From positions 558,001-622,000 of the forward strand of contig NZ_JACVAJ010000001.1 of assembly GCF_014851815.1 (NCBI RefSeq): a DNA stretch of 64,000 nt. The letters are read 5' to 3'. Shown here in pieces: positions 1 through 64,000 of the stretch (the stretch's first letter is position 1; each line of letters begins with the position of its first letter). This DNA comes from Pseudoxanthomonas sp. PXM01 (GTDB lineage: Bacteria > Pseudomonadota > Gammaproteobacteria > Xanthomonadales > Xanthomonadaceae). Made by a program: the position numbers and the translations under genes. Below the pieces are notes generated by a model that was not told the origin of the DNA, did not search any database, and saw only the letters and a program-made list of their open reading frames with translations.

Positions 1-542
1 CGCGCCAGGAAGTGCGCCGCGAACTGGCCGCCGCCCGTCGCGAACTGGAAACGGGCAATCTGCGGTTGAACGACAACCTGCGCTTCGGAAAGTCCGACAA
101 GCGGCGCGCCCGGCAGGAAACGTTGCCGAAAGCGGAGATCACCCCGAAGGGCGATTTCCTGATCGACGGCAAGGCCGTCGCCATCGACGCCCGCCAGCGA
201 CAGGAACTGCTGCGCTACCGCGCCCAAGTGATCGAGATCGCCAAGGCCGGCCTGGACATCGGCGAGCTCAGCGCCCAGGCGGCACTGGAGGCCGTGGACC
301 GCGGCCTCTTCAGCCTGATGGTCGGCGCCATGACGGGCAGCCTGGAACGTCGCGTGGAAAAGACCGTCAAGCAGACCATCGAGCCCGGCGTGCGGCAGAT
401 CTGCCGCAGCCTGCCGGCCCTGCACGACAGCCAGCAACGTCTGTCCACCAGCCTCCCGTCGTTCCGTCCATACGCCACGCTGGAAGCGGACGCCGCCGAG
501 GACTGCGAACGCGAGGTGCGTCAGGAGTTCGCGACGCGCTGA
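1..542 (+). CDS. DUF2884-like protein, 5' end outside the window
   Basis: The reading frame is open to the left edge, so the true start and any signal peptide are missing. A GTG at 12 is available but is probably internal. The visible 179 residues align by eye with the lipoprotein at 1463-2116: both have a strand ending in GDF-IDGK, a helical middle, then ICxxLPALHxxQQxL and a shared PSFxPYA-like end. That pattern resembles the DUF2884 (YggN) periplasmic family, whose role is unknown. It lies 65 bases before the GSG-repeat gene and may share its transcript. Family assignment is by resemblance only. Confidence 0.7.
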   Translation, partial: RQEVRRELAAARRELETGNLRLNDNLRFGKSDKRRARQETLPKAEITPKGDFLIDGKAVAIDARQRQELLRYRAQVIEIAKAGLDIGELSAQAALEAVDRGLFSLMVGAMTGSLERRVEKTVKQTIEPGVRQICRSLPALHDSQQRLSTSLPSFRPYATLEADAAEDCEREVRQEFATR

Positions 543-607
543 CGCACCGCCACGCCCTCCGCCCCCCGGCGGCAGGCGACCCCGTGTGACCTGATCCCGG
601 AGACCCG

Positions 608-1447
608 ATGATGCGCACCGCCCTGATCGCTTCGCCCGTCCTCGCCCTGCTGGCGCTGTCCTCGTCCGCGCTGGCGTCGGACCGCTATTGCAAGCACGAA
701 GAACCGCGCCAGGTCACGCTCGATGTCGGCAACGCCAAGACCGTGGTGTTCGAGGTCGGCCCCCACGACCTGACCGTGGAATCGCGCAGCGGTGCACCTG
801 CCGCGATGAGCGGACGCGCCTGCAGCAGCCACGCCGACCGGCTGGCCAACCTGAAGATCGAACAGCGACGCGCCGGCGACAAGCTGATCGTGCGGATGTA
901 CCACGACGGCAAGTTCAGCGGCGTCTTCTTCGGCAGCAACTACGCCTACATGAACCTGACGACCACCCTGCCCGACCATCTGACCGTGCAGGTGAAGGTC
1001 GGCTCGGGCGAGGCCGAGGTCATCGGCGCGCCGGTGTTCAGTGCCGATGTCGGCTCCGGGCACGCTGTCGGGCGCAGCATCCGCGGGCTGGCTGCGGCAT
1101 CGGTAGGCTCGGGCGATGTCGACATCCACGGTGCCGGCAGCCTGAAAATCGTGTCGATCGGTTCCGGTGACGTGGAAGCCGACAACATCCAGGGCGCCAC
1201 CCACGTCGGCAGCATCGGCTCGGGCGGTTTCGAGCTGTCACGCGGCGGCAGTGTCGAGATCGGCTCGATCGGTTCCGGCGGTGCGGAACTGCGCGACATC
1301 ACCGGCGACGTGGTCGTGGCTTCGGTGGGCTCCGGCGGCGTGGACGTGCGCAACGTCAGCGGCAACCTGACCGTCCGTTCAATCGGTAGCGGCGATGTCG
1401 ACCACGAGGGTGTCAAAGGTACGATCGACATTCCTAAGCGCCACTGA
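608..1447 (+). CDS. Exported GSG-repeat beta-structure protein (DUF4097/DUF2807-like)
   Basis: This 279-residue protein has a signal peptide (hydrophobic residues about 4-18, ending ALA-SD). From about residue 130 to the end it holds eight copies of a (V/I)GSG motif spaced about 17-21 residues apart, each followed by alternating hydrophobic residues. Such repeats fold as a right-handed beta-solenoid in the DUF4097/DUF2807 putative auto-transporter adhesin head families. Residues 24-45 include a Cys that could pair with the CSS at about 72. The start is ATG 608 or the adjacent ATG 611. It sits between two DUF2884-like paralogues, so the three may form one envelope operon. Ligand and function are unknown. 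Confidence 0.8.
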   Translation: MMRTALIASPVLALLALSSSALASDRYCKHEEPRQVTLDVGNAKTVVFEVGPHDLTVESRSGAPAAMSGRACSSHADRLANLKIEQRRAGDKLIVRMYHDGKFSGVFFGSNYAYMNLTTTLPDHLTVQVKVGSGEAEVIGAPVFSADVGSGHAVGRSIRGLAAASVGSGDVDIHGAGSLKIVSIGSGDVEADNIQGATHVGSIGSGGFELSRGGSVEIGSIGSGGAELRDITGDVVVASVGSGGVDVRNVSGNLTVRSIGSGDVDHEGVKGTIDIPKRH

Positions 1448-1462
1448 CTTCAAGGAAAGACC

Positions 1463-2116
1463 ATGGTCCGTACGTTCGCGATCGCCCTGTCCGCCGCCCT
1501 GCTGCTCGCCGCCTGCTCGAAAGGCGGCGGTACAGACGATGGCGGTGAGACATCCAGCGCCCTTTGGGGGCAGAACCTCAAGCTCAACGCGAGCGGCCAC
1601 CCCCGCGCCGAGGTGTCGGCGAAAGGCGACTTCATCGTCGATGGCAAGCCGGTGCCGGTGAACGACCAGCAGCGCGCCCTGCTCGTGGCGTATCACCGTG
1701 AACTTGGCGGCATCGCCGATGCGGGCATCGCCACCGGCAAGGAAGGCGCGAAGCTCGCCGGCAAGGCGGTGGGTGCGGCGGTGAAAGGCATCTTCAGCGG
1801 CGATCCCGACCGGATCGACCGGGAGATGGAGGCGGAAGCCAAGAAGGTGGAAGCCGAAGCGATGAAGATCTGCGACCGCCTGCCCGCCCTCCACAAGGCA
1901 CAGCAGGACCTGGTCGCTGCCCTGCCCGCATTCCAGCCGTATGCGGGCATGGAGCCGGCCGACATCGAGGAGTGCCGCAGTTCGCACGACGAGAGTTATG
2001 AAGCCGGCAAGAACGTGGGGCACGTCGTCGGCCAGGCCGTGAAGGCCACGCAGGGCAACGCCGCGCAGGAAGCCGATGCCGCAGCTGCGGAACCGGCCCC
2101 TGCCTCCACGCCTTGA
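1463..2116 (+). CDS. DUF2884-type lipoprotein
   Basis: This 217-residue protein begins with a lipoprotein signal whose lipobox is LLAAC, so the mature protein should be anchored through the Cys at about residue 18. The mature part has a GDFIVDGKPV strand, a Gly/Ala-rich amphipathic helix around residues 90-120 and a Lys/Glu-rich helix followed by ICDRLPALH. It is paralogous to the gene at the left edge. An AAGGA ribosome binding site lies 5-9 bases upstream of ATG 1463, and the gap from the previous gene is 15 bases, so co-transcription is likely. The C-terminal tail is low-complexity Ala/Glu/Pro. The family (YggN/DUF2884) has no firmly assigned activity. Confidence 0.8.
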   Translation: MVRTFAIALSAALLLAACSKGGGTDDGGETSSALWGQNLKLNASGHPRAEVSAKGDFIVDGKPVPVNDQQRALLVAYHRELGGIADAGIATGKEGAKLAGKAVGAAVKGIFSGDPDRIDREMEAEAKKVEAEAMKICDRLPALHKAQQDLVAALPAFQPYAGMEPADIEECRSSHDESYEAGKNVGHVVGQAVKATQGNAAQEADAAAAEPAPASTP

Positions 2117-2120
2117 GTGT

Positions 2121-2142
2121 CTGCCGGCACCTGTTCCGGCAG
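2121..2142. terminator. Hairpin between convergent lipoprotein gene and fumC
   Basis: A 7-bp perfect stem (CTGCCGG/CCGGCAG) with an 8-base loop lies between the stop at 2116 and the stop of convergent fumC at 2157. There is no T-run on either side, so intrinsic termination is only suggested. Confidence 0.4.
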
Positions 2143-2156
2143 GCGCCCTCCTCGGT

Positions 2157-5100
<2,944 letters not shown>

Positions 5101-5124
5101 CCTCCGGGATACGAGGGAACGGCG

Positions 5125-5523
5125 ATGCACCTGCTGATCAACATCGACGTTCCCGACCTGCCCGCCGCGGAAGCGCTGTACACGCAAGCCTTCGACCTGA
5201 TCGCCGCGCGCCGCTTCGGCGACGGGGGCGTGGAGCTGCTCGGCGCACAGGCGCCGATCTACCTGCTGCAGAACCCCTCGGGTTCGATGGCCGCCGCCGA
5301 TAGGCCCCGCGACTACACCCGCCACTGGACGCCCGTGCACCTGGACGTGGTGGTGGACTCCCTTGAACCTGCCCTCGACCGCGCCCTGCAGGCCGGCCTG
5401 GTGCAGGAAACCGACATCCGTGAAGCGAACTGGGGCCGCATCGTGCGGCTGGCCGATCCCTGGGGCCATGGCTGGTGCCTGCTGCAGTTCGTCAACCGCG
5501 GCTACGACGAGATCGCCACATGA
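5125..5523 (+). CDS. VOC (glyoxalase/bleomycin-resistance fold) protein
   Basis: A 132-residue protein of the vicinal oxygen chelate fold. It shows the paired beta-alpha-beta-beta-beta layout: [17 protein letters not shown] at the start and [18 protein letters not shown] in the second half, ending [12 protein letters not shown]. Members bind a metal and can be glyoxalases, dioxygenases or antibiotic-binding proteins. The sequence does not settle which. GGA lies 7 bases before ATG 5125. The stop overlaps the start of the metallo-beta-lactamase gene (ATGA), so the two are probably translated together. Confidence 0.88.
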
Positions 5524-6425
5524 TGCTGCGCTCCACCCTGTTCGGCGGCCTGCTCGCCCTCGCGCTGCCTGCCACGGCATTCACCTCCGAGGTTCCTGCT
5601 GCCACGGCCTGCAAAGACGACGCCGGCTGGAATGATCCTGCCACGCCGCTGCACGTGTACGGCAACACCTGGTATGTCGGCACCTGCGGCATCAGCGCCT
5701 TGCTGGTGACCTCGGATGAAGGCCACATCCTGGTCGATGCCGCCACGCCGCAGGCCGGCCCGCAGATTCTGGCCAACATCCGTGCGCTGGGCTTCAAGCC
5801 CGAGGACGTGCGCGCCATCGTGTTCTCGCACGAGCACTTCGACCACGCTGGCAGTCTGGCGGAGTTGCAGCGCGCCACCGGTGCACCCGTGTACGCACGC
5901 GCGCCGGCCGTGGGCACGCTGAAGCGCGGTATGCCGGACCGGACGGACCCGCAGCTGGAGGTGGCCGAACCCATGGCTCCGGTGGCGGATGTCGTCACGC
6001 TCGCCGACGACGGCGTGGTGCGCGTCGGACCGCTGGTCCTGCAAGCGGTCGCATCGCCCGGCCATACGCCCGGCGGTACCAGCTGGACCTGGCGCGCCTG
6101 CGACGGCAACGACTGTCGCCAGATGGTCTACGCCGACAGCCTGACCGCCATCTCCGACGACGTGTACCGCTACACGGACGAAGCGGCGCATCCCGGCTAT
6201 GTGGCCGCGTTCCGCGCGACGCTGGCACGAGTGGCCGCGCTCGACTGCGATGTCCTGATCACGCCGCATCCGTCCGCCAGCCGCCTGTGGACGCGGATCG
6301 GCCCCGCGGCCAATGCGCCGTTGGCGGATCGTGACGCCTGCCGTGCCTACGCGCAGAAAGCCTCCGAGCGGCTGGACAAGCGGCTGGCCGACGAAGCCGA
6401 GAAGGCCGCATCCGCACGCCCTTGA
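5520..6425 (+). CDS. Subclass B3 metallo-beta-lactamase
   Basis: This is a periplasmic zinc hydrolase with a signal peptide of about 20 residues and the B3 ligand set. The HxHxDH motif is H104-E-H106-F-D108-H109, the third-strand His is H182 in GHTPG, and the last is H250 in HPSAS. The GTSWTW and YADSLTA segments also match B3 enzymes such as L1. Known B3 enzymes hydrolyse penicillins, cephalosporins and carbapenems, although some relatives are lactonases. Length (301) fits. It starts in an ATGA overlap with the VOC gene. Two adjacent ATG codons (5520, 5523) are possible starts. No LysR or AmpR-type regulator is nearby. Confidence 0.9.
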
Positions 6426-6510
6426 TCGGCATCAATGTCCCCGGCGTCGCCATCGGCGACGCTACCTTCTCCTTTCCCTGCACGGCGCATCGCCGCGCGA
6501 TACCGACCCG

Positions 6511-7761
6511 ATGACCAAGAAGACCTCTCCCCGCGCCGCATCGCTTCCGTTCGAGATCGACGCCACCCGTCAGTACCCGCTCGGCATGCCGGCCGACCGC
6601 TTCCTGCGCGATTACTGGCACAAGCGTCCGCTGCTGATCCGCAACGCCTTCCCCGATTTCGAGACGCCGGTACAGCCGGAAGACCTCGCCGGCCTGGCCT
6701 GCGAAGAGGGTGTGCTGGCGCGCATGATCAGCCTGGACAAGGCGACGGGCGTCTGGGACGTGCGCACCGGCCCCTTCCAGGAAGAAGACTTCCCCGGCCT
6801 GCCCGACCACGACTGGACCCTGCTGGTACAGGATGTGGACAAGTGGGACGCCGATGTCCGCCAGCTGCTCGAACAGTTCCGCTTCCTGCCGCGCTGGCGC
6901 GTGGACGACATCATGATCAGCTTCGCCGCCACCGGCGGTTCGGTCGGCGCGCATGTGGACCACTACGACGTGTTCCTGCTGCAGGCGCAGGGCGAGCGGC
7001 GCTGGATGATCGATGCCAGCGTGGCGATGGGGAAGCCGGCGCCCGACCTCGCCTTCCAGGATGACGTGGCGATCAAGCTGCTGCGCCAGTTCGATCCCAC
7101 GCACGAATGGGTGCTGTCGCCGGGCGACATGCTGTACCTGCCGCCGCTGGTCCCGCACCACGGCGTGGCGGAGAACGCCTGCCTGACGTTCTCGGTGGGC
7201 ATGCGCGCGCCGTCGTCGGCCGAGCTGATCGGCGACTACCTGGACACGCTGATTGCCGATGCGGACGACGCCGTCCGTTACCACGACGAAGACCTGACGG
7301 CACCGCAGGACCCCAACGAGATCGACGCCCGCGCGATGGAGCGCGTGGTCGATGCCTTGAATGCGCTGCGCATGAACGATCCCGACCTGGTCGGCGACTG
7401 GTTCGGCCGCTTCATCACGACCTACCGTGCCTCCGGCGATGTCATGCCGGCGCCGGATGCACCGTCACGCATCGAGATGGAGTGGGACCTGCAGCAGGGC
7501 GCCCAGCTGCTGCGCCACCCGTTCTCGCGTTTCGCCTGGCGCCGCCGCCGCAAGGGCGCGACCCTGTTCTGCAACGGCGTCGACTATGTCTTGCCGGTCA
7601 AGGAAGCCCAGCAGTTGGCGGCACTGGAAGGCCTGGACGGCAACACCTATGCGGCGCTCAGCGAGGCCGGCCGCGATGCGGTGATGGCGCTGGCAGCGCA
7701 GGGCCACTATCAGCTGGCCGTGCCCGACGACGATCCGGACAACGGGGACGAGGACGCATGA
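6511..7761 (+). CDS. roxA: Ribosomal protein uL16 3-hydroxylase (RoxA/YcfD, JmjC-like cupin)
   Basis: RoxA (YcfD) is a 2-oxoglutarate/Fe(II) oxygenase that hydroxylates an arginine of ribosomal protein uL16. The iron motif HxD is seen as GAHVDHYD (H148, D150), with the third ligand in the PHHG segment near residue 216. DRFLRDYWHKRPLLIR near the start is typical of the family. The winged-helix C-terminal half follows, including a HPFSRFAW segment. It is 416 residues, slightly longer than the Escherichia coli protein. ATG 6511 is chosen because homology starts a few residues later. It overlaps the next gene by ATGA. Confidence 0.92.
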   Translation: MTKKTSPRAASLPFEIDATRQYPLGMPADRFLRDYWHKRPLLIRNAFPDFETPVQPEDLAGLACEEGVLARMISLDKATGVWDVRTGPFQEEDFPGLPDHDWTLLVQDVDKWDADVRQLLEQFRFLPRWRVDDIMISFAATGGSVGAHVDHYDVFLLQAQGERRWMIDASVAMGKPAPDLAFQDDVAIKLLRQFDPTHEWVLSPGDMLYLPPLVPHHGVAENACLTFSVGMRAPSSAELIGDYLDTLIADADDAVRYHDEDLTAPQDPNEIDARAMERVVDALNALRMNDPDLVGDWFGRFITTYRASGDVMPAPDAPSRIEMEWDLQQGAQLLRHPFSRFAWRRRRKGATLFCNGVDYVLPVKEAQQLAALEGLDGNTYAALSEAGRDAVMALAAQGHYQLAVPDDDPDNGDEDA

Positions 7762-8669
7762 GCGCCACGCGCGACTACCACGTCGACACCGTCGACTACG
7801 CCGCGGACCCAGGCGTGGTCCACCAGGTGCGGGACGTGGTGTTCGTGCAGGAACAACAGGTGCCGCGCGACCTGGAACGGGACGCGCTTGATCCGCTCAG
7901 CCATCACGTGGCGGCCCGTGATGCCTCGGGTACCCCGATCGGGACGGCGCGACTGACGCCCGAGCACCGGATCGGCCGCATGGCCGTGCTGTCGGCCTGG
8001 CGCGGTCGCGGCGTGGGCGACGCCCTGCTGGTCGCCCTGCTGGATGAAGCCCGTCGACGCCAATGGCCCGACGTATCGCTGCATGCCCAGGTCGCGGCCG
8101 AGGCGTTCTATACCCGGCATGGCTTCCTGCCGGAGGGAGAGCGCTTCATCGAGGCCGGCATCCAACACCAGGCCATGCGGCGCGTGCTGGCCGGACCGGC
8201 AGCGATCGCCCGTCGCCACGAGGCCGTGGCCATCACCACGGCGGTCATCGCCCAGGCCCGACGGGCGCTGGTGGTGTACAGCCGTGCGCTGGATCCCGGC
8301 CTGTGGGATGCGCCCGCCGTCGTCGAGGCCTTGCGCCGCTTCGCCACCCGCCAGACCGGCGCCCAGGTGCAGTTGTTGCTGCAGGATGCCGCCACCCCGC
8401 AGCGGGCATTGGCGCCCCTGATCGGCCTGGGCCAGCGACTGCCCAGTGTGTTCGTATTCCGCGAGGTGCAGGACCCGGTTGACCTGCCCTACACCGCCGC
8501 CTTCGTCGCCAACGACGATCACGGTTACTACTTCAGGCCGCTCGGCCATCGCTTCGATGGCGAAGCGGGACTCGCGCACGCAGGCCGCGCGCGCCAGCTG
8601 CGCGAGGAGTTCTCGCAGATGTGGGAACGCGCGCGCCCGGTCAGCGAATACCGCGCGCTGGGCATCTGA
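7758..8669 (+). CDS. GNAT acetyltransferase fused to a C-terminal DUF7931-like domain
   Basis: Residues 1-140 form a GNAT domain with the acetyl-CoA loop RGRGVGDALL and a YTRHGFLPEGERF segment near its end, like ElaA/PhnO-type acetyltransferases. Residues 150-303 are a second domain, with LVVYSRALDPGLWD and a long C-terminal helix. It resembles the domain often annotated DUF7931 in Xanthomonadaceae and faintly recalls phospholipase D-like folds, but I see no HKD motif. The gene overlaps roxA by four bases, so coupling is likely. The substrate is unknown. Confidence 0.85.
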   Translation: MSATRDYHVDTVDYAADPGVVHQVRDVVFVQEQQVPRDLERDALDPLSHHVAARDASGTPIGTARLTPEHRIGRMAVLSAWRGRGVGDALLVALLDEARRRQWPDVSLHAQVAAEAFYTRHGFLPEGERFIEAGIQHQAMRRVLAGPAAIARRHEAVAITTAVIAQARRALVVYSRALDPGLWDAPAVVEALRRFATRQTGAQVQLLLQDAATPQRALAPLIGLGQRLPSVFVFREVQDPVDLPYTAAFVANDDHGYYFRPLGHRFDGEAGLAHAGRARQLREEFSQMWERARPVSEYRALGI

Positions 8670-8762
8670 CAGCCCTGTTCCCTCGCGGCAGGCATCGCCC
8701 TCACGGGGCCGCAACCTGCGTCTTTAGTCCAATCCGGTTACGCCCCCTTCCCGGCATGGGGG

Positions 8763-8768
8763 TATAAT
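8763..8768 (+). promoter_or_regulatory. Perfect -10 box of the sucA-sucB operon
   Basis: TATAAT, an exact sigma-70 -10 hexamer, lies 39 bases upstream of ATG 8808 in an otherwise GC-rich region. No good -35 hexamer is visible at the usual spacing, so activation by a regulator is possible. Confidence 0.65.
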
Positions 8769-8807
8769 TTCCCGGTTTTCGCTCATGACCGTGAGACTTC
8801 GCGCGAC

Positions 8808-11681
8808 ATGGACGGCAAGCGCCCCTCGACTACCCCACAGCACGCCATCACCATCGTGGACAATCTCCTGAAGCAGTTCGCGCAATCCTCGCAGCTCAAC
8901 GGGGGCAACGCCTCCTACGTCGAAGACCTGTACGAGCAGTACCTCGTCGCCCCGGACAGCGTGGGCCCCAAGTGGAAGGCCTATTTCGACGGATTCAAGG
9001 GCCGCGAGGCCGGTGATGTCCCGCATTCGGTGGTCATCCAACAGGTGGCCGATGCGGCCCGCCAGGCCAGCAAGGGCGTGGTCGCGGCCGGCGGTGGCGA
9101 TGAGCGCGAGCGCAATGTGGGCCGCCTGATCACGGCCTACCGTTCGCGGGGTCACCTCGGTGCCCAGATCGACCCGCTGGGCCTGACCCCGCCGGTCAAC
9201 CCGCCGGACCTGGAGCTGTCCTTCCACGACCTGTCCGATCGCGACCTGGACAGCGAGTTCAGCACCGGCAACGTCGGCGGCAACTCGCGCATGAAACTGC
9301 GCGACCTGCTGGCGCGCCTGAAGGCGACCTACACCGGTCCCATCGGCGTCGAGTTCATGCACATCTCCGAGGTCGAGCAGCGCCAGTGGCTGTACCAGCG
9401 CCTGGAGACCGCCGGCGGCCAGTTCGGCCTGTCCGACGATGCCAAGCGCCGCACGCTGGAGCGCCTGACCGCGGCCGAGGGCCTGGAGCGCTACCTGCAT
9501 ACCAAGTACGTCGGCCAGAAGCGCTTCTCGCTGGAAGGCGGCGACGCGCTGATCCCGCTGATGGACACCATGATCCGCAACGCCGGCGAAGGCGGGGTCA
9601 AGGACATCGTGGTCGGCATGGCCCACCGCGGCCGCCTCAACGTGCTGGTCAACACGCTGGGCAAGAGCCCGCGCAAGCTGTTCGACGAGTTCGAGGGCAA
9701 GTTCGAGCACGACAACGACCTCGCCCACGCGGGCGACGTGAAGTACCACATGGGTTTCTCGGCCGACATCGCCACCCCCGGCGGCCCGGTCCACCTGGCG
9801 CTGGCGTTCAACCCGTCGCACCTGGAAATCGTCGACCCGGTCGTGGCCGGCAGCGTCCGTTCGCGCCAGGAACGCCGCAACGACGCCGCGCGCCAGAGCG
9901 TGCTGCCGATCATCATGCACGGCGACGCCGCGTTCGCCGGCCAGGGCGTGGTGATGGAACTGTTCCAGATGTCGCAGGCACGCGGTTTCGCCGTCGGCGG
10001 CACCCTGCACATCGTCATCAACAACCAGATCGGCTTCACCACCAGCAACAAGGAAGACTCGCGCTCCACGCTGTACTGCACGGACGTCGCCAAGATGGTC
10101 GGCGCCCCGGTCTTCCACGTGAACGGCGACGACCCGGAAGCGGTGGTCTTCGTGGCCCAGCTGGCCTACGACTTCCGCCAGCAGTTCAAGAAGGACGTGG
10201 TGATCGACCTGGTCTGCTACCGCCGCCACGGCCACAACGAGGCCGACGAACCCGCGGCCACGCAGCCGGTGATGTACCAGACCATCCGCAAGCACGCGAC
10301 CACGCGCGAGATGTACGCCGCCAAGCTGGAAGGCGCCGGCGTCATCCCGGCCGAGGGCGGCAAGGCGCTGGCCGACGCGTACCGCAACAAGCTGGATTCG
10401 GGCGAGTACACCACCGAGCTGGCCAAGCAGAAGGGCGACGAGCTGGCGATCGACTGGTCGAAGTACCTGTCCGGCAAGCTCAGCGATCCGGTCGATACCA
10501 AGGTCAAGCGCAAGGCGCTGGATTCGCTGGCCAAGATCATCACCACGATCCCCGCCGGCGTGGCGCTGCACCCGCGCGTGGCGAAGATCTACGAGGACCG
10601 CGTGAAGATGGCCGCCGGCGAACAGTTGGCGGACTGGGGCTTCGCCGAGAACCTCGCCTACGCCACGCTGCTGTCGGAAGGCAACGGCCTGCGCCTGGTG
10701 GGCCAGGACGCCGGCCGCGGCACGTTCTTCCACCGCCACGCGATCCTGCACGACCAGAAGACCGACAGTTACTACCTGCCGCTGCGCCAGCTGGTGGAGC
10801 AGCCGGAGCAGGCCACCATCATCGACTCGCTGCTCAGCGAAGAAGCGGTGATGGCGTTCGAGTACGGCTTCTCGACCACCGATCCCAACACGCTGTGCAT
10901 CTGGGAAGCGCAGTTCGGCGACTTCGCCAACGGCGCGCAGGTGGTGATCGACCAGTTCATCGCCGCCGGTGAAGCCAAGTGGGGCCGCATCAGCGGCCTG
11001 ACCCTGCTGCTGCCGCACGGTTACGAAGGCCAGGGTCCGGAGCACAGCTCCGCGCGCCTGGAGCGCTTCCTGCAGCTGTGCGCGCTGGAGAACATGCTGG
11101 TCTGCGTGCCCACCACGCCCGCCCAGGCCTACCACATGCTGCGCCGGCAGATGCGCATGACCACGCGCAAGCCGCTGGTGGTGATGACGCCGAAATCGCT
11201 GCTGCGCCACAAGCTGGCCGTGTCCACGCTGGACGAGCTGGCCAACGGCGAGTTCCAGCACCTGATCCCGGACGCGACCGCCGACGCCAAGAAGGTCAAG
11301 CGCGTCGTGGCCTGTTCCGGCAAGGTCTATTACGACCTGCTGGAAGATGCGCAGAAGCGCGGCCAGGACGACGTGGCGATCCTGCGCGTCGAACAGCTGT
11401 ATCCGTTCCCGCGCGAGCAGCTGGCCGCCGAACTCAAGCGCTACGGCAAGGCCACCGAGGTGGTCTGGTGCCAGGAAGAGCCGCAGAACCAGGGTGCGTG
11501 GTACCAGATCAAGCACCACCTGCAGGCCTGCCTGACCGACAAGCAGACGCTGGACTACGCGGGCCGCCCGCGTTCGCCCTCGCCCGCCGCCGGCCATTTC
11601 GCCGAGCACGTCGAGGAGCAGCTGAAGCTGGTCGCCGACGCACTGGTCAACACGCTCGGCACCAGCAACGTCGCCGAATAA
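8808..11681 (+). CDS. sucA: 2-oxoglutarate dehydrogenase E1 component
   Basis: E1 decarboxylates 2-oxoglutarate with thiamine diphosphate and passes the succinyl group to SucB. The protein is 957 residues from ATG 8808. A GTG at 8856 would give 941 residues starting [11 protein letters not shown], which is where related SucA proteins usually begin, so the first 16 residues may not be real. Visible regions include the E1 N-terminal helix ([10 protein letters not shown]), [13 protein letters not shown] near residue 268, NNQIGF for thiamine diphosphate binding, and the C-terminal pyrimidine domain. sucB follows after 43 bases. Confidence 0.96.
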
Positions 11682-11724
11682 GCCCTCACCCCCATTAGAA
11701 CAAACCACCAGGACGTCCCATCCC

Positions 11725-12948
11725 ATGGCCACTGAAGTCAAAGTTCCGGTTCTCCCCGAGTCCGTCTCCGACGCCACCATCGCCGCCTGGCACAAGAAGG
11801 TCGGCGACGCGGTCAAGCGCGACGAGAACCTGATGGACCTGGAAACCGACAAGGTCGTGCTGGAAGTGCCCTCGCCCGTCGACGGCGTGCTGAAGGAGAT
11901 CAAGTTCAAGGAAGGCGACACGGTGACCAGCCAGCAGCTGCTGGCGATCATCGAGGAAGGCGCCGCGGCCGCTGCGCCGGCCCCCGCCACCGAAGAGAAG
12001 AAGCCCGCCGCCGGCGCGCAGGAAGTCCAGCCGAAGGCCGAGGCCGCCAAGGCCGACGCCGCTGCCCCCTCCAGCACCAAGCCGGCCCCGGCCGGCGCCG
12101 ATGCACTGCCCCCGGGCGCGCGCTTCACCGCCATCACCCAGGGCATCGACCCGGCGAACGTGGAAGGTACCGGTCGCCACGGCGCCGTGACCAAGGAAGA
12201 CCTGGTCAACTACGCCAGCGGCAAGACCGGCGGCGTGTCCGGTGGCGCGCGTCCGGAAGAGCGCGTGCCGATGACCCGCATCCGCACGCGCATCGCCGAG
12301 CGCCTGATGCAGTCCAAGAACTCCATCGCCATGCTGACCTCGTTCAACGAGGTCAACCTGGCCAAGGTCATGGAGATGCGCAAGGAACTGCAGGACGACT
12401 TCGTCAAGGCCAACGGCATCAAGCTCGGCTTCATGAGCTTCTTCGCCAAGGCCGCGGCCAACGCGCTGCAGCGCCATCCGATCGTCAACGCCTCGGTCGA
12501 CGGCAACGACATCATCTACCACGGCTATTCCGACATCTCGATCGCCGTGTCCACCGAGAAGGGGCTGGTCACGCCGGTGCTGCGCAATGTCGAGCGCATG
12601 GGCTTCGGCGACATCGAGAAGGGCATCGCCGACTACGCCAAGAAGGCGCGCGACGGCAAGCTGGCGCTGGAAGACCTGCAGGGCGGCACCTTCACCATCA
12701 CCAACGGCGGCACCTTCGGCTCGCTGATGTCCACGCCGATCGTCAACCCGCCGCAGAGCGCCATCTTGGGCATGCATGCCATCAAGGACCGCGCCATCGT
12801 CGAGAACGGCCAGGTCGTCGCCGCGCCGATGATGTACATCGCGCTGTCCTACGACCACCGCATCATCGACGGCAAGGACGCGGTGCTGTTCCTGGTCGAC
12901 ATCAAGAACCAGCTGGAAAACCCGCACCGCATGCTCCTGGGCATGTAA
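11725..12948 (+). CDS. sucB: Dihydrolipoyllysine-residue succinyltransferase (E2)
   Basis: E2 transfers the succinyl group from E1 to CoA and forms the core of the 2-oxoglutarate dehydrogenase complex. Domains in order are one lipoyl domain (residues 1-76, lipoylated Lys in ETDKVVLEV), an Ala/Pro/Lys linker, a peripheral subunit-binding domain (about 120-160) and the catalytic domain. The catalytic His and Asp lie in [12 protein letters not shown] near the C-terminus. The 407-residue length is normal. It lies between sucA and lpdA. Confidence 0.97.
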
Positions 12949-12978
12949 TCCGCGCGGCTCCCCACGGGGGGCTGGAAA

Positions 12979-12996
12979 GGGGCCCTGCGGGGCCCC
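12979..12996 (+). terminator. Hairpin between sucB and lpdA (terminator or attenuator)
   Basis: A 7-bp all-GC stem (GGGGCCC/GGGCCCC) with a TGCG loop is followed by ATTTCC. The T-run is short, so it may lower rather than stop readthrough into lpdA. Confidence 0.55.
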
Positions 12997-13043
12997 ATTT
13001 CCTTCCACGAGATACCGCCACCGTCCACATTCGGACGCCCTAG

Positions 13044-14495
<1,452 letters not shown>

Positions 14496-14534
14496 GGCCC
14501 GCACGGCGGCGACATGGCCGCCGTGATCCGCATG

Positions 14535-14557
14535 CGCCAGGCGATGCCTGGCGTTTT
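14535..14557 (+). terminator. Rho-independent terminator after lpdA
   Basis: An 8-bp perfect stem (CGCCAGGC/GCCTGGCG, GAT loop) is followed by TTTT. A second 9-bp hairpin (14502-14525) lies just before it. Together they close the suc-lpd operon. Confidence 0.85.
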
Positions 14558-14593
14558 GCGTTTCTGACAACAGGCTAGACAGGACCTACGACC

Positions 14594-15187
14594 ATGAAGA
14601 GCATCTGCGTCTACTGCGGCTCCAACGCCGGCAACAAACCCGCCTACGCCGAACGCGCCATCGCGCTGGGCGACCGCATTGCGAAGGAAGGGCTGCAACT
14701 GGTGTACGGCGGTGGCAACGTCGGCCTGATGGGCATCGTCGCCGATGCCGTGCTTGCCGCCGGTGGCGAGGTGATCGGCGTGATCCCCGAACAGCTGGTC
14801 AACTGGGAAGTTGCGCACAAGGGCGTGACCAAGCTGGAAGTCGTCGCCAACATGCACGAGCGCAAGAAGCGCATGTTCGACCTGTCGGACGCCTTCGTTG
14901 CCCTGCCCGGCGGTTTCGGCACGCTCGACGAGATGTTCGAGATGCTGACCTGGCGCCAGCTCGGCATCGGCGACAAGCCCTGCGCCTTCCTCGATGTCGA
15001 GGGCTTCTACTCGCCGCTGATGGGCATGATCGACCGCATGGTCGAAGAACGCTTCCTGCACCCGGAACAACGTGCCGACCTGTGGCACGGCGACGACATC
15101 GACGCGATGGTCGCCTGGATGCGCGCCTACGCACCCGCGCAGGCGGACAAGTGGATGGACGAGAAGCGGCGCAAGTCGTTGCGCTGA
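14594..15187 (+). CDS. LOG-family protein (TIGR00730), putative nucleoside 5'-monophosphate phosphoribohydrolase
   Basis: LOG proteins release the base from nucleoside monophosphates; in plants and some bacteria the product is an active cytokinin. This 197-residue protein has the Rossmann start SICVYCGSNAG, the GGGNVGLMG loop and the hallmark PGGFGTLDEMFE near residue 103, with HERKKRMF supplying the catalytic Arg just before. A bacterial member need not make cytokinin and may act in purine salvage. It lies 36 bases after the terminator of lpdA. Confidence 0.92.
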   Translation: MKSICVYCGSNAGNKPAYAERAIALGDRIAKEGLQLVYGGGNVGLMGIVADAVLAAGGEVIGVIPEQLVNWEVAHKGVTKLEVVANMHERKKRMFDLSDAFVALPGGFGTLDEMFEMLTWRQLGIGDKPCAFLDVEGFYSPLMGMIDRMVEERFLHPEQRADLWHGDDIDAMVAWMRAYAPAQADKWMDEKRRKSLR

Positions 15188-15213
15188 GTCTTGCTACGGG
15201 CGCTTGCTGACGT

Positions 15214-15244
15214 CACTGGATCCCGGCTTTCGCCGGGATGACGG
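15214..15244 (+). repeat. REP-type palindrome, copy 1
   Basis: The core is TCCCGGCTTTCGCCGGGATGA, here in two parts: stem TCCCGGC and GCCGGGA around TTTC. The same unit appears inverted at 15322-15353 and again, with two changes in the loop region, at 15808-15838. Such units are common in intergenic regions of Xanthomonadaceae. Confidence 0.8.
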
Positions 15245-15321
15245 CAAAACGGATGTGCCTCGACCAGCGTTGGACATAAGGCTGGAACGGCGCTGAATTC
15301 CTCTCCTGTCGGCAATCGCAC

Positions 15322-15353
15322 CCGTCATCCCGGCGAAAGCCGGGACCCAGCGG
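15322..15353 (-). repeat. REP-type palindrome, copy 2 (inverted)
   Basis: CGTCATCCCGGCGAAAGCCG and the following GGACCCAG are the reverse complement of the unit at 15214. The two copies form an inverted pair about 80 bases apart, just before the GIY-YIG gene. Confidence 0.8.
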
Positions 15354-15423
15354 CGTGCGCTTGATCGTGACAGGCGTTCGGAGGAAAGATCGCAGCGTCG
15401 AAGGTGCAGGCCAAGGAGTGCCC

Positions 15424-15717
15424 ATGCGTCAGCGCATTCCCTGTGTTTACATCCTTGCAAGTCGACGGAACGGGACGCTCTACATCGGCGTCACCTCTGA
15501 TCTGCCCTCGCGAGTCTGGCAACACGAGAACGATCAGGTACCGGGCTTCACGCAGCGCCATCGTGTCCATACGCTGGTCTGGTACGAAGCCCACGACACC
15601 ATGGAATCCGCCATTCGCCGCGAGAAAGCACTCAAGGAATGGAAGCGCGCGTGGAAGATCAAGCTGATTGAGGACCGGAATCCCTATTGGCGGGATCTGG
15701 GCTGCGAAATCCGTTAG
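15424..15717 (+). CDS. GIY-YIG nuclease-fold protein
   Basis: A small 97-residue protein consisting only of a GIY-YIG domain. The motif is seen as VYILAS followed by LYIGVTSDLPSRVWQHE, and the catalytic Glu-type end is in the ALKEWKRAWK helix region. Stand-alone domains of this kind (UPF0213-like) are frequent in Proteobacteria; their DNA target is generally unknown. AAGGAG lies 7 bases upstream of ATG 15424, so this start is preferred over the open frame further upstream. REP palindromes lie on both sides (15214, 15322 and 15808), which suggests a link between this protein family and the repeats. Confidence 0.88.
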   Translation: MRQRIPCVYILASRRNGTLYIGVTSDLPSRVWQHENDQVPGFTQRHRVHTLVWYEAHDTMESAIRREKALKEWKRAWKIKLIEDRNPYWRDLGCEIR

Positions 15718-15807
15718 GCCGCATTCCAACACAGCACGCCATACTCCCGACCAAAGTCGCAGGGCGTTGCCTTTGCAATTCCGAGGCTCGGCCGCAAGAA
15801 TCGAGGC

Positions 15808-15838
15808 CACTGGGTCCCGGCCTCCGCCGGGATGACGA
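15808..15838 (+). repeat. REP-type palindrome, copy 3
   Basis: ACTGGGTCCCGGCCTCCGCC and GGGATGACG form the same palindrome as at 15214 with changes in the loop. It ends 7 bases before the acuI start, so it lies in the untranslated leader of acuI and could influence its translation. Confidence 0.8.
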
Positions 15839-15845
15839 GCGCACC

Positions 15846-16841
15846 ATGAGCCTGCCCACCACCTTCAACGCCTTCCGCATCCACAACGACGACACCGGCT
15901 ACCGCAGCGGCATCGAAACCATCGCGCTGGACGCATTGAATCCCGGCGAAGTCGTCATCAAGACCGCCTACTCGTCGGTCAACTACAAGGACGCACTGGC
16001 CGGCACCGGCAAAGGCAAGATCCTGCGCCGCTTCCCGTTGGTGGGCGGCATCGACGTGGCCGGCCATGTGGTGGCATCCACCGATCCTGCTTTCAAGGAA
16101 GGCGACGCGGTGCTGGTCACCGGCTCCGGGCTCAGCGAAACGCGTGACGGTGGTTACGCCGAGTACGCGCGGCTCGACGCGAAGTGGGTCATCCCCCTGC
16201 CCTCAGGGCTCAACCTGCGCGAGAGCATGATCCTGGGCACCGCCGGTTTCACCGCCGCGCTGGCCCTGTACCGCATGCGCGAGAACCGTCAGATACCGGA
16301 CCTGGGCCCGCTCGCCGTCACCGGCGCCACCGGGGGCGTCGGCTCGCTGGCGGTCGACATCTTCAGCAAGGCTGGCTTCGAGGTGCACGCGGTCAGCGGC
16401 AAGCCCGAGAACGCCGCGTACCTGACATCGATCGGCGCCACCGAGGTGCTGGGCCGCGATGCGCTGGCCACCTCGCGCCCCATGGAGTCGGCACGCTTCG
16501 GCGGCGGACTCGACAACGTCGGCGGTTCGATGCTGGCCAGCCTGCTGGCGCAGACGACGCCCTATGGCAACGTCGCCAGTGCCGGCCTCGCCGCTACGGC
16601 CGATCTCCCCATAACTGTGATGCCCTTCATAATTCGGGGCGTGTCGCTGCTCGGCGTCGCCTCGGCCGGTACCGCGCGCGATATCCGCGAACAGGTCTGG
16701 CAGCACCTGGCCAGTGACTGGAAGCCGCGGCATCTGGACACGATCTGCACGCGCGAAACCACGCTGGACGGGCTTCCCGAGGTATTCCGCACCATGCTGG
16801 ACGGGCGCTCGTTCGGGCGCACGCTGGTACGAATGGGATGA
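15846..16841 (+). CDS. acuI: Acrylyl-CoA reductase-type quinone oxidoreductase (YhdH/AcuI)
   Basis: This MDR-superfamily protein (331 residues) reduces acrylyl-CoA to propionyl-CoA with NADPH in characterised members. NYKDALAGTGKGKIL near residue 46 and the NADPH-binding VTGATGGVGSLAVDI near residue 159 match the YhdH/AcuI subgroup, and it lacks structural zinc cysteines. The preferred start is ATG 15846, directly behind a REP element; no strong ribosome binding site is visible. Which substrate is used in this organism cannot be read from the sequence. Confidence 0.9.
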   Translation: MSLPTTFNAFRIHNDDTGYRSGIETIALDALNPGEVVIKTAYSSVNYKDALAGTGKGKILRRFPLVGGIDVAGHVVASTDPAFKEGDAVLVTGSGLSETRDGGYAEYARLDAKWVIPLPSGLNLRESMILGTAGFTAALALYRMRENRQIPDLGPLAVTGATGGVGSLAVDIFSKAGFEVHAVSGKPENAAYLTSIGATEVLGRDALATSRPMESARFGGGLDNVGGSMLASLLAQTTPYGNVASAGLAATADLPITVMPFIIRGVSLLGVASAGTARDIREQVWQHLASDWKPRHLDTICTRETTLDGLPEVFRTMLDGRSFGRTLVRMG

Positions 16842-16888
16842 ACGGCAGCGGCAGCACGACGGACGTTGTCCGTTGGCCGCCAACCCCA

Positions 16889-16916
16889 TTGTGTTGTCAC
16901 CGACAAGGTCTAAAAT
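16889..16916 (+). promoter_or_regulatory. Putative sigma-70 promoter of pilH
   Basis: TAAAAT at 16911-16916 lies 27 bases upstream of the pilH start. TTGTGT at 16889-16894, 16 bases before it, is a partial -35 match. Confidence 0.5.
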
Positions 16917-16943
16917 CGGTGGCGGGGAACACTGGGGACATCC

Positions 16944-17336
16944 ATGGCAAAGATTCTGATCGTCGACGATTCACCGTCGCAACTGCTGGGCATCCAGCGC
17001 ATCGTCGAGAAACTGGGACACGAATCCATCACCGCCGAAGACGGCGCCGCGGGCGTGGAAGTCGCCAAGCGCGAGCTGCCCGACATGGTGCTGATGGATG
17101 TGGTGATGCCGAACCTCAACGGGTTTCAGGCCACCCGCACGCTGAGCCGCGAGGCCACCACCAAGCACATCCCGGTGATCCTGGTGACCACCAAGGACCA
17201 GGACACCGACCGCATGTGGGGCCTGCGCCAGGGCGCGAAGGCCTACCTGACCAAGCCGTTCTCCGAGGATGAACTGGCCGAAGTGATCGAGCGCATCTTC
17301 AACGCACGTGAGCTGCCCTCCGCACCGACGGCCTGA
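16944..17336 (+). CDS. pilH: Twitching-motility response regulator PilH
   Basis: A stand-alone CheY-like receiver of 130 residues. It has the acidic pair D8-D9, phospho-acceptor D52 in VLMDVVMP, the Thr in LVTTKDQ and the Lys in YLTKPF. The LNGFQATRTLSREATT and DTDRMWGLRQGAKAYLTKPF segments match PilH, which modulates type IV pilus function through the Chp chemosensory system. pilG, pilI and pilJ are not in the window, so this copy stands alone. A strong terminator follows. Confidence 0.85.
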   Translation: MAKILIVDDSPSQLLGIQRIVEKLGHESITAEDGAAGVEVAKRELPDMVLMDVVMPNLNGFQATRTLSREATTKHIPVILVTTKDQDTDRMWGLRQGAKAYLTKPFSEDELAEVIERIFNARELPSAPTA

Positions 17337-17358
17337 TACCGCCGACGATGTATCGATG

Positions 17359-17386
17359 AAGAGCAGGCTCCGGCCTGCTCTTTTCG
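17359..17386 (+). terminator. Rho-independent terminator after pilH
   Basis: AAGAGCAGGC and GCCTGCTCTT form a 10-bp perfect stem with a TCCG loop, followed by TTCGTTT. The AAGAG end makes it usable for the convergent cfa transcript as well. Confidence 0.85.
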
Positions 17387-17398
17387 TTTCCGCGCCTG

Positions 17399-18517
17399 CT
17401 AGCGCGGGGCGACATACCCGCCCGGCACGCCGCGGGGCGACAGCACGAGTTGCCACAGCTGCGAGCGGCGGCTGCGGAAGGTGGCCATCGAGACCGACAG
17501 GTAGAACCGCCACATCCGGCGGAACCGCTCGTCGTAGCGTCGCCCCAGAGCATCCCACGCCGACTCGACATTGGCCCGCCAGGCCTGCAGCGTGCGGTCG
17601 TAGTCGGCGCCAAAGTTGTGCCAGTCTTCCAGCACGAACCGACCCTCGATCGCGTGCGTGATCTGCGCCGCAGAAGGCAGCATCGAATTGGGGAAGACGT
17701 AGCGCGCGATCCACGGATCGGTCCGCTCCACCGAGCGGCTGCCACCGATGGTATGCAGCAGGAACAAGCCATCCGCCGGTAGGCAACGACGGACGACGTC
17801 GAAGTAGTCGCCATAGTTCTTCATGCCGACGTGTTCGAACATACCCAGCGAGAACGCGGCGTCGAACGGCTCGTCGAGTTCGCGGTAATCCTGCAGGCGG
17901 ATCTCGATCGGCAATCCTGCGCACAACCGCCGCGCGTACTCGGCCTGCTCGCGCGAAATGGTGATGCCGACCCCGTGGACGCCGTACCGTTCCGACGCGA
18001 ACTTCAATGCCTCACCCCAGCCGCAGCCGATGTCGAGCACCCGCATCAGCGGCCGCAACTGCAGCTTGCGGCACACCAGGTCGAGCTTGGCGTCCTGTGC
18101 GGCATCAAGATCCCCGGCATCGCGCCAGTAGCCGCAGCTGTAGACCAGCCGCCGGCCGAGCATGGCGGCATACAGGTCGTTGCCCAGGTCGTAGTGTCGC
18201 CGCCCTACCTCACCGCTGCGGCGTGGCGACTGCAGATTGGTCAGCCGGGCACGCAGGGCGTCGAAGACCTCGCCTGCGCCATGCACGCGTTCGTCCACGT
18301 GCGCCGCGAGAAGGTGGAACAGCAGTCCGTCGAGCGAGACGGCATCCCACCAGCCGTCCATGTAGCTTTCGCCCAGACCCAGCGAGCCCTGCCCCAGCAC
18401 GCGGGCGTGGAAGCGCGGGTCATGGACCTGGATGTCCCAAGGGCGGTCGCCATCGATCCGCACATCCGCTTCGGCCAACAGGTCTGCGATCCTGCGCTCG
18501 AAGCGGGCGTGCGGCAT
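17399..18517 (-). CDS. cfa: Cyclopropane-fatty-acyl-phospholipid synthase
   Basis: Cfa transfers a methylene from S-adenosylmethionine to unsaturated acyl chains of membrane phospholipids, usually on entry to stationary phase. This 372-residue protein has the N-terminal lipid-binding part (LGLGESYMDGWWD), then HYDLGNDLYAAML and the methyltransferase core VLDIGCGWGEALKFA. SLGMFEHVGMKNY and the C-terminal RRMWRFYLSVSMATFRSRR also match the family. The start is ATG 18517, five bases after the stop of the upstream lipoprotein gene, so they are co-transcribed. Confidence 0.94.
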   Translation of the reverse strand: MPHARFERRIADLLAEADVRIDGDRPWDIQVHDPRFHARVLGQGSLGLGESYMDGWWDAVSLDGLLFHLLAAHVDERVHGAGEVFDALRARLTNLQSPRRSGEVGRRHYDLGNDLYAAMLGRRLVYSCGYWRDAGDLDAAQDAKLDLVCRKLQLRPLMRVLDIGCGWGEALKFASERYGVHGVGITISREQAEYARRLCAGLPIEIRLQDYRELDEPFDAAFSLGMFEHVGMKNYGDYFDVVRRCLPADGLFLLHTIGGSRSVERTDPWIARYVFPNSMLPSAAQITHAIEGRFVLEDWHNFGADYDRTLQAWRANVESAWDALGRRYDERFRRMWRFYLSVSMATFRSRRSQLWQLVLSPRGVPGGYVAPR

Positions 18518-18522
18518 GGCGG

Positions 18523-19356
18523 TCAGCGGGCGAACAGCTCCGCGTACGCCGGGGCGACATACGGCAGCAGCAAGGTCGCGGGCACGTCGACCATCTGCGT
18601 GCCATCGGCATACGGACCCACCTGGTAAGGCGGGAAAACGAAGCGCAGCGCGGTGACATGGCCCGACGCGTCGAGCACCGGCACGAACTCGCTGAAGTTG
18701 CCGGCTTCCGGCTCGGTGCCTTCGTCGATCATCCGGAACGTGCTCTTGATCAACGCCGCCCGATCGGTGGGCGCCAGTTCGTCCTCGTCCGCGCGGTTCA
18801 CCACTGCGGTATGCAGCTGTTCGCGCACGTAGTCGCTGATCGCCTGCCATCCCTTCGCGTCGGGAATCAGTGCGTCGGCGGTCAGGCGTGCGTCCTGTTG
18901 CGGCAGCCAGACGAAGCGTGCGATCAACGGCTGGCCATGCGCGCCGCCGGTGTAGCGGCTGCCGTCGGCGGCCACTGCCACGATGCGCGGGGTATCCACC
19001 ACCTGCTCGAACGCCAGCGACAGCTCGTAGGGCGCCGATGGCTTGTCGTTGCCGAAAGCCTCGACCGCTTCCATCAGTTCGGCACGCTCGGCTTCCGTGT
19101 AGGCGGACAGCGCCTTGGCCAGGCCGGGGTAGCGGTTGATCGAGGCCGGATAGCTGATCCCCAAGACATAGCGATCGTTGGTCTCGATGACGTCCTTCAG
19201 CTCGACCGGCGCATCGACCGTCTCGACAGGCGTGGTCACGGGGGGCTGCGGATCGCCGGCCACGGCGGTCGGCGCGGTGGCTTCGCGCTTGCAGGCGGCC
19301 ACGGCCAGGACCGTCAGCAGGACAAGACCGGCCTGACGGGCCAGGTGGCGGGGCAT
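18523..19356 (-). CDS. DUF3298/DUF4163-containing lipoprotein
   Basis: This 277-residue protein has a lipoprotein signal with lipobox AVAAC followed by KRE. The mature part has a low-complexity Pro/Thr/Val linker, then a DUF4163-like region (YVLGISYPA) and a C-terminal DUF3298 domain with FVPVLDASGHVTALRFVFPPYQVGPYADG. The same pair of domains is found in RsiV, where it binds lysozyme, and in bacterial lipoproteins of unknown role. The chosen start is ATG 19356; earlier starts at 19404 and 19419 would only lengthen the signal. It is upstream of cfa in one operon. Confidence 0.85.
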   Translation of the reverse strand: MPRHLARQAGLVLLTVLAVAACKREATAPTAVAGDPQPPVTTPVETVDAPVELKDVIETNDRYVLGISYPASINRYPGLAKALSAYTEAERAELMEAVEAFGNDKPSAPYELSLAFEQVVDTPRIVAVAADGSRYTGGAHGQPLIARFVWLPQQDARLTADALIPDAKGWQAISDYVREQLHTAVVNRADEDELAPTDRAALIKSTFRMIDEGTEPEAGNFSEFVPVLDASGHVTALRFVFPPYQVGPYADGTQMVDVPATLLLPYVAPAYAELFAR

Positions 19357-19431
19357 GGGGGGGAATGACACGTTCGGGCTCCTTCCGCGTGTGATGGCCG
19401 TCATTCTAGGCCGCCCCACCGCGGTCCTCCA

Positions 19432-19731
19432 TCACGATCGCGCATCGATCAGATCAGCGTACTCAGGATGCCGCTGGACGTAGGCCGCGGAGTAGGAACA
19501 GGCCGGCACCACGCGCCAGCCCTGCGCACGTGCGTGATCCAGCGCCGCCCGGACCAGCGCGGCCGCGACGCCCCGACCGCCGATCGCTTCCGGCACGCCG
19601 GTGTGGTCGATGACCATGCGGCCATCCCTCAGCGAGTACAGGAGTTCGGCGTCATGCCCCTCGAGCCGGGTGGAAAAGCGGCGCGCGGCAGGGTCGTGAT
19701 GGAGGTCGAGGGAAGGCTGGTCGCCGGTCAT
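19432..19731 (-). CDS. NATD1/YjdJ-type N-acetyltransferase
   Basis: A 99-residue minimal GNAT-fold protein. The acetyl-CoA loop is GGRGVAAALVRAALDHAR, and RVVPACSYSAAYVQRHPEY is the hallmark end of the NATD1 family (PF14542), in which the Cys is conserved. The beginning, RFSTRLEGHDAELLYSL, is the usual first strand. Substrates of these small acetyltransferases are unknown. It is divergent from the 67-residue gene and its sigma-54 promoter. Confidence 0.9.
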   Translation of the reverse strand: MTGDQPSLDLHHDPAARRFSTRLEGHDAELLYSLRDGRMVIDHTGVPEAIGGRGVAAALVRAALDHARAQGWRVVPACSYSAAYVQRHPEYADLIDARS

Positions 19732-19875
19732 GGCGGCTCCGTGGTAGGGGACTCACCTACATTGTGACGCAATGCCCGGCTGACCCTTTGGCAGAACTGG
19801 ACGCGGTGCGTCACATTCACCCTTGTGAAAAGAAGGTTGACGCGCGCGAGCGTGACGGAGTTCTCAAATAAAAAG

Positions 19876-19892
19876 TTGGCACGATTGCTGCG
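19876..19892 (+). promoter_or_regulatory. Sigma-54 (RpoN) promoter
   Basis: TTGGCACGATTGCTGC contains the -24 GG (19878-19879) and the -12 GC (19890-19891) separated by exactly 10 bases. It matches TGGCACG-N4-TTGC in all but one base of the -12 element. An A/T-rich stretch lies directly upstream. The predicted transcript start near 19903 is about 27 bases before ATG 19930. Confidence 0.8.
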
Positions 19893-19929
19893 TGATACGG
19901 GCCATAGACCTGCATCTCGGAGTTCCGCC

Positions 19930-20133
19930 ATGAGCCTGATCGACGCACTGCCCGATGTCTCCAATGCCAGCGACTTCACCCTGCTGGAAGGCCTGTACCA
20001 GCTCACCGTCACCGGCCACACCGACGCGTGGGAGTTCGAAAAACTCAACAACGCCGTGTACGAGCGACTGATGTCGACCTACTCCGGCAGCGAGACCGCC
20101 GGCGTGCACGCTGTGCACTCGTTGATGGACTGA
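19930..20133 (+). CDS. Small protein of unknown function under a sigma-54 promoter
   Basis: I do not recognise this 67-residue protein. It starts MSLIDALPDVSNASDF, is acidic and probably helical (FTLLEGLYQLTVTG, then AWEFEKLNNAVYERLM), and has no signal peptide or membrane segment. It stands alone between the divergent acetyltransferase gene and the convergent histone-like gene, and a large hairpin follows. The good RpoN promoter suggests expression linked to nitrogen status, motility or pili, but the target is not visible. Codon use looks like its neighbours. Confidence 0.75.
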   Translation: MSLIDALPDVSNASDFTLLEGLYQLTVTGHTDAWEFEKLNNAVYERLMSTYSGSETAGVHAVHSLMD

Positions 20134-20159
20134 TCCACCCGCAAGACACCTACCGGGCG

Positions 20160-20209
20160 CTCCGGCGCGGCGCAGGGGTCCGCCTTCGGGTGCGACTGCC
20201 GCGCCGGAG
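20160..20209. terminator. Large hairpin after the 67-residue gene
   Basis: A perfect 12-bp stem (CTCCGGCGCGGC at 20160-20171, GCCGCGCCGGAG at 20198-20209) encloses a 26-base loop. A second perfect 7-bp hairpin (CCTGCAC/GTGCAGG) follows at 20220-20238. There is no T-run. It could end the sigma-54 transcript or be a structured RNA. Confidence 0.45.
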
Positions 20210-20280
20210 TCCCGTCCCACCTGCACGCAAGGTGCAGGCAGAACGAGATCCCCCTCCCCCATCGACACGAGCGGCGCGCT

Positions 20281-20958
20281 CTACTCGCCGCGATGGTCGC
20301 GTTTGCCCTGGTTGCGCCGGTCCTGTGTGCCCGCGCTGCCCTGGATCGCTTTCATACGGCTTTCGGCGGCATGCAGTTCGTGCGCCTTGGCTGCCGCCTC
20401 ATTCGACACGAACCCACCGCCCGTCGTGCCCGGCTGGCCGTTCTGGTCCAATTGCTGCCAAGGCGCGGGTTGGCGGTCGTGTTCGTGCTTCTGTTCCAGC
20501 AGTGTGCGCGCCGTGGCCAATGCCTGTGCCGGTGTGGTCTTTCGCGGCGTGCGTTTGCGCGGTGCCGTCTTCTTCGCGGGCGCCTTGCGCGCCGTAGCGC
20601 TCTTTGCGACAACCTTCCTCGCCACCGGCCGCTTGGCTGCCGCCTTCTTCACCGCCTTCTTCACAACCTTCTTGGCGGTGGCTTTCTTCGCGACCGCGCG
20701 CGTCGTCTTCTTGGCGACCTTGCGTGCCGTCGTCTTCTTCGCGGCCTTCTTGACGGCCTTGCGTGATGCGGCCTTCTTGACCGCTTTCTTCGCCACACGC
20801 TTGCCGGCTGCCACCTTCTTCGCGGGTTTCTTCACCGCCTTGCGGACCACGCTTTTCTTGGCCGCCGTCTTCTTCGTGGCTTTCTTGACTGCCTTCTTGG
20901 TGGCTTTCTTTGTGGCCTTCTTCACTGCCTTCTTGGCTGCTGCCTTGCGGGTCGCCAT
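20281..20958 (-). CDS. Histone H1-like Ala/Lys-rich DNA-binding protein
   Basis: The first 140 of 225 residues are an eukaryotic-H1-like tail built of AKKAVKKA-type units (Lys, Ala, Val, Thr, Arg), so the protein is very basic. After a RKRTPRKTTPAQALATA linker, a different, hydrophilic C-terminal domain of about 80 residues ends GKRDHRGE. Such proteins bind DNA without sequence specificity (compare Hc1, AlgR3). GGAGG lies just upstream of ATG 20958. The underlying DNA at 20640-20950 is internally repetitive, so copy number may vary between strains. Confidence 0.85.
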   Translation of the reverse strand: MATRKAAAKKAVKKATKKATKKAVKKATKKTAAKKSVVRKAVKKPAKKVAAGKRVAKKAVKKAASRKAVKKAAKKTTARKVAKKTTRAVAKKATAKKVVKKAVKKAAAKRPVARKVVAKSATARKAPAKKTAPRKRTPRKTTPAQALATARTLLEQKHEHDRQPAPWQQLDQNGQPGTTGGGFVSNEAAAKAHELHAAESRMKAIQGSAGTQDRRNQGKRDHRGE

Positions 20959-21038
20959 GCGCTCCTCCACGGGTGGGACACGCCACCGGGATAGCACGGC
21001 CCACCTTCAATGCAGGTGAGCAAAGGCGCAATGGCGGC

Positions 21039-21662
21039 TTAACCGAAACCGAAACGCGGTTGCGACATCTGCTCGAGGAAGTGCTGCATGACGCGAGGCT
21101 CCATGGCGAACATGAAAAGCACGCCGTAGACGGCACCGGCCAGATGCGCGCCGTGATTGGTCCGGCCTCCCCCGCGCCGGTCCATCCAGATGCTGTACCC
21201 GACATAGAGCACGGCGAAGATGATGGCCGGCATCGGGATGATGAAGACGATGAGCATCGCCCATGGGTCGATCAGGATGAAGGAGAACAGCAGCGCGGAT
21301 ACCGCGCCCGAGGCCCCCAGCGCGTAGTAGTTGGGGTCCTTCTGGTGCTTGAGGTACGTCGGCAGGATCGCCACCACCAGCGCGGACAGGTAGAAGCCGG
21401 CGTACACCAGGCTGTTGCCGCTGAGCCGACCGATCAGGGGTTCCATCAGCCGCCCCACGAAGAACAGCGTCACCATGTTGAACAGCAGGTGCCAGTAATC
21501 CGCATGCAGGAAGCCGTGCGTGATCAGACGGTCGTACTGGCGCTGGCGGTCCAGCGCCGGCGGCCACAGGACCAGCCGCATCATCATCGACGGCGTACGC
21601 AGTGCCAGCAGGCTGACCACGCAGGTGATCGCGATCAGCAGCAGCGTGATGGGTGCTTCCAT
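21039..21662 (-). CDS. Rhomboid-family intramembrane serine protease
   Basis: A 207-residue protein with about six membrane helices. The catalytic Ser is in GASGAVSALLF and the catalytic His in HGAHLAG. The first periplasmic loop holds HGFLHADYWHLLFNM, the family's conserved HxxxHLxxN-type region. It cuts transmembrane substrates inside the membrane; the substrate is unknown. The start is ATG 21662. The gene lies 8 bases after the stop of the POT transporter gene, so it may be the second gene of that transcript. Confidence 0.92.
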   Translation of the reverse strand: MEAPITLLLIAITCVVSLLALRTPSMMMRLVLWPPALDRQRQYDRLITHGFLHADYWHLLFNMVTLFFVGRLMEPLIGRLSGNSLVYAGFYLSALVVAILPTYLKHQKDPNYYALGASGAVSALLFSFILIDPWAMLIVFIIPMPAIIFAVLYVGYSIWMDRRGGGRTNHGAHLAGAVYGVLFMFAMEPRVMQHFLEQMSQPRFGFG

Positions 21663-21670
21663 CGTCTTCC

Positions 21671-23287
21671 TCAGGCCGCGGTGCGGTAGTTGTCCTGCAT
21701 GGGATACGTCCGCGCGTACAACGCGAAGGCCAGTGCCGCCACGAACGCGAAGCCGGCGAAGAAGAACATCAGGAAGGCGTTCTCGGTCCAGCCCTGTGAC
21801 TGGATCCAGCCGATCACCGCCGGATCGCGGACGCTGGCATTGGTCAGCAGCACCCACAGGCCGCCAAAGCTGCTGGTCAGGTACCAGAACGCCATGATCA
21901 CGCCCTTCATCGCCATCGGCGCCTGGCTGTAGGCGAACTCCAGCGCGGTCGCCGACACCAGCACTTCACCGAACGTCAGCAGCAGATAGGGCAGCGTCTG
22001 CCACGCCAGCGACACCTGCTCACCCTCGTCCATCTGCAGTTGCAGCATGCCGGCGACGATCCACGACAGCGCGGAGATGGCGATGCCCCAGCCCATCCGG
22101 CGCAGCGCGGTGACGTTGAAACCCATCTTCCGCAGCGCCGGGTACAGCACCAGATTATTAAACGGGATCAGCAGCAGGACCATCAGCGGATTCAGGGCCT
22201 GCATCTGCGTGGCATCCTTCACCAGCCAGCTCGGCCACCACCACAGGTCATGCGGAATCACCATCGCCTTGCCCTGGATGACCCAGGTGGAGGCCTTCTG
22301 GTCGAACAGCGACCAGAACGGCGTGACCAGTGCGAACACGATCAGAATGCGCAGTACCGACCGCACACCCTCGATCGCGGCATCCGGGTGCAGACCCCTC
22401 GCGCGCTCCAGCTGAATCGATGCACCGAAGCCGACACCCGCGATGATCGCGCCCAGCGCGAGGCAGGCCGTGATGACGAAACCCCACGGTTCGGGCCAGA
22501 GGCCGACACCCGCAAACTTCAACGCCCACAATGCCAGCATCACGACCGCAGCCACCATACCGACGACAGCAACCAACGTGCCAAAGCCGAAGCCTTTGAC
22601 CAGCAACGCGCTGCGCACGATGTTGAGGAAGGAGTCCGGATCGTTGCCGCGCGACGGCGGCACGTTGACGTACTTGTCGCGACCCAGCCAGAAAATGAAA
22701 GTCGCGATGAACATCAGGATGCCCGGGATGCCGAACGCCCACGCCGGACCCCAGCTGCGGAGCACCAGCGGCATCAGCAGCGAGGCGAAGAACGAACCGA
22801 AGTTGATGATCCAGTAGAACGCGTCGAAGACGAGCTTCGCCTTGCTCTTGTTCGACTGGTCGAACTGGTCGCCGCAGAACGTCACCACCAGCGGTTTGAT
22901 GCCGCCCGAGCCCAAGGCGATCAGGAACAGGCCGGTATAGAACCCGGTGGCATTGCTCTCGAACAGCGCCAGGCACGCATGGCCGGCGCAGTAGATCAGC
23001 GAGAACCAGAGGACGGTGTTGTACTTGCCGAAGTAACGGTCCGACAGCCAGCCGCCCAGCAGCGGGAAGAAGTACACGCCGATGACGAAGCTGTGGAACA
23101 GGTCCTTGGCGGCGCCTTCGCGTGCGGCCTGGTCCGGCAGATAGGCCAGCAGCACCGAACTGATCAGGAACGGTACCAGGATGTTGCGCATCCCGTAGAA
23201 GCTGAACCGCTCGCACGCCTCGTTGCCGATGATGTAGGGGATCTGGCGGGGCATGCGGCCCTGGTTGGCTTCTGCGGTCGTGCTCAT
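21671..23287 (-). CDS. POT-family proton-dependent oligopeptide transporter
   Basis: A 538-residue major-facilitator protein with roughly 12-14 membrane helices that imports di- and tripeptides with protons. The family's ExxER motif is ACERFSFYGMRN near residue 25. GGWLSDRYFGKYNT and GSGGIKPLVVTFCGDQF are the two PTR2 signatures, and EFAYSQAP lies in helix 10. The rhomboid gene follows closely, and an M14 peptidase gene diverges upstream, so peptide handling is clustered here. Confidence 0.95.
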   Translation of the reverse strand: MSTTAEANQGRMPRQIPYIIGNEACERFSFYGMRNILVPFLISSVLLAYLPDQAAREGAAKDLFHSFVIGVYFFPLLGGWLSDRYFGKYNTVLWFSLIYCAGHACLALFESNATGFYTGLFLIALGSGGIKPLVVTFCGDQFDQSNKSKAKLVFDAFYWIINFGSFFASLLMPLVLRSWGPAWAFGIPGILMFIATFIFWLGRDKYVNVPPSRGNDPDSFLNIVRSALLVKGFGFGTLVAVVGMVAAVVMLALWALKFAGVGLWPEPWGFVITACLALGAIIAGVGFGASIQLERARGLHPDAAIEGVRSVLRILIVFALVTPFWSLFDQKASTWVIQGKAMVIPHDLWWWPSWLVKDATQMQALNPLMVLLLIPFNNLVLYPALRKMGFNVTALRRMGWGIAISALSWIVAGMLQLQMDEGEQVSLAWQTLPYLLLTFGEVLVSATALEFAYSQAPMAMKGVIMAFWYLTSSFGGLWVLLTNASVRDPAVIGWIQSQGWTENAFLMFFFAGFAFVAALAFALYARTYPMQDNYRTAA

Positions 23288-23435
23288 CCGATCTTCCGGT
23301 GAAAAAGTCCCGGAAGGTTACCGTATCCGCCCGCACAGGGTCGAACCACGGGCCCCTCGCAAGCAGGCAAATGGGGACTGGGACTGACCGCGATTGCCGG
23401 GCATCATGCGCCCCTGCCCTGTTCAGGAATTCCCC

Positions 23436-25190
23436 ATGCTGCGACCGCTCTGCGCCTCCCTGCTGCTGGCCCTGGTACCGCTGGCGAACGCCCAGTCCGC
23501 ATTGACCACGGTGTCCGAGCGTTCGGGCTTCCTCGAGACCGGTCGCTATGAAGAAGTGAGCGCCCTGTGCGATGCCTTTGCGCGCCAGTATCCGAAGGCC
23601 GTGCGCTGCACCACCTTCGGTACCACGCCGGAAGGTCGGCCGATGAAGGCACTGGTGGCCTCCACCAGCGGCGCGTTGACGCCGGAGCAGGCACAGCGTC
23701 GCGGCCTGCCCGTCGTGCTGATCCAGGGCGGCATCCACGCCGGCGAGATCGACGGCAAGGACGCAGGATTCCTCGCACTGCGCGAAGTGCTGGAAGGCAA
23801 GGCCGCGGCCGGCGCGCTGGACAAGCTGGTATGGGTGTTCGTGCCGGTGTTCAACGTCGACGGCCATGAGCGCTTCGGCGCCTGGAACCGCCCCAACCAG
23901 CGCGGCCCGAAGGAAATGGGCTGGCGCACCACCGCGCAGAACTACAACCTCAACCGCGACTACCTGAAGGCCGACACGCCGGAGATGCAGGCGATGCTGC
24001 AGCTGGTGCAGCGCTGGGATCCGCTGGTGACCGTGGACCTGCATGCCACGAACGGCGCCCAGTTCGAACACGACATCTCGATCCAGGTCGAGCCCGTGCA
24101 CGCCGGCGATGCCGGACTGCGCAAGGCCGGCCTGGCGTTGCGCACGGGCGTCACCGAAGACCTGGCCAAGCAAGGCTCGCTGCCCCTGCCCTACTACCCT
24201 TCTTTTTTGGTGCAGGACGATCCCACCTCCGGCTTCGAGGACAGCGTGCCGCCGCCGCGCTTCTCGCACGGCTACTACCTGCTGCGCAACCGCATCGCGA
24301 TACTGGTCGAGACGCATTCGTGGAAGGAGTATCCGGTCCGCGTGCGCATCACCCGCAACACCGTGGTGTCGGTACTCGATCTTGTCGCCCGCGACGGCGC
24401 CGCCTGGCTGTCCGCGGCGAAACAGGCGGACACCGCCGCCGCCGGATTGGGTGGACAACGGGAACCGCTGACCTATGTCGCGGCGCCCACGGCACGCACC
24501 GTGGATTTCCGTGGTTACGCCTACACGCGCACCAGGTCCGAGGTCTCTGGCGCACTGATGACGCGCTACGACGAGACCACGCCTCAGATCTGGAAGGTGC
24601 CGCTGAAGGACGACATCCGGCCGGGCGTCGTCATCGATGCGCCGAAGGCCGGTTATCTGGTGCCCGCTGCCGATGCGGCCTGGGTGGCGACGGTGCTGAA
24701 GACGCATGGTGTCGACTACCGCCTGCTGGGCAAGGCGTGGAACGGCGATGCGGGTGCGTTCCGCGCCAGCAGGAGCAGTTTCGGCAGCGGCTCGGTGGAA
24801 ACCCACCAGCGACTGACGGTCGAAGGCAGTTGGCAGCGGGGGCCGCAGAGCGTGCCAGTGGGCTCACTGTTCGTCCCCATCGCGCAGGCGAAGTCGCGCC
24901 TGGTGATGGCGCTGCTGGAACCCCTCGCGCCTGACTCGCTGCTCGCGTGGGGACGCTTCAACAACGCCTTCGAGCGCAAGGAGTACATGGAGGACTATGT
25001 GGCCGAAACCGTCGCACGCGAGATGCTGCGCGATCCTGCGGTGAAGACGGAGTTCGAGAAGAAATTGCGCGAGGACAAGGCCTTCGCCGCCGACCCCAAC
25101 GCGCGGTTGGAGTTCTTCTACCGTCGCCACCCGTCATGGGACGAGCGTTACCAGCTGTATCCGGTGCTGCGCGTGGACGTGATTCCCTGA
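23436..25190 (+). CDS. Secreted M14-family zinc carboxypeptidase-like protein
   Basis: A 584-residue protein with a 19-residue signal peptide ending ANA. Zinc ligands are the HxxE of GGIHAGEIDGKD (about residue 108) and the His of TVDLHATNG (about 203). The catalytic Glu is in LVETHSW. It is longer than classic carboxypeptidase A and belongs to the bacterial M14 subgroup with a C-terminal extra domain. AGGA precedes ATG 23436; an in-frame ATG at 23406 would add 10 residues before the signal. It is divergent from the peptide transporter. Confidence 0.88.
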   Translation: MLRPLCASLLLALVPLANAQSALTTVSERSGFLETGRYEEVSALCDAFARQYPKAVRCTTFGTTPEGRPMKALVASTSGALTPEQAQRRGLPVVLIQGGIHAGEIDGKDAGFLALREVLEGKAAAGALDKLVWVFVPVFNVDGHERFGAWNRPNQRGPKEMGWRTTAQNYNLNRDYLKADTPEMQAMLQLVQRWDPLVTVDLHATNGAQFEHDISIQVEPVHAGDAGLRKAGLALRTGVTEDLAKQGSLPLPYYPSFLVQDDPTSGFEDSVPPPRFSHGYYLLRNRIAILVETHSWKEYPVRVRITRNTVVSVLDLVARDGAAWLSAAKQADTAAAGLGGQREPLTYVAAPTARTVDFRGYAYTRTRSEVSGALMTRYDETTPQIWKVPLKDDIRPGVVIDAPKAGYLVPAADAAWVATVLKTHGVDYRLLGKAWNGDAGAFRASRSSFGSGSVETHQRLTVEGSWQRGPQSVPVGSLFVPIAQAKSRLVMALLEPLAPDSLLAWGRFNNAFERKEYMEDYVAETVAREMLRDPAVKTEFEKKLREDKAFAADPNARLEFFYRRHPSWDERYQLYPVLRVDVIP

Positions 25191-25204
25191 GGTCCCGCTG
25201 CTTC

Positions 25205-25300
25205 TGTAGGAGCGACGTAAGTCGCGACCTGAAACATTCAGCGCCATCGAACCATCACGTCGGACGCAGGCGTGCGGTCGCGACTTGCGTCGCTCCTACA
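25205..25300. repeat. Inverted pair of REP-type units (TGTAGGAGCGAC family)
   Basis: TGTAGGAGCGACGTAAGTCG (25205-) and its near reverse complement ending CGTCGCTCCTACA (to 25300) enclose 46 bases. Each unit is itself palindromic (GCGAC-GTAA-GTCGC). The same family recurs at 36970-37035. It lies between the convergent peptidase and GST genes and could end both transcripts. Confidence 0.85.
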
Positions 25301-25311
25301 GGGAGAAATAC

Positions 25312-26064
25312 TTATCCCAAGCGCATCAATCCATACCGCGGTGAGGCGTCACCGCATGTCGTCTCGGTCAGCGGCGCCCCCATCGCGGCGAGCAGGCCGC
25401 GCTGCTCCGGCAGCGGCGTACGCAGCATGCCGTCTTCGTAGGCCGCCAGCGTGCGGAACGCCGGAAGCGCCCACGCGCGCTCGAGGAACGCGGCTACGCG
25501 CGGCCAGCGCGCGGCATCGACCTGGTAGCGCACGAACACGGCATTGCGGAAGAACGCCGCGATGCTGATGTCGGCGACACACAGTTCACCGAACAACCAG
25601 CCATCCAACGGCAGCTGCGCCTCGAGGTAGTCCAGTCCCACCGGCAGTTCTTCTTCGCGGGCCCGCCGCACGACGTCCTCGTCGGTGCCTTCGTTGAACA
25701 GGAACCGACGCACGCCCTTCTGGAAAAACATGCGCCAGATGATGACATCGCCAAGATAGGAATCCGCGTACTCCTCCAGCCAGCGCGCCCTCGCCCGTTG
25801 CACCGCGTCGGCCGGATACAGCGAAAACTCGGGGAAGCGGTCCTGCAGGTACTCGCAGATCACGGTGGAATCGTTGAGTACGAGTTCGCCATCGATCAGC
25901 ACGGGGATGCGCCGCAGCGGGCTGAGCCGGCTGAACGCCTCGTTGCCCACGAACGGCGCGATCGGGTCGATGCGGTATGGGATGCCCTTCAGCTCCAGGC
26001 AGACCAGCACCTTGCGCACGTAAGGCGACAGGTAGTTGCCGATGATCGTCAGCGGTTCGCTCAT
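25312..26064 (-). CDS. Glutathione S-transferase family protein
   Basis: A 250-residue protein with an N-terminal thioredoxin-fold domain (IIGNYLSPYVRKVLVCLELKG, then RRIPVLIDGELVLNDSTVICEYL) and an all-helical C-terminal domain with the N-capping motif ELCVADISIAAF. The start ATG 26064 is preceded by a region without a strong ribosome binding site. Substrates cannot be read from the sequence. The ZIP transporter is upstream on the same strand with about 50 bases between. Confidence 0.9.
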   Translation of the reverse strand: MSEPLTIIGNYLSPYVRKVLVCLELKGIPYRIDPIAPFVGNEAFSRLSPLRRIPVLIDGELVLNDSTVICEYLQDRFPEFSLYPADAVQRARARWLEEYADSYLGDVIIWRMFFQKGVRRFLFNEGTDEDVVRRAREEELPVGLDYLEAQLPLDGWLFGELCVADISIAAFFRNAVFVRYQVDAARWPRVAAFLERAWALPAFRTLAAYEDGMLRTPLPEQRGLLAAMGAPLTETTCGDASPRYGLMRLG

Positions 26065-26115
26065 GCCGGTACTCCGTCGGGGACGACGGCAGCCTGCGCA
26101 ACCTGCGGCGCGTGG

Positions 26116-26997
26116 TCAACCCAGCGCAGTATCCAGCGCCATCATCAGGCAGAAACCGATCGCAAGGCCCAGCGATGCCGTCGCCCCATGACCATGGCGG
26201 TTCGATTCCGGAATCACGCTATGGCCGACCGCGATCAGCATGGCGCCGGCGGCGAACGCCAGGCCCCACGGCAGCAGCAGCGCTGAGAATGCCACTGCCC
26301 ATGCGCTCAGCACCGCTGCGACCGGCTCCGCCACGCCCGACAAGGCACCGATGAAGACCGCCTTGCTGCGCGCCATGCCGGCACCGGCGAGGATCAGCGC
26401 CACCACCAGCCCTTCCGGCACATCCTGCAGCGAGATGCCCATCGCCAAGCCTTCCGCCCCACTCAGGCCGCCACCGGCTGCGACACCGACCGCCATGCCT
26501 TCGGGCACGTTGTGCAGCACGATGGCCAGCACGAACAGCATCACCCGCGACGGCACGAGGTGCCGGTTCGCGTCGCGCGGATCCTCCACCGTGCTCCGAT
26601 CCAGCGCCAGCAAAGCCAGCGCGCCCAGCATCACACCCGCACTGATCAGACCGGCCGCGCCCCAGGCCGAATAGCCCGCGCGTGTCGCTGCATCAAGTCC
26701 CGGCAACACCAGCGAGAACGCCGTGGCCGCCAGCATCACGCCCGCGCCGAACCCGAGCAGGCCGTCCGCCAGTTGCTGCGGCAGGCGCTTCACCACCCAG
26801 ACCGGCATCGCACCCAGTGCCGTAGCCAGCGCGCACAGGGCACCGCCCCGCAACGCGCGCCGTATGCCGCTGGCATCGTCCACGGGAATCGTGTCGACCA
26901 GCCACAGGGACACCACTACGATCGACAGCACGGCGACCACGAACGGCCACGCGACACTCGCACGGGTATAGGCGAACGGCTGCAGGACGCGATTCAT
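26116..26997 (-). CDS. ZIP-family divalent metal transporter
   Basis: A 293-residue membrane protein with about eight helices. The helix IV metal site is HNVPEGMAVGVA and the helix V site is SLQDVPEGLVVALIL. The loop before helix IV has the polar, Asp/Arg-rich DRSTVEDPRDANRH. It resembles ZupT and GufA zinc or iron importers. ATG 26997 is preferred because GGAG lies upstream, rather than the longer frame to 27045. The preferred metal is unknown; no Fur or Zur box was recognised. Confidence 0.92.
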   Translation of the reverse strand: MNRVLQPFAYTRASVAWPFVVAVLSIVVVSLWLVDTIPVDDASGIRRALRGGALCALATALGAMPVWVVKRLPQQLADGLLGFGAGVMLAATAFSLVLPGLDAATRAGYSAWGAAGLISAGVMLGALALLALDRSTVEDPRDANRHLVPSRVMLFVLAIVLHNVPEGMAVGVAAGGGLSGAEGLAMGISLQDVPEGLVVALILAGAGMARSKAVFIGALSGVAEPVAAVLSAWAVAFSALLLPWGLAFAAGAMLIAVGHSVIPESNRHGHGATASLGLAIGFCLMMALDTALG

Positions 26998-27101
26998 GCG
27001 GTTGCTCCATGCCCGGTGCGACGTCGAGGCCGATACTAGTCCCACGGATGCGCCGGCGCTCGTCGCAAAACTGAATCGTCGCGATCGGCGATACCGTTCG
27101 C

Positions 27102-27707
27102 CTACTTGGGCTTGGCGTACTTCCAGTTCCGCATCTTACCTTCGGCCAACCACTCGACCGCTTGCGCCAGCCGGCGTGCACGCGTGTCCTCGCGCTTGGC
27201 CCCGGTGATCCACTCGATGTAGTCGCGACGCGCACTCGCACTGAAGCTGTCGAACGCGGCCTTCGCCCCGGGGTTGCCTGCCAGCGCATCGCGCAGATCG
27301 GCCGGCACTTCCAATGCGGCGCGCGGTGCGGGTTTTGCGCGCATCGCCGTCGAAGTCGCGCCTTCGTCGATCAGGGCCATCGCCTTGCGCAACAGCGCCG
27401 TCAGTTCTCGCTTCGACGGCACGTCCTTGATCGTCGCCAGCCGTCCCAGGCTGCCCATGCCGTCGCGCGCCTTGCCTTCCGTCACCGCCGCGTGCTGCCA
27501 GAACCCGAACGACGCGTGCTGCTTGAACGCCGCCATCTGGCACAGGATGCGGCCGCCGTACTGGAACGACGGCATGCTCCATTTGATGTCCTCCTGCACC
27601 GACGGGCAGGCTGCATGCACCACGGCGCGCAGGTGCTCGAGAAGGGGACGGGCGAACGGTGCCGCCTTCGCAATGTACGCATCCACGCGCGGATCGTGAG
27701 CTGACAT
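27102..27707 (-). CDS. DUF1801 plus YdeI/OmpD-associated domain protein
   Basis: This 201-residue cytoplasmic protein begins with a DUF1801-type region (RPLLEHLRAVVHAACPSVQEDIKWSMPSFQYGG), which is the usual family start. Residues about 130-201 are the OmdA/YdeI domain (ALAGNPGAKAAFDSFSAS, then REDTRARRLAQAVEWLAEG). Members are called YdeI/OmpD-associated and their role is not known. ATG 27707 is preferred to several upstream in-frame starts because homology begins there. It is divergent from the next gene. Confidence 0.88.
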   Translation of the reverse strand: MSAHDPRVDAYIAKAAPFARPLLEHLRAVVHAACPSVQEDIKWSMPSFQYGGRILCQMAAFKQHASFGFWQHAAVTEGKARDGMGSLGRLATIKDVPSKRELTALLRKAMALIDEGATSTAMRAKPAPRAALEVPADLRDALAGNPGAKAAFDSFSASARRDYIEWITGAKREDTRARRLAQAVEWLAEGKMRNWKYAKPK

Positions 27708-27847
27708 GACGGCGACCTCCGGAGTCGCGCCACTGTAGCGCGCTTCCGTGCCGCCGGCCGCGCAACACCGTTTCCCGCGTTGACGAACCATTACGTCCGT
27801 CATCGCTAAGCTGGCGGCCCGCCACCGGACCATGAGGAGCGCGTGCG

Positions 27848-28627
27848 ATGTTCCGTCCCCTGCTGACCACCGCCTGCCTGCTCGCGCTCGCGGCCTGCCA
27901 GTCGCCAGCCATCGCGCCGACGTCCGGCGACACGTCCGTCGCTCCGCAGCCCGTAACCGCGATCCAGGGCCGCGCCCTCTATCTCGAGCGGATCGCGCCG
28001 CCGCCCGGCGCGGTCCTCAGCGTGCAATTGATCGACAACCAGCTGGCCGATACACCTGCCGCGGTCATCGCCAGCGCCGACATCGCCGAGGTCAAAGGCC
28101 CTCCGTTCGTCTTCGCCCTGCCCTACGACCCCGCCAAGCTGCGGCCTAACGGGCTGTACGGCCTGCACGCCGGCCTGCGCGATGCCCAGGGCACGCTGTG
28201 GTTCGTCACCGACACGCGCGTGCCGGTGACGCCGGGCTCTTCCGCGCCAGTGGAGTTCCGTATGGTGCGAGCCGGCGGCGACCCGGTGGCGCCGGTGGCT
28301 GGCACGCCTTGGGAGCAGGCCAAGGCACGCGGCAGCGTGTTCCGCGGCATCGGCACCGAACCCGGCTGGTCGGTGGAAGTCGGCGACGGTACGACGCCTC
28401 GCTTGTCCGCCGACCTGGACTACGGCGAACGCAAGGTGGAGGTCACCCAGACCCGCAGGACGTCCGACGGCTACGTCGGCAGCACCGGCGATGGCCTGGC
28501 CGTATCGCTGACGACGAAGAAGGAATCCTGCAGCGACGGCATGAGCGACACCGAGTATCCGGCCTCGGCGATCCTGACCGTCGCCGGCAAGACCTATCGC
28601 GGCTGCGGCCGCTTCCTGACGGAATGA
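27848..28627 (+). CDS. YbaY-type lipoprotein with C-terminal COG3650-like domain
   Basis: A 259-residue lipoprotein with lipobox LAAC followed by QSP. The N-terminal half matches YbaY/HslJ-like small lipoproteins (YLERIAPPPGAVLSVQLID, PFVFALPYDPAKL). The C-terminal half, from about residue 160, has the pattern FRGIGTEPGWSVEV, then YGG-type strand and CSDGMSDTEYP, which resembles the COG3650 membrane proteins. The role of either domain is not known. Eight bases separate its stop from the RNase start, suggesting one operon with RNase and barstar. Confidence 0.85.
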   Translation: MFRPLLTTACLLALAACQSPAIAPTSGDTSVAPQPVTAIQGRALYLERIAPPPGAVLSVQLIDNQLADTPAAVIASADIAEVKGPPFVFALPYDPAKLRPNGLYGLHAGLRDAQGTLWFVTDTRVPVTPGSSAPVEFRMVRAGGDPVAPVAGTPWEQAKARGSVFRGIGTEPGWSVEVGDGTTPRLSADLDYGERKVEVTQTRRTSDGYVGSTGDGLAVSLTTKKESCSDGMSDTEYPASAILTVAGKTYRGCGRFLTE

Positions 28628-28634
28628 TGCCCGC

Positions 28635-29204
28635 ATGAGTCGACGTTCCCGCGCACGCCGCCAGAGCCGCCAACGCCTTCCGCTGTTCGCCTTTCTTGCA
28701 CTCCTGGTACTGGGCGCAGGCGCCTGGTGGTGGTCGCAGCGCGACGAAGCGCCCACCGCCGCGGCCACCACCACACAGCAGGCTCCCCATCCGAAGCACA
28801 CCAGCGCCGAACTCGCGCTGCCGCCGGTGGAGCAGACCCGTCCGGGCGAACTCGCCGGCGAGGTGCCCGACGTCGCACCACCCGCCGCGCCGTCCACGTC
28901 GCGTAGCACCGATGTGCTGCCGGCCTTCCTTCCGGCGGAAGCGCGGCGGACGCTTGACCTGATCCAACGCGGCGGGCCATTCCCGCACCGGCAGGACGGC
29001 AGCGTGTTCCAGAACCGCGAGGGCCGGCTGCCGCGACAGGCGCGCGGCTATTACCGCGAGTACACCGTGGATACGCCGGGTCTCGACCACCGCGGCGCAC
29101 GGCGCATCGTCGCCGGCGGACAGCCGCCGCGCGAGTACTACTACACCGACGACCACTACGAGAGTTTCCGTCGGTTCGAGATCGGCACCGGAGACGCGCC
29201 ATGA
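28635..29204 (+). CDS. Membrane-anchored N1/T1-type ribonuclease (barnase/RNase Sa family)
   Basis: This 189-residue protein starts with a basic stretch and a membrane helix (about residues 15-34), then a Pro/Thr-rich linker to residue 95, then the RNase domain. FQNREGRLP is the family hallmark. The catalytic residues, in the RNase Sa arrangement YYREYTV...RRIV...YTDDHY, are E142, R157 and H174. Such enzymes cut RNA, usually 3' of guanosine. The membrane segment suggests a periplasmic or secreted enzyme. The downstream gene, overlapping by four bases, encodes a barstar inhibitor. Confidence 0.9.
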   Translation: MSRRSRARRQSRQRLPLFAFLALLVLGAGAWWWSQRDEAPTAAATTTQQAPHPKHTSAELALPPVEQTRPGELAGEVPDVAPPAAPSTSRSTDVLPAFLPAEARRTLDLIQRGGPFPHRQDGSVFQNREGRLPRQARGYYREYTVDTPGLDHRGARRIVAGGQPPREYYYTDDHYESFRRFEIGTGDAP

Positions 29205-29635
29205 GCGAATCCGGCTTCGATCCCGGCTTGGCCGATCCCGCGCGCGCGGGCGTGTTCTTCGTCACCGAGGACGATTTGGGTCCATTGTCCGCCGTCGGTC
29301 GCGATGCCGGCCTGCTCGCCCGCCGCATCGATCTGTCCGGCTGCGACAGCAAGTCCGCGCTGCTGCTGCGCATCGCTACCGTGCTGGACTTTCCGCAGAC
29401 CTCGGGCCGCACCTGGGACGCGCTGTCCGACAGCCTGCGCGACCTGTCCTGGCTGGAAGCGCCGGGCTATGTGCTGCTGTTCGAACAGGCGCACGAACTG
29501 CGCGATCGCGCCGAGCCCGACTTCGACACCCTGCTCGACATCCTCGACGAGGCCTCGCAGTCGTGGGCCGCGGACAAGGTGCCGTTCTGGGCCTTCATCG
29601 CGCTGCCTGACGAGGATTTCCCCGACCTGCAATAG
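29201..29635 (+). CDS. Barstar family ribonuclease inhibitor
   Basis: A 144-residue protein with the barstar fold (PF01337). Residues about 35-60 hold the LARRIDLSGCDSKSALLLRIA strand and helix, and DFPQTSGRTWDALSDSLRDLSW is the inhibitory helix rich in Asp that contacts the RNase active site. The C-terminal strand is VPFWAFIALP. It begins in an ATGA overlap with the RNase gene, so inhibitor and enzyme are made together. It has no signal peptide and would guard the cytoplasm. Confidence 0.92.
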   Translation: MSESGFDPGLADPARAGVFFVTEDDLGPLSAVGRDAGLLARRIDLSGCDSKSALLLRIATVLDFPQTSGRTWDALSDSLRDLSWLEAPGYVLLFEQAHELRDRAEPDFDTLLDILDEASQSWAADKVPFWAFIALPDEDFPDLQ

Positions 29636-29675
29636 CCGGTCGGGCAGCGGCCGCGCCGATCTGCGAAAATGCCGC

Positions 29676-31052
29676 ATGCTCGATTTCACCTCTCTCCCGC
29701 TGGCGCCCGGCCTGCAGCAGGGCGTCCAGGCGCTCGGCTACACCCAGCCCACCCCGATCCAGGCCCGCAGCCTGCCCGCCATCCTCGACGGCCGCGATGT
29801 CATTGCGCAGGCGCCGACCGGCAGTGGCAAGACCGCCGCATTCGGTCTGGGCCTGCTGCACAAGCTGGACATCGCCACGGTACGCACGCAGGCGCTGGTG
29901 TTGTGCCCGACACGTGAACTGGCCGATCAGGTAGCGCAACAACTGCGCAAGCTGGCGGTCGGCCTGCCCAACCTCAAGGTGCTGACGTTGTGCGGCGGCA
30001 TGCCGCTGGAGCCGCAACTGCGCTCGCTGGAGGCGCACGACCCGCACGTGGTGGTCGGCACGCCCGGGCGTATCCAGGAGCTGCTGCGCAAGAAGGCACT
30101 GCATCTGGGCGGCGTGCGCACGCTGGTGCTGGACGAAGCCGACCGCATGCTCGACATGGGCTTCGAGGAACCGATCCGCGAGATCACCGGCAAGACCCCG
30201 AAGGACCGGCAGAGCCTGCTGTTCTCGGCCACCTTCACCGATGCCATCCGCGCGATCGCCCGCACCACGCTGCGCGATCCGCTGGAAGTGACCGTCGACG
30301 CACCGCAGGAACAGGCGGTGATCGAACAGCGCTTCCTGCAGGTCGATCCCGCCCGCAAGCAGACGGCGCTGGCCGGCCTGCTCGCCCAGTACCGCGTGGA
30401 GTCCGGCGTCGTCTTCTGCAACATGCGCAAGGACGTTGACGAAGTCGCCGGCTCACTGCAGCACTTCGGATTCTCCGCGCTCGCCCTGCACGGCGACATG
30501 GAGCAGCGCGACCGCGACGAGGTGCTGGTGCGCTTCGCCAACCGCAGCTGCAACGTGCTTGTCGCCAGCGACGTCGCCGCGCGCGGGCTGGACATCGAGG
30601 ACCTGGCGCTGGTGGTCAACTACGACATGCCCAGCGATGCCGACACCTACGTGCATCGCATCGGCCGCACCGGGCGCGCGGGGCGCGACGGCCTGGCGAT
30701 CAGCCTGTGCACGCCACGCGAGCTGCCGCGTGCCGACGTCATCCAGGAACGCCTGGGCGCACCGCTGCTGTGGGACCGCCATGTGCCGACCGCACCCAAG
30801 GCGCATGCCGCACCGCCTGCGGCGATGACCACACTGCGGATCGATGCCGGCAAGACCGACAAGCTGCGCCCCGGCGACGTGCTCGGCGCACTGACCGGCG
30901 ATGCCGGTCTGTCGGCATCGGCGATCGGCAAGATCAACGTCTTCCCCACCCGCACCTACGTGGCGGTCGCACGGGACAAGGCCGGCGCCGCGCTGGCGCG
31001 CCTCAACGCAGGCAAGATCAAGGGCCGCAGCTTCCGCGTCCGCAAACTCTGA
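29676..31052 (+). CDS. dbpA: ATP-dependent RNA helicase DbpA
   Basis: DbpA is a DEAD-box helicase that remodels 23S rRNA at the hairpin 92 region during 50S assembly. The Q motif (YTQPTPIQARSLP), APTGSGKTAAFG, VLDEADRML, the SATF motif and HRIGRTGRAGR are all present. Residues about 385-458 form the C-terminal DbpA RNA-binding domain (KLRPGDVLGALTGDAGL, then GRSFRVRKL). The protein has 458 residues from ATG 29676. The longer frame upstream overlaps the barstar gene and is rejected. Confidence 0.95.
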   Translation: MLDFTSLPLAPGLQQGVQALGYTQPTPIQARSLPAILDGRDVIAQAPTGSGKTAAFGLGLLHKLDIATVRTQALVLCPTRELADQVAQQLRKLAVGLPNLKVLTLCGGMPLEPQLRSLEAHDPHVVVGTPGRIQELLRKKALHLGGVRTLVLDEADRMLDMGFEEPIREITGKTPKDRQSLLFSATFTDAIRAIARTTLRDPLEVTVDAPQEQAVIEQRFLQVDPARKQTALAGLLAQYRVESGVVFCNMRKDVDEVAGSLQHFGFSALALHGDMEQRDRDEVLVRFANRSCNVLVASDVAARGLDIEDLALVVNYDMPSDADTYVHRIGRTGRAGRDGLAISLCTPRELPRADVIQERLGAPLLWDRHVPTAPKAHAAPPAAMTTLRIDAGKTDKLRPGDVLGALTGDAGLSASAIGKINVFPTRTYVAVARDKAGAALARLNAGKIKGRSFRVRKL

Positions 31053-31064
31053 CACCCACAAACA

Positions 31065-31094
31065 AAAACGCCGGCGCTTGCGCACCGGCGTTTT
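31065..31094. terminator. Bidirectional terminator between dbpA and cspA
   Basis: AAAACGCCGG and CCGGCGTTTT form a perfect 10-bp stem around CGCTTGCGCA. The A-run on one side and T-run on the other allow termination of both convergent genes. Confidence 0.88.
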
Positions 31095-31120
31095 CTTGAA
31101 CCGAAGGGTTCAGGGCTGGA

Positions 31121-31330
31121 TTACAGCGCCTGCACCTGGTCGGCCTGCATGCCCTTCTGGCCCTGCACGGCGACGAAGGAGACCGCCTGGCCTTCCTTCA
31201 GCGACTTGAAGCCATTGCCCTGGATCGAGCGGAAGTGCACGAACAGGTCGGGGCCGCTCTGCGGGGTGATGAAGCCGAAGCCCTTGGCGTCGTTGAACCA
31301 CTTGACGGTACCGGTCTGACGATCAGACAT
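31121..31330 (-). CDS. Cold-shock protein (CspA family)
   Basis: A 69-residue cold-shock domain protein. RNP1 is KGFGFI and RNP2 is DLFVHF, with VKWFND at the start; these bind single-stranded nucleic acid and melt RNA structure. The start is ATG 31330, with AGGAG 8 bases upstream. A gene-free stretch of about 300 bases lies upstream, as expected for the long regulatory leader of cold-inducible csp genes. It is convergent with dbpA; the two share a terminator. Which csp paralogue it is cannot be told. Confidence 0.93.
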
Positions 31331-31639
31331 CTTTACTAACTCCTGAAACATGGATGAAAGGACCACAACCCCGGTGGAACCGGGACGGGACTGGGTTTGC
31401 AGGCGTTGGTAAAGCGGGAAGATGTAGCAGATGTATCTACCGCATCAGGCTCACGATTCACGGTGACCCTGGCAAGCACAGTGCCGCGCACTCTACCGGG
31501 GTTTCCACGTAAAAGCGAATCCCTTTTGAGCGAAAGCTGAACAGGGGTGTCTTGGCCGCCCTGTGTAACCGGTTGCGGCCGGCCGCGGGGCGTCCACGGA
31601 TGCGTCGTATGATGGCGCCCCTTTCGCCGAACCCCCACC
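31331..31639 (-). other. Gene-free stretch: probable cspA leader and yaeQ promoter
   Basis: About 309 bases between cspA and divergent yaeQ hold no convincing gene. The cspA side has an AGGAG site and is less GC-rich than the neighbouring genes. TATGAT at 31608-31613 on the plus strand is a -10-like box 26 bases before the yaeQ start. I could not fix a promoter for cspA. Confidence 0.5.
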
Positions 31640-32197
31640 ATGGCCCTCAAGTCCACCGTCGTCAAAGCCGAACTGCAGATCAGCGACATGGACCGGCATT
31701 ACTACGGTGCCCATGGCCTGACGCTGGCCCAGCACCCTTCCGAAACGGACGAGCGGCTGATGGTGCGCCTGCTCGCCTTCGCCCTGTACGCCGAGGACCG
31801 CCTGGAGTTCGGCAAGGGTCTCAGCAACGAAGAAGAACCCGACCTGTGGCGCAAGGATTACACCGGTCTGATCGAGCAATGGATCGATCTGGGCCAGCCG
31901 GACGAATCCCGGGTTCGCAAGGCCTGTGGACGCGCCCGCGAAGTCGTAGTGGTCAACTACGGTGGCCGCGCCGCCGATCTCTGGTGGGACAGGAACGCGG
32001 CGCTGCTGGCCCGCCACCGCAACCTGACGGTGCTCGACATCGCGCCGGAGGCGGTGGACGCACTTACTGCGCTGATGGTCCGCAGCATGCGCTTCAACGT
32101 GATGATCCAGGACGGCGAGATGCAGTGGATGACGGACGACCGCGTGGTCAGCGTCATTCCCGCCATCCGTCAGGCAGGCCTCGCGCGGGCCGCCTGA
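31640..32197 (+). CDS. yaeQ: YaeQ family protein
   Basis: This 185-residue protein matches YaeQ/PF07152 along its length: KSTVVKAELQISDMDRHYY at the start, DYTGLIEQWIDLGQPDESRVRKA in the middle and MSWMTD-like QWMTDD near the end. The fold resembles PD-(D/E)XK nucleases, but its activity is not settled; it was first noted as a suppressor of haemolysin loss in RfaH mutants. It ends 4 bases before the flavoprotein gene, so the two may be one operon. Confidence 0.93.
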   Translation: MALKSTVVKAELQISDMDRHYYGAHGLTLAQHPSETDERLMVRLLAFALYAEDRLEFGKGLSNEEEPDLWRKDYTGLIEQWIDLGQPDESRVRKACGRAREVVVVNYGGRAADLWWDRNAALLARHRNLTVLDIAPEAVDALTALMVRSMRFNVMIQDGEMQWMTDDRVVSVIPAIRQAGLARAA

Positions 32198-32201
32198 CCG
32201 C

Positions 32202-33383
32202 ATGGTGCCGTCCCATGACGTGCTGGTCATCGGCGGAGGTGCGGCCGGGCTGATGACGGCCCTCACCGCCGGCCAGCGTGGCCTGCGCGTGCTGGTCGTC
32301 GAACACGCCAACAAGGTCGGCAAGAAGATCCTGATGTCCGGCGGCGGGCGCTGCAACTTCACCAATACCGGCACCACGCCCGCGAATTTCCTGTCGGCCA
32401 ACCCGCACTTCTGCAAGTCGGCGCTGGCGCGCTACACGCCCGCGGACTTCATCGAACTGGTCGATCGTCATGGCGTCGCCTGGCACGAGAAGGAGCTCGG
32501 CCAGCTCTTCTGCGACGTCTCCTCCAAACTGATCGTGAAGCTGCTGGTCGATGAATGCATCGCGGCCGGCGTGCGGATCGAGACCGGCTGCAGCGTGCAC
32601 AAAGTCGAACAGGTCGATGGCGTGTTCCGGCTGGACACGGCGCTGGGCCGCTTCGCCGCGCCGTCGCTGGTGATCGCCACCGGCGGCTTGTCGATTCCCA
32701 GCATGGGCGCCACCGGCTTCGGCTACGAACTGGCGCGCCAGTTCGGCCACGAGGTGCTGCCCACCCGTGCAGGACTGGTGCCGCTGACGCTCAGTGGCAA
32801 GCATCAGCAACGCCTGGCCGACCTCAGCGGCGTGTCGTTTCCCGTGGAGGCGCAGTGCGGCAAGGCACGCTTCCGCAACTTCATGCTGTTGACGCATCGC
32901 GGCGTCAGCGGGCCGTCGATCCTGCAGATCTCGTCTTACTGGCAACCGGGTGATGACCTGCGGCTCGACCTGCTGCCCGACCGCGACGCGCTGGACTGGC
33001 TGCAGGCGCAACAGAAGCAGCGCCCCGACGCCGAGCTGAAGACCGTGCTGTCCGATGCACTGCCGCGCCGCTTCGCCCAGCGCGTGTGCGAGGTGTGGTT
33101 GCCGAACCGGCCGATGAAGCAGTTCAACGCCCCCCAGCTGAAGGAAGCCGCCACCCTGCTTGCCGACTGGCCGCTGGTCGCCAGCGGCACCGAGGGCTAC
33201 CGCACCGCGGAGGTCACGCTGGGCGGCGTGGACACCGACGGCGTATCCAGCAGCACGATGATGTCGAAGCACGTGCCCGGGCTGTTCTTCGTCGGCGAGG
33301 TGCTGGACGTCACCGGCTGGCTGGGCGGCTACAACTTCCAGTGGGCCTGGGCCTCGGGCCACGCGGCGGGCATGGCGGCCTGA
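32202..33383 (+). CDS. HI0933/BaiN-family FAD-dependent oxidoreductase
   Basis: A 393-residue flavoprotein with the FAD motif VLVIGGGAAGLMTALTAG. VGKKILMSGGGRCNFTN and the C-terminal GYNFQWAWASGHAAGMAA are the family hallmarks (YhiN/HI0933, COG2081). Substrates of most members are unknown. The start is ATG 32202; a short overlap frame upstream belongs to yaeQ. A second, more distant family member lies at 43483-44745. Confidence 0.9.
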   Translation: MVPSHDVLVIGGGAAGLMTALTAGQRGLRVLVVEHANKVGKKILMSGGGRCNFTNTGTTPANFLSANPHFCKSALARYTPADFIELVDRHGVAWHEKELGQLFCDVSSKLIVKLLVDECIAAGVRIETGCSVHKVEQVDGVFRLDTALGRFAAPSLVIATGGLSIPSMGATGFGYELARQFGHEVLPTRAGLVPLTLSGKHQQRLADLSGVSFPVEAQCGKARFRNFMLLTHRGVSGPSILQISSYWQPGDDLRLDLLPDRDALDWLQAQQKQRPDAELKTVLSDALPRRFAQRVCEVWLPNRPMKQFNAPQLKEAATLLADWPLVASGTEGYRTAEVTLGGVDTDGVSSSTMMSKHVPGLFFVGEVLDVTGWLGGYNFQWAWASGHAAGMAA

Positions 33384-33452
33384 CGCACTGCGGCGTTCCC
33401 GCCAGGGCCGCCTTTGCTAGCCTTTGGAAACCGGTGTCATCCGAAGGTTTCC

Positions 33453-35063
33453 ATGACCGCATCTCCCCAAACGCCGCGGCGCCACTTCTTGGGGCAGCTG
33501 GCCGGCACATCGGCGCTCGTCACCCTGGCCGCTACCCTGCCCGCCACTGCCGCCTCCCGCAACCCGGTCTTCGCGACCACCCGCAGCGGCCGCATAGCCG
33601 GCATCGTCGAACGGGGCGTGCACGTCTTTCGCGGCGTGCCCTACGGGGCCGACACCGGCACACGACGCTTCCAGCGTGCGCTGCGGGAAACCGCATGGAC
33701 CGGCGTACGCGATGCGGTCCGCTTTGGCGCATCCGCCCCGCAGCGCGGCGATGCCGATGGCCAGACCGTCAGCGAGGACTGCCTGTTCCTCAACGTCTTT
33801 ACCCCTGCCCTGCGCGATCGTGGCAGGCGACCCATTCTGTTCTACATCCATGGCGGCGGCTACAACAACGGCTCGGGATCCCATCCGCTCTACGACGGCG
33901 TGAACCTGTGTCGCCGCGGCGATGTCGTCGTAGTCACCGTCAACCATCGGCTCAATGCGTTCGGCTATCTCTACCTGGGCGAAACCGGCGACGAACGCAT
34001 GCTGGACTCGGGAAACGTCGGCCAGCTCGACCTGATCGACGCGCTGCGCTGGGTGCGCGAGCACGCGCATGAGTTCGGGGGCGATGCCGGGAACGTCACC
34101 GTGTTCGGCCAGTCCGGAGGCGGCGCCAAGATCGCCACGCTGATGGCGATGCCGGAGGCCGACGGCCTGTTCCACAAGGCGATGACGATGAGCGGCCAGC
34201 AGGTGACCGCCGCCGGCCCGCGCGCGGCGGCGCAGCGCAGCGCGCTGTTCCTGGCCGAACTCGGCCTGCGGCCCGGCGACATCGATGGGTTGCTGACGAT
34301 GCCGATGGCACGTCTGCTGGAGGCCACCCGGGTCCGGGATCCGTCGCGCGCAGAGAACACATCGCTCTACTTCGGCCCGGTGCTGGACTCGCGCAGCCTG
34401 CCCCGCCATCCCTTCTACCCGGATGCGCCCTCGCAGTCATCGCGCATCCCGATGGTCGTCGGCAACACACGCGACGAAACTCGCGCCTTCCTCGGCCACG
34501 AGGAAGCGAATTTCAGCCTCGCATGGGATCAGCTGCCGCAGAAGCTGCGCGAGCAGCAGTACGTGGATCTGTCGCCGGACGTGGTGATAACCGAGTACCG
34601 GCGGCTGTATCCGGCTTACACGCCGTCGGAAGTCTTCTTCGCCGCGACCACCGCCGGGCGCTCGTGGCGTGGTGCGATCATCGAAGCCGAAGAGCGCGCG
34701 AAACACGGGGCACTGACGTGGGTCTACCAGCTCGACTGGCGATCACCCGCGGACGGCGGACGGCTGCGCGCCTTCCACACGCTCGACATCCCGCTGGTGT
34801 TCGACAACACAGGCGCCGAAGGCTCGAAGACCGGCACCGATACCCGCGCCCGCACGATGGCGGCGCGCCTGAGCAGCGCGCTGATCGCCCTCGCCCGCCA
34901 CGGCGACCCGAACCACGCGGACATTCCATCGTGGCCGCCGTACATGCTGCCGCAGCGGCAGACGATGGTGTTCGACGACGACAGTGGCATGCAGGACGAC
35001 CCGCGCGGCGGCGAGCGGCGGCTCTACGAACGCGTGCCGTTCGTACAACGAGGCACGATGTAG
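33453..35063 (+). CDS. Type-B carboxylesterase, Tat-exported
   Basis: A 536-residue alpha/beta-hydrolase with a twin-arginine signal (PRRHFLGQLAG) and a hydrophobic stretch to about residue 34. The oxyanion loop is YIHGGGYNNGS, and the nucleophile Ser lies in VFGQSGGGAKIA (about residue 228). EDCLFLNVFTP is the type-B signature. The catalytic His is probably in the AFHTLDIPLVF segment. It hydrolyses carboxylic esters; the substrate is unknown. Its TAG stop lies in a repeat unit (35061-35085). Confidence 0.88.
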   Translation: MTASPQTPRRHFLGQLAGTSALVTLAATLPATAASRNPVFATTRSGRIAGIVERGVHVFRGVPYGADTGTRRFQRALRETAWTGVRDAVRFGASAPQRGDADGQTVSEDCLFLNVFTPALRDRGRRPILFYIHGGGYNNGSGSHPLYDGVNLCRRGDVVVVTVNHRLNAFGYLYLGETGDERMLDSGNVGQLDLIDALRWVREHAHEFGGDAGNVTVFGQSGGGAKIATLMAMPEADGLFHKAMTMSGQQVTAAGPRAAAQRSALFLAELGLRPGDIDGLLTMPMARLLEATRVRDPSRAENTSLYFGPVLDSRSLPRHPFYPDAPSQSSRIPMVVGNTRDETRAFLGHEEANFSLAWDQLPQKLREQQYVDLSPDVVITEYRRLYPAYTPSEVFFAATTAGRSWRGAIIEAEERAKHGALTWVYQLDWRSPADGGRLRAFHTLDIPLVFDNTGAEGSKTGTDTRARTMAARLSSALIALARHGDPNHADIPSWPPYMLPQRQTMVFDDDSGMQDDPRGGERRLYERVPFVQRGTM

Positions 35064-35183
35064 GGCGGGCCCAGGCCCGCCATTACCATCCAATCGCTCG
35101 CATCCACAAAGATCGAGGCCGCAGCGACTCCGCCGCACACCCCACCACCAACGCCATGCGATGGCGGGCTTGAGCCCGACCTA
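35061..35183. repeat. Inverted pair of TAGGGCGGGC-type repeat units
   Basis: TAGGGCGGGCCCAGGCCCGC (from 35061) and the inverted GCGGGCTTGAGCCCGACCTA (to 35183) lie 75 bases apart between two convergent genes. Each unit is palindromic (GCGGGC/GCCCGC). The TAG stop codons of both flanking genes are the outer ends of these units. Confidence 0.8.
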
Positions 35184-36164
35184 CGACCGCATGACCTCCG
35201 CGGCGATCTCGAACGAACGCAGCCGCTTGCCGTGGTCGAAGATATTGGCGGTCAGCATCAGCTCGTCGGGGCGATGTCGCTGGATGAACTCGGCGATGCC
35301 CTTGCGCACGGTATCGGGATTGCCGACGACGGCACAGGCCAGCGCCTGCGCGACGCCCGCTTTCTCGTGCGGTTGCCAGAACGCTTCGATATCGTCGATC
35401 GGCGGTGGCACCAGGCCGGCGCGGCCGCGGCGCAGGTTCACGAAAGCCTGCTGTTGGGTGGTGAACAGGTAGCGCGCTTCCTCGTCGGTCTCGGCGGCCA
35501 CCACGTTCAACGCCAGCATCGCGTGCGGTTTGGCCAGATGCTTGGACGGACGGAAGTCGCGGTGGTACAGCAACAGTGCCTGGTCCATCGCATCCGGGGC
35601 GAAGTGCGACGCGAACGCATACGGCAGGCCGAGCGCGGCAGACAATTGCGCACCGAACAGGCTGGAACCCAGCAACCAGACCGGCACGTCAAGCCCGGCG
35701 CCCGGCACGGCGCGCACGGCCTGTCCTTCCTGCACCGGCTCGAAGTAGCGCAGCAGTTCCTGCACATCCTGTGGGAACTGCTCGGCGCTGTCGAAATAGC
35801 GGCGCAAGGCACGCGCCGTCGGCTGGTCGGTGCCGGGCGCGCGTCCCAACCCCAGATCGATGCGTCCCGGGTACAGCGACGCCAGCGTACCGAACTGCTC
35901 GGCCACCTGGAGCGGCGAATGGTTCGGCAGCATGATGCCGCCGGAACCGACGCGGATGGTCGACGTCGCACCCGCGACGTGTCCGATCAGCACGGCCGTC
36001 GCCGCACTGGCGATGCCCGGCATGTTGTGGTGCTCAGCAAGCCAGTAGCGCGTGTAGCCCCAGCGCTCGGCATGCTGCGCCAGGTCGCGCATGTGGACGA
36101 AAGCCTGGGTGGTGTCGCTGCCTTCGCAGACGGGGGCCAGATCGAGAAGCGAGTACGGGATCAT
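35181..36164 (-). CDS. LLM-class flavin-dependent oxidoreductase
   Basis: A 327-residue bacterial luciferase-like protein. [29 protein letters not shown] and [21 protein letters not shown] match the group-1 YhbW-like LLM proteins, which use reduced FMN to oxidise substrates that are mostly unknown. [11 protein letters not shown] follows. I chose ATG 36164 because homologues start near here; the frame continues upstream. The next gene on this strand is the GST at 36249. Confidence 0.93.
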
Positions 36165-36248
36165 GAGTGTGCCGTTAATGACGATGCCATCGTCATGGGG
36201 CCGTGCGATGGAGGATTCCACCGCACGCCACGGGATGCTGTATCCCGC

Positions 36249-36920
36249 TCAGCCGAGCAGATCGAAGGGACCGCCCTGCTCCAGCGCCCGCTGGTAGGCG
36301 GGGCGCGCGTGGATGCGGGCGAGGAACCCCGCAAGATTCGGATACGTCTCCAGGCCGGCGCGTACCGCGGCCGCTTCGACCGGAAAACTCATCTGGATAT
36401 CGGCCGCGCTGAATTGTTCACCGGCGAACCATGCCGTCTTGCCGAGTTCGCGCTCCATGTAGTCCAGGTGCAGCGTCACCTGCGGCCCCACGAACGTCCG
36501 CATCGCCTTGTCGGCGATGCCGCGCGCGATCGGGCGGGCGAAGAACGGCATGGGCAGCTTCTTCAATCGCGAGAACACCAGGCTCAGCAGCATCGGCGGC
36601 ATCGCCGAGCCTTCGGCATAGTGCAGCCAGTAGCGGTAGCGCAGGTGCTCCGCCGTCCCCGGCGACGGTGCGAACCGGCGCGCGGCGTCGTAACGCTCCA
36701 CCAGGTATTCGAGCACAGCACCGGATTCGGCCAGCACGTGTTCGCCATCCACAACTACCGGCGATTTGCCGAGCGGATGGATCTTCTTGAGTTCAGGTGG
36801 CGCCAGCATCGTCTTCGCGTCGCGCTGGTAGCGGACCACGGTGTAGTCCAGGCCCAGTTCCTCCAGCAGCCACAACACGCGCTGCGAACGGGAGTTGTTG
36901 AGGTGGTGGACGGTGATCAT
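36249..36920 (-). CDS. Glutathione S-transferase family protein
   Basis: A 223-residue protein with the N-terminal thioredoxin-fold domain (VHHLNNSRSQRVLWLLEEL, then LGKSPVVVDGEHVLAESGAV) and the helical C-terminal domain (FAGEQFSAADIQMSFPVEAA). The NSRSQRV start is typical of the beta/GstB-like bacterial class in which Ser rather than Tyr may activate glutathione. ATG 36920 is preferred to upstream starts. Substrate unknown. Confidence 0.92.
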   Translation of the reverse strand: MITVHHLNNSRSQRVLWLLEELGLDYTVVRYQRDAKTMLAPPELKKIHPLGKSPVVVDGEHVLAESGAVLEYLVERYDAARRFAPSPGTAEHLRYRYWLHYAEGSAMPPMLLSLVFSRLKKLPMPFFARPIARGIADKAMRTFVGPQVTLHLDYMERELGKTAWFAGEQFSAADIQMSFPVEAAAVRAGLETYPNLAGFLARIHARPAYQRALEQGGPFDLLG

Positions 36921-36969
36921 GCCGGCGCTCCGCGTGGGGTTCGCCATCCTACCGCGCGGCATATACCGT

Positions 36970-37035
36970 TGTGGGAGCGGCGTGAGTCGCGATCGCTATC
37001 CCTGCTCCATCATCGCGACTTACGTCGCTCCCACA
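36970..37035. repeat. Inverted pair of REP-type units (TGTGGGAGCGGC family)
   Basis: TGTGGGAGCGGCGTGAGTCG (from 36970) and the inverted GACTTACGTCGCTCCCACA (to 37035) lie 20 bases apart. This is the same family as at 25205-25300, with TGTGGG in place of TGTAGG. It sits between the end of selO and the start of the GST gene. Confidence 0.85.
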
Positions 37036-37058
37036 CCTGTCATACCTGTCATTGCACT

Positions 37059-38636
37059 CTACGAGCTGCACGACAGCATCGAGCATCCCGCCCGCTGTCT
37101 CGCCCAGTCGGGCCTCTTCTGCGCGAACCGTTCGCGTCCCGGCTGGTCGTCGTACGGCCGGCGTATGACGTCGAGCAGTTCGTGTACGCCCGACAGGTCG
37201 CCGGCCTCGGCCGCATCGATCGCCTGCTGCGCCAGGTAGTTGCGCAGCACGTACCGCGGGTTGGCCAGCCGCATGCGTTCGCGGCGTGTCGCCGGATCCT
37301 GCGCCTCTTCGGCAAGCCGCGCCGCGTAACCGTCGAACCAGTCCCGCAGCCCCGGCATCGCGTCCTCGCGCTTCGCCGGGTCGTAGAAGACGCCATCGAA
37401 CGCCGACAGCGACGCATCGGCCGGATCGGCCGGATCGGCATCCATCAGAGCACGAAAAAAGAGCGTCATGTCCATCTCGCCCTGATGCAGCAACGCCTGC
37501 AACGTCTCCATCCGGACGACGTCGTCATCGCGGCAGTCCGCCAGCCCCAGCTTCGCCGCGATGGTCTCCCGGTCGACGCGTGCATAGACGTCGGCGAAGC
37601 GCTGCAAGCCCGCCTGCAACGCCTCCACGCCATCGAACAGCGGCGACAGTGCCTGCGCGAAACGGCTCAGGTTCCACCACGCGACCCGCGGCTGCCAGCC
37701 GAAGCGGTAACGGCGTCCCTGCGCATCGGTGGTGTTCGGCGTCCAATCCGGGTCGTAGTTGTCGATCCAGCCGTAGGGACCGTAATCGATGGTCAGGCCC
37801 AGCACGGACATGTTGTCGGTGTTCATTACGCCATGGACGAAACCCACCCGCATCCAGTGCGCCACCATCACCGCCGTGCGTTCGCAGATCTCGGCGAACC
37901 ACGCGGCGTAGAGCGCCTCGCCTTCGCCCGACAGATGCGGGAAGTCGCGGCGTATCGTGAAGTCCACCAGCGTATGCAGCAAATCCGTCTCGCCGCGCGA
38001 GGCCGGCAGCTGGTAATGGCCGAAGCGCAGGAATGACGGCGCCACACGGCAGACGACCGCGCCCGGCTCCGGGTTCGGGTGGCCGTCATAGAACATGTCG
38101 CGCACCACCGCCTCGCCCGTGCCGACCAGGCTGAGTGCCCGCGTCGTCGGCACACCGAGGTGATGCATCGCTTCACTGCAGAGGAACTCGCGGATCGAGG
38201 AGCGCAGCACCGCGCGCCCGTCCGCGGTGCGCGAATACGGTGTCGGCCCTGCACCTTTCAGCTGCAGCTCCAAACGCTCGCCGGCAGCATTGACCACTTC
38301 GCCCAGCGTGATCGCACGCCCGTCGCCGAGCTGCCCGGCCCAGTTGCCGAACTGGTGGCCACCGTAGTTGCCTGCGTATGGCCGCATGCCTGACAGCAGC
38401 GCGTTGCCACCGAAGACGTTGGCGAACGCAGGCGATGCGACGTCGGCGTCATCGAGGCCGAGCAACGAGGCGACCTCGCGCGAGTGCGCCAGCAAGGTCG
38501 GCGCCGCCACCGGTGTCGGTTCCACCGCCGACCAGAGCGCGCCGCGCACCTCGCGCCGACGGAACCCCTGCTCGGGATCGCCGGGAAGTTCGTCGACGAA
38601 ACGGTTGTCGAAACGCAGGGCGTCCAGGCCGCTCAT
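37059..38636 (-). CDS. selO: Protein adenylyltransferase SelO
   Basis: SelO (YdiU) transfers AMP to protein side chains and has a pseudokinase fold. In this 525-residue protein the family's [20 protein letters not shown] is the nucleotide-binding region near residue 122. [22 protein letters not shown] holds the metal-binding Asn and Asp residues. The C-terminus ends CSMLSCSS, the cysteine form of the end that carries selenocysteine in animal SelO. The start ATG 38636 overlaps the trhO stop by four bases. Confidence 0.93.
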
Positions 38637-39394
38637 GCGGCGTCCGCGGCGGCGTCCGCGGCGGCGTCCACCAGCGGCGTCAGGTCCGGGCGCAGCGCCA
38701 CGCGTTCGTCGAACACGAAACAGGCACCGTCGTAACCGAAACCGCCGACCTGCTCGAAGTACCCCAGGATGCCATCGTCCAGCTGCAACACGTTGTCCAT
38801 GCCGTCGGCCTGCATCCACAGCGCAGCCTTCTCGCAGCGGATGCCGCCAGTGCAGAAACTGACCACGGTGGCGTCCTGCAAGGCGTCGCGATGCGGTGCC
38901 AGTGCGGCGGGCAGATCGGTGAACTTGTCGATCGGCAGGGTCAGCGCACCGGCGAAGGTGCCGTACTCGATTTCCTGCGCGTTGCGGGTGTCCAGCATCA
39001 CCACGCGGCGGCCCGCGTCGTCATGTCCCTGCTCCAGCCAGCGCGCCAGCGTGCGGGGTTCAACGACCGGTGCCCGCGCGTCCTCGGGCGTGGTGCCCGG
39101 ACGGCGGAAGCTGATGATCTCGGGCTTCACCTTGACCTTGAGCCGGGCGAAGGGAATCTGCAGGCTGCGGCTGTACTTCACCCGCAGTCCGGTGAAGCGT
39201 GCGTCTTCGCGCAGCGGCGCAAGGAAGGATTCGATCGCGTCGGCCTCGCCGGCCAGGAACAGGTTCAACCCCTCGCCCGCCACCAGTACCGAGCCGCGTA
39301 GCGACAAAACGTCCGCACGGGCATGCAAAGTGGCCGCGAACTCGTCGGGCGCATCGATGGGGACGAAGTGGTAAGCGGCGATGTTGGTGACCAT
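38633..39394 (-). CDS. trhO: tRNA uridine(34) hydroxylase TrhO-like rhodanese
   Basis: TrhO (YceA) makes 5-hydroxyuridine at position 34 of some tRNAs using oxygen. The N-terminal region has [17 protein letters not shown] and the rhodanese domain carries the active-site loop [14 protein letters not shown] near residue 186. At 253 residues it is shorter than the usual 300 and seems to lack the C-terminal Cys-rich domain; the end is a low-complexity AADAA run coded by a 12-bp tandem repeat. The stop overlaps selO. Function as TrhO is inferred from the loop. Confidence 0.85.
38637..38669. repeat. 12-bp tandem repeat at the trhO-selO junction
   Basis: GCGGCGTCCGCG is repeated 2.75 times. It encodes the last AADAA units of TrhO and ends at the start codon of selO. 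Changes in copy number keep the frame. Confidence 0.8.
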
Positions 39395-39432
39395 GGTGCG
39401 ATTTTACCGTCCGTCGGCCATCCGCCTTTTAT

Positions 39433-39448
39433 TCAACCAAGTGGTTGA
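39433..39448. promoter_or_regulatory. Operator palindrome 1 of the ArsR operon
   Basis: TCAACCA-AG-TGGTTGA, with 7-bp perfect arms. It lies upstream of the regulator start, centred exactly 40 bases from the second palindrome. Confidence 0.75.
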
Positions 39449-39472
39449 CAGTCATGAGCGTCGCCGAAATAC

Positions 39473-39488
39473 TCAACCACATGGTTGA
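39473..39488. promoter_or_regulatory. Operator palindrome 2 overlapping the ArsR start codon
   Basis: TCAACCA-CA-TGGTTGA has the same arms as palindrome 1. Its right arm contains the ATG (39481) of the regulator, so repressor binding would cover the start. The pair strongly suggests autoregulation. Confidence 0.75.
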
Positions 39489-39843
39489 ACATGACTCTCC
39501 CCGGCTCGACGCCGTCTTCCACGCCCTCGCAGACGGCACCCGTCGCCGCATGTTGCGCAGCCTGGGCGGACAGCCGCGCAGCGTCAGCGAACTGGCAGCG
39601 CCGTTCCAGATTTCGCTGGCCGCGGCCTCCAAGCACATCAAGGTGCTGGAACGCGCCGGCCTGGTGACGCGGCAAATCCAGGGCCGCACTCACTTGTGCC
39701 ACCTCCGGCCACAGGCGCTGGCCGAAGGCGAGGCTTGGCTGCGGCAGTACGAGCAGTTCTGGAGCGCCCGCCTCGACGCCCTCGATGCCGTCCTGCAAGC
39801 GGACACCACACCCCTCGCCGCCTCGCCCAGGAAAACGCCATGA
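39481..39843 (+). CDS. ArsR-family transcriptional regulator
   Basis: A 120-residue winged-helix repressor of the ArsR subgroup that is linked to SRPBCC genes. AVFHALADGTRRRMLRSLGG and the recognition helix region ISLAAASKHIKVLERAGLV are typical; no metal-binding Cys pair of ArsR/SmtB type is visible. The start is ATG 39481 inside the second palindrome, giving the common MVEH beginning. Upstream starts (39445, 39454) are possible but no ribosome binding site favours them. The next gene overlaps by ATGA. It probably represses this operon. Confidence 0.88.
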   Translation: MVEHDSPRLDAVFHALADGTRRRMLRSLGGQPRSVSELAAPFQISLAAASKHIKVLERAGLVTRQIQGRTHLCHLRPQALAEGEAWLRQYEQFWSARLDALDAVLQADTTPLAASPRKTP

Positions 39844-40292
39844 CGCTCCCCACCCCGCCCGACACGGTCGACGTCACCGTACAGCGTTCCTTCGACGCGC
39901 CGGCCGAACGCGTGTTCGACGCCTGGCTGACGCCTCGCCTGCTGGGCCAATGGATGTTCGGCCCGGACATCCGCGAAGAAAAACTGCTGCGCCTGGATGT
40001 GGACCCGCGCGTCGGCGGCCGCTTCTCGATGCTGGTCGAACGCGGCGGCGAGCGCATCGACCACGTGGGCGAGTACCTCGTCATCGACCGACCGCACCGC
40101 CTGTCTTTCACCTGGACCATCGCCGGCGAAGCCGACCAGGACGGCAGTGTCGTGGATATCGCCATCTCGCCGACGCCGGGCGGCTGCGAGCTGCGCCTGA
40201 CCCATCACCTGCCGCGCGCCTGGGCGGACTACGCCGACCGCACGCAGCAAGGCTGGAGCACGATGCTGGACGCCCTGCACGCGATGTTCTGA
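39840..40292 (+). CDS. SRPBCC (AHSA1-like) protein
   Basis: A 150-residue START/Bet v1-fold protein. VTVQRSFDAPAERVFDAWLTP, VGGRFSMLVERGG and the C-terminal GWSTMLDALHAMF helix are typical of AHSA1 domains, which bind hydrophobic ligands or partners. It starts in an ATGA overlap with the ArsR gene, so it is the likely controlled target. A second SRPBCC gene follows after 28 bases. Confidence 0.9.
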   Translation: MTLPTPPDTVDVTVQRSFDAPAERVFDAWLTPRLLGQWMFGPDIREEKLLRLDVDPRVGGRFSMLVERGGERIDHVGEYLVIDRPHRLSFTWTIAGEADQDGSVVDIAISPTPGGCELRLTHHLPRAWADYADRTQQGWSTMLDALHAMF

Positions 40293-40320
40293 TTCCTCAT
40301 CACCCTCCACGGAGTGCACC

Positions 40321-40881
40321 ATGAACGCCATCAACGCCGGCTTCGGCGTGCAGATCGCCCCAGGCACGCTGCGTCTGCAGCGCTCGCTACCCGGCCCCAT
40401 CGAACGCGTCTGGCATTACCTGACCGACAGCCAGGCCCGGGGCAGCTGGCTCGCGTTCGGTCCGATGGACCTGCGCGTCGGCGGGGACGTGCGGCTGGAG
40501 TTCCACAACGATGATCTGTCCGAACATCGCGTGCCGACGCCCGAGCGATACCGCACCGAGGACGGCTGCCATCGCCAGTCAGGCCAGGTCACTGCCTGTG
40601 AGCCACCGCACCTGCTGGCGCATACCTGGGGAGAAGCCGACGGCAGCTCCTCCGAGGTGCGTTTCGATCTGCAGCCCGATGGCGATCGTGTCCTGTTGAC
40701 CATTACCCACGCCCGCCTGCCGGATCGCGACGCACTGCTCAGCGTGTCCGCCGGGTGGCACGCGCACGTCGGCATCCTCATCGACCGGTTGGAAGGTCGC
40801 CCGCCGGGCAATTTCTGGGTGGCGCACGAAGCGCTGGAAACGGCATACGCGGACCGGTTGCCGGGTGGCGCGGCGGCCTGA
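40321..40881 (+). CDS. SRPBCC family protein
   Basis: A 186-residue relative of the preceding protein. LQRSLPGPIERVWHYLTDSQ, HTWGEADGSSSEVRFDL and the final GWHAHVGILIDRLEGRPPGNF helix define the Bet v1-like fold. It is the last of the ArsR-SRPBCC-SRPBCC set. The ligand is unknown. The gene of the DUF6164 protein converges on it with a 3-base gap. Confidence 0.9.
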   Translation: MNAINAGFGVQIAPGTLRLQRSLPGPIERVWHYLTDSQARGSWLAFGPMDLRVGGDVRLEFHNDDLSEHRVPTPERYRTEDGCHRQSGQVTACEPPHLLAHTWGEADGSSSEVRFDLQPDGDRVLLTITHARLPDRDALLSVSAGWHAHVGILIDRLEGRPPGNFWVAHEALETAYADRLPGGAAA

Positions 40882-40884
40882 GCG

Positions 40885-41247
40885 TCAGAGCAACAGCCAC
40901 GGCAAGGCCAGCGTCAGCACGATGATCGCCACCATCGCCGCCAGCATGCCGATGACGTAGCCCGGCCGCGCCTGCAGCAGCCCCATGAACGTCTCCGCCC
41001 GCCCCTCGCGCTCGTCCGCCGCCTGGCGCGCGCGCGCCTGGTCACGCCGACTCGCCTGGTATTCGGCCATCAGCGTCCTGGCGCGTGCCAGCTGGTCCAC
41101 GTCCTCGATCCACAGCCCGCCTGCGGAGATCCCCCACGGGCTGGGCTGGGTTTCGTAGAAATCGATCGCGTTCGAGCGCAGAAGGTCGCGGACCTCGTCG
41201 GCTTCGTCACCGGGCACGTTGCGCAGGTTCAGGAAAAGTTTCGCCAT
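40885..41247 (-). CDS. DUF6164 family membrane protein
   Basis: A 120-residue protein with a soluble N-terminal domain (KLFLNLRNVPGDEADEVRDLL, a ferredoxin-like fold often called putative signal-transducing), a charged Arg/Ala helix and one C-terminal membrane helix (about residues 97-119). It matches the DUF6164 pattern of Xanthomonadaceae and relatives. Role unknown. It is divergent from the FKBP gene. Confidence 0.82.
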   Translation of the reverse strand: MAKLFLNLRNVPGDEADEVRDLLRSNAIDFYETQPSPWGISAGGLWIEDVDQLARARTLMAEYQASRRDQARARQAADEREGRAETFMGLLQARPGYVIGMLAAMVAIIVLTLALPWLLL

Positions 41248-41335
41248 GCGGGCAGTGTACCCGGTGCGTCTACGCAGCCCGTCGCGCAGGATCGGTTACC
41301 CTGCGCGCCTCTCGCCCCACCGGATGACGTCCTCG

Positions 41336-41770
41336 ATGCGTACCCTGCTGCTCGCTGTTTCGCTGACCCTGCTCGCCGCCTGTACGCCTGCCGGCCCGCC
41401 CCCGGGAGGCAGCGTCGCCGAACTGGAGCGCATCGACACGCTCGCCGGCACCGGTGCCGTGGCGACCAGCGGGAGCGATGTCAGCGTGCACTACACCGGC
41501 TGGCTGTACGACGAGAACGCCCCGCAGCAGCGCGGCATGAAGTTCGACAGCTCGGTCGACCGTGGCAAGCCCTTCACCTTCCTGCTGGGCGCTGGCCAGG
41601 TGATCCGTGGCTGGGACGAAGGCGTGGCCGGCATGAAGATCGGCGGCAAGCGCACGCTGAAGATTCCTGCCGACCTGGGCTACGGCAGCAAGGGCGCGGG
41701 CGGCGTCATCCCGCCGGGGGCCTCGCTGGTGTTCGATGTCGAGCTGCTCGACGTCAAGCCGCACGACTGA
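41336..41770 (+). CDS. FKBP-type peptidyl-prolyl isomerase lipoprotein
   Basis: A 144-residue protein with a lipoprotein signal (lipobox LLAAC) and one FKBP domain. VSVHYTGWLYDE, KFDSSVDRGKPFTFLLGAGQVIRGWDEGVAGMKIG and YGSKGAGGVIPPGASLVFDVELL make up the full domain. It should catalyse cis-trans proline isomerisation in the periplasm. An in-frame ATG at 41324 would add four residues. The serine hydrolase gene converges 4 bases later. Confidence 0.93.
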   Translation: MRTLLLAVSLTLLAACTPAGPPPGGSVAELERIDTLAGTGAVATSGSDVSVHYTGWLYDENAPQQRGMKFDSSVDRGKPFTFLLGAGQVIRGWDEGVAGMKIGGKRTLKIPADLGYGSKGAGGVIPPGASLVFDVELLDVKPHD

Positions 41771-41774
41771 TCCG

Positions 41775-43385
41775 TCAGTGCTTGTCGTCCGCGACCGGCG
41801 CCAACCGCAGGTCGTGGAAATCGAAGCTGAAATCCGTCAGCGGCGAGATCGCCTCCATGCGTGCCTCGCGGATGCCGCCGTCCGGCTTCAGCGAGTAGGT
41901 CAGGAAGGCATCGGCATTGAGCCAGCGCTCGCGCCAGCGCACCACGAAGGTGTCGTGCTGCCATGGCTGCAGGTCGCCGACCAGTTCCGGCGTGCGGCTG
42001 AAACGCAGGACCAGGCCGTTGCCCTCCTGCGCCACCACCACGTCGCCGTACCACGGGTCGCGCAGCGTGCCGGCGTACTTCGCCAGCGGCAGCGAGGGCT
42101 TCGAACCCTCGTCGCGCGCGGCGAGCAGCTTCTGCCAGTGTTCGTCGGCGTTGTCCTTGGACTGCGCCACCTGCGCCCGGTAGGCCGCCAACCAGTCGGT
42201 GCCGCTGTCGGCCAGGTAGGCATCCAGCACTTTCAGCGTGATCGCGTTGAAGGCGGCGCCCACTTCCTGGTTGGTCAGCACCACCACACCCAGCTTCTGC
42301 TCCGGCACCAGCGTCACCCGCGAGACCATGCCCGGCCAGCCACCGGTATGCCAGACGAGCTTGCGGCCCTGGAAGTCGGACACCATCCAGCCCTCGCCGT
42401 AGCCGAGGAAGTTCGGCTTCGCGGCCTTCAGCGCCTCGATCTTCGGTTCGGCGATCGGGATCGGCGTGACCAGCGACCACATCGCCTGCTGGCGTGCCGG
42501 CGTGAACAGCGCCTGCGCGCGGCCGTTGGCGTCGCGGTAGGTGCCACCGGCGAGCTGCGCGTTCATCCATCTGGCCATGTCGGTGACGCTTGAATAGATC
42601 CCGCCCGCACCGGCGACATTGCGCCAGGTCATTCGCGGTGCCGGTTGCAGCGTGGTGAAGTCGGCCTTGGCATGGCCGGTGGCGACGTTGTCGCCGGGCT
42701 TCAGCGCATCGCTGTTGTAGCGCGTCTCGCGCATGCCCAGCGGCTGGAAGAAGCGCGTCCGCAGGAACTGGTCGTACGACTGGCCGCTGGCCTCCTCGAC
42801 GACCAGCTGCGCCACGCCGTAGAGGATGTTGTCGTAGGCGTAGCGCTCGCGGAAGCCGCCGGTGAGCGGTACGTCGCGCAGGCGCTCGGCGACCTCGCGG
42901 TTGCTGTAGGTGGTGGTGGGCCAGAACAGCAGGTCGCCCGCGCCCAGGCCCAGGCCACTGCGATGGACCAGCAGGTCGCGGATGCGCATCTCGCGGGTGA
43001 CGTAGGGATCGGCCATGCGGAACCACGGCAGGTGGTCGATCACCCGGTCCTCCAGCGTCAGCTTGCCCTCGTCGGCCAGCACCGACAGCGAGGCGGCGGT
43101 GAAGGCCTTGGTGTTGGAGGCGATGGCGAACATCGTATGCGCGTCGACCTGCGCCGCCTTGCCCAATTCGCGCTCGCCCCAGCCTTTGGCCAGCACCACC
43201 TCGCCGTCCTTGACCACGGCCACGGCGATACCGGGAACATCGAAGGCTTCGCGGACGGACTCGACGTAGGCATCGATGTCCTGCAGCGCCGGCGGCGGTG
43301 CGGCCTCCTTCGCGGCCGCGCCGGACGCTAGCAGGCAGAGCAGCCAGAGGGCGCGACCCGTGGTCGCCGGCAGGTTCGAACGCAT
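41775..43385 (-). CDS. Periplasmic beta-lactamase-fold serine hydrolase
   Basis: A 536-residue protein with a signal peptide ending about AAA-KEA. The penicillin-binding motifs are SxxK at S90-N-T-K93, YxN in AYDNILYG, and HTGG in WHTGGWPGM. After the class-C-like domain comes a C-terminal lipocalin-like DUF3471 domain (from about residue 420). Such proteins are esterases or peptidases more often than beta-lactamases. The start is ATG 43385. It is divergent from the flavoprotein gene. Confidence 0.9.
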   Translation of the reverse strand: MRSNLPATTGRALWLLCLLASGAAAKEAAPPPALQDIDAYVESVREAFDVPGIAVAVVKDGEVVLAKGWGERELGKAAQVDAHTMFAIASNTKAFTAASLSVLADEGKLTLEDRVIDHLPWFRMADPYVTREMRIRDLLVHRSGLGLGAGDLLFWPTTTYSNREVAERLRDVPLTGGFRERYAYDNILYGVAQLVVEEASGQSYDQFLRTRFFQPLGMRETRYNSDALKPGDNVATGHAKADFTTLQPAPRMTWRNVAGAGGIYSSVTDMARWMNAQLAGGTYRDANGRAQALFTPARQQAMWSLVTPIPIAEPKIEALKAAKPNFLGYGEGWMVSDFQGRKLVWHTGGWPGMVSRVTLVPEQKLGVVVLTNQEVGAAFNAITLKVLDAYLADSGTDWLAAYRAQVAQSKDNADEHWQKLLAARDEGSKPSLPLAKYAGTLRDPWYGDVVVAQEGNGLVLRFSRTPELVGDLQPWQHDTFVVRWRERWLNADAFLTYSLKPDGGIREARMEAISPLTDFSFDFHDLRLAPVADDKH

Positions 43386-43482
43386 CGTGTATCCCGTGTC
43401 TGGAGGTCCGCGCGACGATACCGCATGGCGTACGCGCCCTGCGCCTGCCGGAAGCGGCGGACGGTCACGGCATACTATGCGG

Positions 43483-44745
43483 ATGCCTGCGCAACGCCCC
43501 GAAGATTCCGCCTCCCCGTCCACCATCGCCGTCATCGGTGGCGGTCCTGCCGGGTTGATGACGGCCGAAACCCTGCACGCCGCCGGGCTGCAGGTCGACC
43601 TGTACGACGCCAAGGGCTCGGTGGGACGCAAGTTCCTGATCGCCGGCAAGGGCGGAATGAACCTGACCCACTCCGATCCCTTCGAGGTGTTCGTCACGCG
43701 CTATGCCGGGCGTCGCGACGACGTCGCCACGTGGCTACGCGACTTCGATGCCGACGCCCTGCGCGCGTGGGCGCGCGGTCTGGGCGTGGAAACCTTCATC
43801 GGCACCTCGGGGCGCGTGTTCCCATCCGACCTGAAGGCGGCACCGCTGCTGCGCGGCTGGGTGCGGCGGCTGCGCGAACAGGGCGTGCGCTTCCACGTGC
43901 AGCACCGCTGGCTCGGCTGGAACGACGCCGGCGCGCTGCGCTTCGCGACGCCCGAGGGAGAGATCGCCGTACAGGCCGATGCCACCGTGCTGGCGATGGG
44001 CGGCGGCAGTTGGCCCGAGCTGGGCTCCGACGGCGCGTGGGTAGAACCGCTGGAAGCCGAAGGCATCGCAATCGCACCGCTGCAGCCATCGAACTGCGGT
44101 TTCGACATCGGCTGGAGCGAGCACCTGGCCACGCGCTTCGCCGGTGAGCCGCTCAAGCCCGTCGTCGCGCACTGGCAGGACGCCGACGGTGTTGCGCACC
44201 AGCGCCAGGGCGAATGCGTCCTTACCGCCACCGGCATCGAAGGCAGCCTGGTCTACGCCCTGTCGCCGATGCTGCGGGACGCCATCGCGCGCGATGGCCA
44301 CACCACGCTGGTGCTGGACCTGCTGCCCGGTCGCGAGGAAGCGGACCTCGCCCGCCGTCTCGCCAAGCCGCGCGGCTCGCGAAGCCTGAGCGAACACCTG
44401 CGGCGCGAGGCCGGCGTTGCCGGCGTGCGCGCGGCGCTGTTGTACGAAGTCCTGGACAAGGCGGCGCTCGCGGATCCCGCGCGCATCGCGCGGACGCTGA
44501 AGCGTTTTCCGTTCCGCCTGCAGCGCACGCGTCCGATCGCCGAGGCGATCAGCAGTGCCGGCGGGATTCCGCTGGAGGCACTGGGCCCGCAGCTGATGCT
44601 GCACACCCTGCCCGGCGTGTTTGCCGCCGGCGAGATGCTCGACTGGGAGGCGCCCACCGGCGGCTACCTGCTGACGGCCTGCTTCGCCAGCGGCCGGCAC
44701 GCCGCGCATGGCGTGATCGACTGGCTGGCGCAACGCAGCGCCTGA
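43483..44745 (+). CDS. TIGR03862-type flavoprotein (HI0933 family)
   Basis: A 420-residue FAD protein. The Rossmann motif is IAVIGGGPAGLMTAETLHAAG, followed by VGRKFLIAGKGGMNLTHSD, the TIGR03862 variant of the family. The C-terminal GEMLDWEAPTGGYLLTACFASGRHAA closes the FAD domain. It is a paralogue of the protein at 32202-33383. ATG 43483 or ATG 43477, two codons upstream, could be the start; CATACT just upstream may be a -10 box, in which case the message would have almost no leader. Confidence 0.88.
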   Translation: MPAQRPEDSASPSTIAVIGGGPAGLMTAETLHAAGLQVDLYDAKGSVGRKFLIAGKGGMNLTHSDPFEVFVTRYAGRRDDVATWLRDFDADALRAWARGLGVETFIGTSGRVFPSDLKAAPLLRGWVRRLREQGVRFHVQHRWLGWNDAGALRFATPEGEIAVQADATVLAMGGGSWPELGSDGAWVEPLEAEGIAIAPLQPSNCGFDIGWSEHLATRFAGEPLKPVVAHWQDADGVAHQRQGECVLTATGIEGSLVYALSPMLRDAIARDGHTTLVLDLLPGREEADLARRLAKPRGSRSLSEHLRREAGVAGVRAALLYEVLDKAALADPARIARTLKRFPFRLQRTRPIAEAISSAGGIPLEALGPQLMLHTLPGVFAAGEMLDWEAPTGGYLLTACFASGRHAAHGVIDWLAQRSA

Positions 44746-44753
44746 GTGGTCGT

Positions 44754-44805
44754 CCGCAGGGGCTGCGGCGCGCACCCCGGGAAGTGCGTGCCGCAGCGGC
44801 TGCGG
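44754..44805. terminator. Long imperfect hairpin after the flavoprotein gene
   Basis: A 14-bp inner stem (44762-44775 with 44784-44797, one G-T pair) is extended by a 6-bp outer stem CCGCAG/CTGCGG, with a 2x2 GG internal loop between. The loop is CCCGGGAA. No T-run follows, and the next 120 bases are gene-free and A/T-richer. Confidence 0.55.
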
Positions 44806-44921
44806 AACGTGGGCGGCACGATACGCGACGACGTGTTGAAGTCCGGTTAGCGTTTCAAAGCAGTTTTATTACAGACATTTACGGCCGGATGTGCATGCTT
44901 GTCCTCACGCGGCATGCACCG

Positions 44922-45134
44922 TCATTCTGCTTCGTCACCCGCCGGTCTTTCCGCGCCACCTTCGCGGCGCGCCTTCGCCGCCACGTACATGTTGTCGACC
45001 AGGTTCGGATAGCGCCGGCCCGCTGCCGCAGCGCGAGCGCGGGCTTCCTCCACCTGCGCCGCTGTCAGCTTCAGCCCGCCACCACGCCGTTTCGGCGCAG
45101 GGCGTTGCCAGGGGCCGGGCTTGCGCGTCGCCAT
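44922..45134 (-). CDS. Small basic protein of unknown function
   Basis: A 70-residue basic protein. After KPGPWQRPAPKRRGGG it has LTAAQVEEARARAAAAGRRYPNLVDNMYVAAKARR, which looks like a helix-turn-helix-sized segment, and an acidic end. I do not recognise the family, though similar short proteins precede RidA genes in relatives. It ends and begins tightly (3 bases after the RidA stop), so it is likely co-transcribed with it. Confidence 0.65.
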   Translation of the reverse strand: MATRKPGPWQRPAPKRRGGGLKLTAAQVEEARARAAAAGRRYPNLVDNMYVAAKARREGGAERPAGDEAE

Positions 45135-45137
45135 GCC

Positions 45138-45482
45138 TCAGACCGCGGCAGTCACCACGATCTCGATCAGCCATGCAGGACGCGCGAGGTTGGCCTGCAC
45201 GGTCGCGCGCGGCGGCGCGTTGCCTTCCGGCACCCACGCATCCCACACGCGGTTCATCGCCTCGAAGTCCTGCAGGTCCTTGATGAAGATTTCGGCACGC
45301 AGGATCTTCGACTTGTCGGTCCCTGCACGCGCCAGCAACGCGTCGATCTCGCCCAACACCTGCTGGGTCTGTCCGGCGATGCCTTGCGTGGCGTCTTCGG
45401 CGATCTGGCCGGCCAGGTACACCACGCCATTGTGGATGGCCATCTCGGACAGTCGCGGGCCTACGTCGAAGCGTTGGATCAT
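45138..45482 (-). CDS. RidA family enamine/imine deaminase
   Basis: A 114-residue RidA/YjgF protein. The AIHNGVVYLAGQIAEDATQGIAGQT start, the PPRATVQANLARPAWLIEIVVTAAV end and the conserved Arg in PPRATV are those of the enzyme that hydrolyses 2-aminoacrylate-type intermediates from pyridoxal enzymes. ATG 45482 is preferred to the much longer open frame upstream, which overlaps the membrane protein gene. AGGA lies upstream. Confidence 0.9.
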   Translation of the reverse strand: MIQRFDVGPRLSEMAIHNGVVYLAGQIAEDATQGIAGQTQQVLGEIDALLARAGTDKSKILRAEIFIKDLQDFEAMNRVWDAWVPEGNAPPRATVQANLARPAWLIEIVVTAAV

Positions 45483-45511
45483 GGGGATTCCTCCGTTGTT
45501 GAATGGGCAGC

Positions 45512-46174
45512 TTAGCGCTGCGGCCGCACCACCGCACCGGATGCCGCGCGCCATAGCCACCACCCGCCGAGCCACATGGCGATGACGATCAGCGCGATCA
45601 GCAGTTTCTGCACCCAGCCCGGACCTGCGGGCGGCCAGAGCGCATGCAGCCACAACAGGGCGTAGCAGATCGATGACCACGCGGCGGCCAGCGGAAAGTA
45701 CCGACGCCACGCCTCGTCCAGGCGGAACCGCCACGCCTGCAGCAACATGCCGGTGGTGACGCAGAGGAACGCGGTGATCGCGCAGGTGTGATGGAACCAG
45801 TGATGGAAGTCCGGCGCCGACTGCGGCAGCCAGGAATCGCCGAGCGCCACGCCCGCCAGCCCCGCGGCGCCCATGCAGAACAGCAGCAGCGGCGCCGCGC
45901 TGCGCGCCCTCGACGACAATTGCGCGCGCAAGCCCATCGCGAGCACCACGATGGTCGCAGCGAGCACGCAGTACGTGGTTCGCAGCAGCAGCCCCCAAGG
46001 GCCGAGCAGATACTGGCTCAGGGTAGCCCGCTGCCAGTCCAGGTCGCCCCGCACCAGTTGCAATGACCCCGCCACCATCAGGAACCCGACCGCACCGGTC
46101 ATCGCGGCCAACCCGGCCAACCGGATCGGCGTTGGAGGGGACAGCCGCTGGGCGGCAGGTCGGGGCTCGGGCAT
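45512..46174 (-). CDS. DUF998-like integral membrane protein
   Basis: A 220-residue protein with about six membrane helices after a short Pro-rich cytoplasmic start. DLDWQRATLSQYLLGPWG and FHHTCAITAFLC are the features of the DUF998 group. Function unknown. It precedes ridA on the same strand with a 29-base gap and diverges from the MASE2 cyclase gene. The start ATG 46174 is chosen because the upstream frame is Arg/Pro-rich and unlike coding sequence. Confidence 0.85.
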   Translation of the reverse strand: MPEPRPAAQRLSPPTPIRLAGLAAMTGAVGFLMVAGSLQLVRGDLDWQRATLSQYLLGPWGLLLRTTYCVLAATIVVLAMGLRAQLSSRARSAAPLLLFCMGAAGLAGVALGDSWLPQSAPDFHHWFHHTCAITAFLCVTTGMLLQAWRFRLDEAWRRYFPLAAAWSSICYALLWLHALWPPAGPGWVQKLLIALIVIAMWLGGWWLWRAASGAVVRPQR

Positions 46175-46350
46175 CGGCGGATCACGCAGGGAAGACACCG
46201 GATTATCGTCCAGCCGCTCAAGAATCCGTGCGGGCGGCCGCCCTGTTAGGCATGACTCCGCAGCGTGCCCGCCATCACGCTTTGACCTACACTCCGCCAT
46301 CCCCCGGCGCCCCGGGGATGGCCGCCACGAGCAAGGGGACTCCAGCGCCA

Positions 46351-47433
46351 ATGCCGTTCACCGCACCGCCCGGGACCGATCCGGAGCGCCATACCCAACG
46401 CCTGCCGCGCCGGATCTACCGGCTGCGGGTGCTCGGCATGGGGTTGAGCGCGCTGCCGATCGGCATGGTCCTGCTGGAGAACCAGGCGGGCGCGGGCCAC
46501 TGGCTGTTCCTGCTGTTCACCACGGTGCTGTGGCCGCAGCTCGCGCTGTGGCTGGCGCTGCGCCACCGGGTGCCGTTCCGCGGCGAGATCCGCAATCTGC
46601 TGGTCGACTCGATCCTCGCCGGCATGTGGGTGCCGCTGATGGGCTTCAACCTGCTGCCCAGCGTCCTGCTGGTGACCCTGGCCACGGTGGACAAGATCAG
46701 CACGGGCATCGACCGGCTCTGGTACTGGTCGCTGCCGCTGATGGCCGCCGGTGCGGTGGCCGCAGGCACGGCGACCGGGTTCGAAATGCAGGCGGTCACC
46801 AGCATGCCGGTGATGGTTGCGTGCCTGCCGATGCTGCTGATCCACACGATCGCCGTCAGCCAGGCCAGCTACCACCTGGTGCGCAAGGTGAAGCGGCAGA
46901 ACCGGCAACTGGACGAACTGAGCCGGCGCGACACGCTGACCGCGCTGGACAGCCGCCGTTACTGGCAGGAACAGGCGGCACTGCTGCTCGACCAGTGCGC
47001 GGCGACCGGCGAGCCGGCCACGCTGCTGATGATCGACATCGACCACTTCAAGACGATCAACGATCGTTACGGCCATGCCGCGGGCGACGACGTGCTGCGG
47101 GCCACGGCGGAGGTGATCCGCCACAGCATCCGTGGCCACGACGCGGCCGGCCGGCTGGGCGGCGACGAATTCGCGGTGCTGCTGCGCGGCACCGACGTGG
47201 AGGCGGCCGGCATCGTGGCGCAGCGCATCCGCGAAGGCGTCCAGGCGTTGCAGGTGGACAGCGCGCCGGGGCTTCGCCCCACCGTCAGCCTGGGCCTGGC
47301 GAAGACGACGGGAGCCGCGGGCTTGCGGGCCTGGCTGGAAGCGGCCGACCGGGCGCTGTACCAGGCCAAGAGCCGGGGCCGCAACCAGCTGGCGATCGAC
47401 GACGGCCTGCGGGCGATCGTCGACACGCCCTGA
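46351..47433 (+). CDS. MASE2-GGDEF diguanylate cyclase
   Basis: This membrane diguanylate cyclase makes cyclic di-GMP. Residues about 15-175 form a MASE2 sensor (RRIYRLRVLGMGLSALPIGM, then VDSILAGMWVPLMGFNLLPS) with several membrane helices, as in DgcC/AdrA. The GGDEF domain follows with the active motif GGDEF at about residue 270 and an intact I-site, RGHD, five residues before it. Starts at 46351 (360 residues) or 46318 (371) are possible; AAGGGGA sits upstream of the first. It converges on another cyclase gene 9 bases away. Confidence 0.93.
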   Translation: MPFTAPPGTDPERHTQRLPRRIYRLRVLGMGLSALPIGMVLLENQAGAGHWLFLLFTTVLWPQLALWLALRHRVPFRGEIRNLLVDSILAGMWVPLMGFNLLPSVLLVTLATVDKISTGIDRLWYWSLPLMAAGAVAAGTATGFEMQAVTSMPVMVACLPMLLIHTIAVSQASYHLVRKVKRQNRQLDELSRRDTLTALDSRRYWQEQAALLLDQCAATGEPATLLMIDIDHFKTINDRYGHAAGDDVLRATAEVIRHSIRGHDAAGRLGGDEFAVLLRGTDVEAAGIVAQRIREGVQALQVDSAPGLRPTVSLGLAKTTGAAGLRAWLEAADRALYQAKSRGRNQLAIDDGLRAIVDTP

Positions 47434-47442
47434 TCCGGGCCC

Positions 47443-49248
47443 TCAGGCGCCGAGGTGCTCGGCGCGATCGCGGTGCGGCATCTCCAGCACGTTGCTGGCG
47501 GCGCGGACGTTCTCCTGCTCCGCGTCGTACACGCAGACACGGTTGCGGCCGGCGTGCTTGGCGCGATACAGCTGCTTGTCGGCCTGCGAGAGCAGCTTGG
47601 CCAGGCTGTAGCCCGACAGCTGGCTTGAGGTCACGCCGAAGCTGCCGGTGATGGCGAACACGTGCCCGGTCTCGCGGGTCTCGATCTGGGCCAGGCGCAC
47701 GCGACAGTCTTCGGCCACGCGGGCGGCGGCCCGCAGGTCGCAGCCGTACATCAGGATGGCGAACTCTTCACCGCCGAGGCGGCCGAGCACGTCGATGCGG
47801 CGGCAGAAGCCCTTGCTGGCCTCGGCCACTTCCTTCAGCGCCCAGTCGCCGGTGCCATGGCCGAAGCGGTCGTTGATGTTCTTGAAGTGGTCCAGGTCGA
47901 ACATGATCAGCGAGGCCTGCTCGCCGTTGCGCGCGCACTCGGCCAGCGCGCGCTCGGCGCGCAGGGTGAAGTGGTGGCGGTTGCAGATGCCGGTCAGGGC
48001 ATCGGTCTCGGCCATCTTCTTCAGGGACAGCTGCACGCGCTTGATCTTGAATGCCCAATAGCCGATCGAGGCGATCAGCAGCACCAGCAGGATCACGATC
48101 AGCCGCGTGTTCTGCGCGGCCTGCTGGTCGACCTTGCGCTGCAGCTGGAGCACCTGGTTCTTCTGGTCGAGCACGCTGATCTGCTGGTTCTTCTGCAGGA
48201 TCTGCTGGCGCACCAGCTGGTAAGCCAGTTCGCGCGTCTTGACCTCGTTGAGGTACGCCTTGTCGGCATTGGCGTACTTCTTGTATTGCTCAAGCGCCAT
48301 CGCCGGATCGCCGCGCATGTTCGCGATCTCGTACAGCACTCGATGAGCGACGACCAACGGCAACGATCCGTTGATCGCCGTTCCTTGCGCGACGGCCGTA
48401 TTCGCGTGCTTTTCGGCAGCGCCTATTTCGCCCAGCTTCATGCGGTAATCTGCCAGCATGGAGTGGTACTCGCCGATCAAGCGCGGATACTTCGTGGCCT
48501 CGACGTCGGACAGGTGTCTCTCCAGCACGTCGATGGCATTCTTGAGTTTGCCGTCCGCGACCCATTTGCGCGCGAGATAGGTTCGGGAGAATCCCGCCAG
48601 CAGGGATTCTTCCTGTTGCTCGCACGCCTGGATCGCGGAGAAAATCATCTCCTCCTGCACCGGCTGATGCAGGCCAAGCAGCGATTCGACGACCAGATTG
48701 CCGGCAAGGCATTTGCTACGCCCTTTCGGATCGTCTTCCAGCACTTGCTGGGCATAGTCACGGCCCAGGCTGTACTCGCCGACCTGGTTGTAGAGAATGC
48801 CGGCCGCCATGAGGCCATGGTGGCGACTGTCGCGGTCGGTGACCTGGGATGCCAGCGGCAGGGCTTCGTTGAGTGCGCTCAGTCCCTGCTCGAAACGCCG
48901 GGTGACGGCATAGGTATTCGCCAGCATGGCGCCCGCACGAAAGCGGAGATTGACGTCTTCGCTGCCCGTGCCCAGCTCCTGCAACTCCTGGATCGCCAGT
49001 TCGGACTGGCCCTTCATGAGGAAGCCGTGCGCCTTCATCAGGCGCAGCTTGTTGCGCTGTTCCTTGGTCGCACTTTCCTGCTGAAGCTCGAGTTGCGAGA
49101 GGAGTTTGTAGAAGGCGGTCGGGTCGCCCGTCCTGACTTCGTCTGCCTGCTTCAACAGCGCGTCGAATGAGGGCGCAGCGAATGCGGGTGCGCTTAGCAG
49201 CCCGAGCAAGCAACCCAGTAATCCGTACCGGAACCTACGTGCGTCCAT
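47443..49248 (-). CDS. TPR-GGDEF diguanylate cyclase
   Basis: A 601-residue protein with a 23-residue signal peptide, a periplasmic helical-repeat domain (about 25-370, several TPR-like units such as QSELAIQELQELG and MALEQYKKY), a coiled coil (QQILQKNQQISVLDQ), one membrane helix (about 400-420) and a GGDEF domain. The motif is GGEEF at about residue 492 and the I-site is RRID five residues before it, so the enzyme is probably active and feedback-inhibited. AAGGAG precedes ATG 49248. It is directly downstream of the putative borosin precursor, separated by a hairpin. Confidence 0.93.
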   Translation of the reverse strand: MDARRFRYGLLGCLLGLLSAPAFAAPSFDALLKQADEVRTGDPTAFYKLLSQLELQQESATKEQRNKLRLMKAHGFLMKGQSELAIQELQELGTGSEDVNLRFRAGAMLANTYAVTRRFEQGLSALNEALPLASQVTDRDSRHHGLMAAGILYNQVGEYSLGRDYAQQVLEDDPKGRSKCLAGNLVVESLLGLHQPVQEEMIFSAIQACEQQEESLLAGFSRTYLARKWVADGKLKNAIDVLERHLSDVEATKYPRLIGEYHSMLADYRMKLGEIGAAEKHANTAVAQGTAINGSLPLVVAHRVLYEIANMRGDPAMALEQYKKYANADKAYLNEVKTRELAYQLVRQQILQKNQQISVLDQKNQVLQLQRKVDQQAAQNTRLIVILLVLLIASIGYWAFKIKRVQLSLKKMAETDALTGICNRHHFTLRAERALAECARNGEQASLIMFDLDHFKNINDRFGHGTGDWALKEVAEASKGFCRRIDVLGRLGGEEFAILMYGCDLRAAARVAEDCRVRLAQIETRETGHVFAITGSFGVTSSQLSGYSLAKLLSQADKQLYRAKHAGRNRVCVYDAEQENVRAASNVLEMPHRDRAEHLGA

Positions 49249-49266
49249 CTTCAGACTCCTTGGCTT

Positions 49267-49293
49267 GGACGGCCGGGCGATGCCCGGCCGTCC
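49267..49293 (-). terminator. Perfect hairpin between precursor gene and TPR-GGDEF gene
   Basis: GGACGGCCGGGC-GAT-GCCCGGCCGTCC is a perfect 12-bp stem with a 3-base loop, in the 50 bases between the precursor stop and the cyclase start. There is no T-run. It may stabilise the 3' end of the precursor message or attenuate the downstream gene. Confidence 0.7.
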
Positions 49294-49298
49294 CGTAC

Positions 49299-49571
49299 TC
49301 ATTCTTCCTCAGGTTCCTGACTGTCCGGCAATTCCTCGGCACCGTCGGGAACATCGCGTTCTTCCGAGCCATCCGGCGTAGCGATCATGCAGAACATGGT
49401 TGCGCGACCATCCAGCAGCCTGTTCAGTGCGGTCGCGTCCTGACCGCGCAATGCAAGGCGTTCGGCAGGCGCGAGCGCATCCCCTTCTGCAGTATCCAGC
49501 AACTCCAGCGGTACCCGGCCAAACGCGGCCGAGGCCCCCATCTTCTCAAGCATTCCAATTACGACCGACAC
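49299..49571 (-). CDS. Putative split-borosin precursor peptide
   Basis: This 90-residue protein has no signal peptide. I chose GTG 49571 because GGGGGAGA lies about 6-13 bases upstream; ATG 49553 would give 84 residues without a good ribosome binding site. Residues 7-55 are probably helical (MLEKMGASAAFGRVPLELL, LALRGQDATALNRLLDG), like the binding domain of the SonA precursor. Residues 57-66 (ATMFCMIATP) are the candidate methylated core, followed by an acidic tail ending QEPEEE. It lies downstream of the methyltransferase. The assignment is inferred from context and layout, not from a database. Confidence 0.75.
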   Translation of the reverse strand: MSVVIGMLEKMGASAAFGRVPLELLDTAEGDALAPAERLALRGQDATALNRLLDGRATMFCMIATPDGSEERDVPDGAEELPDSQEPEEE

Positions 49572-49767
49572 AGGTAGTCTCCCCCAAAAGGCTGTTGATT
49601 TTCCGCGGCCAAGCCGATAAACCGATGACCGGTTCCCCGCCGGCACAGGCCGCCTGCCAGGACGACGGCCAACTCACAGCCCCGCCCGGATGCCGAAGAT
49701 AGCCTCTTTTGGCGACCACCTCTACCCAAGTCCTGGCCCCGAGGGGCAAATCTGGCCTGCGGGTGGT

Positions 49768-50550
49768 CTATCCGGCTTCAAGCACCTTCAGCCGGTCGAG
49801 CATGGCCTGATTGGGGCGCATCGGGCCCGTGGGCGGAATCACCAAGGTCGTCGCGGGAGTGAGATCGGCGGACAACAGCGCCTCCAACGACATGCGATCG
49901 GCCCTCGGCGACGATATTGGCAGCGTCGCGGCTTCGTAAGCGATGACTTCGTGGGAGGGTCCGTAGGACGGGGTCAGCAGCTCAAGCAGCAATGCGCGGT
50001 GGGGCGCCCCGGTAGACGTTCTGGACACGCTGCGGTCGCCAACGACACCAATCTGCCACAGCACAAGATACGCCGTGGGATCGAACACACGCTGGTAAAG
50101 AAGGAACTGGCTTGCCTCGTAGTGCTGACAACCCACGTTACCGGGATCTATCCCCAGGTCCGCATACAGACAATCTTCGGCCGACACTGCAGCCTCCATC
50201 ACCGCATCGAACCCTTCCGCGCGCGCCTGCGCGATGGCCCGGTGCGGAACCTGAGCGAAGACGCCCGGGTGGCCGTAGAACGCACCGCAGACACGGTGCC
50301 CGGCGCGCACCTCAGCCATCATCGCGTCGATCATCTGGCGGTACGTCTCCGTCCTCGCCTTACCCTCGGCGTAGAAAGGCTGCAGGCTACGCACATCGGG
50401 ATGCATTTCCTGCACCCACAGTTCGACCACAGGGTCTGAAACGGACAGGAAGACGACATCCGCCTGTTCGATGTAGTTGCGCGACCGTGGCGCCAAGTGC
50501 GCCCCCAATGTCATCCCCAGGCCCACGCAGGCCAAGCTTCCCGATTTCAT
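49768..50550 (-). CDS. Borosin-type alpha-N-methyltransferase (split, SonM/OphMA-like)
   Basis: This 260-residue protein has the tetrapyrrole-methylase fold: ACVGLGMTLGAHLAPRSRNY at the start and FYGHPGVFAQVPHRAI near residue 91 for S-adenosylmethionine binding. VSAEDCLYADLGIDPGNVGC is close to the OphMA sequence as I recall it. Y60, R66, Y70 and Y92 lie where OphMA has catalytic Tyr66, Arg72, Tyr76 and Tyr98, with a constant offset of six; OphMA Tyr63 is Gln57 here. There is no fused clasp or core, so it must act in trans. AGGAG precedes ATG 50550, which overlaps the GNAT stop. Confidence 0.88.
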   Translation of the reverse strand: MKSGSLACVGLGMTLGAHLAPRSRNYIEQADVVFLSVSDPVVELWVQEMHPDVRSLQPFYAEGKARTETYRQMIDAMMAEVRAGHRVCGAFYGHPGVFAQVPHRAIAQARAEGFDAVMEAAVSAEDCLYADLGIDPGNVGCQHYEASQFLLYQRVFDPTAYLVLWQIGVVGDRSVSRTSTGAPHRALLLELLTPSYGPSHEVIAYEAATLPISSPRADRMSLEALLSADLTPATTLVIPPTGPMRPNQAMLDRLKVLEAG

Positions 50551-51125
50551 TCATTCTCCTCGGCGACGCACGGGGACGGACGCGACGACATCGCCCGCCA
50601 CCGCACCCATTCTTCGCGTGTCAGCCACCAGCGCTCCAGGCCATCGTCCGGATGAGCATCGGCGATCTTGTTGAATCCAATCTTGTACATCAAGCCGGCC
50701 GCGAACGTGTTCGTGGAGCGGTAACGAATCATCATGTGCGCGACAGTGGGTTCAGAGAACGCTACCTGCATGCCAAGCGGGAAGGCATGCCCTGAAATGC
50801 CGCGGCCCTGCCACTCGGGCAGGATCATGCCGCCGATCTCGACAACGTCCGCCTTCCTGCCCAATCCCAGCAGACCGGCGACCGCGCCATCCGGAGCGGC
50901 CGTGATGACCCAGCAACGATGACGCAATGCGGCCTCGAGGTTCGCCCTGCATGTCCTGTCGAACGCGACGCGCGCGGCCTCGCCGTCAAGGGGTGCACCT
51001 ACCTGCGCCATCATCACGGGATCGGTATAGACCGCCACGTACAGCTCGCGATCCCGCGCATCGAGCAGCCTCAGGCTGACACGTTCATTCTCCAGTCCGA
51101 ATGAACATTCGCGCGTATCAGGCAC
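50547..51125 (-). CDS. GNAT acetyltransferase (RimJ/RimL type)
   Basis: A 192-residue GNAT protein. RVSLRLLDARDRELYVAVYTDP is the typical RimL-like start, and IGGMILPEWQGRGISGHAF holds the acetyl-CoA loop Q-x-x-G-x-G-like pattern (QGRGIS). STNTFAAGLMYKIGFNKIA follows. The start is GTG 51125, which overlaps the end of trxC by eight bases; the stop overlaps the methyltransferase start (ATGA). In this place it could acetylate the peptide or simply be an operon companion. Confidence 0.88.
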   Translation of the reverse strand: MPDTRECSFGLENERVSLRLLDARDRELYVAVYTDPVMMAQVGAPLDGEAARVAFDRTCRANLEAALRHRCWVITAAPDGAVAGLLGLGRKADVVEIGGMILPEWQGRGISGHAFPLGMQVAFSEPTVAHMMIRYRSTNTFAAGLMYKIGFNKIADAHPDDGLERWWLTREEWVRWRAMSSRPSPCVAEENE

Positions 51126-51561
51126 CCACCTGTCCCCTCACCCACCGCACGATCCCCTCCGCCTGCATCGCACCGCTCTGCCGCGCGATCTCACGGCCGC
51201 CCTGCAGCAGCACCATCGTCGGGATGCTGCGGATGCCGAAGCGGTTGCCCAGTCCCGGGCTGGCGTCCGTGTCGACCTTGGCCAGGCGCATCGCCGGTTC
51301 CAGCACGCCTGCCGCGCGCTCGAAATGCGGCGCCATCTGCAGGCACGGACCGCACCACGGCGCCCAGAAATCGACCAGCAGCGGCAAGGTGCTGCGCAGT
51401 GCATGGCGATCGAAGTCCGCCTCGCCCAGCGCCAGCGGCACACCGGTGAACAACGCGTCGTGGCAGCGACCGCACTGCGGCGCCTCGGCCAGCCGCTCCA
51501 CCGGCACGCGGTTCATCGCGGCGCAGTGGGGGCAGGCTATCAGGTGGGCAACGAGGTCCAT
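51118..51561 (-). CDS. trxC: Thioredoxin 2
   Basis: A 147-residue TrxC with the N-terminal zinc-binding Cys pairs CPHC (10-13) and CGRC (30-33) and the thioredoxin active site WCGPC (69-73). It reduces protein disulfides and is often induced by oxidative stress. ATG 51561 is preferred to GTG 51567. It is the first gene of a tight minus-strand run (trxC, GNAT, methyltransferase, precursor). It may supply reducing power to the cluster or be merely adjacent. Confidence 0.93.
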   Translation of the reverse strand: MDLVAHLIACPHCAAMNRVPVERLAEAPQCGRCHDALFTGVPLALGEADFDRHALRSTLPLLVDFWAPWCGPCLQMAPHFERAAGVLEPAMRLAKVDTDASPGLGNRFGIRSIPTMVLLQGGREIARQSGAMQAEGIVRWVRGQVGA

Positions 51562-51649
51562 GCGCACATCCTAACGCCCGCAATGTGTCCATGCTGCATC
51601 GCCACAGCGCATAGACTGCCGCCATCGTCTCCGTCGGGAGGGCCGCCCC

Positions 51650-52735
51650 ATGATCGCCACCCTGTTGGCCGCCACGCTGGCCGTGGCCGGACTGGCGCCC
51701 CCGCCCGTCGCGCCCTCCGTTCCCGCCGCCCAACCGCCCACCCCGGCCGAGATCATGGCCCTGCCCGACCCGCTGCGGCAGCAGTTCCGCGCCAGGGTCC
51801 TGTCGACGCCGCGCGGTTCCGAGCAACGCCTGCGGCGGATGGTCGAGTTTCTGTTCTCGCCCGACGACCTGGGCATGAGCTACGACATCGACGCCAACCA
51901 CACGGTGTCCGAGGCCTACGCCACCCGCAAGGCGAACTGCCTCAGCTTCACCCTGCTGGCCATCGCGCTCGCGCGCGAAGCCGGCCTGCAGGCCTATGGC
52001 CAGCAAATCGACGAGACCCTGGCCTGGCGGCAGGAACAGGACACGCTCTACCGCACCCACCACGTCAATGCCGGCGTGCACATCCAGCGCCGCCAGCTGA
52101 CCGTCGACGTCGCCTGGGACCAGGTGATCGCGCGCAAGCCACCGCGCCAGATCAGCGACGCGCGCCTGCTGGTCCACTACTACAACAACCGCGCCGCCGA
52201 CCTGCTGGAAGCCGGCCGGCTGGACGACGCCCTGCGCTACGCCAGCGTGGCCAAGACGCTGGATCCCGCCTACGCCGTGACGTGGAGCAACACCGGCGTC
52301 CTGCACCTGCGCCATGGCGACCCGGTGCAGGCCGAACAGCATTACTTGCATGCGCTGCAGCTGAACCCGCAGGACCCCGGCGCCCTGTCCAACCTGGCCG
52401 CGCATTACCAGCGCACCGGCAACACCGCCGCCGCCGCACGCCTGCAGGCCCGCCTGGAGCGCGTGCAGGCCCTGGATCCGTTCCACCATTTCATGCAGGG
52501 CGTCCGGCACGAGCGCGAAGGCTATTTCGAACGGGCCGTCCGCGACTACCGGCAGGCGATCAAGCTGTTCCCGGACGAACACCGCTTCCATTTCGGCCTG
52601 GCGCGCGTGTACTTCCAGATGGGCGACAACCGCCGGGCAGGCAAGGCGCTGGCGCGTGCCGAACGTCTCGCCGAAGGCGACAACCGCAAGCTCTACCACG
52701 CCAAGCTGGACGCCCTGCGCCGCCTCTCACGCTGA
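51650..52735 (+). CDS. Transglutaminase-like TPR protein, exported
   Basis: A 361-residue protein with a short signal peptide. Residues about 75-165 resemble a transglutaminase-like domain: KANCLSFTLLAIALAREAG would carry the Cys, and HVNAGVHIQRRQLTVDVAW would carry the His and Asp. Residues about 170-360 are TPR units (ALRYASVAKTLDPAYAVTWS, QAEQHYLHALQLNPQDPGAL, AVRDYRQAIKLFPDEHRF). Similar proteins occur beside diverse operons; their role is unknown. GGGAGG precedes ATG 51650. It diverges from trxC. Confidence 0.82.
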   Translation: MIATLLAATLAVAGLAPPPVAPSVPAAQPPTPAEIMALPDPLRQQFRARVLSTPRGSEQRLRRMVEFLFSPDDLGMSYDIDANHTVSEAYATRKANCLSFTLLAIALAREAGLQAYGQQIDETLAWRQEQDTLYRTHHVNAGVHIQRRQLTVDVAWDQVIARKPPRQISDARLLVHYYNNRAADLLEAGRLDDALRYASVAKTLDPAYAVTWSNTGVLHLRHGDPVQAEQHYLHALQLNPQDPGALSNLAAHYQRTGNTAAAARLQARLERVQALDPFHHFMQGVRHEREGYFERAVRDYRQAIKLFPDEHRFHFGLARVYFQMGDNRRAGKALARAERLAEGDNRKLYHAKLDALRRLSR

Positions 52736-52745
52736 GCGCCTTCGC

Positions 52746-55220
52746 TCAGGGCGCCGCCGCCGACCTCGCCGGCGCATCCGTCGCGCCCAAGTGCTTCTGC
52801 AGGAAGCCGGCCACGGCCGTCCAGGATTTCTCCTCGTTCTCCTGCGAGTCGAAGCCGTGACCTTCCTTCTCGAACACCAAGCCGACGGCGGGATGTCCGC
52901 CCAGGCGCAGCATGCGCGCGAGCCGGCGACTGTGTTCGTAGTCCACCCGCTCGTCTTCCAGGCCATGGATCAACATCACCGGCGTGCGGATGCGCGCGTA
53001 CTGGTAAAGCGGCGAGGTCTCCTGCATCCGCGCCAGGTCGGTGTGCGGATTGCCGATGGTCTTCTCCATGTGCTCGCGCGTCTTGGCGCGCCTGGCCGAA
53101 TCGCTGGCGGTGAAGAACAGCACGCGATCGCTGACGCCTGAAATCGACACCGCGCACCGGAAGCGGTCGGGCCATCGCACCGCGGCGACCAGCGAGGAGT
53201 AACCACCGTAGCTGGCGCCCACCATGCACATGCGCGCCGGATCGAGGGGATAGCGCGCCAGGGCGTGCTGGAGCGCGGCCTCGATGTCGTCCTCGATCAC
53301 CGTGCCGTGGCCGCGGTAACCGCCCTCGCGGAACGCTTTTCCGTACCCCTCCGAGCCGCGGAAATTGACCTGCAGTACTGCGTAGCCCAATGACGCGATG
53401 AACTGCACGTCGCGGTCGAAATGCAGGCTGTCGGCCACGCCGATCGGCCCGCCGTGGGGCATCACCACCAGGGGACGCTTGCCCGGCCCCGCCGGCAGCG
53501 TCAGGAAGGCATCGATCTTCGTGCCGTCGGCGTGCTTGACCTGCAGGACTTCCGCCGGGGCGAAGCGCAGCTCGGCGAGCGACGGCGCGAAGTCGTCGAT
53601 CAGCGACACCTGGCCACCGGCCGCATCCAGGTGGAACAGCTGCGGCGGATGGTCCGGGCCATCGACACTGAGCACCACATGGCGGCCGTCGCGGTTTCGG
53701 TCGAGTACCTGCACCAGCCTGCCCGGGAAGGCCTTCTGCAGCAGGCCTTCCATGTGCACGTCATCCGACTGGAAGTAGTGGCTGACGATCCTGCCGCTTT
53801 CGTAGTACTGCACGCCGATGGGCACACGCCGGGCGTCGAACAGCACCCTGCGCACATCCTGGCCCGGCCGCGTGAACAGCGTCCGCGTCACTGCCTTCTT
53901 CGCCAGGTCGTACTCGACCAGGTCGCGCTGGCCGCGATCCTTTTCGGTGAAGCCGTAGACCACGGCGGCATCGTGCGACAGCGCGACGGGATCGAAGTCC
54001 ATGTCCTCGTTCAGCGCAAGGACCTGCCGGTACTCGCCTTCTTCCTTGCGCAGCAACACGTAACCATCGTCCTTGCGGGCCATCACCAACCGCAGCCGGC
54101 CGAACCCGTCCGTGAACCAGCCCACGTCATCCGTCAAACCCTGGTTGACGCGATCGCGATAGATGAACCGGAACGCATCCACCGACTGCTGGCTCCCGAT
54201 CGGAAGCCGGTGCACCATCGGCTCGCCCTGGTTGGAGTAGCTGGCGAACAGGATGTGGGCCGGGTCGGCGGGCAATGGATCCACGATCACGCCATCGCGC
54301 GGCAGCTTGATCTGCGTGTAGCGACGGTTGCCGGCATCGTCCCGGTCGACGCGCACCACCGTGACCATCTGCAGTCCTCTCGGCTTGTCGATGGTCAGCA
54401 GCAGCAGATCGTCGCTGGCCCATTCCATCCGGTCGAACGCCAGTGCGCTTTTTGCGAGCCTCGACACCTTGCCCGCCTTCAGATCGACGAGATCCACGCC
54501 CCAGTCGTCCTTGCCTTCGTGCACATGCAGCGCCAGCAGCGTGCCGGTGGGGTTGATGCTGGCTTCCAGGATGCGGTCCCGCTTGAACAGCGTGGCCACC
54601 GGCAGCGGCAATGCGGATGGCGCCGGCGGTTCGCCGAGGTCGGCAGTGGTGTCCTGCGTCCCGGTCGCCTGCACCGCCTTGTAGAAGGCCGGGAACGGAT
54701 CCGGATAGCGTCCGGTGAACTCGAACGGGTAAGCCGCGTAGATCGCGGCATGCTCCTCCCGCAGCCAGTCGATCGCGGCCAACGCGCGATTGGCCATGGC
54801 AAACTGCGCGCGCCAGACCGAGGTGGGCCGGAACAGCAGGTCACCCGGGTAGGTGATCCGCCCGGCCTCGACCTTGAAACGGAAATCCTCGTCGTCGGCC
54901 AGCTTGTAGCTGTAGCCGTGGATCATCTGCAGTTCGCGCCAGCCGTAGGCACCGGCGGGCACCGCGTACAGGCGGAAGCTGCGACCGGCCTTCAGCTGGC
55001 GCATCGCGCCCGAGCCGAAGATCTTGCCGTCGCGGTTCATGCGTACGGAGTACACCGGCACCGGCGTATCCACCGCCATCAGCACCAGCCCCTCGCCCGC
55101 CTTCAACGCCGGCGCACTGCCGGGCTCGACCTCGCGCATGCTGGCCTGCGCGGCGAACGCGGACAGGCCCAGCAGGAAAACCAGCATCGCGACACCGCGA
55201 CGCCATACCGGACGCTCCAT
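52746..55220 (-). CDS. S9-family prolyl oligopeptidase
   Basis: An 824-residue exported peptidase (signal peptide ending AQA). The N-terminal beta-propeller spans about 30-560, and the alpha/beta-hydrolase domain follows. The nucleophile Ser is in VGASYGGYSSLVAA (about residue 660), the acid in HGLEDERV and the His in KEGHGF. VMPHGGP is the oxyanion region. It cleaves short peptides, often after proline. ATG 55220 is preferred to the longer frame to 55289. Confidence 0.92.
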   Translation of the reverse strand: MERPVWRRGVAMLVFLLGLSAFAAQASMREVEPGSAPALKAGEGLVLMAVDTPVPVYSVRMNRDGKIFGSGAMRQLKAGRSFRLYAVPAGAYGWRELQMIHGYSYKLADDEDFRFKVEAGRITYPGDLLFRPTSVWRAQFAMANRALAAIDWLREEHAAIYAAYPFEFTGRYPDPFPAFYKAVQATGTQDTTADLGEPPAPSALPLPVATLFKRDRILEASINPTGTLLALHVHEGKDDWGVDLVDLKAGKVSRLAKSALAFDRMEWASDDLLLLTIDKPRGLQMVTVVRVDRDDAGNRRYTQIKLPRDGVIVDPLPADPAHILFASYSNQGEPMVHRLPIGSQQSVDAFRFIYRDRVNQGLTDDVGWFTDGFGRLRLVMARKDDGYVLLRKEEGEYRQVLALNEDMDFDPVALSHDAAVVYGFTEKDRGQRDLVEYDLAKKAVTRTLFTRPGQDVRRVLFDARRVPIGVQYYESGRIVSHYFQSDDVHMEGLLQKAFPGRLVQVLDRNRDGRHVVLSVDGPDHPPQLFHLDAAGGQVSLIDDFAPSLAELRFAPAEVLQVKHADGTKIDAFLTLPAGPGKRPLVVMPHGGPIGVADSLHFDRDVQFIASLGYAVLQVNFRGSEGYGKAFREGGYRGHGTVIEDDIEAALQHALARYPLDPARMCMVGASYGGYSSLVAAVRWPDRFRCAVSISGVSDRVLFFTASDSARRAKTREHMEKTIGNPHTDLARMQETSPLYQYARIRTPVMLIHGLEDERVDYEHSRRLARMLRLGGHPAVGLVFEKEGHGFDSQENEEKSWTAVAGFLQKHLGATDAPARSAAAP

Positions 55221-55290
55221 CACCCCTCCCCTGTCTGTCCTCACGCGATCCCCATCGCGCCGCCATGTTAGCGCCTCGACGCGCGCCACA

Positions 55291-55881
55291 TCAGCCCAGC
55301 GGCCACTCGCCCAGCTTGTCGTAGTCGGCCTCGCCCTCGATGCTCTGCAGCAGGTGGACGGCCTGCGGGTGCAGGACCATCGGCGCCACGTCGACCGGCG
55401 CGGTGCGCGGCGGCACGTAGGCCAGCGTCAGGTGCGGAACGAAGCTGCGTCCCACGTGCTGCTTGAAGCCGGCCCGCAACAGGCGCTGCTGCAGATTGCG
55501 CCAGAAAGCGACGACGGCAGGCGACGGCGCCAGCGCAGCCAGCGTCAATGCCGGGTTTTTCGGATTGCCCAGGCACAGCAGGTGGTCGAGGGTGATGCCG
55601 ACCGGTTCCAGCTGCCAGTCCTGCATCGCATCGCGCGCCGTGCGCACCATGTCCTCGCGCGGGCCATCGCTCTCGCCGAGGAAATGCAGCGTCAGGTGGT
55701 AGCGCTCGGGATGCACCCAGCGCGCCTGCGGGAAGGCGGCCTTGAGGTCTTCCGCGCGATGCCGCAGGCCTTCGCGCTCGCCCGCCGAGGGCACCAGCGC
55801 GAAGAACAGCCGGTGCAGCCGGCCCGGCTGCGGGCCGCCGAACAGGTCGCCTTGCGAGGTGGGAGCGGAACGGGAGGACAT
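55291..55881 (-). CDS. thpR: RNA 2',3'-cyclic phosphodiesterase (2H phosphoesterase)
   Basis: A 196-residue LigT/ThpR protein. The two HxT motifs are YHLTLHFLGE (about residue 62) and FVPHLTLAYVP (about residue 149), the hallmark of 2H phosphoesterases. ThpR opens 2',3'-cyclic phosphates in RNA and ligates tRNA halves in vitro. It is on the minus strand between the S9 and M13 peptidase genes with 70 and 118 bases of spacing. Confidence 0.93.
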   Translation of the reverse strand: MSSRSAPTSQGDLFGGPQPGRLHRLFFALVPSAGEREGLRHRAEDLKAAFPQARWVHPERYHLTLHFLGESDGPREDMVRTARDAMQDWQLEPVGITLDHLLCLGNPKNPALTLAALAPSPAVVAFWRNLQQRLLRAGFKQHVGRSFVPHLTLAYVPPRTAPVDVAPMVLHPQAVHLLQSIEGEADYDKLGEWPLG

Positions 55882-55999
55882 GGCGCGGGGGCGTGGAACA
55901 ACCCCCGCATCATCGGTGTGACGCCGTCACCATGCAACCCTGCGGCGTTCGCCTCGCCCGGCAGGCGCGCATGCACGCCTGCCGGTGGAGGTCAGCGGA

Positions 56000-58123
56000 T
56001 CACCAGATCCGCACGCGATCCTGCGGGGCGATGTACAGCGGATCGCCCTGCTTGATGCCGAACGCGTCGTACCACGCATCGATGTTGCGCAGCGGTGCGA
56101 ACGCGCGGATGTGCCCCGGCGAGTGCGTGCCGTTGACCAGTTGCTGGCGCAGCGCATCATCGCGCCACAGCGTGCGCCAGATCTGGCCCCAGCCCATGAA
56201 GAAGCGCTGGTCGCCGGTGAAGCCATCGATCACCGGCGCGGGCTTGCCGCCCAGCGAACGGTGGTAGGCCTCCAGGGCGATGGTCAGGCCGCCGAGGTCG
56301 CCGATGTTCTCGCCCATCGCCACGCGCCCGTTGATGTGCATGCCGGGCAACGGCGCAAAGGTGTAGGCCTCGTACTGCGCACCGAGCTTGGCGGCCTGCA
56401 CTTCGAACTTGGCCGCGTCGTCGGCCGTCCACCAGTCGCGCAGCACACCCTTGCCGTCGGACTTGCGCCCCTGGTCGTCGAAACCGTGGATGATCTCGTG
56501 GCCGATCACGCCGCCGATGCCGCCGTAGTTCACCGCAGGATCGGCATCGGGATCGAAGAACGGCGGCTGCAGGATGGCGGCCGGGAACACGATCTCGTTC
56601 TTCACCGAGTTGTAGTACGCGTTGACCGTCTGCGGGGTCATGCCCCACTCGCCCTTGTCCACCGGCTGGCCGATGCGCGCGCGGCGGTAGTCCCACTCGA
56701 ACTGGCCGGCACGCTGCGCGTTGCCGAACAGGTCGCCGTTCTTGACCACCAGGGCGCTGTAGTCGCGGTACTTGTCGGGATGGCCGATCTTCAGGCCGAA
56801 CCCGGCCAGCTTGGCGTGCGCCTCGGCCTTGGTGGCCGGACTCATCCACGCCAGCGTGTCCAGGCGCGCGCCCATCGCCGCCTTCACGTTGGCGACCAGC
56901 GCATCCATCTTCGCTTTCGCGTCAGGCGGGAAATACAGCGTGACGTAGTCGCGGCCGATCGCCTCGCCCATCGCCGATTCCGCGAAGGACACGCCGCGCT
57001 TCCAGCGCTCGCGCTGCTGCGGCTGGCCGGACAGGAACTTGTCGCGGAATTCATACTGCGCGACCGAGAAGTCCTTCGACAGCAGCGGCGCCGCATTGTC
57101 GGCGGCATGGAACGCCTGCCAGGCCTGCAGCGTGGCCACGTCCGCTTCACCGAAGATCGCGGCGATCTTCGGGATGGCGGAATCCTGGCGGATCACCACG
57201 CGGCCCGCGCCATCGACGCCCGCGGCCTTGAAGAACGAGGCCCAGGGGAAGCCAGGCGAGGTCGTCGCGAACGCCGTCATTTCCAGCGGGTTATAGGTCT
57301 TGTCGCGGTTGCGGCTTTCAGCACGCGTCCAGTGCGCGTCCGCGATGCGGGTCTCCAGCGCCAGGATCGCCTTCGCGTTCTCCTGCGGCTTGGCCCAGCC
57401 TGCCAACTGCAGCATCTGCGCGATGTAGGCCTCGTAACGCTCGCGCTGCGGCTTGAAGTTGTCGCGCAGGTACATCTCGCGATCGCCCAGGCCCAGGCCG
57501 CCCTGGCTCAGGTACAGCGTGTAGCGGTCGGGGTCCTTCTGATCGTCACTGACACCCAGATTGAAGAAACTGTCGAAGAAGCCGCCGCGCTGACCCATCA
57601 GGCGCGCCACGGCGTCCTTGTCCTTCGCTGCGCGGATCTCGGCCAGGACCGGCTGCAGCGGCTTGGCGCCCAGCGCATCGATGGCCTGCTCGTCCATGAA
57701 GCCGCGGTACAGCGCGGCGATCTTGGCCGGGTCGCCCCCGGTGGCCGGATCGCCCAGCGCGTAGCCTTCGACCAGCACGCGCAGGCGCGCCTCGGACAGG
57801 TCGCGCAGGATGGCGAAACCGCCGTAACTGGAGCGATCGGCCGGAATCGGCGTGGTATCGGCCCAGGTGCCGCTGACATAGCGGAAGAAATCGGTGCCGG
57901 GCTTGGCCTGGCGGTCCATGCCGGCGGTATCCAGGCCCCAACTGCCGAAGCGCTTGGCGGCGATCGTCGTTCCGGCCGCCGCGGCCCCACCGGCGTCGGG
58001 TTCGGCGAACAGCGACTGCAGCGTGCAGCCGTCATCCAGGCAGCCATGGTCTTCGTGGGCCGCCAGCGGGGCGGCAGCGGCGAGGGCCAGCAGCGTGGCG
58101 GCGGACAGCAGGGTCTTCTTCAA
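56000..58123 (-). CDS. M13-family metallopeptidase (neprilysin-like)
   Basis: A 707-residue exported zinc peptidase. The start is TTG 58123: GGAG lies 7 bases upstream, and the result MKKTLLSAATLLALAA is a good signal peptide. No ATG or GTG lies nearby. The zinc motif HExxH is in VIGHEIIHGFDDQG near residue 540 and the third ligand in ENIGDLGG. NAYYNSVKNEIVFPAAILQPPF and CTLQSLFAEPDAGG are also as in PepO. The open minus-strand frame continuing to 60298 is not coding. Confidence 0.92.
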   Translation of the reverse strand: MKKTLLSAATLLALAAAAPLAAHEDHGCLDDGCTLQSLFAEPDAGGAAAAGTTIAAKRFGSWGLDTAGMDRQAKPGTDFFRYVSGTWADTTPIPADRSSYGGFAILRDLSEARLRVLVEGYALGDPATGGDPAKIAALYRGFMDEQAIDALGAKPLQPVLAEIRAAKDKDAVARLMGQRGGFFDSFFNLGVSDDQKDPDRYTLYLSQGGLGLGDREMYLRDNFKPQRERYEAYIAQMLQLAGWAKPQENAKAILALETRIADAHWTRAESRNRDKTYNPLEMTAFATTSPGFPWASFFKAAGVDGAGRVVIRQDSAIPKIAAIFGEADVATLQAWQAFHAADNAAPLLSKDFSVAQYEFRDKFLSGQPQQRERWKRGVSFAESAMGEAIGRDYVTLYFPPDAKAKMDALVANVKAAMGARLDTLAWMSPATKAEAHAKLAGFGLKIGHPDKYRDYSALVVKNGDLFGNAQRAGQFEWDYRRARIGQPVDKGEWGMTPQTVNAYYNSVKNEIVFPAAILQPPFFDPDADPAVNYGGIGGVIGHEIIHGFDDQGRKSDGKGVLRDWWTADDAAKFEVQAAKLGAQYEAYTFAPLPGMHINGRVAMGENIGDLGGLTIALEAYHRSLGGKPAPVIDGFTGDQRFFMGWGQIWRTLWRDDALRQQLVNGTHSPGHIRAFAPLRNIDAWYDAFGIKQGDPLYIAPQDRVRIW

Positions 58124-58285
58124 CAGGGTTCTCCGGCAGCGGGACAGGCGCGCATCGCGCGCGGGCGTGCTGGAAGGATATCGGCGGGGTTCCGCCGCCG
58201 ACTGTGCCAAAGGTGCTGGAACGACCGATCCGCTGCGTCCGCCGGGCTCCAGCCGCTCAAGAAGCCGGATGCAGCGCCGATAGTA

Positions 58286-60400
58286 ATGACCGATACGCTC
58301 ATGCCCTGGGCAACGAACCATCCCATGACCGGCACCTACAACGAGATCCTCGTCCTCTTCTCCCTGCTGGTTGCCATCCTCGCGTCGTACACCGCTCTCG
58401 ACATGGCCGGCCGCGTCGCCACCACCCAGGGCGTCGCCGCCCGCTGGTGGCTCGCCGGGGGCGCATTCGCGATGGGTCTCGGTGTGTGGTCGATGCACTT
58501 CGTCGGCATGCTCGCCTTCGACCTGCCGATCCCGCTGGGCTACGACATCACCCTGACGTTCTGCTCGATGCTGGCGGCCGTCGGCTCGTCGGCGTTCGCC
58601 CTGTGGCTGGTCTCGCAGGCGCAGCTGCCGTTCCGGCGCCTGCTGCTGGGCGCGGTGCTGATGGGCATCGGCATCGCGCTGATGCACTACATCGGCATGG
58701 CGGCACTGCAGATGCAACCGGGCATCGATTACCACCCCGGCTGGTTCACCCTGTCCATCGTGATCGCCGTGGTCGCCTCCGGGGCCGCGCTGTGGATCGC
58801 CTTCCACCTGCGTCGCGGCGGGCGCCGCAAGCACCTGCTGCGGGTGCTGGCCGCGGTGGTGATGGGCTTCGCGATCGTCGGCATGCACTACACCGGCATG
58901 GCGGCGGCCGAGTTCCCTGCCGACAGCTGGTGCGGCGCCGCGCGTGACGGTGGCGTACCCACGCAGTGGCTGGCGAACCTGGTGGTCGTGGCGACCGTCT
59001 CCATCATGGGCATCGCGCTGCTCGTGTCGGTATTGGACCGGCAGATGCATGCGCGCACGCACCACCTGGCGAACTCGCTGGCGCGCGCCAACGAGGAACT
59101 GGTGCAGGCGGCGCTGCACGACCCGCTCACGCGCCTGCCCAACCGCATCCTGCTGCAGGACCGCATCGAGCAGGCGATCGAGAAAGCCAAGCGCAAGCAT
59201 GAACAGTTCGCCGTCATGTTCCTCGACCTGGACGGCTTCAAGGGCATCAACGACGCCTACGGCCACCAGGCCGGCGATGCGCTGCTCGCGGACGTGGCCG
59301 CCCGCGTGCGCGGCCTGCTGCGCAGCCAGGACACCCTCGCACGCCTTGGCGGCGACGAGTTCGTGCTGATCATCGCCACCACCGACCCCGAAGGCGCCGC
59401 CATGGTGGCCCAGCGCATCATCGATACCGTCGCGACGACGGCGCTGCCGGTGCAGGGCGTCGACCTGCATGTCACCGGCAGCATCGGCATCGCACTGTAC
59501 CCGTCCGACGGCGACAGCGAGCGCGAGCTGATGGCGCATGCCGACGCCGCGATGTACCACACCAAGGACAACGGCCGGAACGGGTACACCTTCTTTGCGC
59601 CGTCGATGAACATCAGTGCCCACCAGCAGGTCAAGCTGCTGAACGAGCTGCGCCGCGCCGTCGAGCGCGACGAACTGGTCCTCCACTACCAGCCGAAGTT
59701 CGCCGCGCCGGACTACCGCATGGTGGGCGCCGAGGCCTTGCTGCGCTGGCAGCATCCGGAGCTGGGACTGCTCTCGCCGGGTGCTTTCATTCCCGCAGCG
59801 GAGCGCAGCGGCCTGATCCTCGCGCTGGGCGACTGGGTACTCGACGAGGCCTGCCGCCAGATGCGCGCCTGGCGCGAAGCCGGCCACGTGATCGACAACG
59901 TGGCGATCAATCTGTCGCCCCTCCAGTTCTCGTCGCCCTCGCTGGTCGAAACCGTCGCCAACGCGCTGGCCCGGCACGGCGTGCCGGCCGACAGCCTGAC
60001 GCTGGAGATCACCGAAACCACGGCGATGCGCGACGCGGATGCCAGCCTGGGCATCCTCGACGAACTGACGCGGATGGGCGTGAAGATATCCATCGACGAT
60101 TTCGGCACCGGCTACTCGAGCCTGCTGTACCTGAAGCGCCTGCCGGCGGACGAACTGAAGATCGACCGCGCCTTCGTGCACGAACTGGAAACCAATGCCG
60201 ACGACGTGGCCATCGTGGCATCGATCATCGCGCTGGGGAAAACGCTGAACCTGCGCGTGGTGGCGGAAGGCGTCGAAACGCCGGGACAACGCCAGCACCT
60301 GCGGCGCCTCGGCTGCGACCTCTACCAGGGGTACCTGATGGGCGAGCCCGTGGAAGCCGACCTGCTGTTCACCGCGCGCGTCGACCGCCAGTTCGCCTGA
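58286..60400 (+). CDS. MHYT-GGDEF-EAL cyclic-di-GMP protein
   Basis: A membrane protein of 704 residues from ATG 58286 (691 from ATG 58325). It has a seven-helix MHYT sensor with three copies of the MHY/MHF(x)GM motif (SMHFVGM, LMHYIGM, GMHYTGM), which may bind copper or sense oxygen or NO. The GGDEF domain has GGDEF near residue 355, and the EAL domain has EALLRW near residue 483 plus DDFGTGYSSLLYL. Both could be active; the balance of synthesis and hydrolysis is not predictable. It diverges from the M13 gene. Confidence 0.95.
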   Translation: MTDTLMPWATNHPMTGTYNEILVLFSLLVAILASYTALDMAGRVATTQGVAARWWLAGGAFAMGLGVWSMHFVGMLAFDLPIPLGYDITLTFCSMLAAVGSSAFALWLVSQAQLPFRRLLLGAVLMGIGIALMHYIGMAALQMQPGIDYHPGWFTLSIVIAVVASGAALWIAFHLRRGGRRKHLLRVLAAVVMGFAIVGMHYTGMAAAEFPADSWCGAARDGGVPTQWLANLVVVATVSIMGIALLVSVLDRQMHARTHHLANSLARANEELVQAALHDPLTRLPNRILLQDRIEQAIEKAKRKHEQFAVMFLDLDGFKGINDAYGHQAGDALLADVAARVRGLLRSQDTLARLGGDEFVLIIATTDPEGAAMVAQRIIDTVATTALPVQGVDLHVTGSIGIALYPSDGDSERELMAHADAAMYHTKDNGRNGYTFFAPSMNISAHQQVKLLNELRRAVERDELVLHYQPKFAAPDYRMVGAEALLRWQHPELGLLSPGAFIPAAERSGLILALGDWVLDEACRQMRAWREAGHVIDNVAINLSPLQFSSPSLVETVANALARHGVPADSLTLEITETTAMRDADASLGILDELTRMGVKISIDDFGTGYSSLLYLKRLPADELKIDRAFVHELETNADDVAIVASIIALGKTLNLRVVAEGVETPGQRQHLRRLGCDLYQGYLMGEPVEADLLFTARVDRQFA

Positions 60401-60421
60401 CGCTATACGCGCGCGCGACGC

Positions 60422-61012
60422 TCAGGCAGGTTCCGGGCGCGCGGACCTGCGCTCCTGCGCACTGAGCGGATGCGCGGTCCTATGCGGTTGCCCGTTCATG
60501 TCGAAGAACAGCGACGGCGTCTGCCTGCGCAGTTTCGCCATCGTGATGCCGGCGGCGATCCGCAGCCCCCCGCCCACCAGGGCGAACGGCGTCGGCTGCA
60601 CGCGGTCCATGGCGGAGCCTGCATTCAGGACGATCCGGTCGCGCGGACCGAAGGCCGCGTCCCGTTCCACCGCATCGGGCAGGCATGCGGCCACGATGCC
60701 GACGTAGGCCGTCCTGCCGTCCCGCGGTGTATTGCCCAACGGCGTGCGGCAACAGCCCGCGTACCAGCGCAGCAGGCCGCCTTCGCGCAGGCACAGGCCC
60801 GCGATGTGCTCTTCGCCCGAGGTGAACGTCACCGCATCGGGATTCATCGCGATGATGTCGGTCCCGCCCCGCGCATCCATCACGCCAGGCTGGCCGAGAT
60901 GGCGTGCATACGCCTGGCAGTCGTGGCAGTAGCACGTGGCGCGTGCGTACGCGCGGCGCGCATTCACCGTGCCCCGCACCTTTCCGCATCGGCAACGCAA
61001 TTCGAGTGTCAT
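60422..61012 (-). CDS. GFA-like/DUF6151 zinc-binding protein
   Basis: A 196-residue protein resembling the glutathione-dependent formaldehyde-activating (GFA) fold. Cys pairs are CRCGK (about 8-12), CYCHDC (about 27-32) and CC (about 88-89). The mid part GLLRWYAGCCRTPLGNTP matches DUF6151. It may bind zinc; enzymatic activity is unknown. The start is ATG 61012, with GTG 61018 as alternative. HDOD lies upstream with about 106 bases between. Confidence 0.85.
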   Translation of the reverse strand: MTLELRCRCGKVRGTVNARRAYARATCYCHDCQAYARHLGQPGVMDARGGTDIIAMNPDAVTFTSGEEHIAGLCLREGGLLRWYAGCCRTPLGNTPRDGRTAYVGIVAACLPDAVERDAAFGPRDRIVLNAGSAMDRVQPTPFALVGGGLRIAAGITMAKLRRQTPSLFFDMNGQPHRTAHPLSAQERRSARPEPA

Positions 61013-61117
61013 GGACACACCTCGTCGTTGGACTTTGCCTGATCGAGGGATACCGCATGCGAGATAAGGATCGCGTCAAGCGCGCGTGCGTTGCCTGACT
61101 GGTGGGAAAACGAACCG

Positions 61118-61951
61118 TCAGGCTGCCACGTCGGACGCTGGCGGAAGTTCCATCGCCCTGCTGGCCTCAGGTGCCGCCCGCGAGAGCGCGCGCGCCAGCC
61201 CACTGGCCGCTGCGATATCGCCGACATCCTGCTCATGCAATGCCAGCATGACGCGCTCCGACAGCCCCCACGCGCCCGCGACCGCACGCCCCAGACTGGG
61301 CGACCAGCGATGCAACAGCTCGGCCAGTGCATCGACGGCGGGCAATGCGCCCGCGTTCCGGTCGACGGCATCCCGGAGCGCCTGCACGACCACGATCGCG
61401 CCCAGCCCCTGCAACAACGCCAGCAGCTGCGCAGCAAAGACGTCCTCGCGACCGCCTGCGCGCGCGGCGTCGGCGGCGATCAGCGCGGTGCGCTGCGTGT
61501 GGTCCCAGATCAGGTCCGGCAGGCGCCCGAAAACGCCGCCGTCCATCTTCATCACCGGCTGCATCAGCGCGACGGCGACCAGATGCCGCAGGCCGTCGAC
61601 ACCGACCATCGCCACCGCACGATCCAGGCTTTCCACGGGCGCCGCATGGCTGCGATAGAGCGCGCTGTTCGCCAGTTTCAGCAGGTTGGCCGCCAGTGCG
61701 GGATCGCGGGCGATGATGCCCGCGATGTCCCGGCTCGACGCTTCTTCGTCGTTGAGGGTGCTGAGCAGGTGCGGCAGCAGCTGCGGTCGTCGCGGCAGGC
61801 GCTGCGGATCTTCGGCGAAGCGTGCCAGCGCACGCGCAGCAGCGGCAATGACGGGCTCCCCCTCCTCCGGCGACTGCAGCGCTGCGGCATCCACCCCGGC
61901 GAGGCGCAGCAGCGGTCCGGCCCAGTCGCGCGGTGGCGCGTCGTGCGACAA
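61118..61951 (-). CDS. HDOD domain protein
   Basis: A 277-residue protein whose centre (about residues 60-250) is an HDOD domain: PHLLSTLNDEEASSRDIAGI, DPALAANLLKLANSALY and VGVDGLRHLVAVALMQP. HDOD domains are related to HD phosphodiesterases but lack metal ligands and act in signalling. The frame begins at TTG 61951, directly after a TAG; no ribosome binding site is visible, and GTG 61897 is an alternative. The start is therefore uncertain. Confidence 0.82.
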   Translation of the reverse strand: MSHDAPPRDWAGPLLRLAGVDAAALQSPEEGEPVIAAAARALARFAEDPQRLPRRPQLLPHLLSTLNDEEASSRDIAGIIARDPALAANLLKLANSALYRSHAAPVESLDRAVAMVGVDGLRHLVAVALMQPVMKMDGGVFGRLPDLIWDHTQRTALIAADAARAGGREDVFAAQLLALLQGLGAIVVVQALRDAVDRNAGALPAVDALAELLHRWSPSLGRAVAGAWGLSERVMLALHEQDVGDIAAASGLARALSRAAPEASRAMELPPASDVAA

Positions 61952-62262
61952 CTATGTGGCGACGATGTCCGCCCGCTCCGTCACGCCACGCACGCGCGGT
62001 GACGCGGCCTGCGCACGCCGGCCCCTCGACCACCACTCCGTCACTCTCGCAAGCAGCGGCACGCGCACCGGCCCTTTTCGCATGTTCGATCTCATGCCAT
62101 CGGCCGCGTAACGGAAATCTTTAGCGATCTTTACGGCGGCTTCGCACGCTCGCGATGTTCATGAATCGTGGTGCCGCGAGGTCACGCGATGTTGATCCCC
62201 GGTGCGCCACGGTGGAGCTCCGGAAGGCGGCTCGCCCTCCCCCCTGCCAAAGAGGAGTTCCC
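61952..62262. other. Gene-free stretch upstream of the DUF2383 gene
   Basis: About 311 bases hold no gene I can support. It contains the direct repeat ATCTTTAGCGATCTTTA (62117-62133) and an AGAGGAG ribosome binding site at its end. No convincing -35/-10 pair was found; an alternative-sigma promoter is possible. Confidence 0.4.
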
Positions 62263-62718
62263 ATGAATACGCAGAAGAAGATCCAGCACAGCCTCAACGA
62301 TCTGATCGAGATCGCGCGCGACGGCCACAGCTTCTACACCGAGGCCGCGGGCAAGGTGAAGGATGCGGAACTCGCATCGCTGTTCACGCGCATCGCCGGC
62401 GTCAAGCAGGACATCGTGGCGCGCCTGAGCGCCACCGTCGCGGCGACCGGCGGCACGCCCGCCGAGCACGGCACGATGGTCGGCAGCATGCAGCAGTTCT
62501 ACGGCAAGGTCCGCGCGGCCCTGGGCGACACCACGTACGGCTACGTCGCCGAGCTCGAGGAATCCGAGGACCGCCTGCTCAAGGCCTTCAACGAAACCAT
62601 CAGCGACGACGACACCCCGGCCGCCGCGCGTGCGGAAGCGCAGGCTCTGCTGCCCAGCGTGCGCGAATGCCACAACGTGATGCGCGATCGCAAGCAGGTA
62701 TTGAAGCGCGCCAGCTGA
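62263..62718 (+). CDS. DUF2383/PA2169-family four-helix-bundle protein
   Basis: A 151-residue, all-helical protein of the PA2169 type (ferritin-like DUF2383). HSLNDLIEIARDGHSFYTEAA, FYGKVRAALGD and LEESEDRLLKAFNETI are the helices. Members are often stress-inducible; role unknown. GAGGAG lies 7 bases upstream of ATG 62263; the frame further upstream is not coding. A strong terminator follows. Confidence 0.9.
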   Translation: MNTQKKIQHSLNDLIEIARDGHSFYTEAAGKVKDAELASLFTRIAGVKQDIVARLSATVAATGGTPAEHGTMVGSMQQFYGKVRAALGDTTYGYVAELEESEDRLLKAFNETISDDDTPAAARAEAQALLPSVRECHNVMRDRKQVLKRAS

Positions 62719-62743
62719 GCCAGTTGGCATGCGCTACAGAAAC

Positions 62744-62769
62744 GAAGCCCCGCTCTGGCGGGGCTTCTT
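62744..62769. terminator. Bidirectional terminator after DUF2383 gene
   Basis: GAAGCCCCGC and GCGGGGCTTC form a perfect 10-bp stem with a TCTG loop, followed by TT. It lies between the DUF2383 gene and the convergent ligD end. Confidence 0.85.
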
Positions 62770-62812
62770 GCTGGCGACGCATGGCCTGCCTGTTCGCGGC
62801 AGCCAGGAAACC

Positions 62813-64000
62813 TCAGCGGGATTTCGCCCGTTTGCGCGCGCCCTGGGTCAGCCTCGCCGCGACCGCTGCGAGATCCTGCTTCCCGCGCATGTAGTCGCCC
62901 CACGGATGTTCGCCGATGCGCGCCATGCGGCGCGGCGCGGAGGCCAGCGTGTAGGCATCGCCTCCCTTGATGCGTCCCAGCTCTTCCCAGCGCAGGGGCA
63001 TCGCCACCGGGGCACCGTCGCGTGCCCGCAGCGAGAACGAGGCCACGCTCGTCGCACCGCGTCCGTTGCGCAGGTAGTCGATGAAAATGCGACCCTTGCG
63101 GAACTTCTTCGTCGCGGTCGCGACATACGCCAACGGCTCGGCGGCCGCCATCGACTCGGCGAAGGCATGTGCGAAATCCTTCGCCTGCGTCCACGGACAT
63201 GCGGGCTTCAACGGCACCACCACGTGCAGGCCCTTGCCGCCGGACGTACGCACGTAAGACGTCAATCCCAGCCCGCGCAGGCGCTTGCGGACCAGCCGTG
63301 CCGCGTCCACCACGCGTGCCCATGCCACGTCCGGGCCGGGATCGAGGTCGAAGACGATGCGGTCAGCCCGGTCGGGCGTCTCCGCCCGGGCGCCCCACGG
63401 ATGGAACTCGAGCGCATTGAACTGCGCGAGTTCCAGCAGGCCGGTCTCATCGCGCACCACCAGATAGTCCGCGCGTGCGCCGCCCTCTTCCTCCAGCGGC
63501 ACCACGTCCATCTGCTCCATGCCCGGCGTATGGTGTTTCTGGAAGAAACACGGCCGCCCCGCGCCCTGTGGGCAGCGAACGATGGACAGGGGGCGGCCTT
63601 CGATCTCGGGCAGCAGCCAGCGCGCCATCGCGTGGTAATAGTCGAAGACCTGTTGCTTGGTGATGCCGCTGTCGGGGAAGACGACACGCTCGGGATGCGT
63701 CAGTTCCACGCCGTCGGGGGCCTTTGAAGCACGGCGTGAGTCAGGCATGGCGGATACGCTCCGTGGAGGCAATGGATCGCGCAGGTCGGCCGCGCGCTTG
63801 TCGCGACGGATCGTCTTCAGCGAAGGCTGCCGCAACAGGCCCTGGTTGCCCAGGCCATGGTGGAAGACCTCCGCCACCAGCGTGGGCGCAACCCATCGGG
63901 CACGGCGCAGTTCCGGATCGTCGATCTCCACGCGTGCGGTGGGGGTGCTGCGGGCACGCGGCGCCAACTGTGCCGCCAGCGTCCCCAGCAGCTCGCGGCT
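62813..64000 (-). CDS. ligD: ATP-dependent DNA ligase LigD, C-terminal part
   Basis: The frame is open to the right edge, so the 5' part is missing. The visible 395 residues begin with the last part of the ATP-ligase OB-fold (RARWVAPTLVAEVFHHGLG, then LLRQPSLKTIRRDK), then a linker and the LigD polymerase domain. The domain's catalytic pattern is IVFDLDPGPDVAWARV, with TSGGKGLHVVVPL and IFIDYLRNGRGATSV. LigD joins double-strand breaks with Ku. The gene's order here is ligase before polymerase. ku is not in view. Confidence 0.92.
   Translation of the reverse strand, partial: SRELLGTLAAQLAPRARSTPTARVEIDDPELRRARWVAPTLVAEVFHHGLGNQGLLRQPSLKTIRRDKRAADLRDPLPPRSVSAMPDSRRASKAPDGVELTHPERVVFPDSGITKQQVFDYYHAMARWLLPEIEGRPLSIVRCPQGAGRPCFFQKHHTPGMEQMDVVPLEEEGGARADYLVVRDETGLLELAQFNALEFHPWGARAETPDRADRIVFDLDPGPDVAWARVVDAARLVRKRLRGLGLTSYVRTSGGKGLHVVVPLKPACPWTQAKDFAHAFAESMAAAEPLAYVATATKKFRKGRIFIDYLRNGRGATSVASFSLRARDGAPVAMPLRWEELGRIKGGDAYTLASAPRRMARIGEHPWGDYMRGKQDLAAVAARLTQGARKRAKSR

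What the first reader, a model, noticed from the sequence alone, without database searches (positions are those of the whole stretch)
49299..50550. Split borosin RiPP locus: orphan methyltransferase plus separate precursor
The 260-residue protein at 49768-50550 matches borosin alpha-N-methyltransferases: SAM-binding FYGHPGVF, the VSAEDCLYADLGIDP segment, and Tyr/Arg residues at OphMA positions with a constant offset of six. It lacks the fused clasp and core of OphMA. The next gene downstream encodes a 90-residue peptide with a helical leader, a hydrophobic ATMFCMIATP segment and an acidic tail, the layout of the Shewanella SonM/SonA split system. Backbone methylation of a peptide in trans would be a new product for this lineage.
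Basis: partly seen in the sequence, partly recalled or inferred. Interest (0 to 1): 0.95.

Follow-up and report, generated by a model that had tools for sequence, protein, structure and literature searches.

The report
Split borosin beside its own sensor
This bacterium carries genes for a small peptide and for an enzyme of the family that methylates peptide backbones, and in its relatives the two travel with one kind of membrane sensor gene, so the finished peptide is likely a signal that this sensor would read.

Summary
The protein at 49768-50550 (-) is a stand-alone borosin-family methyltransferase: the 25 solved structures it matches at E<=0.001 are borosin enzymes, SonM first, and the catalytic Tyr/Arg/Tyr/Tyr set is invariant in 107 of 107 split-type loci. 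The 90-aa peptide (49299-49571) has a SonA-type leader: a profile of its family finds SonA chains as its top seven hits, in register. So this is a split (type IV-like) borosin pair; methylation was not testable. Of 395 family genomes, 102 have split enzyme and sensor, 2 only the sensor, 5 only the enzyme. A second clade fuses sensor and methyltransferase in one protein (31 of 31 loci). In another order, 18 of 20 loci that I chose have a TPR protein beside the enzyme, 11 with GGDEF and 6 with a histidine kinase; one is the close SonM/SonA orthologue. Best reading: the methylated core is the ligand of its own TPR sensor. Linkage is shown; the signalling direction is inferred. GGDEF as a borosin domain is already in print (a figure legend).

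The parts
49768..50550 (-). borosin-family alpha-N-methyltransferase, stand-alone, 260 aa; catalytic Y60, R66, Y70, Y92
   Evidence: PF00590; SonM 249 bits, OphMA about 176 bits; residues invariant in 107 of 107 split and 31 of 31 fused loci
49299..49571 (-). precursor peptide, 90 aa, GTG start
   Evidence: ORF and upstream GGGGGAG; homologues; 100 of 109 split-type TPR-GGDEF ORFs have such a gene directly upstream
49413..49571 (-). leader, residues 1-53: predicted borosin binding domain
49368..49397 (-). predicted core, residues 59-68 MFCMIATPDG
   Evidence: conserved hydrophobic block in 89 aligned precursors (C in 71, P in 61); a like block is repeated about four times in the G022 precursor. 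Extent inferred; methylation sites unknown
49302..49367 (-). acidic tail, residues 69-90 (11 acidic, 1 basic)
   Evidence: low confidence in the model from residue 73
47443..49248 (-). sensor: signal-like segment, TPR superhelix with conserved Cys180/Cys209, TM helix about 384-402, GGDEF domain with GGEEF and RxxD I-site
   Evidence: model pLDDT 87
50547..51125 (-). GNAT acetyltransferase; its stop overlaps the MT start
   Evidence: PF13302; GNAT beside MT in 87 of 107 split loci (80 upstream, 7 downstream), 0 of 31 fused. Role unknown

Best explanation
The locus encodes a split borosin pair (a stand-alone borosin-family methyltransferase and a separate precursor with a SonA-like leader) directly upstream of a TPR sensor with a GGDEF domain, and the methylated core is likely the ligand that this sensor would read. 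Shown by sequence: enzyme family, intact catalytic residues, SonA-type leader, conserved gene order, close co-occurrence with the sensor, fusion of sensor and methyltransferase in a sister clade, and different output domains behind TPR repeats in another order. Inferred: the leader docks on the enzyme, the enzyme methylates backbone amides within MFCMIATP, a peptidase frees the core, the core reaches the periplasm, binds the TPR domain and changes c-di-GMP synthesis. In some relatives the peptidase is predicted to be the pepsin-like enzyme encoded upstream; in this genus it is unknown.
For: Enzyme and leader. Co-occurrence: 102 both, 2 sensor only, 5 split enzyme only, 286 neither, of 395 genomes. 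Within the window's genus the two sets are identical (22 both, 14 neither, 0 discordant, of 36; tables). Adjacency: 114 of 128 sensor copies found lie within 6 kb of an enzyme; 100 of 107 split loci have the TPR sensor beside the enzyme, and of the 7 without, 2 are cut by a contig end within 0.5 kb of it. Precursor directly upstream of 100 of 109 split-type sensor ORFs. Three loci carry two precursor-sensor pairs with one enzyme (L097, L111, L158). Three sensor copies on contigs other than the enzyme's have a precursor upstream (L217, L219, L221). Fusion TPR-GGDEF-MT in 31 of 31 loci of the second clade, precursor found in 30. Output swap: 18 of 20 chosen loci of another order have a TPR protein beside the enzyme: 11 GGDEF, 6 histidine kinase, 1 TPR only. 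The close SonM/SonA orthologue (482 and 74 bits) is followed by a TPR-GGDEF gene (L287). A pepsin-like peptidase gene lies upstream on the same strand in 14 of the 15 family genomes with a PF00026 hit, as expected if the core is cut free. Core distances follow the sensor weakly (partial r 0.16 TPR, 0.20 GGDEF) and not the enzyme (-0.01); the leader follows the enzyme (0.37) but also the TPR part (0.24).
Against: No experiment; no docking of peptide to TPR. Gene linkage cannot tell whether the sensor reads the peptide or controls its making. The distance correlations are weak, not corrected for phylogeny and not exclusive to the core (leader-TPR 0.24, tail-TPR 0.26), and recombination along the gene order could produce them. 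9 of 109 split-type sensor ORFs have no precursor found directly upstream, among them second tandem sensors in L088, L101, L114 and L131. Loci with two or three precursors and one sensor exist (L073, L083, L089, L113). Of 14 sensor copies away from an enzyme (L213-L226), 9 have no precursor found upstream, 4 have one (one of these, L226, is a contig break of a normal locus) and 1 starts at a contig end; two of the nine are in genomes without the enzyme (G164, G193). Five split loci lack the sensor (G022, G043, G134, G271, G281). Six of the eight kinase-type sensors lack the Cys pair, so most kinase cases may be a separate TPR family. In the class-wide sample 5 of 8 loci other than the window show no TPR sensor with these profiles, and 2 of the 20 chosen loci show none. 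No exporter was looked for beyond the neighbouring genes. No homologue of the pepsin-like peptidase was found in 38 genomes of this genus.
Confidence: 0.55

Rival explanations
1. Split borosin pair as above, but the sensor acts upstream: the TPR-GGDEF protein senses some other cue and its c-di-GMP, or the protein itself, likely controls when the peptide is made or methylated; the peptide is an ordinary secreted product.
For: Same linkage data. In the fused clade the methyltransferase is the C-terminal domain of the sensor, as an output domain would be, and the GGDEF I-site is missing in 31 of 31 while GG[DE]EF stays.
Against: Precursor and sensor sit together on contigs other than the enzyme's in three cases and in tandem pairs in three loci. 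Regulation would not need the core to vary with the sensor (weak).
Confidence: 0.27
2. The methylated precursor is not cut and acts inside the cell as a protein partner that tunes the adjacent cyclase.
For: No peptidase gene of the pepsin type in this genus; TPR-GGDEF protein RcbB of Vibrio vulnificus is controlled by a partner protein (PMC12282931, abstract).
Against: The TPR part is predicted periplasmic (signal-like start, TM helix at about 384-402) while the precursor starts with a SonA-like leader rather than a signal segment; pepsin-like peptidase genes sit in the cluster in 17 of 107 split loci.
Confidence: 0.1
3. The enzyme is a tetrapyrrole-type methylase of cobalamin or sirohaem metabolism and the small gene is unrelated.
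For: PF00590 is the shared superfamily.
Against: NCBIfam cut-offs missed by hundreds of bits; the 25 PDB matches are borosin enzymes; SonA-type leader next door.
Confidence: 0.02

Closest known systems
SonM/SonA split (type IV) borosin of Shewanella oneidensis (PMC8429565; PDB 7LTC and others)
   Same: Stand-alone MT of about 260 aa with the same catalytic residues; short separate precursor with a five-helix leader; adjacent genes. A close orthologue (L287) also has a TPR-GGDEF gene next.
   Different: Enzyme aligns at 249 bits, so clearly diverged; core MFCMIATPDG with Cys and an acidic tail instead of SonA's short end; 3 residues fewer between the catalytic Tyr and Arg. The paper's main text has no occurrence of GGDEF or diguanylate.
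OphMA and other fused borosins
   Different: Here enzyme and precursor are separate genes.
GGDEF-bearing borosin architecture (Figure 1 legend of PMC11395268)
   Same: The legend defines GGDEF as a domain label, so a borosin with GGDEF is in print; it may be the fused clade seen here.
   Different: Figure not held; TPR input, co-occurrence and kinase outputs were not in the passages seen.
RcbB TPR-GGDEF of Vibrio vulnificus (PMC12282931, abstract)
   Same: TPR domain in front of a GGDEF domain, controlled by a neighbouring gene's product.
   Different: Its partner is another TPR protein, not a methylated peptide. Homology not tested.
Shewasin pepsin homologues of Shewanella (PMC4814920, passages)
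   Same: Same broad peptidase family (pepsin-like, PF00026) as the peptidase upstream of MT in 17 split loci; native shewasin D is mainly cytoplasmic.
   Different: Not found in the window's genus. That shewasin A cuts a borosin precursor is recalled (Lee et al. 2024, not held).

Membership tests
Split (type IV) borosin | Discrete alpha-N-methyltransferase homologous to OphMA/SonM without clasp or core | tested here: met
   260-aa ORF
Split (type IV) borosin | Catalytic Tyr/Arg/Tyr/Tyr | tested here: met
   Y60, R66, Y70, Y92 in 107 of 107 split and 31 of 31 fused loci
Split (type IV) borosin | Separate adjacent precursor with a borosin binding domain leader | tested here: met
   single-sequence PDB search alone gave nothing relevant and Foldseek E-values were not significant
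Split (type IV) borosin | Backbone N-methylation of the core | not testable with these tools
   needs co-expression and LC-MS/MS
Cobalamin/sirohaem methylase | Score above a curated NCBIfam cut-off | tested here: not met
   30.9, 13.1, 12.8 bits against 525, 302, 391
Active diguanylate cyclase | GG[DE]EF motif and fold | tested here: met
   GGEEF at 492-496 and RRID I-site; GGDEF fold matches, E down to 1.5e-12; activity not tested
Peptide signal with cognate receptor | Stable one-to-one gene pairing of peptide and receptor | tested here: inconclusive
   100 of 109 paired, exceptions listed in the Against line
Peptide signal with cognate receptor | Binding of peptide to receptor and change of output | not testable with these tools
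   none

The most novel reading that the evidence does not exclude
Split borosins of Gammaproteobacteria, SonM/SonA included, are signalling peptides: a ribosomal peptide made stable and membrane-permeable by backbone methylation and read by its own periplasmic TPR receptor, which is wired to c-di-GMP synthesis in some lineages, to a histidine kinase in others, and fused to the methyltransferase itself in one.
Probability: 0.4. Interest if true: 0.9.

Novelty: new variant of a known kind. Interest (0 to 1): 0.7.

Why it matters
The 2021 paper on split borosins states that none of these pathways is yet tied to a final natural product (PMC8429565, passage). A sensor gene that co-occurs closely with the enzyme, is fused to it in one clade, and has a kinase counterpart elsewhere gives the class a direct functional test: does the peptide change c-di-GMP through its own sensor. 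If it does, backbone N-methylation would be a way bacteria make peptide signals.

Tried and rejected
Single-sequence PDB search with the precursor found nothing relevant; a profile was needed. Foldseek with the precursor model gave no significant E-value; the SonA and OphA rows rest on the second look. PF00026 in the own genome was empty with a silent control, so the family search, a search of 11 other genomes (1 of 11) and a genus search with a found homologue (0 of 38) followed. The S9 peptidase at 52746-55289 was considered as the maturation peptidase and dropped: a homologue in 3 of 138 loci, the window included, with at most 3 kb upstream in view. A disulfide between core and sensor was considered and dropped as a requirement: 13 of 100 precursors lack Cys in their last 60 residues, while the sensor Cys pair is kept in 107 of 109 split-type and 29 of 31 fused sensors, the rest being gaps. 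My first reading that the fused clade has no GGDEF motif came from a wrong pattern and was withdrawn after reading the alignment. Clustering of flanking ORFs was blurred by antisense frames. The promoter and terminator scan found no promoter-like site. The structure search with the sensor model listed GGDEF chains in the rows shown, so the TPR part is untested by fold. Papers: borosin with GGDEF returned one paper, seen in passages and a legend; borosin with signal and histidine kinase returned one review, listing only; SO1478, SO1479 or SO1480 returned only the SonM paper. Three key papers (Imani 2022, Cho 2022, Lee 2024; DOIs from memory) are not held, so types V to X are known to me only through review passages and memory.

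Full report
What is in the window. On the minus strand, in order of reading: a GNAT acetyltransferase (50547-51125), the methyltransferase (49768-50550, overlapping the GNAT stop), a 90-aa peptide gene (49299-49571, GTG start with GGGGGAG upstream), and a 601-aa protein (47443-49248) with a signal-like start, TPR repeats, one TM helix and a GGDEF domain. The genome belongs to the genus that holds Pseudoxanthomonas: contigs of same-genus genomes G264, G302, G324, G158 and G384 have the lengths of named records of PXM03, PXM02, P. japonensis, P. wuyuanensis and a Pseudoxanthomonas MAG.

The enzyme. Pfam places it in PF00590, and the three NCBIfam matches are far below cut-off. The 25 PDB sequences at E<=0.001 are borosin enzymes, SonM at 249 bits and OphMA at about 176. 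The four catalytic residues are invariant in 107 of 107 split and 31 of 31 fused loci. SonM residue numbers are from passages of PMC8429565.

The family survey. 133 of 395 family genomes hold a match to the enzyme, in 140 places: the window, two duplicates that I did not fetch (G160:C8, G020:C10), and 137 fetched. Two architectures appear. A (107 loci with the window): enzyme, precursor, TPR-GGDEF, often with GNAT (80 upstream, 7 downstream). B (31 loci): precursor, then one protein TPR-GGDEF-MT. In A a TPR sensor hit is present in 100 of 107, TPR and GGDEF in one frame in 98. The sensor's TPR part, searched alone over the same 395 genomes, is in 104; 102 of these have a split enzyme, and 114 of 128 copies lie within 6 kb of an enzyme. 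The Fisher p of 1e-85 is not corrected for phylogeny; by genus, the 20 genera with the sensor all have the split enzyme and 3 more have only the enzyme (tables).

Pairing. 100 of 109 split-type sensor ORFs have a precursor directly upstream; 11 of these 100 precursors score under 40 bits, of which four were looked at by eye. L097, L111 and L158 carry two precursor-sensor pairs for one enzyme. Of the 14 sensor copies away from an enzyme (L213-L226), 4 have a precursor upstream, one of them (L226) a contig break of a normal locus; 9 have none found, and one starts at a contig end. So the pairing is strong near the enzyme and mixed away from it.

Other lineages. In a class-wide sample 9 of 369 genomes match, the window included; L241 and L242 show TPR-GGDEF, L242 and L243 a TPR-histidine kinase, L244-L248 none with these profiles. 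Named loci from Arsukibacterium (L013), Colwellia (L014) and an Alteromonadaceae MAG (L015) have enzyme, a small acidic gene and TPR-GGDEF, the small genes of L013 and L015 read by eye. In the order of G739, 63 of 257 genomes match. I chose 20 places to spread over families: TPR protein adjacent in 18, GGDEF in 11, kinase in 6, TPR only in 1, none in L290 and L291 (L294's kinase rests alone, at a contig end). L287 is the close SonM/SonA orthologue (482 and 74 bits) and its next gene is TPR-GGDEF. The Cys pair of the TPR domain is present in 14 of 14 GGDEF-type and 2 of 8 kinase-type sensors aligned, the window not counted.

Maturation. PF00026 occurs in 15 of 395 family genomes, and in 14 the hit lies 616-1695 nt upstream of the enzyme on the same strand. 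A profile finds the peptidase in 17 split loci; 16 have both D[TS]G motifs in one frame, and in L094 they fall in two frames. L092's copy matches PF00026 at 74 bits and beta-secretases in the PDB. It is also upstream in 4 of the 20 loci of the other order. A homologue search found none in 38 genomes of the window's genus.

Mechanism. The chain leader docking, backbone methylation, release, TPR binding, cyclase change is inferred. The parts shown are presence, conservation, fusion and output exchange. Main rival: the sensor governs peptide making. The distance test used 89 pairs (the 11 with scores under 40 were dropped). Core follows TPR (0.16) and GGDEF (0.20) but not the enzyme (-0.01); leader follows the enzyme (0.37) and also TPR (0.24); tail follows TPR (0.26). 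It agrees only mildly with core-sensor matching, and gene order could cause it.

Novelty. The pair is a new member of the split borosins; the dedicated sensor makes the described unit a variant of that kind. GGDEF as a borosin domain is in print (legend in PMC11395268). I found no paper on the TPR sensor or the kinase link, in these searches only: in an open-licence library that lacks the main borosin mining papers.

Noticed in passing
L290 (G801:C14), ORF 5958-7451 in the oriented locus: A precursor with ten tandem repeats of the type DAAIIKGYA after a SonA-like leader, beside a borosin methyltransferase: a likely multi-core borosin.
   Followed up: partly
L229 (G022), 7851-8333: Precursor upstream of the methyltransferase with about four copies of a core like YFCWVATPEE, and no TPR sensor found in 19 kb.
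   Followed up: partly
L049-L065 and L166-L179: The fused TPR-GGDEF-MT proteins keep GG[DE]EF in 31 of 31 but lack the RxxD inhibition site in 31 of 31 (87 of 108 split-type cyclases have it).
   Followed up: yes
L297 (G857): Gene order precursor, TPR-GGDEF, methyltransferase with separate but overlapping frames: a possible intermediate of the fused type.
   Followed up: no
L069, L087, L092, L093, L094, L102, L105, L109, L113, L116, L118, L119, L122, L123, L127, L128, L149: Bacterial pepsin-like peptidase genes upstream of the methyltransferase; 14 of the 15 family genomes with a PF00026 hit have it there.
   Followed up: yes
window 46063-47433 (+): A second GGDEF protein lies convergent to the sensor gene; a like gene is there in 15 of 22 same-genus split loci, the window included.
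   Followed up: no
L102 (G328) 4077-5902 in the oriented locus: The cyclase gene is split over two frames in this assembly; left as found.
   Followed up: no
G049, G097, G332, G349, G366: Five genomes carry both the split and the fused type.
   Followed up: no
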